From assembly GCA_028281725.1 (NCBI GenBank), contig JANQJJ010000493.1:1-39061 (forward strand): a stretch of 39,061 nucleotides of DNA, in the 5' to 3' direction. Below, piece after piece: positions 1 to 39,061 of this stretch. The notes below the pieces were generated by a model, which saw only the letters and a program-made list of their open reading frames with translations, was not told where the DNA came from and ran no database searches. The DNA is from Pirellulaceae bacterium (lineage in GTDB: Bacteria; Planctomycetota; Planctomycetia; Pirellulales; Pirellulaceae). Positions within the stretch are counted from its first letter, which is position 1. Each line of letters starts with the position of its first letter. Made by a program: the position numbers and the translations under genes.

Positions 1-216
1 TGGACCGCACGTGGCCAGATGCGAGAGACGGCCGGGGATCTGGGGCAAGCCCTGCAGAACTACCAGCAGAGTCTGGCCATCAACAGCCTGCAGCCTGACC
101 TGTACCAGCGGGTGGCGTCGCTCAACGTCAAAATCGCTCAAAACACGATCTCCGGTGCACCGGCGGGCGGCTGGACCGTCCAGAATCCGCAGGCCGGTGG
201 GGCCGCTCGGTACTAA
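1..216 (+). CDS. C-terminal part of a TPR-like protein (5' truncated by window edge)
   Basis: Frame 1 is open from base 1 (WTARGQMRETAGDLGQALQNYQQSLAINSLQPDLYQRVASLNVKIAQN...) to TAA at 214-216; TPR-like helix pattern. Confidence 0.55.
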   Translation, partial: WTARGQMRETAGDLGQALQNYQQSLAINSLQPDLYQRVASLNVKIAQNTISGAPAGGWTVQNPQAGGAARY

Positions 217-509
217 TTCTCCGGTCACTGGGCATCGACCCAGGCATCCTGCAGGAGCCGACTGGCACATCGCCACAACGTAGCAAGCACGCTCCCATCG
301 CGCCGCAGCCCCTGAAATTCAGAGGGTTTCGCAAGCATCAGCGTGTGAGCCACCAAGGCCCCTGACTCACCGTGCGAACCCGACCGCATACCGTCTCTGT
401 CGGCTCGGCCCTGGGTTACCTTTTCTCCCGTTCTTCCGTGGTTCTGGGATGATCCGTAGAATAAGGCACTTGGTTAAGGTGAGAAGATTCTATCTAGGAC
501 ATTTAGGCC

Positions 510-1619
510 ATGGCCACTCAAATCGCTCAAGAGCGTATCTTCAATTTCTCTGCGGGACCCGCCGTACTCCCGGTCCCCGTTCTTCAGCGAATTCAAGAGG
601 AGATTCTCTGTTTGCCGGGCGCCGGAGCGTCGATTTTGGAGATTTCACACCGCAGCCGGCAGTACATCGCCATTCAGGAACAGGCGAAAGCCAGGCTGCA
701 GCGTCTGCTGGGACTCGGCGAAGACCATGAGGTCCTTTTTCTACAAGGTGGCGCGCGCCTCCAGTTTTCCATGGTGGCCATGAACCTGTTGGGCCGCGCT
801 GAACCGGCCGCCCAATACGTCTTGACCGGCTCGTGGGGAAAGAAGGCCCTTGAGGAAGCTCGGCGGCACGGCGCCGTCGACGTGATCTACGACTGCAAAG
901 AAACCAACTACGATCGGCTCCCCTCGCCTGGCCAGCTGGCCTTCAATCCGGACGCTTCGTATGTTCATATCACCAGCAACGAAACAATCCAGGGGGTTCA
1001 GTATCCGGGCGATCTCGACACCGGCGCGGCGCCGTTGGTGTGCGACGCGTCGAGTGACTTTCTGTACCGGCCTTATGACATCAGCCGCTATGGCCTGATG
1101 TACGCCTGTGCTCAAAAAAATGCGGGTCCGGCGGGTGTGACCGTCGCGATCATCAGGAAGGATCTGCTCGACCGATCGTCCGACGAGCTTCCCGGCTATC
1201 TGAGTTACAAAAACCATGCCGAAGCCGACTCCATGTGGAACACGCCCCCCACGTTTGCCGTGTATGTCCTGGGGCTGGTAACCGAATGGCTGGAAGACAC
1301 GGTGGGCGGGCTGGACAAGATGTATCAGCAAAATCAACTTAAGGCCAAACTGCTGTATGACGTGCTCGACGAATTCCCCGAGGTCTATAGGGGCCACGCC
1401 CAAAAACAAGATCGATCCCTGATGAACGTTACCTTCCGATTTAGCAGCGAAGAAGCTGAGAAGAGATTCCTGTCCGGTGCGTCCGAACATGGCATGGGTA
1501 ACTTGAAAGGGCACCGCAGTGTAGGCGGAATTCGCGCGAGTATCTACAACGCAATGCCCGTGGAGGGCGTTCAAGCACTGGCTAGCTACATGTCCGACTT
1601 TGCCAAGCAGAGCGTTTGA
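510..1619 (+). CDS. serC: Phosphoserine aminotransferase
   Basis: 369 aa; N-term IFNFSAGPAVLP, EISHRSRQY, LFLQGGARLQFSMVAMNLL, CAQKNAGPAGVT are characteristic of SerC; followed by serA. Confidence 0.95.
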   Translation: MATQIAQERIFNFSAGPAVLPVPVLQRIQEEILCLPGAGASILEISHRSRQYIAIQEQAKARLQRLLGLGEDHEVLFLQGGARLQFSMVAMNLLGRAEPAAQYVLTGSWGKKALEEARRHGAVDVIYDCKETNYDRLPSPGQLAFNPDASYVHITSNETIQGVQYPGDLDTGAAPLVCDASSDFLYRPYDISRYGLMYACAQKNAGPAGVTVAIIRKDLLDRSSDELPGYLSYKNHAEADSMWNTPPTFAVYVLGLVTEWLEDTVGGLDKMYQQNQLKAKLLYDVLDEFPEVYRGHAQKQDRSLMNVTFRFSSEEAEKRFLSGASEHGMGNLKGHRSVGGIRASIYNAMPVEGVQALASYMSDFAKQSV

Positions 1620-1850
1620 CGCAACCGGTATGGGCGCGGTCGACTGGAGGCGACCGCCCCGGCGCAGCCAATCGCCGGCCTGGAATCCATGGTAGTTCAC
1701 CACCGGCCAGGCGCAAGCCCTTCCAGCAACATGCACCGGACCACAGTCGCGGCGACGCGTACCGGTCGCTGCGGCAACTCCCCGGCAGAGCACAGCTCAC
1801 GATTTAAACCTCACAATCCAGCAGACTACGCAATAAAGGCTCAGTAGCTC

Positions 1851-3482
1851 ATGACAAAGTTCCGCATTGGTGTTCTCGATCCGATTGCCAGCGAAGGCCT
1901 GGAGCTGCTCAGAGCAGCCAGCGATTTTGAATTCGAGGAGCGCGTGGGGCTGAAGGGGGACGAACTACGCAGTAGCTTGGCCGATTTCGATGGAGTCATT
2001 ATCCGTAGTGGTGTCAAAATCACGGCCGAATCGCTTACGGGCAACCGGCGGCTGAAAGCCATCGTGCGCGCCGGCGTCGGGACCGACAACATCGACAAAG
2101 AAGCCGCGACCCGCCTGGGCATCGTGGTCATGAACACGCCCTCGGGAAATACGCTTTCTACCGCCGAACACGCGTTTGCTTTGATGCTGGCTTTATCGCG
2201 TTCGGTCGCTCCGGCCTACGCGGGCCTGTGCAATGGCAAGTGGGATCGCAAGCTGTATATGGGAACGCAGCTGGCCGATAAAACGCTGGGGATCGTCGGA
2301 CTGGGGCGAATCGGCAGGGAAGTTGCCTTGAGAGGCTTGGCATTCCGGATGCGCGTGATCGCCTACGACCCGTTCTTAACGGACGAGCAGGCGACCAAAC
2401 TGGGGATAGAGCGAGTCGAAACCGTGGCGGAGATGCTTCCCAAGGTGGACTACCTCACGGTACACACCCCGCTGACTGGCGAGACCAAGCACTTAGTGGG
2501 AAAGAAAGAATTGGCCTCGCTCAAGCCGGGAATTCGCCTGATCAATTGTGCTCGCGGCGGCATCTATGACGAAGCGGCGCTGGTCGAAGGGCTAAAAAAT
2601 GGTCAGATCGCCGGCGTGGCGCTCGACGTGTTTGAAAGCGAACCGTGTACCGACAGCCCGCTGTTCGGCATGCCCGGTGTCGTTTGCACACCACACTTGG
2701 GAGCCAGCACCGAAGAAGCGCAAACCCAAGTTGCCGTCGAGGGCATCCAGCTGCTGCTGAACTACCTCGGTACCGGCGAAATCCGGCATGCGGTCAATGT
2801 CGCCGCGCTGGATCCCAAAACACTCGCTTCGCTTCGTAGCCAGCTCGATGTGGCTTACCGGCTCGGCCTGCTGGTCAGCCAATGGCATGGTGGTGCCGTC
2901 GCCGGCTGTAATCTGACCTATCGTGGCAATGTCGCCGACCGCGATACCAAACTGCTTACCAATGCGTTCTGCGTCGGGCTGATGGAGCGCTCGCTCGAGG
3001 AGGACATCAACATCATCAACGCCGAGATGCTGCTTCGCGAACGCGGTATCGAACTGAACGAGAATCGCAGCCATGAAATGGGCGCCTTTAGTTCTTCCAT
3101 TACCGCGGAAGTCCATGGAGGTCAGCGTAAGGTCAAGGCGGCTGGCACGGTCTTCGGACATCATATGCCGCGACTGGTGATGCTCGACGACTATCGGCTC
3201 GAAGCCTACATCGACGGGAATCTGCTGATTTTTACTCATCAGGATGTACCAGGTATCATCGGCAAAGTGGGGACGGCCTTCGGCCAACATGAAGTCAACA
3301 TCGCGCAAATGGCGGTCGGACGCGGCGGCAACCAGCCCGGTGGCCACGCGATCGGCGTGCTGAACCTGGACAGCCAGCCCACTCAGGATGCTTTGGATGA
3401 TATGTTGGCCATTGATGCCATCGATAAGATTCAAACTATTGAGCTGCCGCCCGCCGGCCAACTACCGGTCTGGTTGCAGTAG
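1851..3482 (+). CDS. serA: D-3-phosphoglycerate dehydrogenase, long form with C-terminal ACT domain
   Basis: 543 aa; VRAGVGTDNID, GIVGLGRIGREVA, NCARGGIYDEAAL, TPHLGASTEEAQ; C-terminal ACT (FTHQDVPGIIGKVGTAFGQHEVNIAQMAVGR). Confidence 0.96.
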   Translation: MTKFRIGVLDPIASEGLELLRAASDFEFEERVGLKGDELRSSLADFDGVIIRSGVKITAESLTGNRRLKAIVRAGVGTDNIDKEAATRLGIVVMNTPSGNTLSTAEHAFALMLALSRSVAPAYAGLCNGKWDRKLYMGTQLADKTLGIVGLGRIGREVALRGLAFRMRVIAYDPFLTDEQATKLGIERVETVAEMLPKVDYLTVHTPLTGETKHLVGKKELASLKPGIRLINCARGGIYDEAALVEGLKNGQIAGVALDVFESEPCTDSPLFGMPGVVCTPHLGASTEEAQTQVAVEGIQLLLNYLGTGEIRHAVNVAALDPKTLASLRSQLDVAYRLGLLVSQWHGGAVAGCNLTYRGNVADRDTKLLTNAFCVGLMERSLEEDINIINAEMLLRERGIELNENRSHEMGAFSSSITAEVHGGQRKVKAAGTVFGHHMPRLVMLDDYRLEAYIDGNLLIFTHQDVPGIIGKVGTAFGQHEVNIAQMAVGRGGNQPGGHAIGVLNLDSQPTQDALDDMLAIDAIDKIQTIELPPAGQLPVWLQ

Positions 3483-3486
3483 CACA

Positions 3487-3516
3487 CTGGGTGCTTTCAA
3501 GCTGGGTGCCTTCAGG
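3487..3516 (+). repeat. Imperfect 15-bp tandem duplication (ctgggtgctttcaag / ctgggtgccttcagg)
   Basis: Two adjacent 15-mers with 2 mismatches just after the serA stop. Confidence 0.6.
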
Positions 3517-3564
3517 CTAGAGGTTCGCGCCGGATAGCCCAAGCCTTTCCGGCAAATCCTTCCT

Positions 3565-4539
3565 ATGAGTATCGACGGAACTCACCGCTGTGGCGTTTGT
3601 CGCTCCTACGTCGACGACGAAGACCTGTTTTGCGCCAACTGCGGCACCGAAAACATCGTAGTCGGCAACGCGGCCCAGCGGATCGAACATACCGCCAGTC
3701 ACCACAGTTTTGACTGCAGATCGTGCGGTGCGTCGATGAGCTACGATGCCTCGGCGCAGGCGCTACGGTGTCCGTTCTGTGGCGGTACGCAAATGGATGA
3801 GCGGCAGGGAGTTCGTTCGGTCCTGCCCGAAGGCGTCGTTCCAATCCAAATCACGCGCGCTGAGGCCGACGCTATTCTACGGAAGTGGCTGGGCAATGGC
3901 TTCTGGCGACCGGCCGACGCGGCCCGAGCAGCCCGCATTGGCGAAATCGCGGCGGTCTATGTGCCTTACTGGGTTTTTGAGGCATCGACCGACACGATGT
4001 GGACGGCCGATTCTTCACCGGCTCCAGCCGGAAGTCGCGGAGACTGGTATCCCGTCAGTGGAGAAAACTCATCCCACTACGATGGCATCCTGATCGGCGG
4101 CAGCCGTATCCTGACACCACAGGAAACCGCATCGATCGCACCGTTTCACATCGACAGCGCCGTGCGTCCCTCTCAGATTGATCTTACTCGCAGCATCGTC
4201 GAAGAATTCCGCGTTCCACGCAAGCTAGCCCGTCCGCTGGCGCGGGCGGCCATTGACCGGCTCGAGCACGTAACGTGTACACGGCATGTCCCGAACCGGT
4301 CTCGGAACGTCCGCGTCAACGTGCGTATCACCTCGATGCGGGGCTATCCCATGCTCTTGCCCGTTTGGATACTGGCCTATCAGTACAAGCGGCAGGTCCA
4401 CCGTGTGCTGCTCAACGGGCAAACGGGCAAAATAGCCGGTTCGGCCCCGTTCTCCTACGGCAAACTGGTAGCGGTCTTGCTGATTGTTGGCGCCCTGCTA
4501 GCCGCCATCTTCCTGGTGCTGATCCTGGCCAACCGCTGA
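3565..4539 (+). CDS. Membrane protein with two N-terminal zinc ribbons and a C-terminal TM helix
   Basis: CGVCRSYVDDEDLFCANCG and CRSCGASMSYDASAQALRCPFCGG (two CxxC...CxxC units); C-terminal hydrophobic segment LVAVLLIVGALLAAIFLVLIL. Confidence 0.8.
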   Translation: MSIDGTHRCGVCRSYVDDEDLFCANCGTENIVVGNAAQRIEHTASHHSFDCRSCGASMSYDASAQALRCPFCGGTQMDERQGVRSVLPEGVVPIQITRAEADAILRKWLGNGFWRPADAARAARIGEIAAVYVPYWVFEASTDTMWTADSSPAPAGSRGDWYPVSGENSSHYDGILIGGSRILTPQETASIAPFHIDSAVRPSQIDLTRSIVEEFRVPRKLARPLARAAIDRLEHVTCTRHVPNRSRNVRVNVRITSMRGYPMLLPVWILAYQYKRQVHRVLLNGQTGKIAGSAPFSYGKLVAVLLIVGALLAAIFLVLILANR

Positions 4540-4692
4540 GCGTTTCCGGCGATGGGCCGCCTCCGATCGGCCGAACCGCAGGCTGAGACGGAGCTACGCG
4601 TTCTCGGCCAGAACCGATATCATAGGGAGAATTGCAGATCCGTTCAGAGCGGCAACCTGACACACAGAGCCTTCGTTTAGGGAGAAACATGC

Positions 4693-5730
4693 GTGGCTCG
4701 AGAATCCATGATTCAACCCGATCGACCCGATGATGAGCATGATTTCGCGTTGCGCCCCAAGTGCATCGCTGATATGGTCGGCCAGCGCGACGTCATCGAG
4801 GTACTGCGTATCGCCATCGATGCGGCCAGTAAGCGGGATGAACCTTTGGGACACATCCTCTTTGACGGTCCCCCCGGGCTGGGCAAGACAACCTTTGCGA
4901 CTTGCATTCCTCGCGAGATGGGGGTCACGGTTCAAATGGCGAGTGGACCGGCTCTCAAGGCACCCAAGGATATCATTCCCTATCTGACCAACCTCGAAGA
5001 CCGTTCGGTATTGTTTGTCGACGAAATCCATCGCCTTCCCAAAGCGGTCGAAGAGTATCTGTACACGGCGATGGAAGACTTTCGAATCGACATCGTTCTC
5101 GGTGAGGGCGTCAGCGCGCGCACGTTGAACCTTCAACTAAAACCATTCACCTTGATCGGTGCTACGACGCGGGCAGGCATGCTGAGTGGTCCGCTGCGCG
5201 ATCGGTTTCAGCTCCGCGAACACTTGGGTTTCTATTCGCTAGCGGAGCTGACCGAAATCATCGATCGCAACGCGCAGAAGTTGAATGTGGAAATCGAACC
5301 GGACGCTTCGGCGGAAATCTCCAGACGGAGCCGCGGTACTCCACGTGTCGCCAACAATCGTCTGCTGTGGGTTCGCGACTACGCCATGAGCAAAGCCGAC
5401 GGTAAAGTCTCCACGGCAATCGTGCATCACGCTATGAAAATGACTGGCATCGATCCGCTCGGACTCGATCGGCAGGATCGGCGTTACATCGAGACCTTGA
5501 TCCGAGTTTTCTCCGGTGGCCCTGCCGGCATCGAAGCCATCGCTCATACGATGAATGTGGCTTCCGACACACTGGTCGACGAGGTCGAACCCTTTCTACT
5601 GCGTAGTGAACTGATCATTCGCACATCGCGAGGCCGCTGCACGACTCCCAAGGCATACGAGCATCTCAAGATAACACCCGCGGCGGCTGACGAAACGGAC
5701 GACGATCTGCCGCTGTTTTCCGAAAGCTAG
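4693..5730 (+). CDS. ruvB: Holliday junction branch migration DNA helicase RuvB
   Basis: 345 aa from GTG; Walker A GPPGLGKTTFA, Walker B VLFVDEIHRL, LIGATTRAGMLSGPLRDRF, sensor-2 GTPR, C-terminal RGRCTTPKAYEHL. Confidence 0.95.
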   Translation: MARESMIQPDRPDDEHDFALRPKCIADMVGQRDVIEVLRIAIDAASKRDEPLGHILFDGPPGLGKTTFATCIPREMGVTVQMASGPALKAPKDIIPYLTNLEDRSVLFVDEIHRLPKAVEEYLYTAMEDFRIDIVLGEGVSARTLNLQLKPFTLIGATTRAGMLSGPLRDRFQLREHLGFYSLAELTEIIDRNAQKLNVEIEPDASAEISRRSRGTPRVANNRLLWVRDYAMSKADGKVSTAIVHHAMKMTGIDPLGLDRQDRRYIETLIRVFSGGPAGIEAIAHTMNVASDTLVDEVEPFLLRSELIIRTSRGRCTTPKAYEHLKITPAAADETDDDLPLFSES

Positions 5731-5834
5731 GGGAGAGCCGCAAAACCCGCGATTCGCCTTCCTGCCTGTCAACTGTTGACTGCGTGCTTGGTATACTGGG
5801 CCAGTTCGCATCACCATTCCAGGCAGGGCAAACT

Positions 5835-6711
5835 ATGGTTACACCGAGTCGTCGCAACTGGCTTGCAGGAACCGCGGGTGCCATCACCTGGGGCCTAGCG
5901 GCAAGTGATTTTGCCCAGGCCCAAGATCAGGATATCACCCCTCGTCACGGTCGAATTCGCCAATCCGTCATGGGCTGGTGCTTTAAACCGATGCCACCGG
6001 TCGAGCTAGCTCAACTCGGGAAGAGACTCGGGCTAGTCGGTATCGAAGGCGTCAGCAGCTCGGCATATCCGGACATCAAGAAACTCGGTCTGGACATTTC
6101 CCTGGTCAGTAGCCACGGCTTCGCGCGAGGCCCAGTCGACACGTCAAACCATGACTACGTGGAACAGACTCTTCGCAAATCGATTGATACGGCTGCCGAG
6201 TTCGGAAGCCCCAACGTAATCACCTTCACCGGGATGCGCCAGTCGGGAATGCGTGACGAGACCGCCAAGCAAAACTGCCTCGATTGTTGGAAACGTGTCA
6301 TTGATTACGCGGAAGAGAAGAACATCACCCTGTGCCTGGAACATCTCAACAGTCGTGATGACAGCCACCCCATGAAGGGACATCCCGGATACTTTGGCGA
6401 TGACGTCGATCTCTGTATCGAGCTGATCAAGCAGATGGACTCTCCGCGTTTCCGACTGCTGTTCGACATCTACCATGTACAAATCATGCACGGCGATGTC
6501 ATTCGACGAATCCGAGCGTTGCACCCATGGATAGCGCACTACCACACCGCTGGCAATCCGGGTCGCGGCGAGATCGACGAAAAACTACCCGCCCATCATG
6601 CGGGCCATTCTCGACACGGGATACACCGGCTTCGTCGCTCAAGAATTTATCCCAACTTGGCAAGATCACGCCCGATCGCTCGAACATGCTATTGGCGTAT
6701 GTGACGTCTAG
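5835..6711 (+). pseudogene. Tat-signal TIM-barrel sugar isomerase (hydroxypyruvate isomerase-like), apparently frameshifted near 6582
   Basis: ATG at 5835 with SRRNWLAGTAGAITWGLAASDFAQAQ signal; the body matches the xylose-isomerase-like TIM barrel. After HTAGNPGRGEIDE the ORF goes out of register, while the +1 frame reads NYPPIMRAILDTGYTGFVAQEFIPTWQDHARSLEHAIGVCDV* (stop 6709-6711). Confidence 0.75.
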
Positions 6712-7097
6712 CAGGCGACAGCCTCTGCCGATGAGGGTTTTTCCCGGTGGGGATTCCGCCCCCCTCTCAGGAAACGACTCCGCAGTCGATCCACTCGACC
6801 TGACAGCTCAAGCAAGGTCTATCAGTTGCGACGAATAACTGATTCGCCTCCTGAATCGAGAATTATCGGGAACCTAACTGACGAAGTCGCTGTCCAAGTT
6901 CTCGGAAGTATTTTGCAAAACGGTCGGTTTGCCCGAAGGCGTTCAGTCTTCCCTTAAGACATCCATACGGTCTTGCTGCCAGCCGAGCTTGAATGCGTTC
7001 CACTGGAGACGATTGGCGAGGTGCGAGACTGCAGGATTTTTCCCTTCGCGCGCCTCATATTCCCATCTATTCTGCCGAATAATACTTAGGGAGGTGT

Positions 7098-7757
7098 GTG
7101 CCAAAGAAACCTCTTCCACCCTTCGGGGTTGATTCCGTATTGAACCCGTTTCTCGAACACAATCCCAATTGGAGCAATTTAGGCGATCGTAATCGCCCAA
7201 ACGATAGCAAGATGGTCGCCAGCTCTCCACAACCTGCCAGAGAATCTTCCCAGCGAACGTTGGCGACAACGCTAGGCTATGATTACGCGCTGTTGGGACT
7301 CAATGCACGCGAGGCAAGAGTGGAAGTGATTCGAAAGGCTGCAAAACAGACGGCCGCACGAATCCAGAAGGCCTCTTCGGAGGACCAGCAGAATCTTGAT
7401 TCGATGCTATCAGATTTGGCCACCAGCACCTATCGTCTGCTGGACCCACGTCGCAGAAACAAGCAGATCGAACGCATTCAGCTTTGCATTTTCAGCGAGG
7501 TTGACTTGGACCTGCAGAAAAATGCGCGGGTACCCTTGCTCCCCAGATCCGAATCCCTGCTTGCTGCCGACGGGGCGGAGTCCGGTCAAAAGGATAAAGA
7601 TTCTGACAGCCTCCAGTCGAATCGTGAAAGTCCCTGTATCGTGCGCGAGCTGGTCGGCAGAAGCAGCCAGGCCAAGTGCCGGTTGGGGGCGATTACGTTA
7701 AGCGCTGTCTGTCTGTTGGCAGCGGCTGTCGCTGTGCTGGCATTTGCGCTCAGCTAA
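7098..7757 (+). CDS. Hypothetical protein with degenerate J-domain-like region and C-terminal TM anchor (start could be ATG 7212)
   Basis: GTG preceded by GGGAGG; YDYALLGLNAREARVEVIRKAAKQTAARIQ...LLDPRRRNKQ resembles a planctomycete J-like N-domain; C-term TM AITLSAVCLLAAAVAVLAFAL. Confidence 0.6.
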   Translation: MPKKPLPPFGVDSVLNPFLEHNPNWSNLGDRNRPNDSKMVASSPQPARESSQRTLATTLGYDYALLGLNAREARVEVIRKAAKQTAARIQKASSEDQQNLDSMLSDLATSTYRLLDPRRRNKQIERIQLCIFSEVDLDLQKNARVPLLPRSESLLAADGAESGQKDKDSDSLQSNRESPCIVRELVGRSSQAKCRLGAITLSAVCLLAAAVAVLAFALS

Positions 7758-7781
7758 GGACAGCCCTGCGGACCGCTCGCA

Positions 7782-7834
7782 TTCTACGGCTGCTCGCTTC
7801 TTCTACGGCTGCTCACTTCTTCTACGGCTGCTCA
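7782..7834 (+). repeat. Three 19-bp-spaced direct repeats of ttctacggctgctc
   Basis: ttctacggctgctcgcttc (7782-7800), ttctacggctgctcacttc (7801-7819), ttctacggctgctca (7820-7834). Confidence 0.85.
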
Positions 7835-7970
7835 CCCTGGATTCCTCCGTACGAGCCAATCGGCGTGCTTGGGGTCGTATCACACCATACCGGGTAGCGT
7901 TTGCGGCTAGTCGTTTCGGTATAATGAACTGCGATGTTCGTGAGCTCTCTCCAAGGTACTGCAAACACAT

Positions 7971-9392
7971 ATGAGTCCTGCCACCAGTACGCGTCCCACC
8001 AGCCTAACTCAACTCCGTGAAAGTGGTTGGCAGTCGAAGACCGTCAAACAAGAGATCCTGGATAACTTCACGCGGCTGTTGGCTACTGAAGAACTGCTGT
8101 TTCCAGGGATCGTGGGCTATCAGGACACGGTCATTCCCGAAATCAGTATTGCCTTGCTAGCTGGCCACGACATGCTTTTCCTGGGCGAAAAGGGTCAAGC
8201 CAAAAGCCGACTCATGCGGTCACTGGTTCGATTCCTCGACGAAGAGATACCCTACCTGGACATCCCGGGCGTTCCCATTCATGAAGATCCGTTGGCACCC
8301 ATCACGTCCGTCGCCAGGCGTTTCCTGGCCGAACATTCTGAGGACGAATGTCCCATCGGATGGTGGCCGCGTGAAGAACGATATGCAGAGCGGCTCAGTC
8401 CGGGCACCAAATTCGCGGACGTGATCGGCGAAATCGATCCGTCAAAACTGACCGGTGGGGTCAGTATGAGTCGGGAGGAAGCGCTACACTTCGGTCTGAT
8501 CCCAAGAATGCACCGCGGCATATTCGCCATGAACGAGTTACCTGAACTAGACGAACTGGTTCAAGTGGGTTTGTTCAATATTCTTGAAGAACGCGATGTA
8601 CAGATCCGCGGATACCCGATTCGCTTCGATCTCGATATCTTCATCCTGTTTTCAGCCAATCCGAGTACCTACAACCGAAGTGGCAAAGTCATTCCGCAGC
8701 TCAAGGACCGCATCGGTTCCATCATCCAGACGCACTATCCGCGCGAGCGGTCTCTGGGCATTGAGATTATGCAGCAGGAGGCCGGCATCGACCTCGATGG
8801 GCCGTACCCGGTCCAGGTGCCGTACTTCATGGCGGAGCTCGTCGAAGAAATCACCCTGCAAGCCCGCCGCAGCAAGTACGTCGATCAGGCGTCCGGTGTC
8901 TCGGCGCGATTTAGTCTGGCGAACTATCGCGCGATGGTTGCCAGTGCTCGTCAACGGTCGATTTTGCTTGGGGAATCGCCGGCTGTTCCTCGAATCAGTG
9001 ACCTGGGCCATCTGTACTCCTCGTCGCTTGGCAAGCTGGAACTTGATTTGATGGGCAGCCATCAAATGTCGGAGCAGCAAGTACTCGACGCGCTGATTGC
9101 CGGCGCGGTGAAGTCCGTTTTCCAGCAGTACGTCGAAGAATATGGGCTGGAAGAGATCGCTGAGATCTTTAGCAAAGGTGTCCGTATCGAGGTCGGTGAC
9201 ATGTTGCCCAGTTCGGTCTATGCCGAACGTTTGCAAGTGGCGCCCCCCGCTTGGAACAAAGCTTTTGAAGTCAACGCGAGTGAGCACGAAGCCATCCGCG
9301 CGTCTTGCGTAGAATTTGTACTTGCCGGCCTGTATGCCATGGATCGCATTAGCCGCGGTCAAAAGCATGGCAAGATCCACTACGAAACGTAA
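7971..9392 (+). CDS. Mg-chelatase subunit I / MoxR-type AAA+ ATPase
   Basis: [101 protein letters not shown]; paired with a downstream VWA gene. Confidence 0.88.
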
Positions 9393-9487
9393 CGTCGCCT
9401 GAACGCGGCCAGCGCGCCCCGCACTGCCGAGCAACAGCGATTGAGTCGACACCGATGTGACCGCACGCCACTGGAGCCACTGGAACC

Positions 9488-11194
9488 ATGTCCCACAGAC
9501 CCCATCTCGGCGGCGTTGTCCACACGTACCAAAAATACGACCCCGGACAATTTCCCAGTCCAACGAAGCCCCCCCCGGATTTGGTCTCGCCGGCTTTCGA
9601 ACACGCCATGATGTACGGACACTACCGCGAGCTAAGCGAAGAAGAGCTTGCGCGAGCCGTCGAGCTTGATCCGAGCCAGATTGCCGGGCTCGGACCGAGT
9701 ATCGATTTCCTACGAGCTCTGTTGGAGGAACGCAGACGCAAGATCTTGGAAAAATATGAAACGGATGCCGTCGAAAAGAAAGCCAACAAGGCTTTTGAGA
9801 ACACCGCGCGGCGGGCAGAACCACCCAGGAAACTGCGTAGTCTCTACCAGAAAGCGGTCACCGCGCAGCAGATCTACTTGCTTGAGCAGATCTACTACCA
9901 AGTCGGCAACGATACCGATCGGTTTGCCGGTCAGCTCGTCCATGTCATCGATCGCCTGGGAGACAAGTATCAAATCGATGAACTGGTTGCCAAATATGTG
10001 TTCACCGGTTCGGAGCGGATGACCGTCCCTCAAGCCATCGAGGTCAAACGCGAGCTCGAAACGATTGATGAACTACTTCGCCAGCTGGAGGAGGCAGCCA
10101 AAACCGCCCAAATTGGCCTCATCAACATGGAGCAACTTAGCGAGTTCGCATCCGCCGAAGATATGTCAGGACTGGAGGAACTTCGCGAACAGGTTGAGAA
10201 TCTAGTTCGAGAACAGGCAGAACGCCAAGGCCTGGATCGCGACGCGAACACCGGCGCTTTTCGACTCACACCCCAGGCCTACAAGCTGTTTCAGGGCCGC
10301 CTGCTAGAAAAAATATTCTCAAATCTCCAGCCGGGCCGAAGCGGTCGCCATACAGGCCGGATCGTTGGCGAAGGCAGCGTCGAACTGCCCCAGACAAAAC
10401 TGTATGAATTCGGCGATAGCTTGGCCAATATCGACACCACGCAGTCGGTGATTAACGCCTTACTACGTGACCCCACGGCCGACCCGGTACGGCTACGCAA
10501 TGAAGACATTGAAGTCCACCGCACACGCAACTCTCCGAAATGCGGCACGGTGGTAGTCATGGATATGAGTGGGTCGATGAGCTACGACGGCCAGTACATG
10601 AACGTCAAACGGATGGCTCTGGCGCTCCAAGGGTTGATAGCCAGCGAATATCCGGGTGACTTTCTACGATTTGTCGAGATGTATACCTTTGCCAAGCTAC
10701 GTCCGGCGGGTGAGATTATCGAACTGATGCCCAAGCCGGTGACCATCCGCGATCCTTGGGTTCGTCTGAGAGCTGACATGAGCCGCGATGACATCAGCGA
10801 GCAGCAGATCCATCCCCACTTTACCAACATTCAACACGCTTTGAGGCTATCGCGGCAAAATCTAGCCACAGTCGATACGCCCAATAAGCAGATCATCTTG
10901 ATCACCGATGGCCTGCCAACGGCTCATTTCGAAGACGCCATGCTCTATATGCTCTACCCTCCCGACCCGCAAACGGAGCAAGCCACGATCCGCGAAGGCA
11001 ATTTGTGCCAACGCGACGGCATCGTGATCAATATCTTCCTGGTGCCAAGTTGGTCGCAATCTGAGGAAGATATCCGATTTGCCTATCGCCTGGCGGAGAA
11101 TACGCGCGGCCGAGTCTTCTTCACCGCCGGTAAGGATCTTGATCGCTGTGTTGTGTGGGATTACATCGACCGCAAACGTGAGATTCTTGGCTAA
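9488..11194 (+). CDS. VWA-domain protein (Mg-chelatase D / CoxE-like partner of the AAA+ ATPase)
   Basis: TVVVMDMSGSMSYDGQYMNVKRMALAL (MIDAS DxSGS), ILITDGLPTA; directly downstream of the AAA+ gene. Confidence 0.87.
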   Translation: MSHRPHLGGVVHTYQKYDPGQFPSPTKPPPDLVSPAFEHAMMYGHYRELSEEELARAVELDPSQIAGLGPSIDFLRALLEERRRKILEKYETDAVEKKANKAFENTARRAEPPRKLRSLYQKAVTAQQIYLLEQIYYQVGNDTDRFAGQLVHVIDRLGDKYQIDELVAKYVFTGSERMTVPQAIEVKRELETIDELLRQLEEAAKTAQIGLINMEQLSEFASAEDMSGLEELREQVENLVREQAERQGLDRDANTGAFRLTPQAYKLFQGRLLEKIFSNLQPGRSGRHTGRIVGEGSVELPQTKLYEFGDSLANIDTTQSVINALLRDPTADPVRLRNEDIEVHRTRNSPKCGTVVVMDMSGSMSYDGQYMNVKRMALALQGLIASEYPGDFLRFVEMYTFAKLRPAGEIIELMPKPVTIRDPWVRLRADMSRDDISEQQIHPHFTNIQHALRLSRQNLATVDTPNKQIILITDGLPTAHFEDAMLYMLYPPDPQTEQATIREGNLCQRDGIVINIFLVPSWSQSEEDIRFAYRLAENTRGRVFFTAGKDLDRCVVWDYIDRKREILG

Positions 11195-11238
11195 CACGTC
11201 GCCCAACCTATGCATCCTGGAACCGACAACCAACTGCA

Positions 11239-12117
11239 GTGACAAGCACCGATTTGAACCTCCCCTGCCCTCCCCTACCGAAGCTTAAACCTCGCGAGGC
11301 CGATAGCCATAAAGGCACCTTCGGCAATGCGCTTCTGATCGGTGGCAGCCGAGGCATGTCAGGAGCCATCGCTCTGGCCGGATTGGCCGCGGCCCGCACG
11401 GGCGCGGGGCTCGTGCGGTTGGCAATCCCCGATCGTTGCCTGGAAACCGTCGCCGCCTTTTCACCTTGTACAATGACGATTCCACTAAACGACGATCCGC
11501 AGGGGCGATTGGCGGCGGCAGCCATCGAGGAACTCATTCCATTCGTTCGGCAAGCAACGTGCGTCGCGATCGGTCCTGGATTGAACCAATCCGCGGACTT
11601 GCGATCGCTGGTGTTGAAAATCATCCGCGAAGTTCGATGTCCGCTGGTCGTCGACGCCGACGGACTCAACAATTTGGCCTCCTCGCCCACCTGGCCGCAA
11701 AAGGCCGGTGGTCCTCTCATCCTGACGCCCCACCCGGGAGAATGGTCGCGGCAGGTCGGCGTAGCGGCCGGAGACCGGCAAGGTCAGTGCCAGAGCGCTA
11801 TCGATTTCGCTAAACGATTCGGCGCAGTCGTTGTGCTCAAGGGCCACCGGACGCTGGTGACCGACGGCCAAACCGCCGTGCTCAACTCAACCGGCACCCC
11901 CGCCATGGCGACCGGCGGCAGTGGTGACGTGCTGACCGGAATCATTACCGCATTGGTGTGCCAGGGACTCTCTCCGCGTGACGCAGCCCATCTAGGGATT
12001 CATGTCCATGGTCTGGCCGCCCAGCTGGCGGAGCAGGCACACCAGTCTCACGTCGTCTTGCCGACCGAGTTAATCGACGCTCTGCCACGTGCCTTCGCTC
12101 AACTCAAGACCACTTAA
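11239..12117 (+). CDS. nnrD: ADP-dependent NAD(P)H-hydrate dehydratase (stand-alone, no epimerase domain)
   Basis: GTG start; IGGSRGMSGAIALAGLAAARTGAGLV, VDADGLNNL, LTPHPGEWSR, VVLKGHRTLVTDG, ATGGSGDVLTGIITAL. Confidence 0.88.
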   Translation: MTSTDLNLPCPPLPKLKPREADSHKGTFGNALLIGGSRGMSGAIALAGLAAARTGAGLVRLAIPDRCLETVAAFSPCTMTIPLNDDPQGRLAAAAIEELIPFVRQATCVAIGPGLNQSADLRSLVLKIIREVRCPLVVDADGLNNLASSPTWPQKAGGPLILTPHPGEWSRQVGVAAGDRQGQCQSAIDFAKRFGAVVVLKGHRTLVTDGQTAVLNSTGTPAMATGGSGDVLTGIITALVCQGLSPRDAAHLGIHVHGLAAQLAEQAHQSHVVLPTELIDALPRAFAQLKTT

Positions 12118-12206
12118 CGGATCGAACGGCTGCTACCCTTGCGGTAAAACACGATTTCGACGACAGTTGAGCGATTATTCGGCGGCGACACCTTGTCAGT
12201 ATCCCC

Positions 12207-13145
12207 ATGGTTCAGCTACTTACGAGTCTTAAAGAACTCCCCCAGGCGGTTCGTCGTGGCGCGGTGTCGATTGGCAACTTTGACGGTGTTCATCTTGGCC
12301 ACGCGCGTCTGATTCACGAACTCGTCCACTCGGCTGGGCAAGTCGGCGGACCGGCCGTGGTCTTGACCTTTGATCCACCGCCGGCGGCAATCCTATTCCC
12401 CGACAGGCCACTCTCAGCACCGCTGACGTCCATTGGGCGTCGCTCCGCTTTGCTCGGTGAGCTGGGTGTCGATTTCGTCGTGGCCTATCCAACCGACCGC
12501 CAGTTGCTGTCCCTGTCTGCGGACGCCTTTTTTCGGCAAACCATTGTGGAGACGCTGGCGGCCCGAGCCATGGTCGAGGGCCCCAACTTTCACTTCGGTC
12601 GCGATCGAAGCGGGGATACCAATGCGCTGCGGGAACTCTGCGATGCACACAGAATTTCGTTGCAAATTGTCGAGCCGAAAGCGGACAGCGGAGGCATGAT
12701 CTCCAGCACTCGCATCCGCGGACTACTCGCAGCGGGAGATCTCCTGGCTGCCAATCGGTTACTTACCGATCCGCTCCAGATCGAAGGCCTGGTATCTGAG
12801 GGCGCCGGACGCGGAAGGCAGTTGGGTTTCCCCACGGCCAACCTCACACAAATCCGGTCTTTGATTCCCGGAATGGGCGTCTACGCCGGCCGAGTGCAAC
12901 ACAGTGGCCAAACGATACCAGCCGCAGTCCACATTGGCCCGAATCCAACCTTCGGCGAAGGGCACACTAAAGTCGAAGTGCACCTGATCGGCTGGAGCGG
13001 CACCCTTTCGGGTAGCTCTTTGACATGCTCGTTGATCGCGAAAATTCGTGAAGTGCAAAAGTTCGACTCGGTCGATGCTTTGAAGCAACAAATTTTTCAG
13101 GACATCCAGGCGTGCTCCGGGATCGTCCTGCAAGCAGGCACCTAA
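12207..13145 (+). CDS. ribF: Bifunctional riboflavin kinase / FAD synthetase
   Basis: SIGNFDGVHLGHARLI, VEGPNFHFGRDRSG, ISSTRIRGLLAAGDL, GRGRQLGFPTANL, IGPNPTFGEG. Confidence 0.95.
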   Translation: MVQLLTSLKELPQAVRRGAVSIGNFDGVHLGHARLIHELVHSAGQVGGPAVVLTFDPPPAAILFPDRPLSAPLTSIGRRSALLGELGVDFVVAYPTDRQLLSLSADAFFRQTIVETLAARAMVEGPNFHFGRDRSGDTNALRELCDAHRISLQIVEPKADSGGMISSTRIRGLLAAGDLLAANRLLTDPLQIEGLVSEGAGRGRQLGFPTANLTQIRSLIPGMGVYAGRVQHSGQTIPAAVHIGPNPTFGEGHTKVEVHLIGWSGTLSGSSLTCSLIAKIREVQKFDSVDALKQQIFQDIQACSGIVLQAGT

Positions 13146-13273
13146 CAACATGCCAGACAAGATATCTCGTAGAATCAAATCTCCCTGCACCATACTGAGG
13201 TTGTCAACAACAGACTTCTCAACCAACATGGTGCTCTTTCCCCGAACTCTGCCTCAGTAAGACTGGCCTCGTT

Positions 13274-14260
13274 ATGTCACTGGATTGGGATTTACTCGCC
13301 GCGCACCTCCACAGCTGTCAAAGCTTCATTCTGTGCAGTCACATTCGCCCGGACTGCGACGCACTTGGCAGCGAGCTGGGACTGGCTGGTATCCTGACAC
13401 AGCTAGGAAAAAGTGTCCGAATCGTTAACGGACACCCGACCCCACCCACGCTGTCATTCCTTGACCCAGCTCAGACAATCGAGGTGATCGGCGAAACGGC
13501 CTCCCCCAGCGACGTAACCGGCGACTGCTTCATGGTTCTCGATACCAGCGCGTGGGCTCAACTGGGCCCCATGGGTGACGTTCTGCGAGGCTTCGCGGGC
13601 AAGAAGCTGTGCATTGATCACCATGTTGGAGAGGATGATCTCGGCACCGAGTTTTTCAAAGACACGCGAGCGGAAGCCACCGGACACCTGATCGCAAAAC
13701 TTGCCAAGAAACTCGGTGTTCCGATTACCAAGCCGATGGCGACCGCTCTGTACGCGGCGATCGCCACGGATACCGGATGGTTCCGCTTCAACTCAACCAC
13801 TAGTGACACCTACCGTGTTATCGCGGAGCTAGTCGATTGTGGAGCGGTTCCTTCGGAGATTTACGGCAACCTCTACGAACGCGATACAATCGGTCGCGTC
13901 CGCCTCCGAGGCCGCATCTTGTCGCGTACGGCAGATGAGCTCGGCGGACGATTGGTCTATACCTACGTGCTGCGGGAAGATTTCGCCGAAACCGGGGCCT
14001 TGGCCAGTGACACCGAAGATGCCATCAATCTGACACTCGCCATTGCCGGGACCCAGGTGGCGGTCATCTTTGTCGAGCAACCGACCGGTGGGTTCAAACT
14101 GAGCTTCCGAAGTCGCTGCGCGGTCGATTGCAGCCTTTTAGCGCGCCAGTTTGATGGAGGCGGCCACAAGGCAGCCGCTGGAGCGTTCCTAGAAGGCTCC
14201 TTCGCCGAAGTCACTGAGCGAGTCCTACCCGTTGTACGGGCTGCCATGCAGGACGGTTAG
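13274..14260 (+). CDS. DHH-family phosphoesterase (nanoRNase/pAp phosphatase-like)
   Basis: CSHIRPDCDALGSELGL, LCIDHHVGEDDLG, AIATDTGWFRF, C-terminal FDGGGHKAAAGAFL (DHH and DHHA1). Confidence 0.9.
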   Translation: MSLDWDLLAAHLHSCQSFILCSHIRPDCDALGSELGLAGILTQLGKSVRIVNGHPTPPTLSFLDPAQTIEVIGETASPSDVTGDCFMVLDTSAWAQLGPMGDVLRGFAGKKLCIDHHVGEDDLGTEFFKDTRAEATGHLIAKLAKKLGVPITKPMATALYAAIATDTGWFRFNSTTSDTYRVIAELVDCGAVPSEIYGNLYERDTIGRVRLRGRILSRTADELGGRLVYTYVLREDFAETGALASDTEDAINLTLAIAGTQVAVIFVEQPTGGFKLSFRSRCAVDCSLLARQFDGGGHKAAAGAFLEGSFAEVTERVLPVVRAAMQDG

Positions 14261-14493
14261 AGCACGTTTCCGTTGTCGATAGCCTCGCTCGGCTCGCGGT
14301 ACACGAGCCCGCTGAGTAATCTTCGGGCGGAAGATCAGGTGGCTTGCGTTCGCCACCAGGGCTTCGCCCTGAAATCCGCTGCCGGTGCAAAGCCGTACGG
14401 GTCTAATCACATGTCCAAGGCGACGCAATCGTTGGTCAATCGAAAGAGGGCGACGTACCACGGAACCCACGGCGCGGCTATCGTGTTCGATGC

Positions 14494-15750
14494 CTACGCG
14501 GGTGAACTCGGATCTTCCGGCTCCGGCTCCGGTTCACTCGCCTCTCCCGAGTTGGCTTCCTCGGAGCTACCTTTTTCTGATTCGGCCTCTGCCGAGCTAA
14601 CGTCATCGCTGTCGCGGGTGCCATCGGCCTCGCTGGCCGAACTGCCTTCCCCCTCAGGCTGCTGCTGATCACCTCCACCGGCAGCCTCGCCACCGGTCTG
14701 GACCGCTTCATCTGGCCCAGCTGGTTCGTCTGGCGCAGCTTCATCCGGTTCCGATGGTTCGTCTCCAGATTCACCAGAATCTTGGCTGACTTCCTCCGGC
14801 AAGACTTCTTCACTTGGAAATAGTCTTTCAAACTCTTTGAAATAGTGATCTTCCCCGTAAGTCAACTCCCCGCCTTGATAGCCAACGAGACTCACCCCAG
14901 CCATCAGTAACAACGAGCCGAAGAACCAGAGTGCCCGCGAGTTTCTTTCTCCGCTGCGGCGAGCGGAACTCGCCAGAGGAATCAGACACAGGGAGAGGAT
15001 AGCGACGACGATTCCCAGCCAACGATGGCGATCAATCGCACTATTTTCCAAGTCAAACGAATAGCCGGCACCATATCCTTCATGCCCCGCATAAGCCCAT
15101 CCCATCACACAGGAGGCCACCCCCGCCAGGGCTCCAATCCACAAGCAGTGGAAAGCCGCCGGCTCGAACGTCTCACGCTTGAAGAATGAAAGAAACACAA
15201 ACGCGGCAGACACAGAAACTAGCGCGATGGGGAAATGAACCGACGCGGGGTGGAAAAGGCCCTGGAACATCCAGATCCTGGCGGCTGTTGACTCGTCAGA
15301 GACCGACTCCTTTTCATCAGCGGCATCGCTGGTGATGTTCTCGGGCCACTTGGCTCCCTCTTCAATCCATAGCTTGATCGTCGCCAACTCGGCACCGCTG
15401 AGTGGTTCGTGCTCGTCGGCCCCGGGGGGCGGCATGCGCATATCCGGATCGTCAGTCACGAGATAGTCGGTCCAAAGCGAACTACTTTCCAGGTCTTCCG
15501 GCTCCAAATAGTCCAACACGGTCTCGGAATCATCCATCCGAAAATCGTTCTTGGCCTCGTCGGGACCGTGGCAAGCAACGCACTTGGCTTCAAAGATCGG
15601 CTGCACATCCTTCACGAAGTCAACCAGTGCGCCGACCTGGCTGAGTTGTGTGTCCGACTCGTCGGCGGTTTCTTCCTGGCTGAATGCGGACGGCAAACAA
15701 CACGTGCTCGCGGCAACGACAACCAGTGCCATGGTAATACGCACAGACAT
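14494..15750 (-). CDS. Secreted planctomycete-type cytochrome c protein with DUF2231-like TM region and acidic low-complexity C-tail
   Basis: Signal MSVRITMALVVVAASTCCLPSAFSQ; VDFVKDVQPIFEAKCVACHGPDEAKNDFRMDD, DMRMPPPGADEHEPLSGAELATIKLWIEEGA; TM block FHPASVHFPIALVSVSAAFVFLSF; ~100-aa Glu/Ser/Pro-rich tail. ATG at 15750 preferred to the ORF-track start 15819. Confidence 0.85.
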   Translation of the reverse strand: MSVRITMALVVVAASTCCLPSAFSQEETADESDTQLSQVGALVDFVKDVQPIFEAKCVACHGPDEAKNDFRMDDSETVLDYLEPEDLESSSLWTDYLVTDDPDMRMPPPGADEHEPLSGAELATIKLWIEEGAKWPENITSDAADEKESVSDESTAARIWMFQGLFHPASVHFPIALVSVSAAFVFLSFFKRETFEPAAFHCLWIGALAGVASCVMGWAYAGHEGYGAGYSFDLENSAIDRHRWLGIVVAILSLCLIPLASSARRSGERNSRALWFFGSLLLMAGVSLVGYQGGELTYGEDHYFKEFERLFPSEEVLPEEVSQDSGESGDEPSEPDEAAPDEPAGPDEAVQTGGEAAGGGDQQQPEGEGSSASEADGTRDSDDVSSAEAESEKGSSEEANSGEASEPEPEPEDPSSPA

Positions 15751-15859
15751 CACGAAGTTCCTTGGGTTCAAGTTGGCCTGGTGGGATTTTTGAGGAGGCC
15801 ATGCGGGATGGTCAGTCACGAGTGGGATCGTGAATTCTCTTGATAGGCAGGAGGGCGGT

Positions 15860-16939
15860 CTATTCTAAGGAAACGAATTCTGTTTTTGAATCGGCCAGAC
15901 CGTCGTCCGGTAAACGCGGTGATGATAGCTGCTGTGCTCTGGTTAGAAAAATCTCGGATCGTTCTTTGTCGCCAGATAGCCGTAACCACGAACTGACCAT
16001 CTCCAGCGGTAACGCCTCCTCTGGTTTTGCCAGCGCGTAGGCTGCCAGCGATTCGGTCAATGAGCCCACCACTTCATCGCTTAATCCCAGCCCGACCAAC
16101 CGACTACCAGGGAGATCAGCGCGGCCGAGCTCGAATCCCGTGGCTGACGCGGACGCCAGCGTGATGGCAGCCTGCTCCAGATCCTTACTGGCAACTTGAG
16201 CAACAAAACGACGACCGTACAGTAAGTCGCTCGGCCCAAAACGCACGGCGAGTTGCGCGTATGCCGTCGCGGCCTCGTGATACCCTCCGGCCCGAAAAAT
16301 CGCGTCGGCTGCACCCAGGACATCCTCCGGCACGGAGCCAGACGGTTCATCGGTGACCGGTTTCTGAGATACCCGCCCATCGACCGCATGAGCGGTAAGC
16401 AGATGACTGCGTGTGGTGCCGACCAGCGCAGATCCGGCGCTCGGTGCGCGGGCACTCAGGCCAACCGAATAGTTCACCGTTGGCAATGAACAGCTTGGAT
16501 AGGAGTAGATGACCGGGTACTGAACGGGCGTATAAATCGTCGGAGTCACGTACGGGTAGGGCCAATAGCCAACCCCGTAAAAAGAAGAATAGGTGACCGG
16601 CAGGTGCCAAGCGTGCCAGGAATAGCCGGGAAACCAACCTCGGTAGGCAATCCGATGTCGATAGCCTCCCCCGTACCGAACGCGGGTCGTTGCCGAGAAG
16701 CCCAGGTTACCGTAGCCACCCCAGCCATAGGAGCGCGTGGTCCAGAGGCCACGATACGGAGCATGATAACCGCGGAATCGGCCATAACCGATCGAAGTCC
16801 TGTAGCCCACCGCCGGGCGATACGATCCGTAGACCCACGCCCCCCGTGGAGGATACCCATGCCACGCCTGGGCAAACTGGCCGGCGCCCACGAGCCCTAC
16901 AAAGGCAACCATACATATAGTGGCGCGAAAAATATTCAC
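15860..16939 (-). CDS. Secreted protein with Gly/Tyr/Trp-rich N-half and TPR-like C-half
   Basis: Signal MNIFRATICMVAFVGLVGAGQFAQA; GYRTSIGYGRFRGYHAPYRGLWTTRSYGWGGYGN...; C-half AADAIFRAGGYHEAATAYAQLAVRFGPSDLLYGRRF. Confidence 0.75.
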   Translation of the reverse strand: MNIFRATICMVAFVGLVGAGQFAQAWHGYPPRGAWVYGSYRPAVGYRTSIGYGRFRGYHAPYRGLWTTRSYGWGGYGNLGFSATTRVRYGGGYRHRIAYRGWFPGYSWHAWHLPVTYSSFYGVGYWPYPYVTPTIYTPVQYPVIYSYPSCSLPTVNYSVGLSARAPSAGSALVGTTRSHLLTAHAVDGRVSQKPVTDEPSGSVPEDVLGAADAIFRAGGYHEAATAYAQLAVRFGPSDLLYGRRFVAQVASKDLEQAAITLASASATGFELGRADLPGSRLVGLGLSDEVVGSLTESLAAYALAKPEEALPLEMVSSWLRLSGDKERSEIFLTRAQQLSSPRLPDDGLADSKTEFVSLE

Positions 16940-17008
16940 CTTCTATCCCTCCAACGAGTCACCATTCTTCTGAATTATCACTCAATTTCGTTGTCGGGGC
17001 AAGAAAAC

Positions 17009-17038
17009 CGGCCCTTTTCTTTCCACAGTTCCGGGCCG
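17009..17038 (-). terminator. Possible weak intrinsic terminator after glyS
   Basis: On the minus strand CGGCCC-18 nt-GGGCCG followed by GTTTTCTT, ~30 nt beyond the glyS stop. Confidence 0.3.
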
Positions 17039-17067
17039 AACCACTCTCCCGGTGGTGGATAATCCGG

Positions 17068-18750
17068 CTATTGGTTCACTCTGGCTTCGATGTCGCTCAC
17101 CACATCGTCTATTCTGACGCGCGATTGTTCCAAAGAGTCCCGATCGCGGATCGTCACGGTTTGGTCCTGCATAGTCTGGCCATCCACGGTAACACAGTAA
17201 GGAGTTCCCGCTTCGTCCTGGCGACGGTAGCGACGTCCAACGGCACCTTTCTCGTCGTAGAAAACATTGAATTTCTGCTTGAGTGCCCGGTAGATATCCT
17301 TGGCAACTTCCGGCATGCCATCTTTCTTCACCAGCGGAAACACGGCCGCCTTAATGGGAGCCAGTCTTGGATGAAGCTGCATGACGGTGCGCGTCTGCAG
17401 TTTGCCCTTGTCGTCTGGCGCCGAATCCTCCCGGTAAGCTTCGCACAAGAATGCCAGGGTCGCGCGGTCAGCTCCCGAAGAAGGTTCGATCACGTGAGGC
17501 GTAAAGCGTTCGTTACTTACTTCGTCACGATAGCTGAGATCCCTGCCGCTGCCTCGATACTTCGGCTTTCCGTTGACATCCAGCTCGAGCTCCAGCGGCT
17601 TGGTCTCCGGGTCAAGCTTGCCTTCCATGTGACTACGGAGATCAAAATCACCGCGGTGCGCAATGCCTTCCAACTCACCATATTCGCCCTCGGGCAGGAA
17701 CGGAAAAGCATACTCGATGTCGGCAGTCCCGACGGAATAGTGGCTCAGTTCGTCCGGGTCGTGCTCGCGAAGTTGCAGCCGGCTGCCATCGAGTCCCAGA
17801 TCCAGGTACCACTGCATGCGACGATCGCGCCAGTATCGATACCAGTCTTGCGACGAATTGGGATGGCAAAAAAATTCGATTTCCATCTGCTCAAACTCAC
17901 GTGAGCGAAACGTGAAGTTTCGGGGCGTGATCTCGTTGCGAAAGCTCTTACCGACTTGCGCGACACCAAACGGAATTCGAATCCGCGTGCTATCAAGCAC
18001 GTTCTTGAAATTGACAAAAATCCCTTGCGCAGTTTCCGGTCTCAAAAAGGCCGTCCCCTCCTCTCCGCTCAGAGCTCCGACATAGGTTTTAAACATCAGG
18101 TTGAACTCTCGCGGCTCCGTCAGAGTCCCCAACTCGGACGCATCGGGCCCCAGGACAACCGCAAAATCGTCAATCTCCGTCAGGTACGTAAACTCTCCAT
18201 CCCAGGCTAACTTTTCAGCATCCTTGGCTCTCAAGCCAAAGAACTTAAGAGCCCGCTTTTGCGCGTCGTCCTGCTCGGCGTCCGCTTCGGCCGTGGTCGT
18301 GACAAAGATCTTTTGCTCTTTGGCCTCGACCCAACGGCCACGAACCTGATCATGGCGATAGCGCCGGCGAGTCTGCCGGCAATCAACCATATGGTCATGA
18401 AATAGATCGTAGTGCCCCGAACATTTCCAAACCTGGGGATGCATGATAATGGAGCAATCCAAGCCCACCATTTCGTACGTGCTTGGCGCACCGGCGAGAA
18501 TCGACATCTCGTCATGGCCGGAAACCATGTCGCGCCACCAGGCTTCCTTAATGTTGCGTTTGAGCTCCACGCCCAGCGGACCATAATCCCAAAATCCGTT
18601 GAGACCACCGTAAATCTCACTCGACTGAAACATGTAACCACGGCGTTTACAGAGCGATACCAGCTTTTCCATCTGCATCATGTTGACGATCTTTAACTCT
18701 CGAGTGAGCGAGTACTTATCTTGGTTTGTTCTGTCTACTTGGGCGGCCAT
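17068..18750 (-). CDS. glyS: Glycyl-tRNA synthetase (alpha2 type)
   Basis: GYMFQSSEIYGGLNGFWDYGPLGVELKRNIKEAWW, FLRPETAQGIFVNFKNVL, GKSFRNEITPRNFTFRSREFEQMEIEFF. Start probably at 18750 rather than 18810, to avoid overlap with prmC. Confidence 0.94.
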   Translation of the reverse strand: MAAQVDRTNQDKYSLTRELKIVNMMQMEKLVSLCKRRGYMFQSSEIYGGLNGFWDYGPLGVELKRNIKEAWWRDMVSGHDEMSILAGAPSTYEMVGLDCSIIMHPQVWKCSGHYDLFHDHMVDCRQTRRRYRHDQVRGRWVEAKEQKIFVTTTAEADAEQDDAQKRALKFFGLRAKDAEKLAWDGEFTYLTEIDDFAVVLGPDASELGTLTEPREFNLMFKTYVGALSGEEGTAFLRPETAQGIFVNFKNVLDSTRIRIPFGVAQVGKSFRNEITPRNFTFRSREFEQMEIEFFCHPNSSQDWYRYWRDRRMQWYLDLGLDGSRLQLREHDPDELSHYSVGTADIEYAFPFLPEGEYGELEGIAHRGDFDLRSHMEGKLDPETKPLELELDVNGKPKYRGSGRDLSYRDEVSNERFTPHVIEPSSGADRATLAFLCEAYREDSAPDDKGKLQTRTVMQLHPRLAPIKAAVFPLVKKDGMPEVAKDIYRALKQKFNVFYDEKGAVGRRYRRQDEAGTPYCVTVDGQTMQDQTVTIRDRDSLEQSRVRIDDVVSDIEARVNQ

Positions 18751-18775
18751 GCCGGGCCACCTCGGCGGCGCCGAA

Positions 18776-19666
18776 TCAGCCAATCTTCTGCAAGGTGGCG
18801 ACGCGGGCAAGACCGGCTAAGTCCTTCGTAACCCAAGGCCCGGCCCACTGGCCGGATGTCAGGGCAACGAGGCTCTCGGCCAACCTTGGCGAGAGCTCGA
18901 ATATCAGATAACCGGCGGCGGCCAGGCACCGGAACGATTGGTCAATCAGTTTGGCAATCAACTCCGAGCCGTCCGGCCCAGCAACAAGCGCCTGCTTGGG
19001 CTCGAAGTCGCGGACGGTCCTGGGCAGGTGATCATACTCGGACTCGGACACGTAGGGCGGATTGCTTAGTATGAGATCAAACTGCTGCTGAGGTTCGCAG
19101 GCGGAAAGCAGGTCCCCTAGAATGAATTCGATGCGATCTTCACCCAGCTCATGCTGCGCGGCGTTTCGGCGGGCGACCTCCAAGGCAGCTTGGGATATAT
19201 CCACGGCCGTCACCCGGCAATCGGCGAACTGCTTGGCCAAGGTAATCGCGACAACGCCGCTGCCCGTTCCCACGTCTGCGATGCGGAGCGTCGTCGCCGC
19301 GCCGCGCTGCTCCACCATCTGCTTGGCGCGATCGAGCGCCTCGACGACCAGATGTTCTGTCTCTGGTCTTGGAATCAGCACATCCGTATTCACCTCGAAC
19401 GTCGCCGAGTAAAACTCCTTGTGCCCAACCAAATAGGCCACCGGAGTCCCTTCGGCGCGGCGACGCACCATCTCGCGAAAAGCAGCCTTCACCTCCTCGT
19501 CAGGCTCCTCGGCGAAGGCCGTGTACAACTCGATCCGCTGGCAGCTCCGCGCGTGAGCGAGCAGGACTTCCGTATCGAGTCGGGGCGACTGAGAACCGCT
19601 CTTCTTCAGATACTCGGTCGTCCATGTCAGCAGTTTGCCGATCGTCCATGTCTCGGTAGTACTCAT
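18776..19666 (-). CDS. prmC: Peptide chain release factor N5-glutamine methyltransferase
   Basis: [23 protein letters not shown] motif in [24 protein letters not shown] overlap with the prfA stop. Confidence 0.94.
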
Positions 19667-20742
19667 CCAGCAGTCTCCGCGTCGCCCCGCAGCTGATCGC
19701 GCTCGTATTCGAGCAAGGCGCTGGTTACAGGCGTCAGGTCGCCGGCAATGACATGATCCAATTTATAGAGCGTCAAGTTGATCCGGTGGTCAGTGATTCG
19801 ATTCTGAGGAAAATTATAGGTTCGAATACGCTGGCTACGGTCCCCCGAACCGATCAAGCTCTTGCGCGCATCGGCACGCCTTTGGTTTTCCTGTTGTCGC
19901 ATGTGATCGTAGATACGACTTTTTAGAACCCGCAAAGCCTTGGCCAAGTTCTTCAACTGGCTCTTTTCATCCTGACATTGCACCACGATGCCGGTCTCAA
20001 AGTGGGTTAGGCGAATGGCCGATTCAGTCTTGTTCACATGCTGCCCACCAGGCCCGCTGGCACCGAATTTGTCGACGCGATAGTCTTCCTTCTTTAAATC
20101 GACCTCCACGTCTTCAGGCTCCGCCATCACCGCCACGGTAGCCGCCGAGGTGTGCACGCGGCCTTGAGTTTCTGTCTCGGGCACCCGTTGTACGCGATGG
20201 CCGCCGCTTTCGAATTGCAGTTCGCGATAGACCCCCTCCCCTTCAAGCCCCATTACGATTTCCTTGAAGCCGCCGCGCTCCGAAGCATTCATATCCATGA
20301 GCTCCGTTTTCCAACCCTTAGCCTCCGCGTTCCGCTTGTACATCTCATACAAATCTCGCGCGAAAAGAGCAGCCTCCTCGCCGCCGGTGCCGGCCCGAAT
20401 CTCCATCACGCAACGGCTACGATTGGCATCCTCGCCACCGATGGTCATCTCGAGCAACTCGTCCCACAATGACTCGCGGCCCGACTTCAACTTCTCCAGC
20501 TCCTCCTCGGCCATGGCGCGCTCTTCCGGGTCATCGCTGCCGGCCATCTCGCCCAACTCGCGAATATCGTCACTCATTTTTTTGTAACTGCGGAACTTGT
20601 TCGCCAAGCGTGCCAACGAACCATGTTCGCGCGCGCAGGCGGCCATCTTGCTGGAGTCGGACATGACTTCCGGTTGGCTCATCTGCCTTTCAAGCTCTTC
20701 GAAGCGGTCAAGCTTGGACTGGAGTTCCGCGCGAACGTTCAT
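19663..20742 (-). CDS. prfA: Peptide chain release factor 1
   Basis: GGQ motif [68 protein letters not shown]. Confidence 0.96.
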
Positions 20743-20783
20743 GATAGGATCTTAGTCGAATAGGGTGGTGAGTAATCGACGTG

Positions 20784-20826
20784 CAAAAACAAATAAAGCC
20801 CGACGTGATCAAACAACACGACGGGC
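20784..20826 (-). terminator. Intrinsic terminator downstream of rpmE, upstream of prfA
   Basis: Minus strand gcccgtcgtg-N9-cacgtcgggc (9/10 paired) followed by tttatttgttttt. Confidence 0.6.
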
Positions 20827-20932
20827 CATTTCGCTGACTTTTGGATGTGGGCTGCTTGCGTACAGTCCTAAGCGTGTTTGCTCAGTTGCCAGTAAGCCGG
20901 CCACGGGTCGTGCCGACAACAACCGAGCCCAG

Positions 20933-21172
20933 CTACTTCTTCTTGCCTTTCTTGGGTTGCAGGCTGGCGTAGGTTCCTGCCGCAAACTTGTTCTGAAACT
21001 TCTCGATGCGTCCGGCGGTGTCAACAAACTTCAGCTTGCCGGTGTAAAACGGGTGGCAAGCACTGCAGATATCGAGTTTCAACTCGGCACGTATGCTGCG
21101 AGTCGTAAACGAGTGGCCGCATCCACACGTGACTTGAGTCTCTTGATAGTTTGGGTGAATGTCAGTCTTCAT
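20933..21172 (-). CDS. rpmE: 50S ribosomal protein L31 (zinc-binding, C+ type)
   Basis: [63 protein letters not shown]; Cys-x-Cys and CxxC ligands. Confidence 0.95.
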
Positions 21173-21433
21173 CTCAATAACATCTCTATAAATCGACCTG
21201 GTCGCGAATTCGCTGTTTTTTGGGAAGTGAAACGCGCTCCCCCCTGTCTGGACCCTTGCCAGATGAGGTAATTTGGAAATCGTATACGGCCCAAGGCGAT
21301 CCCTCAATGCCAAACCAGCCTCGGCACCCGCTTGAGAAGCCCGGTCGTTTCGATTCCTGCCAAGATCCTGAAGCCGCCGAATCGTCCGGAAATCACGTTT
21401 CGGCCTCCAAGAACCGTCCATTTTGGGAATGTT

Positions 21434-22000
21434 ATGGACCGGACTGCCAATCTAGCGTTGCTGGACGAATACGTCGAAAACATCGCCCTAAAACGGCACA
21501 TGTACGCCGTCGAGGTGGCGGTTAGGGCCTACGCACGCCAGTTGGGGGCCGACGAAACGCTATGGGCCACCGTGGGCCTGCTGCATGACTTTGACTACGA
21601 ACGATGGCCGAATCCCCCTGATCATCCGCTCCAGGGGAGCAAGATCTTGCGTGAAAGAGGATACCCGGAGGAAGTCATCTATGCGATCCTCTCGCACGCG
21701 GACTACTTAACCGATCAATATCCGAGAAAATCGAAACTGGACAAGACACTTTACGCGTGCGACGAATTGTGCGGCTTCATTATGGCCTGCGGACTAGTCC
21801 GGCCCGGAGGACTTGCAGGCATCAAGGCCAAAAGCGTTCGAAAGAAAATGAAACAAGCCAGCTTCGCTGCCGCCGTCAACCGTGAAGATATCGTCCGGGG
21901 TGCCGAAGATTTGGGAGTCGACCTGAACGAACATATCGAATTCTGCGCGACGGCCATGCAACAGATCGCCGACGAACTCGGATTCGGCTCTCAGCAGTAG
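21434..22000 (+). CDS. HD-domain protein (predicted hydrolase)
   Basis: [40 protein letters not shown]...[28 protein letters not shown]; start at ATG 21434 preferred. Confidence 0.85.
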
Positions 22001-22043
22001 CGCCGGCTGCCATCGTGTCGCGGAGACCGACCAAGATGCGAAC

Positions 22044-23099
22044 CTATCTGCCGTAGACCGGTGTGAAGGTTCCGCTGTTCTCTCTCGCAATGGCTTGAAG
22101 CATCTCCTGAGCCCCCCGTTCGATAACGCCCCGGCCACTGGATAGATGGACCGTATGAATAGGAATCTGTCGGCGCTCGGATGAGAGCCCATTGATCATC
22201 CGGAGCATCATCTGGGAGTTGTCTTTCAGTTCCCCGTCGGACAAGAAAAAAATAACATCCGGATTGAGAGCAAGGGCGTATCGGAATGCGTCCGCCGGCA
22301 GCGTGGAGTTGCCCAAGGTCTGCCCGCGAAGCCACCTCGAAACTCGAGTTACCGTATCATCGTCCGCTTCAAAAAATTTGATTCGCTTCGGAGCCGTTCT
22401 GAGTGACTTACCGAACAGCAACGTCGTTTCCGAGTCGAAGCAGATCACGAAAAACTCTTGGCCCGGTTTCAGGCCGTTGAGACTATCGATGAGCCGATTG
22501 CGCGCGTAAGTCCAACGTGTTCCGCTCGCGCTGGTGCGTTCAAGCATGCTTCGCGAGCTATCGACGATGTAAACGAATCGATTCCCTTCAGCATAGGCCC
22601 CGAAGAAATTGGCCCCTCGACCACGTCCGGCAAGTTGCAAACCATCTACGACTGAATCAACCGATACGGACGTCAGAGACGCTGCCAAACCACCTGGGGC
22701 AGGTACCGCCGCCGGACTGTCTAGCACATTGTCGAGGCTGACATCAAGCGAAAACTCGGGCTCGCTCAAGTCCTGCTCTTGTCCACTCGCCGGTGGCTGC
22801 AGCTCAAATGCCTGAGAAATCTCGAAGGCTGTATCGGTCGACTCACCAATATCCGCCGATAACAACAGGCCCTTGCTGGGCTTACCCACCGTGTAAAACC
22901 AACAGGCTAGGATCACCAACAGCCCGATGTGAAACACCAAGCTACAGAGGAAGGCGACGGCATTGCCTGCACGCTGCTCAAACCCCTGCCTGTCGTATCC
23001 GTCCGTCGACGTGCTCACGTTTATCTCGCTATGCGAATTCTTGGAAACAGACTTCGGTAATAGAAAAGAAGAACGTGGCTCTACCACGATTGGCGACAA
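22044..23099 (-). CDS. Membrane-anchored VWA-domain protein
   Basis: TM VAFLCSLVFHIGLLVILACWFY; GANFFGAYAEGNRFVYIVDSSRSM; DVIFFLSDGEL. Confidence 0.82.
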   Translation of the reverse strand: MSPIVVEPRSSFLLPKSVSKNSHSEINVSTSTDGYDRQGFEQRAGNAVAFLCSLVFHIGLLVILACWFYTVGKPSKGLLLSADIGESTDTAFEISQAFELQPPASGQEQDLSEPEFSLDVSLDNVLDSPAAVPAPGGLAASLTSVSVDSVVDGLQLAGRGRGANFFGAYAEGNRFVYIVDSSRSMLERTSASGTRWTYARNRLIDSLNGLKPGQEFFVICFDSETTLLFGKSLRTAPKRIKFFEADDDTVTRVSRWLRGQTLGNSTLPADAFRYALALNPDVIFFLSDGELKDNSQMMLRMINGLSSERRQIPIHTVHLSSGRGVIERGAQEMLQAIARENSGTFTPVYGR

Positions 23100-23234
23100 G
23101 CTCGAGATGGTTTTCCAGATGAATACAGTGGTAGATCGAGTAACGTGGCAGTCGCGTACAGCGTCAATTATAGGGTTTACCGCCCAAAAGGAAAGGAATT
23201 CACCAGCCGGTGACCAGGACCGCGCCCGAAATGC

Positions 23235-24953
23235 CTACTTCCGGCGAGGATCTGCCACATAGATGAACTTTCCTCGGTTTTCCAAAGCTATCCTCTGGAG
23301 CAAGGCTTGCCCCTCAAGTGAGTAAAAGGCGATTGGGTGAATCGGAACACGAACCTGCTGGCCGTTGATCAGATCAGCAATTCGATTCCGGTCTCTCAGA
23401 AACTCGGCCACATCGACTTGGGTCACGCCGTCGGTCAGCAAATAGATCGCATCGGGTTCGCGGGAAATCGCGAATTCCAGCGCTTTGATGGGTGATGCAC
23501 CGATTCCGATGCGCAAGGTGTCAAGCCAGCGGCGGGCATGGGCCAAATTCTCCGGCGTCGCGTAGAGCGCTCGTGCAGCCGGCTCTTGCTCTCCAGGCAT
23601 CGGGATGACGCTCAACTGGCGGTTGAAAAAAATGATGGTGAACCTCTGGTTCTCATTCAAGCTGGCCAGTGACTTCTGCAACTCAGCTTTCGCGGCCTCC
23701 CAAGGTCCACCCCGCATGCTCCCCGAACCGTCAATCACATAGCAAAAACAATTGCCGCTGGCCGATGCTCCGAAGAAACTAGCGCCGGCGCCGATCGGAC
23801 GGGAACTCGATGAGCCAGCAGAAGAGGCAGCCAGCGCAGCGCTTGCCGAACTCGGCAGCCGCGCTCGTTCCAAGAGTGAGTCGCTCGGCAAAGGAGCAAC
23901 ATCGGTCAGACTCTCGGACAACTCGAATGACGTTTCCGCCGACGGCATGGGCTCGGCCACTTCTTCCGGAACCGTCATCTCCTGCGGTTGAGTCAGTTCC
24001 AGCAGTTCCTCAGGCTCATCGTAGGCTGTTGATTCAAGCGACAGGGAAGCAGGAGGTGTCGGCATTTTGAGCGTCATGAGGGCAAGAAATGCGACAAGGA
24101 GCACGTGCGCTCCAAAACTAGCCAACAGTCCGCTGGTGCGAGAGAAAACCAATAGTCTGTGCTGTTTTCTTGCTTGCTCATCCTGCTGGTGATCGCCGAA
24201 ACCTTTTGCGAGCTCGACCAGTTTTCTTTTGCTCTTGGGGCGCTCCGCGCGATTGCCTCTGTTGGCCTGCCTGAGTCCTCCTGCAGCCGACGGGTCGCTC
24301 AGCGGCAATATCGCGGCGGACGACGTCTTCTTTTGCCCCGGGGCTCCTGTGCTGCCGGTCGGCGGCCCAGCCTCACTGGCGACCGGTTTGGGAATGGATT
24401 CCGGCCCTGCTTCTGCCTGAGCCTTCTGTGCCAAGGGAGTCGTCCGATCGCCTCGGGAGGCAACGCTGGACCGCTGCTGGTCGCTCGGGTCGGCCGGAGA
24501 AACAAGGCTATGCGAGTGACCGTCCGCCCCCCCGCGCAGTTGCTCTGCGCGAGCTTGCAGGCGCCGGCGCGCTGTCGGAACCAACTCATCCCAGCTCGAG
24601 ACAACCTTCGTGGGGGTGGCAAGCGTCGGAGCGCCGGTCGATTCCCCTGAAGACGCTGGCTGGGCGGATGCCTGTTCCCTGCCCCCTTGCCCCCAGACAT
24701 CCCTTCGGTGGACCGGCTCGGCGCTTTCAGGTTGTTCGCTTGGCGTCGGCGGATCATTCTCGGAGAGCCAACGCTGCAGCTGCAGGGCATCCCCCTCCCG
24801 GGCTTGGGCCAGTGCCAGTTCTAGTTCAGCGCATTTTGCCTCGGCGCGGGCGGCTGCAGCCGCCCGCGAAAGCGACTCGAGCAGCAGAGTTCCGTGTGCT
24901 AGCAAATCATCGACTGGCGATCTCTTCTCGCCCGAACTCGTATTGCGAGACAT
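23235..24953 (-). CDS. Membrane-anchored VWA-domain protein with long low-complexity N-terminus
   Basis: TM LLASFGAHVLLVAFLALMTL; GASFFGASASGNCFCYVIDGSGSMRGGPWEAAKAEL; DAIYLLTDGV. Confidence 0.82.
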   Translation of the reverse strand: MSRNTSSGEKRSPVDDLLAHGTLLLESLSRAAAAARAEAKCAELELALAQAREGDALQLQRWLSENDPPTPSEQPESAEPVHRRDVWGQGGREQASAQPASSGESTGAPTLATPTKVVSSWDELVPTARRRLQARAEQLRGGADGHSHSLVSPADPSDQQRSSVASRGDRTTPLAQKAQAEAGPESIPKPVASEAGPPTGSTGAPGQKKTSSAAILPLSDPSAAGGLRQANRGNRAERPKSKRKLVELAKGFGDHQQDEQARKQHRLLVFSRTSGLLASFGAHVLLVAFLALMTLKMPTPPASLSLESTAYDEPEELLELTQPQEMTVPEEVAEPMPSAETSFELSESLTDVAPLPSDSLLERARLPSSASAALAASSAGSSSSRPIGAGASFFGASASGNCFCYVIDGSGSMRGGPWEAAKAELQKSLASLNENQRFTIIFFNRQLSVIPMPGEQEPAARALYATPENLAHARRWLDTLRIGIGASPIKALEFAISREPDAIYLLTDGVTQVDVAEFLRDRNRIADLINGQQVRVPIHPIAFYSLEGQALLQRIALENRGKFIYVADPRRK

Positions 24954-25170
24954 CCCACCCCCCTAACCACAGAAACCAGCACCCTCAATCAGACCAAACA
25001 GTGTCGAACATCTTTAACCCTTCGTCAACTATATTTTGCAACACCGATTGCCCTTGGCCTGGCCTGTCGGGATGCCCTATAAGTCCCGGTTAGTGCTCGA
25101 ACACTATCTTTCTCCTGGTTTTCCTTGCTTCCCCAACCGTCATCCCGCTCAGAAACTGGACAATTTGGCC

Positions 25171-26439
25171 ATGAATCTGAAACCGCCCTCTGACCTCGCT
25201 TGGCGTCAATTCGCCAACCAGGCAGCTTCGAGAACGGTTTGTTTCCATTGGATGTGTGGGCTCGGCCTGCTGTGGATAGCCACCTCCTCGCCGGCACAAG
25301 CGCAGCCCGGCCCAGCTGCTCAAGCCCCCCCCAGCTCCGTGCCGAGTTTGACAGCCGAGACGGCGACCGGCGCGGCGGTGGCCAGTTCCCCGCTGCAGGC
25401 CCGGCGGTCCGGTGGCGTGCCCAAGCTGCCCTCTGATGCTGGGCAATACTGGGAAGAATACGACTTGCGCCCCTACACGAAGGGACTGTCCAAGGTAGAC
25501 CGGCCTCAGCAAGCGATTATTGATTGGATTCTGCGCGAGACCGGCACAGATGCCTGGTTCACCGATCCCTTTGGATTCGTCAACGCCGACCGCAACACGC
25601 TCCGCGTCTACCACAACCAACAGATGCACCAAGTCGTGCGTGATGTGTATGAAAGATTCGTCAACGGTACCGGCGCTCCCCAGCTGTACGGCCTGCGATT
25701 GATGGCGGTTGGCAATCCAAATTGGCGTACGCGGGCCCATGCCTTGATGCGGAGCGTTCAAGCGCAATCCCCTGGTGTCCACGCCTATCTAGTCAGCAAA
25801 GAAAACTCCGCCATGCTGCTCGCCATGCTGCGTGGCCGCACCGATTTCAGGGAACTCAGTTCAGTAGATCTAGTCGTTCACAATGGACAGTCGCAGGTCC
25901 TTGAGCAAGTTCGCGGACGCAACTTTGTCCAAGACTTCCAGCCAGTTCAGGGCGCTTGGCCGCCGTATATGCCGACGACCGGAGAGATCAAGGAGGGCTA
26001 CCAATTGCAACTCAGCCCTCTGCTGAGCGTTGACAAACAGACGGTGGATCTGGTTGTGAAATGCGACATCGATCAAGTCGAGCGACTGGCCAACGTGAGC
26101 CTGGACCTGCCACTCCAGACCGGGCAGACGTTCACCGGTCAGATCAATGTTCCGCAGGTTGCCAGTTGGCGGCTACACGAACGTTTCCGATGGCCCGCAG
26201 ACCAGGTATTGCTACTCAGCTGCGGTGTCGTGGCCGCTCCCCAGGGTAAACCGAATGCGAGTCTCCTGGGCCAGGGCACGAGCTTGCTGGGCCTGGATCG
26301 CATTCTCTCTCCCGGGGGCGACCGAGCCGACGCGCTACTGCTCATCGAATATCGTGGAGATGCGACCGGTCGCGTTCCATCTGCCGGCGGCAACACGGCA
26401 CAGCAACCCACGAGTCCTCTCAGCCGAGGTCGCTACTAG
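25171..26439 (+). CDS. Secreted hypothetical protein, possibly with a secretin-like beta region
   Basis: ATG 25171 followed by a signal-like segment (TVCFHWMCGLGLLWIATSSPAQAQ); GEIKEGYQLQLSPLLSVDKQTVDLVVKCDIDQVE resembles GspD/secretin strands. Confidence 0.6.
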   Translation: MNLKPPSDLAWRQFANQAASRTVCFHWMCGLGLLWIATSSPAQAQPGPAAQAPPSSVPSLTAETATGAAVASSPLQARRSGGVPKLPSDAGQYWEEYDLRPYTKGLSKVDRPQQAIIDWILRETGTDAWFTDPFGFVNADRNTLRVYHNQQMHQVVRDVYERFVNGTGAPQLYGLRLMAVGNPNWRTRAHALMRSVQAQSPGVHAYLVSKENSAMLLAMLRGRTDFRELSSVDLVVHNGQSQVLEQVRGRNFVQDFQPVQGAWPPYMPTTGEIKEGYQLQLSPLLSVDKQTVDLVVKCDIDQVERLANVSLDLPLQTGQTFTGQINVPQVASWRLHERFRWPADQVLLLSCGVVAAPQGKPNASLLGQGTSLLGLDRILSPGGDRADALLLIEYRGDATGRVPSAGGNTAQQPTSPLSRGRY

Positions 26440-26690
26440 CATCGGGCTCCCGGCGGAAACGCTCTACTCGGCAGTCCAATTACCTTGGCAAAGTGACATC
26501 TCCGATAAAGCGACGCCCGCCTGCTTGTGGAACGCTCTATGAGGATAAGCCGGCGCCCAGCGACTCTTGGGCTACCGGCCCGATGCCATATTCCTGAGGA
26601 CGACTGGCCTACCTAGGTTGCCAGTCTTCGCTTGGTCAGCCACACTGGTCGCAATCGAAAATTGCACACCTTCACGTAGACTCCCCACCT

Positions 26691-28013
26691 ATGACCGCAC
26701 CTCGTAGCCAGCGCGTCGTCATCACCGGCCTGGGCATCATCAGTCCCATCGGTAACGATCTTGAAACGGCCTGGAACAATCTCAGCCAAGGCCATTCGGG
26801 CATTGCGCCGGTCGACCGTCTTCCCACGGATGATCTCCCGTTCAGGTCTGGCGGTGAGGTCAAGGACTTCACCGGTTCGATCGACGACTACGGCCCACTC
26901 GACAAAAAGCTCCAGCGGGCGATCAAGAAAAACATGAAGGTCATGTGCCGGGAGATTGAGATGGGAGTGGCTGCGGCCCAAAAGGCGCTGGTGCACAGCG
27001 GCCTTGGCAGCGATCGCGATCCCGACCGCTGTGGCTGCTTGTTTGGTTGTGACTACATTTTGACTCGGCCCGAGGAATACGCCGATGGCCTGAGAAATTG
27101 CCTCGAACTGGCAGGCAAGTTCGACATGGCGGATTGGCCTACCCGTGGACTACCCAAAGTCAATCCGCTGTGGCTACTAAAGTACCTACCCAATATGCCC
27201 AACAGCCACGTTGCCATCTACAACGATTTCCGAGGCCCCAACAACTCGCTAACCGTTCGCGAAGCGAGCATGAATCTATCGGTCGCCGAAGCAGCCGATA
27301 TCATTCGCCGGGACGCGGCGGACGTAATGCTCGTGGGCGCCACCGGAAGCCGACTCCATCCACTGCGAACTGCCCACGTGGCGCTCATAGACCGGCTCGC
27401 CAGCGAGCGTGCCGAACCGGCGGAGATGTCGCGTCCGTTTGACGAGAGCTGTGATGGGATGGTCTTGGGTGAAGGCGCCGGCGCCGTGATGCTCGAATCT
27501 TTAGAACATGCGCAGGCGCGAGGCGCCAAGATTTGGGGAGAGGTGATCGGTCATGGAGCGGCGATGGTGGGTCCTCTATCACCCGCTCAGGGTAAGCGGG
27601 ATTACCTTCGCATTTCGGTTCAAGCAGCCTTGTCCGCTGCGATCCGCAGCGCTGCCCAGCGGATGCCGGAGGCGTGGCACCTACATGCTCAAGGCCTCAG
27701 CTCACCGGAGCCGGATGCATCCGAAGCTCTCGCCATCGGTGATGTGCTTTCGCAGGTCGATCAACCGATCCCGGTCACGGCAGCCAAAAGCTACTTTGGG
27801 AATCTTGGCGCCGGTGGAGCGGCTGTGGAGCTGATTTGCAGCCTTTTGGCCCTCGAGCATGGCCCGCTCTTCCCCATTCGCAATCTGAACTCTCCCAACC
27901 CCCAGGTCACATGGACGCCGGCTCAGGCAGGTTGCGATGCTGGCAAAGCGGTCATTCACACAAGTTTTACACTTCAGGGGCAATCCAGTTCTCTGGTCGT
28001 GGCGGCTGCCTGA
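26691..28013 (+). CDS. Beta-ketoacyl-ACP synthase-fold protein (FabF/CLF-like), predicted without ketosynthase catalytic residues
   Basis: RVVITGLGIISPIGNDLETAWNNLSQGHSGIAPVDR; DGMVLGEGAGAVMLESLEHAQARGAKIWGEVIG; catalytic positions altered (see findings). Confidence 0.88.
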   Translation: MTAPRSQRVVITGLGIISPIGNDLETAWNNLSQGHSGIAPVDRLPTDDLPFRSGGEVKDFTGSIDDYGPLDKKLQRAIKKNMKVMCREIEMGVAAAQKALVHSGLGSDRDPDRCGCLFGCDYILTRPEEYADGLRNCLELAGKFDMADWPTRGLPKVNPLWLLKYLPNMPNSHVAIYNDFRGPNNSLTVREASMNLSVAEAADIIRRDAADVMLVGATGSRLHPLRTAHVALIDRLASERAEPAEMSRPFDESCDGMVLGEGAGAVMLESLEHAQARGAKIWGEVIGHGAAMVGPLSPAQGKRDYLRISVQAALSAAIRSAAQRMPEAWHLHAQGLSSPEPDASEALAIGDVLSQVDQPIPVTAAKSYFGNLGAGGAAVELICSLLALEHGPLFPIRNLNSPNPQVTWTPAQAGCDAGKAVIHTSFTLQGQSSSLVVAAA

Positions 28014-28291
28014 ACGCCCAGTTCTCTTCAATGTGCCAAAACTCGCGCCCAGTCGGCTTCACACTGCGTTGACACCACTTGGGCACAGAAGTACGATTGT
28101 CCCGTTACTGATTGAACTTACTCATACATGTGGTAGGTTTTGTCGGCCGATTTCCGCCGATGTGTTTGGCTGGCGTGCTCAGACTGTAATCGAATTCGAT
28201 TGCACTTTCGCCTCGCTAGCGCTCTAAAAAAATGAGCCCTGTCGGTCGTGGGACTCCGGCCGCAGGACCGCCGCCAACCAAATCAGCAAGC

Positions 28292-29797
28292 ATGAATCCT
28301 ACCGAACTCCTAAGGCTTGTCGACTCACTTCATCGTGAGAAGAATATCGATAGTGAAATCGTATTCTCAGCCATTGAGGCTGCCTTGCTAACGGCAGTCC
28401 GCAAGCATCGTGGTGAGGAAGCCGATGTGACGGTCACCATTGACCGCGACAGTGGCAATATCTCCGCTTCATGCGATGGCGAGGAGCTAGATCAAGCGGA
28501 AATCGGGCGGATTGGCGCGCAAACCGCCAAACAAGTAATCATTCAGAAGATTAAAGAGGCCGAACGCGACTCGCTGCTCGACGAATTCCATGACCAGGTA
28601 GGGCAGTTGGTCACCGGAACCGTCCAGCGAAGCGATCGAGGCGTAACGACCGTCCAACTAGGCAATATGGAAGCCATCTTGCCTCGTGGTGAACAGATTT
28701 CCGGCGAGTCCTACCACAATGGCGACCGCATTCGAGCCGTCGTCTATGAGGTCAAGGCTGCCGGAAATCGGGTCAAAGTCATCTTGAGTCGAACCAAGCC
28801 GCAATTGGTTCAGCGGCTCTTTGAGCAGGAAATCCCCGAAATTAGTGAAGGGGTGATCGAGATCAACGCGATCAGCCGCGAGCCCGGTCACCGCAGCAAG
28901 GTCGCAGTCAGCAGCTCCGATCAACGCGTCGATTGCGTGGGAGCCTGCGTGGGGGTTCGCGGAAACCGTATCAAGAACATCACCAGCGAATTGGCCGGGG
29001 AGAGGATTGACATCGTTCGCTGGAGCGAAGACCCGCTGGTGCTCATTCCTAGCGCGCTGCAGCCGGCCGAAGTGGAACAGGTTCTGCTGTGTGACATGAT
29101 TGGCCGGGCCATCGTGCTGGTCAAGGACGACCAACTCTCGCAGGCCATCGGTAAATATGGGCAAAATGTCCGCTTAGCCAGCAAATTGGTAGGCTGGGAC
29201 ATCGAGATCATGACCGCAGGCGAGCTCGAAGAGCAGATCGACCGAGCTGTTGGCGCCTTCATGGAATTGGAAGGAATGACGGAGGATTTGGCACAAAGAC
29301 TAGTGGAACAAGGCTATTTGTCGTACGATGATCTGTCTGTCATCGAGCCGGATGCCCTCATGGAAATGGGGGGCATGACCGCCGAACAGGTCGACGCCAT
29401 CGTCGAACAAGCCGATGTGCGAGCCGAAGAGGCCGAGCGGATTGCGGAAGAACAAAAGAGACTGAAGAAAGAGCAGGAGATGGCCGATCGACTTGCCGCC
29501 GAGCAAGCGCCGCCGCCGAGTCCCGCCGCTGAAACAGATTCGGCCACCGAGACGTCGACTACCGAAGAGCCGGTAGCGGACCTGCTGACAGACAAGGCTG
29601 TAGACGAATCCAAACCTGTAGACGAATCGACCACCCCATCAGCAGAGGCTGACCAGCCGGAAAACACGGACAACGCAGACAAACCTGTAGACGAAGACCA
29701 AGACGAATCCGCAACTGAGCAGAAGGCCACCACACCTCCTGCAGCTAGTGCTCCAGAGGAAACTATGGACCAGACAAATGTCGCCGATCAGAATTAG
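28292..29797 (+). CDS. nusA: Transcription termination/antitermination factor NusA with long acidic C-terminal extension
   Basis: [38 protein letters not shown]; DPVGACVGxxGxRI-like [59 protein letters not shown]. Confidence 0.95.
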
Positions 29798-29997
29798 TTC
29801 TCTGGTCGACAATGGCCGGTGGACTACCCAGGTAGTTCCACTAGGTTTCCGAATTGACGTTACTCTTTTAGCAGGGAGACGTCCATGTAGATGACACCCC
29901 CACGTGCGCCAGGTGGTCGTGTCAGAGCGCAGCGTCCGATAGGTTCGGCGCCGGTAGTTTGATGACCACTTTTTTGATTCCTTAGGAATAATTGCAC

Positions 29998-32727
29998 GTG
30001 CCGAAACGCATCTACGCGCTAGCCAAAGAACTGAAGATGGACAGCAAGGAACTGGTTGATCTTTGCTCCAAGATTGGGATCCAGAATAAGGGTTCTGCGT
30101 TAGCCAGCCTGGAAGACGACGAAGTCGAGCGCATCGAGAAGTATCTCGCCGGTGGTGAGGCTCAAGATTCTACTGAGGCACCACCAGAATCATCTACGGC
30201 CAGTGAAGCCCCCAGCAGCGCCAAGCCGGCCGCGTCGGGTGCTCCCTTGGCGGGCAGCAGAAAAAGCGCCCCCCCGCCAGTCACGCCGGCCAAGCCCGAG
30301 CCGGAATCGCCTAAGAAGCTCACTCGGGAAGATTATATCTCCCCAGCCGCCTCTGCGGCGGGTCGCGTACGCAGTCTGGATGCCAAGCGAACAGCGAGCA
30401 GCGATAGTTCTTCTGCCGTGGAAGAACGCAAAAAGCCACAACCTCAACAGCGTCGCGAACCGGTCATTAACTTGGCCCGCCTTCCCAAAGGCAATCAGCC
30501 GGTAGTCCCACCTCCGAAGTCGAACGAGCCGGCCCCCCAACGACCGGAGATCCGCTTCACCAAGGACGATATCAGCGGCCAGAAGCAGGGCATGAAGGCG
30601 CCCTTGCAAGATCTGGAAAAACAGCAGCAACAACCGAAGGAATCAGGACGCGGTAAAGGGAAGCCGAAGCAGGCTTCTGCCACACCGGCCGCCGGACCAG
30701 GTGGTCTCAGCCAGTTCACCAAAGCAGCGGCCGACCGCGCCAAAGGGCGCCATCGTCGAACCGAAGACGAGGATGAGAATCGCGGCAAGAAGGGCACTTC
30801 CGGAATCGCGGCGGCTCGCGCCGAACGGCGCCGCCGTGGACGAAGCGGTGGTGTCGAGAGCGATGATGACCGCCGGTCCTATCGCGGCGGCAGACGTCTG
30901 GTCCGCAAGGGAACCAATACCGCAGCGCCTCGCAAAGAAAATGCCGTGCTGGAACTGCCGTGCACGGTGCGCAGTTTTTCGGAAGCCACGGGTGTTCCCG
31001 CCGGACGCGTCCTGGGCACCCTGATGCAGATGGGCCATGGCGTCACGATCAACGCCAATCTGGAAGCAGAAATGGCCGAGTTGCTGGCCGTCGAACTGGG
31101 CGTCGAACTCGAATTCAAGTTGCCTCAGAGCTTGGAGGAAGGCATCATCGACAGTATCGAGGAGACGGAGGATTCAGCGGAGTCGCTCATCACCCGTCCT
31201 CCGATCGTGACCTTTCTCGGCCACGTCGATCACGGAAAGACTTCTTTGCTCGATTACTTGATTGGTACGCGAATCGTCACGGGCGAGGCAGGTGGCATCA
31301 CCCAGCACATCCGAGCCTATCAGGTCGAAAAAGATGGCCGAACAATCTCCTTTGTCGATACACCAGGCCACGAAGCGTTCACTGAAATGCGAGCCCGCGG
31401 TGCCAACGTAACCGATATTGCCGTACTGGTGATCGCCGCCGATGACGGCATCATGCCGCAAACCGAAGAAGCCATCAGTCACGCCAAGGCGGCCGAAGTG
31501 CCTATTGTGGTGGCGCTCAACAAGATTGATTTGGCCGGCGTAGACGCCAATCGCGCGCTAACCCAAATGACCGAACATGGCCTGACGCCCAGTGAATGGG
31601 GGGGCGATGTTGAAGTCGTGCGCACCAGCGCTATCTCTGGCGAAGGCATGGATGAGCTGCTGGAAACCTTGTTGACGGTAGCTGAGCTGCATGATTACCA
31701 GGCGAACCCCGACCGAGCAGCCATCGGTGTTTGCCTGGAAGCAGAACAGGCGTCCGACAAGGGTGTGATTGCCAAGGTCGTCGTTCAGAATGGAACACTG
31801 CATGTCGGAGATATTGTCCTGTGCGGCACCAGCTACGGCCGGGTGAAGGCCATGTACGACACTTTGAATCCTTCTCTGCAAGTAAAATCTGCCGGCCCCT
31901 CAGTACCGATCAATATTACGGGACTCGACTTCGCGCCGGGTGCCGGCGACCGGCTTTACGTCCTCGATAGTATTGCTCAGGCTCGCGAGTTGGCCGAAAC
32001 GCGATCGGACAAGTCGCGGGCCCAGTCGCTCTCCGGCTCGTCGCCCAAAGTCTCGTTTGAGGCCTTTCAAGACCTCTTGCAATCGGGCACGCTGGGGCAG
32101 GTTGAGGAGAAAGTCGAACTCAACCTCATCATTCGTGCGGATGCCCGCGGTAGCTTGGAAGCGATTGAAAAGGAGCTTTCGAAGCTGGAACACCCCGAAG
32201 TCGAAATCCGCGTTCTTCAAAAGAGCGTGGGCGGAATCACGGTAGCCGACGTCACCCTGGCGAGTGCTTCGCAGGCAGTCATCGTAGGTTTCAATGTCAT
32301 ACCGGACGAAAATGCTCGCGGGCTGGCAGACGAACGGAATGTAGAAATCCGTCGCTACGACATCATCTACAAACTGGCCGAGGATATCAAAGCCATTGTC
32401 GAAGGTCGCCTACGGCCCGAAGAACGCGTGGTCGAACTGGGACGCGCGTTGGTCAAAACGGTTTTCAATATCTCCCGCGTCGGAGCGGTGGCGGGTTGCT
32501 ACGTTGCCCAGGGCGCGATCGAACGTGGCTGCCGAATTCGTGTCCATCGCGATGGTCGAACCATCGGCGACTATGCTCTCGACTCACTCAAACGACATAA
32601 GGATGATGTCAAAGAAGTCCCACGTGGAATGGAATGTGGTATCAAACTAGCCGGCTTTAACGACTTAAAACAGGATGATGTACTCGAAGCTTATCGAATC
32701 GAAGAAGTAGCTCGAACACTCGACTAG
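29998..32727 (+). CDS. infB: Translation initiation factor IF-2
   Basis: GTG 29998 (or TTG 29992); [52 protein letters not shown]. Confidence 0.97.
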
Positions 32728-32792
32728 CCTCCCGCCCCCAACGTCCGCTTCCTATTCCCAGACCAGCGTTTTCCAAGACCAGGGTTTCATCG

Positions 32793-33224
32793 ATGGCCAG
32801 CCGTCGCATGCTCAAAGCCGCAGAGGCGATTCGAGAAGTCGTTAGCATGGCGATTTTGACGGAAATTCGCGATCCGCGCGTTCAACATGTCACCGTGACC
32901 GGCGTCGAAGTTACCCCCGACATGCGCTCGGCCAAGGTGAAGGTCAGTATTATGGGCGACGAGGGCCGGCAACAGTTGTGCTTGCGTGGCCTGAACAGCT
33001 CGGCAGGATTCTTGCAATCGAAGGTCGCCAAACGGATCGACACTCGGTATACGCCGCGCCTGACGTTTGAATTGGATCCAGGGGTCAAGAAGAGCCTCGA
33101 AGTCGGTCGCATTCTCCATGAATTAGAGCAGGAACGCGAACAACTCGCGGCTGAAAAACAACTCGCATCTGAAAAGCAGCCCCTGGCTGGCGACCTCCCG
33201 TCGCCCAACGAATCGACTGACTGA
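32793..33224 (+). CDS. rbfA: Ribosome-binding factor A
   Basis: [55 protein letters not shown]; downstream of infB. Confidence 0.93.
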
Positions 33225-33324
33225 GCGACGGGGATCCGGCCAATCGATTTGGCCGGCGGCGGACGCGGACTCAGACCAACTACCCACACCAAGCTTTATC
33301 AAAGACCAACTTCCAAGAACAGCC

Positions 33325-34257
33325 ATGAGTACCAAGAATCGCGGCGATCGTATTCAACTTTTGCACAAAGTCGTCTCCAAACACTTCACCCCCGTAGCCG
33401 CTCCAGAAGATCGATCCGTTCTCGAACACCTGATCTACGCTTGCTGCCTGGAAGACGCCAAATACGAGGCTACCGACGAAGCCTTTCATCGGCTACAAGA
33501 ATCTTACTTCGACTGGAACGAAATCCGCGTGACGACCGTCAGTGAATTGTGCGAAGCACTCCACAATTTGCCCAGCCCGAGCGCAGCGGCGCTGCGAATC
33601 AAGAAGAACCTGCAATCGCTCTTCGAAACCCGCTACAGTTTCGAAATTGATGACATGGTGAAAATGAATCAAGGAAAGGCCGTTCAGGAGCTGGAAAAGC
33701 TAAGCGGCATGACCAAATTTGTCCTCGGCTATGTCACGCAGAATGCACTCGGCGGACACTCGATTCCTGTCAGCGGCTCCATCATGCGAGTCTTGTTGGC
33801 AACCGAGGTAGTATCGGAAGCCGAAGCGGCCAAGGGACTCGCTCCCGGCCTGGAACGAACCGTGTCCAAATCGAAAGGGGCCAGCTTCGCGTCTTGCCTA
33901 CACCAGCTGGGCGTGATGTTCGCCACCACGCCGGGAGGCAAACAGGTCAAAGCGATTATGAAAGAAGCTGGTGCCGCTGAACCCAAGAAGAAAACCAAGG
34001 CTCCGGTCGCCAAGACTCCCGCCGCAAAGAGTTCTGCTGCGAAGAGTCCGGCCAAAAAAGTAGCCGCCTCCAAGGCGACTACTAAAAAGAAAGCGGCTGT
34101 GACCAAAGCAAAAGCAGCTAAGCGCGCGCCCGCTAAAAAGGCCGCTCCGAAGAAGACGGCTACCAAGAAAGCTGCCGCTAAAAAGCCGGCGAAAAAGGCG
34201 GCCGCCAAAAGCACCAAGGCGACTCCCAAGAAGATGTCAAAACGCAAACCACGTTAG
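33325..34257 (+). CDS. EndoIII/HhH-GPD-fold protein with Lys/Ala-rich histone-H1-like C-tail
   Basis: ALHNLPSPSAAALRIKKNLQSLFETRYSFEIDDMVKMNQGKAVQELEKLSGMTKFVLGYVTQNALGGHSIPVSGSIMRVL follows EndoIII layout; tail AAKKPAKKAAAKSTKATPKK. Confidence 0.8.
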   Translation: MSTKNRGDRIQLLHKVVSKHFTPVAAPEDRSVLEHLIYACCLEDAKYEATDEAFHRLQESYFDWNEIRVTTVSELCEALHNLPSPSAAALRIKKNLQSLFETRYSFEIDDMVKMNQGKAVQELEKLSGMTKFVLGYVTQNALGGHSIPVSGSIMRVLLATEVVSEAEAAKGLAPGLERTVSKSKGASFASCLHQLGVMFATTPGGKQVKAIMKEAGAAEPKKKTKAPVAKTPAAKSSAAKSPAKKVAASKATTKKKAAVTKAKAAKRAPAKKAAPKKTATKKAAAKKPAKKAAAKSTKATPKKMSKRKPR

Positions 34258-34323
34258 GTGCATCGCGCGGCGGGGAAGTTTCTCTTACAACTCGAAATAG
34301 TCGACGACGACGGTAGCAACACG

Positions 34324-35073
34324 ATGGCCGGACATTCCCATTGGGCTGGAATCAAACACAAGAAAGCACTCGTTGACAGCAAACGCAGCAAGCTTTGGTC
34401 CAAACTGTCCAAAGCCATTATCGTCGCAGCCAAGCTGGGCGGGGGTGATCCGGACGCCAATGTTCGCCTGCGAACCGCCATCCAAGATGCTAAGTCGCTT
34501 AGCATGCCTCGAGAAAACATCCAGCGGGCCATCAAAAAAGGGACCGGCGAACTCGATGGCGGCAATGTGGAAGAGGCCTTGTACGAAGGCTACGGACCGG
34601 CGGGAGTTGCGGTCATGTGTGACATCATGACGGACAACCGTAACCGGACGGCTCCGGAGATTCGCAAGATATTCGACGTGCACGGCGGCAATCTTGGAGG
34701 AACCGGTTGCGTCGCCTACCTATTTGATCGCAAGGGCATCATCGTCATCGCGGCCGCCGGCGACCGGGAAGAGCAGATTATGGAAATTGCGCTCGAAAAC
34801 GACGCGCAGGACATCCAAACGGTCGACGACCGGATTGAAATCTTCACCGCCCCGGAAGGCTTGACGCAACTGTCCGGTGCGATCGAGCAGGCGGGCATTG
34901 CCATGCAAGTCAGTGAAGTGTCCCGAGTTCCTCAGACCACCGTCGACGTCGACTCCGCGACAGCCAAAATTGCACTCAAACTGCTCGAAACGCTTGAGGA
35001 CCATGATGATGTCCAGAGCGTGGCAACCAACCTGAACTTTGAAAACGAGGCGGTAGCTCAGCTGCTCTCCTAG
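34324..35073 (+). CDS. yebC: YebC/PmpR-family protein
   Basis: MAGHSHWAGIKHKKALVDSKRSKLWSKLSKAIIVAAKLGGGDPDANVRLRTAIQDAKSLSMPRENIQRAIKKGTGE; ATG 34324. Confidence 0.95.
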   Translation: MAGHSHWAGIKHKKALVDSKRSKLWSKLSKAIIVAAKLGGGDPDANVRLRTAIQDAKSLSMPRENIQRAIKKGTGELDGGNVEEALYEGYGPAGVAVMCDIMTDNRNRTAPEIRKIFDVHGGNLGGTGCVAYLFDRKGIIVIAAAGDREEQIMEIALENDAQDIQTVDDRIEIFTAPEGLTQLSGAIEQAGIAMQVSEVSRVPQTTVDVDSATAKIALKLLETLEDHDDVQSVATNLNFENEAVAQLLS

Positions 35074-35243
35074 AAGAGCATTTTTTACTTTTGCTGTCGC
35101 CAGATTTCAGCGAGTTCGCGTTGAAGTACATGGGCGCACCAAGGCCGTGTGGGTGTGCGGACTTGCACGGCAGCGCCAGGCTCAAATTAGCAGCAGGACA
35201 TGCTCCGCCATACTGCGGCCACCCGTGCCCTCCCCCGCCCGGC

Positions 35244-36797
35244 TCACGCGTCCGCCGCAGGTACCGGCTTTTCAACCGCAGCGATTCGGTTAATGGAATT
35301 GAGCATCGCCAGAATGGTCGCCTCAACGGTATCGGTGGACACCCCAACCCCCTTATAGATTTGGCCGTCATGCTCTATCTCCAGCTGAACGTCGCCTTGC
35401 GCGTCCCTCCCCAGCGTCGCACTACGGACACGATAGTCCTTGCATACCACCTGGTAACCGGTCAACCGCTCTACCGCCCAGAAAGCCGCATCAACGGGTC
35501 CGTCCCCCTGCTCGACTTCGGTCGTGTACTCCTGAGCGTTGTGGACTAGAGTCAAACTGACGTGAGGCTGGCGTCCGGTGCCGCTGGCAACCTCGAACCG
35601 CGCTAACGTCCAAGACTCGTCCACTTGCCCGGAAATCTCTTGCTGAATCAGGGCGGCAATATCTCCGTCATAGATTTCTTTCTTCTTGTCGGCTAGTTCC
35701 TTGAAACGGTCGAATACGTGTTGAAGCTGCTCTGCGGTGATACTGAACCCCAACGCGTGAGCCCGATCGGCCAGTGCTGCTCGGCCACTATGCTTGCCAA
35801 GCACCAGATCGGTTTTCGAAAAACCGACATCCTCCGGCCTCATGATCTCGTAGGTACTCGGTTCTTTAAGCATTCCATCTTGGTGGATCCCCGATTCGTG
35901 AGCGAACGCATTGCGGCCCACCACCGACTTGTTGCGTTGCACGTCCATTCCCGTAATCGTGCTCACCAACCGGCTTGTCGGCACCAATCGCCGGGTATCG
36001 ATGCCGGTTTCGCAGCCGAACAATTCCTGACGAGTTTTCAAGGCCATGACCACCTCTTCCAGGGCGCAGTTGCCGGCTCGCTCCCCGATCCCATTGATCG
36101 TACACTCGACCTGTCCGCACCCGGCTTCGACGGCCGCCAATGTGTTGGCCAGGGCTAAACCGAGGTCGTCGTGACAATGCGTACTGAGCACCGCACGGTC
36201 CATATTGGGCACTCGATCCATCAGCGTACCGATGCAGGCCCGCATCTCACTGGGCGTCGTATAGCCCACGGTGTCCGGGATATTGATCGTGGTCGCCCCT
36301 GCCTTGATCGCAGCCTCGACGACGCGGCACAGAAAATCGCGCTCGGTTCTAGCGGCGTCCTCGGGCGAAAACTCGATGTCATCGCAAACCTTGGCTGCTT
36401 GCTTGACCCCTTGAATCGCTCGCTCGACAATCTCGTCTTGCGACATCCTCAACTTGAATTCGCGGTGAATGGCGCTGGTCGCCAAAAAGACGTGGATTCT
36501 CGGCTGCTCAGCTCCCCTGAGCGCCTCCCAGGCGCGATCGATGTCCTTCGGGTTGCAACGCGCCAGTCCGCAAACGGTAGCCCCTCGCACAACTTCGGCG
36601 ATCTCACGTACCGACTCAAAATCACCGGGCGATGCGATTGGGAACCCCGCTTCGATGACGTCCACCCCCAGGTTGACCAGCGCATGAGCCACTTCCAGCT
36701 TCTCAGCCCGGTTCATACTGGCGCCCGGCGATTGCTCGCCGTCGCGCAGAGTCGTGTCGAAAATTCGGATGCGACGTGTGTCGGTTTCACCACTCAT
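35244..36797 (-). CDS. leuA: 2-isopropylmalate synthase
   Basis: [92 protein letters not shown]-terminal regulatory domain. ATG at 36797 preferred. Confidence 0.96.
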
Positions 36798-36876
36798 GTC
36801 TTTACCTTGCTCTGTTGGTGCTAAACGGATACCGCGCGGCACGCGGCCCCCGATTCTCCAAGCCCCGCAGGAAATG

Positions 36877-36911
36877 AAAAAACCCCGAGGCTCATGGTGA
36901 GCTTCGGGGTT
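36877..36911 (-). terminator. Intrinsic terminator / attenuator in the leuA leader
   Basis: Minus strand aaccccgaagctca-cca-tgagcctcggggtt followed by a T6 tract; 14-bp stem with one mismatch, 80 nt before the leuA ATG. Confidence 0.82.
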
Positions 36912-36949
36912 TGAACTAAGTTTTTGTTGGATCTACGTAGACCGAACCC

Positions 36950-37015
36950 CTACCACTCGCTTTTGGCGAGGGCTAGTAGAAGCAGCCCGGTGAGGGTTCT
37001 TTGGTCTCGTGTCAC
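36950..37015 (-). CDS. leuL: leu operon leader peptide, (V/M)TRDQRTLTGLLLLALAKSEW*
   Basis: GTG ACA CGA GAC CAA AGA ACC CTC ACC GGG CTG CTT CTA CTA GCC CTC GCC AAA AGC GAG TGG TAG; SD AAGGA about 8 nt upstream of GTG; 6 Leu codons of 21; located between a promoter-like sequence and the terminator before leuA. Confidence 0.82.
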   Translation of the reverse strand: MTRDQRTLTGLLLLALAKSEW

Positions 37016-37060
37016 GTACAATTTCCTTGGAATCTGCTGATTCGTGGATCTTTTCAGTAC

Positions 37061-37093
37061 CAAGACGTTAGCCCCCGGCGTCTTGCTCGTCAA
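37061..37093 (-). promoter_or_regulatory. Candidate sigma70-type promoter for leuL-leuA, overlapped by a 7-bp inverted repeat
   Basis: Minus strand TTGACG-17 nt-TAACGT; inverted repeat CAAGACG-N11-CGTCTTG at 37061-37085. Confidence 0.5.
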
Positions 37094-37262
37094 GCCATTT
37101 TTGCGGCTCTTTTAACAACTTTCCGAGTGCTTTGTGCGGAGAAAGTCTTGGCAGCGGGCGGTCGAAAGGATGCCGTCAGCCTGGCTGCCGACGATTCGGC
37201 CCTTGAAAATGGACTCTCCGCAGCATCGCGTCCCGACCTTCCATCCCCCGATGATGACGGCG

Positions 37263-37991
37263 TCAGGCAGACTCTTGAACGTCAGCAACGGGCTGTGCCC
37301 CCATTTTCAAGTGTTTGGGTCTGGGGCAACGATTTTGCGGCAGATTGAGCTGGTGAACTCCGTCTTGGCGAAAGTCATCTTGCCTGGCGAACACTTGCCT
37401 CAGGCGATCCAGACGATCGATCTTTCGAACTAAATCGGCAACATTGGCGGTCTGAAGTTTGCGGTAGACCTTGGCCCGACGCGACTCGATCGTCCTGATA
37501 CTCACATGAAGTCGCAGTGCGGTCTGCTTATTGGGAACCCCTTTGAGGACATAGTCCAAAACATCCAGCTCACGAGGCGTGAGATCTGAGAACAGGCTTT
37601 TCAGCCTCTGGTACTCTTCTTGATTGGCGATGAGCGCCTTGGCTTCCTCAACCAACTCGACAGCGCTGGCTGCCAACTGTTGGCTATCTAGGGGCTTCTC
37701 CAAGACCGAGCCAACGCCGCTGTGCATAAGACTCACCGCATCGGACACGGCAAGAGACGCTCCAGTCACAATCACCAGTTGATGCGGGCGATTGCGGCAA
37801 ATCTCAGCCGCCTTGGGCACCAATGGGCCTTCGAAAGCCGATTGATCCAAAACCAACAAGTTTGCCCAGTCAGAAAACTCATCTACGTCTTTCCAATACT
37901 CAGATGCACGAAACTGCAGCCCGTGAGCGGTCGCCAAATCCTGCCACAACTTCGCCGCCTCCGCATCTACGTCGAATAACATCAAATTCAC
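37263..37991 (-). CDS. FixJ/LuxR-family response regulator
   Basis: Receiver-like N-domain (NLLVLDQSAFEG, VIVTGASL, SVLEKPLD); HTH LTPRELDVLDYVLKGVPNKQTALRLHVSIRTIESRRAKVYRKL. Confidence 0.87.
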   Translation of the reverse strand: MNLMLFDVDAEAAKLWQDLATAHGLQFRASEYWKDVDEFSDWANLLVLDQSAFEGPLVPKAAEICRNRPHQLVIVTGASLAVSDAVSLMHSGVGSVLEKPLDSQQLAASAVELVEEAKALIANQEEYQRLKSLFSDLTPRELDVLDYVLKGVPNKQTALRLHVSIRTIESRRAKVYRKLQTANVADLVRKIDRLDRLRQVFARQDDFRQDGVHQLNLPQNRCPRPKHLKMGAQPVADVQESA

Positions 37992-38156
37992 TTTTCAGCA
38001 CTTTCGTATAAGACCAGATACCAATGATAGACAATTAAATCGGTGAAAAATCAGGCTGTTCATGGGTAAATGCGACATCAGAACGTACAATCCGCAGGTA
38101 TAAACCGCTCATTTTGTTCTGCCTGCTCCCCCTCAAAGAAGCCATCAGGGAGAATC

Positions 38157-38711
38157 ATGGCCTCCAAGCACGACTCGGCTCCGCTCGACGCCACCGGCGA
38201 TTCCCGCAAATGGATCGAGCACATGTACGATGATCTCCATAAAATGGCGTCGTCCTATATGCGTGATGAACAGAACACTATATCTCTCTCGCCAACCGTG
38301 CTGATTCACGAGCTCTACCTGCGGTTACCCGCGGAACAAAATCAAAGCCTGTCGCGAACCCACTTTTTTGCGTTGGCTGCCACTACCATGAGACGCGCGT
38401 TGGTGGATCAAGCGCGTTTTCGAAAGCGGAAAAAGCGAGGCGGCGAGTATTCAAAAAAACAACTTGGCGATTGGGACGCCATTAGTCCGGGCAATAGTGA
38501 CCACGTCTTGGCTGTCGACGAAGCCCTCACGGAGTTGGCCGAATTGGACGCTCGCCAAGCTAGCATCGTTGAAATGCGTTTCTTCGCCGGCATGACGGTG
38601 GCCGAGGTGGCCGAGCATCTGGGCGTTAGCAAACGCACGGTGGAGTCCGACTGGACGATGGCCAAAGCCTGGTTACGACGATGGTTTGATGTCGAAGGCT
38701 CAGATTCTTGA
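38157..38711 (+). CDS. ECF-subfamily RNA polymerase sigma factor
   Basis: MYDDLHKMASSYMRDEQNTISLSPTVLIHELYLRL...RTHFFALAATTMRRALVDQAR; region 4 ELDARQASIVEMRFFAGMTVAEVAEHLGVSKRTVESDWTMAKAWL. Confidence 0.92.
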   Translation: MASKHDSAPLDATGDSRKWIEHMYDDLHKMASSYMRDEQNTISLSPTVLIHELYLRLPAEQNQSLSRTHFFALAATTMRRALVDQARFRKRKKRGGEYSKKQLGDWDAISPGNSDHVLAVDEALTELAELDARQASIVEMRFFAGMTVAEVAEHLGVSKRTVESDWTMAKAWLRRWFDVEGSDS

Positions 38712-39061
38712 CTGCCGATCTCTACCAGCAAGCCAAAGCGATTTTTACCAGCCTACTGGAGCTCGACGACCAGGCGCGTCACGATCGGCTCGAAGAACTT
38801 CGCCAAAGTTCGCCCGAATTAGCCAACGAAGTACGATCACTTCTAGATTATCACACAGCTCAGTCCCTGGTCGTCCCCCAGGCCATCCCCAAAATCCGCA
38901 CGCGCTCGACGCTGAGCACTACCTATCAGGCCCATTCCCTGGCTTGGCTTTACGGCCCGGCGCGCAGCCTGCTAATCGCCCTGCCGCTATTCGTGACGGC
39001 CTGGATCATTTCCTCCGTGGCGGATCAACGGGTTCGGTCCCGTTTGAAGACTTCGGTTGCC
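38708..39061 (+). CDS. N-terminal part of a membrane protein coupled to the sigma factor (3' truncated by window edge)
   Basis: Absent from the ORF track; TTG 38708 overlaps the sigma TGA (TTGA). Reads LTADLYQQAKAIFTSLLELDDQARHDRLEELRQSSPELANEVRSLLDYHTAQS... then TM SLLIALPLFVTAWIISSVA; open to window end. Confidence 0.65.
   Translation, partial: MTADLYQQAKAIFTSLLELDDQARHDRLEELRQSSPELANEVRSLLDYHTAQSLVVPQAIPKIRTRSTLSTTYQAHSLAWLYGPARSLLIALPLFVTAWIISSVADQRVRSRLKTSVA

Follow-up and report, generated by a model that had tools for sequence, protein, structure and literature searches.

Introduction

Amino-acid attenuators are textbook material from Proteobacteria, and in the leuL-leuABCD system of E. 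coli and Salmonella the antiterminator and the intrinsic terminator are mutually exclusive. Replacement of CUA by CUG in the Salmonella leu leader made it less sensitive (Carter et al., 1986, cited in PMC1183508), and the planctomycete leaders described below are likewise skewed to CTA. In Corynebacterium glutamicum, attenuators have been predicted in which four consecutive Leu codons stand before leuA and Phe-Tyr-Phe before aroF; however, this bacterium belongs to another phylum, no relation at the RNA level is shown, and the excerpt of the paper makes no mention of a cimA attenuator (PMC4046766). The ilv-leu leader of Staphylococcus aureus, for which leucine control is experimentally supported, shares a Leu-rich leader peptide, an antiterminator and a terminator with the element reported here, but it controls a whole ilv-leu operon starting with ilvD, with CodY acting in addition (PMC5794164). 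The actinobacterial LEU element also precedes leuA and contains Leu codons, but it has a conserved pseudoknot over the translation start region and lacks classical terminator logic (PMC1262725). According to a 2010 genome survey, such attenuators had been demonstrated in no phyla but Proteobacteria and Actinobacteria until the survey added a case from Firmicutes (PMC2965389). In Planctomycetes, short leader ORFs have been noted and tied to translation reinitiation at a spacing of ~10-13 bp (PMC4833913). We found no earlier description of planctomycete attenuators or leader peptides, and no report of cimA as an attenuator target, in the open-access literature that was searched.

Here, we analyze the region upstream of leuA in a stretch of DNA of 39,061 nt, referred to as the window, from a Pirellulaceae bacterium (GCA_028281725.1, contig JANQJJ010000493.1, positions 1-39,061). 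A preliminary description, made from the letters of the window, had proposed a leucine attenuator there. We find that leuA is very probably controlled by a leucine-specific, ribosome-mediated transcription attenuator.

Results

The leuA leader and its parts

The elements of the locus are listed in Table 1. The Shine-Dalgarno sequence, the GTG-initiated ORF of 21 codons, its TAG stop and the Leu codons CTG CTT CTA CTA plus two CTC are on the minus strand as the preliminary description had given them, and the terminator with its T6 tract indeed begins 38 nt past the leader stop, where arm AACCCCGAAGCTCA starts; 79 nt separate its end from the ATG of leuA. The stem reaches 14 bp when a third A-U pair is counted and contains one A.C mismatch, which is probably why a simple terminator scan of the window missed it. 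The motif AGGGGTT is complementary to the AACCCC of the terminator, as proposed, although it lies at 36951-36945, 3 nt from the position first assigned to it (~36942-36948). While the start codon is GTG in the window, most relatives use ATG.

Table 1. Features of the leuA attenuator, its neighborhood and the related elements before cimA and aroF.
Feature	Coordinates	Strand	Basis
Candidate sigma-70-type promoter, TTGACG-N17-TAACGT	37065..37093	-	Read from sequence; predicted start ~37058
Shine-Dalgarno AAGGA of the leader ORF	37024..37028	-	Sequence; 8 nt 5' of GTG
Leader peptide ORF VTRDQRTLTGLLLLALAKSEW; GTG 37015-37013, 21 sense codons, TAG 36952-36950	36950..37015	-	Sequence; Leu-rich leaders in relatives
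Segment 1 (AACCCTCACC), codons 6-9, directly before the Leu run	36989..36998	-	Pairs with segment 2 in the MFE fold
Control codons CTG CTT CTA CTA (codons 11-14)	36974..36985	-	Nascent-RNA folding; stall-site comparison of 69 leaders
Segment 2 (GCGAGTGGTAGGGGTT): last codons, stop and GGGTT; 5' side of antiterminator	36945..36960	-	2:3 duplex comparison
Segment 3: terminator 5' arm AACCCCGAAGCTCA; alternative partner segment 2	36898..36911	-	Folding; duplex comparison
Segment 4: terminator 3' arm TGAGCCTCGGGGTT (36894-36881) and T6 tract (36882-36877)	36877..36894	-	Sequence; folding; 3:4 comparison
leuA, bacterial-type 2-isopropylmalate synthase; ATG 36797	35244..36797	-	NCBIfam NF002086 and TIGR00973 above cut-off
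LuxR-family regulator, ends 37263, 250 nt upstream of the leader	37263-37991	-	PF00196
ECF sigma factor near leuA	38070-38711		PF07638
Isoleucine(-valine) attenuator before cimA: Ile-rich leader and terminator	L133 / G000:C548:14917-15007; L166-L208		Window's genome and across Pirellulales
Phe/Tyr/Trp-rich leader (e.g., MNNFLRAYYWFFFSPLSRGAGGGT) and terminator before DAHP synthase (aroF)	L249-L253, L255, L257-L259, L262, L266, L289-L318

Rfam gave no match in the window, the leader itself scoring only below threshold at low stringency, and no leader family at the leuA loci of 20 relatives.

Folding and the position of the ribosome

The minus-strand segment 37025-36865 folds at -58.3 kcal/mol (z -4.28 against dinucleotide shuffles), and none of 200 shuffles was as stable. 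In the MFE fold, AACCCTCACC pairs with GGTAGGGGTT, which bears out the 1:2 pause hairpin of the preliminary description. Segment 2 begins inside the ORF, a point absent from the preliminary description: the last leader codons contain GCGAG, a possible pairing partner of GCTC in the terminator arm.

Alternative folds, a proposed check of the attenuator reading, were computed for nascent transcripts and gave the expected logic for a ribosome that is absent, stalled at Leu codons or at the stop. In these folding models, a transcript ending before segment 4 and bearing no ribosome forms 1:2; with the A site on codons 11-13 (CTG CTT CTA), 8-10 pairs of 2:3 are expected; and with the ribosome at the stop neither 1:2 nor 2:3 forms, leaving segment 3 free. 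For the full transcript at equilibrium, the terminator was favored whatever the modeled ribosome position, which requires a kinetic switch. In the 69 leaders compared, ribosome stalls that leave 2:3 pairing possible coincide with the Leu codons (8.2 vs. 5.0 pairs; within-leader permutation z 11.2).

Conservation upstream of leuA

The comparison drew on the leuA upstream regions of 60 relatives and of 80 named records, the latter almost all from Pirellulales, which gave 118 distinct regions. A strict rule demanded a terminator score of at least 20, an ORF 10-35 codons long with its end 20-60 nt upstream of the terminator, and at least 5 Leu codons with a run of three. Terminator and Leu-run leader occurred together by this rule in 67 of 116 leuA regions, compared to 0 of 696 dinucleotide shuffles (6 x 116) and 0 on the reverse strand; the leader and terminator before leuA are not due to chance. 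A blind rule took the single best terminator and picked the ORF by start codon and length, ignoring composition, and the leaders so chosen consisted of 37% Leu and 2.8% Ile. The Leu-rich leaders of relatives have a median of 20 codons. Lacipirellula limnantheis (L125) and Stieleria tagensis (L072) are examples of cultured relatives with the element. Of 69 non-redundant relatives, 41 have a sigma-70-like motif, TTGAC-N16-18-TANNNT, 5' of the leader, compared to a mean of 0.25 and a maximum of 2 in shuffles.

We trained a covariance model on 45 leuA leaders; of 28 regions in which the scan had been unsuccessful, 6 proved to contain the element by this model. Even with this model, the attenuator was not found upstream of leuA in ~20 of the 118 relatives. 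At L058, L059, L060, L063 and ~16 other loci, neither leader nor terminator was found before an orthologous leuA, and the attenuator has apparently been lost there.

Coevolution of the three pairings

At 69 non-redundant loci, RNAduplex energies were computed for the segments paired within a genome and, for comparison, with partners taken from other genomes. Own partners were better for 2:3 (-17.1 vs. -14.1 kcal/mol, z -8.9), for 3:4 (-22.9 vs. -16.0 kcal/mol, z -18.1) and for 1:2 (-21.1 vs. -18.3 kcal/mol, z -7.3), these permutation z-scores being ones from which relatedness among genomes is only partly removed. The control pairings 2:4, 1:4 and spacer:3 showed no within-genome advantage in the same test. 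The own-partner advantage persisted when the set was reduced to 55, 32 and 17 representatives by lowering the leuA identity, and with the 17 divergent representatives that of 2:3 still reached z -5.0. In RNAalifold, 8 of 11 terminator pairs had changes on both sides among 45 sequences. Fixed-register column covariation was uninformative for 2:3, the G and C runs being of variable length, and it was dropped for the alignment-free duplex permutation. Conservation of the Leu run and stems in close relatives, by which the proposal was to be checked, was thus found: leaders with a Leu run, and alternative stems that covary, occur throughout Pirellulales and in other orders of the class.

Anatomy and codon usage of the leaders

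Segment 1 reads GAACC(Y) in most relatives, often within AAC CTN codons directly before the Leu run, and their segment 2 is made up of one to three final codons, the stop and GGG(G)TT(CG). Their segment 3 reads (CGAA)CCC(C)nAGGCC, and their segment 4 GGCCTnGGGG with a T tract behind it. The genus of the window has GCGAGTGnTAGGGGTT as segment 2 and GCTC in segment 3, and therefore the recurring peptide ends SEC, GEC, SEW and GER appear to be side effects of RNA pairing. The peptide sequence is conserved only in its Leu content and in the end forced by RNA pairing. Among leader Leu codons, CTA makes up 23%, compared to 2.7% of those in leuA, and CTT 19%, compared to 8%.

The ORF stop lies beyond segment 2 at L005, L006, L072 and L096; these four, L057 and L061 have an ORF running past segment 2 or weak 2:3 pairing in fixed segment windows. 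We recorded a variant geometry, with the stop codon beyond segment 2, in these six and in L062, where masking would therefore happen with the ribosome still translating.

Related elements before cimA and aroF

The window's genome has another match to the covariance model; it precedes a citramalate synthase gene (TIGR00977) by 86 nt and has leader VTQVYLLSIDFSIIDRLWGGAS and promoter motif TTGACA-N17-TAACGT. Leaders before cimA in relatives, chosen blind to composition, contain 19% Ile and 4.8% Leu, and their 2:3 pairing coevolves (z -5.3). The spacer control for this test was set aside, the spacers being too short (mean 103 kcal/mol). The model also had matches before aroF (DAHP synthase, NF006421), where a leader was present in 26 of 30 regions; again chosen blind to composition, these leaders contain in total 17% Phe, 7% Tyr and 3% Trp. 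In the same genomes, no comparable element preceded ilvB (0 of 20), and trpE had a spurious terminator in 1 of 30 regions, with no leader.

Eight further covariance-model matches in relatives (L254, L256, L260, L261, L263, L264, L265 and L267) resembled ordinary terminators or repeats with no fitting leader and were rejected.

Distribution and apparent replacement of leuA

In the class Planctomycetia outside Pirellulales, the blind rule found a terminator and leader at 13 of 20 leuA loci, 12 of them plainly Leu-rich, and the element was present in 5 of 6 families. The sixth family (four loci) had at most a Leu-rich ORF, and a terminator was not detected in it. Outside Planctomycetia, a Leu-run leader and terminator occurred at 3 of 14 leuA loci.

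Several genomes of the window's genus carry a yeast-type LeuA (NF002991; PRK03739 kind) behind the same leucine attenuator (L231, L233, L237, L240). A bacterial-type leuA was not found in these genomes, some of which are incomplete. From the anatomy, it looks as if bacterial-type leuA was swapped in place for the yeast-type gene with the regulatory region kept. At L212, another locus with a replaced leuA, the upstream gene resembles, by eye, the LuxR-type neighbor in the window.

Discussion

Every testable defining feature of a leader-peptide transcription attenuator is found at leuA. A putative short ORF is rich in codons for the end product; an intrinsic terminator lies between this ORF and the structural gene; the antiterminator excludes the terminator and 1:2 excludes the antiterminator, as the coevolution of 2:3 and 1:2 attests; and, in folding models, a stall at the control codons frees segment 2 and arrival at the stop masks it. 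The earlier suggestion that leucine attenuation operates in this lineage is well supported by sequence and comparison, which establish the parts, their conservation, the coevolution of the three pairings, the codon specificity and bias, and the promoter motif. From these we infer translation of the leader, stalling and leucine-dependent readthrough.

RNA polymerase would start near 37058 and a ribosome would begin the 21-codon leader. With Leu-tRNA short, the ribosome would stall on CTG CTT CTA CTA, covering segment 1, and segment 2 would be free to pair with the emerging segment 3, so that no terminator forms and leuA is transcribed. With Leu-tRNA ample, the ribosome would reach the stop and cover segment 2, allowing 3:4 to form and transcription to end at the T tract. 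An untranslated leader would form 1:2, and 3:4 would again terminate.

Leu runs are membrane-like, and an ORF followed by a terminator is also what would be expected if the leader encoded a small hydrophobic (membrane) peptide with a function of its own, the hairpin being the ordinary terminator of that small gene. However, the peptide is unconserved apart from its Leu content and RNA-forced end, segment 2 coevolves with the terminator arm, uncommon Leu codons are favored, and the leaders of cimA and aroF carry Ile or aromatic residues instead of Leu. Since the leader residues track the downstream pathway, neither chance nor a membrane peptide would explain them, and we regard a peptide gene of this kind as extremely unlikely. 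The hairpin might instead terminate the LuxR-type gene, which lies on the same strand 250 nt upstream, with the Leu-rich ORF arising by chance. The probability of this is close to negligible: that gene is separated from the leader by a conserved promoter motif, the combined feature is found in 67 of 116 regions but in 0 of 696 shuffles, the antiterminator coevolves, and the same element stands with other residues before cimA and aroF.

The leader could also control leuA at some other step: termination might depend on Rho, translation might be coupled, or the leader RNA might be bound by a regulatory protein or a ligand. Mutation of a leuA leader containing Leu codons in Streptomyces coelicolor did not have the effects expected of a classical attenuator (PMC1262725). 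Against such a step, the intrinsic terminator and T tract leave the leuA ribosome site free, 79 nt separating them from the gene, no riboswitch or T-box was matched in Rfam, and the stall-position logic fits control by a ribosome. Such a step is, in our judgment, very unlikely, and ribosome-mediated attenuation remains the preferred reading.

The mechanism is of a known kind; what is new is the lineage, the family of RNA and how deep it reaches in the class Planctomycetia, and the cimA case. Four Leu codons in a row, CTA among them, precede leuA here as in leuL of E. coli and Salmonella (E. coli codons compared). The preliminary description had stressed this likeness, and the LLLL run holds, but the E. 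coli motif that it quoted as TGLLLLNA is actually IGLLLLNA (MTHIVRFIGLLLLNASS). There is no recognizable RNA homology to leuL (no Rfam match), and the planctomycete element differs in forming segment 2 from the last codons, stop and GGGTT and in placing segment 1 directly before the Leu run. The likeness is better read as convergence than as homology. In Planctomycetia, attenuation is probably old and general, with related attenuators before the genes of the committed steps, leuA (Leu), cimA (Ile) and aroF (Phe/Tyr/Trp), and a leucine element kept through replacement of leuA by the yeast-type gene, an example of a regulatory element that stands before a non-orthologous replacement of its gene.

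Apart from hidden leader ORFs to annotate, the leader codons offer a means of assigning enzymes to pathways (cimA to isoleucine, aroF to aromatics). The compartmented cells of Planctomycetota are the subject of an old debate. A set of attenuators through much of a class implies that, in Planctomycetota, transcription and translation are coupled closely enough for attenuation, which bears on that debate and supplies a testable readout of coupling.
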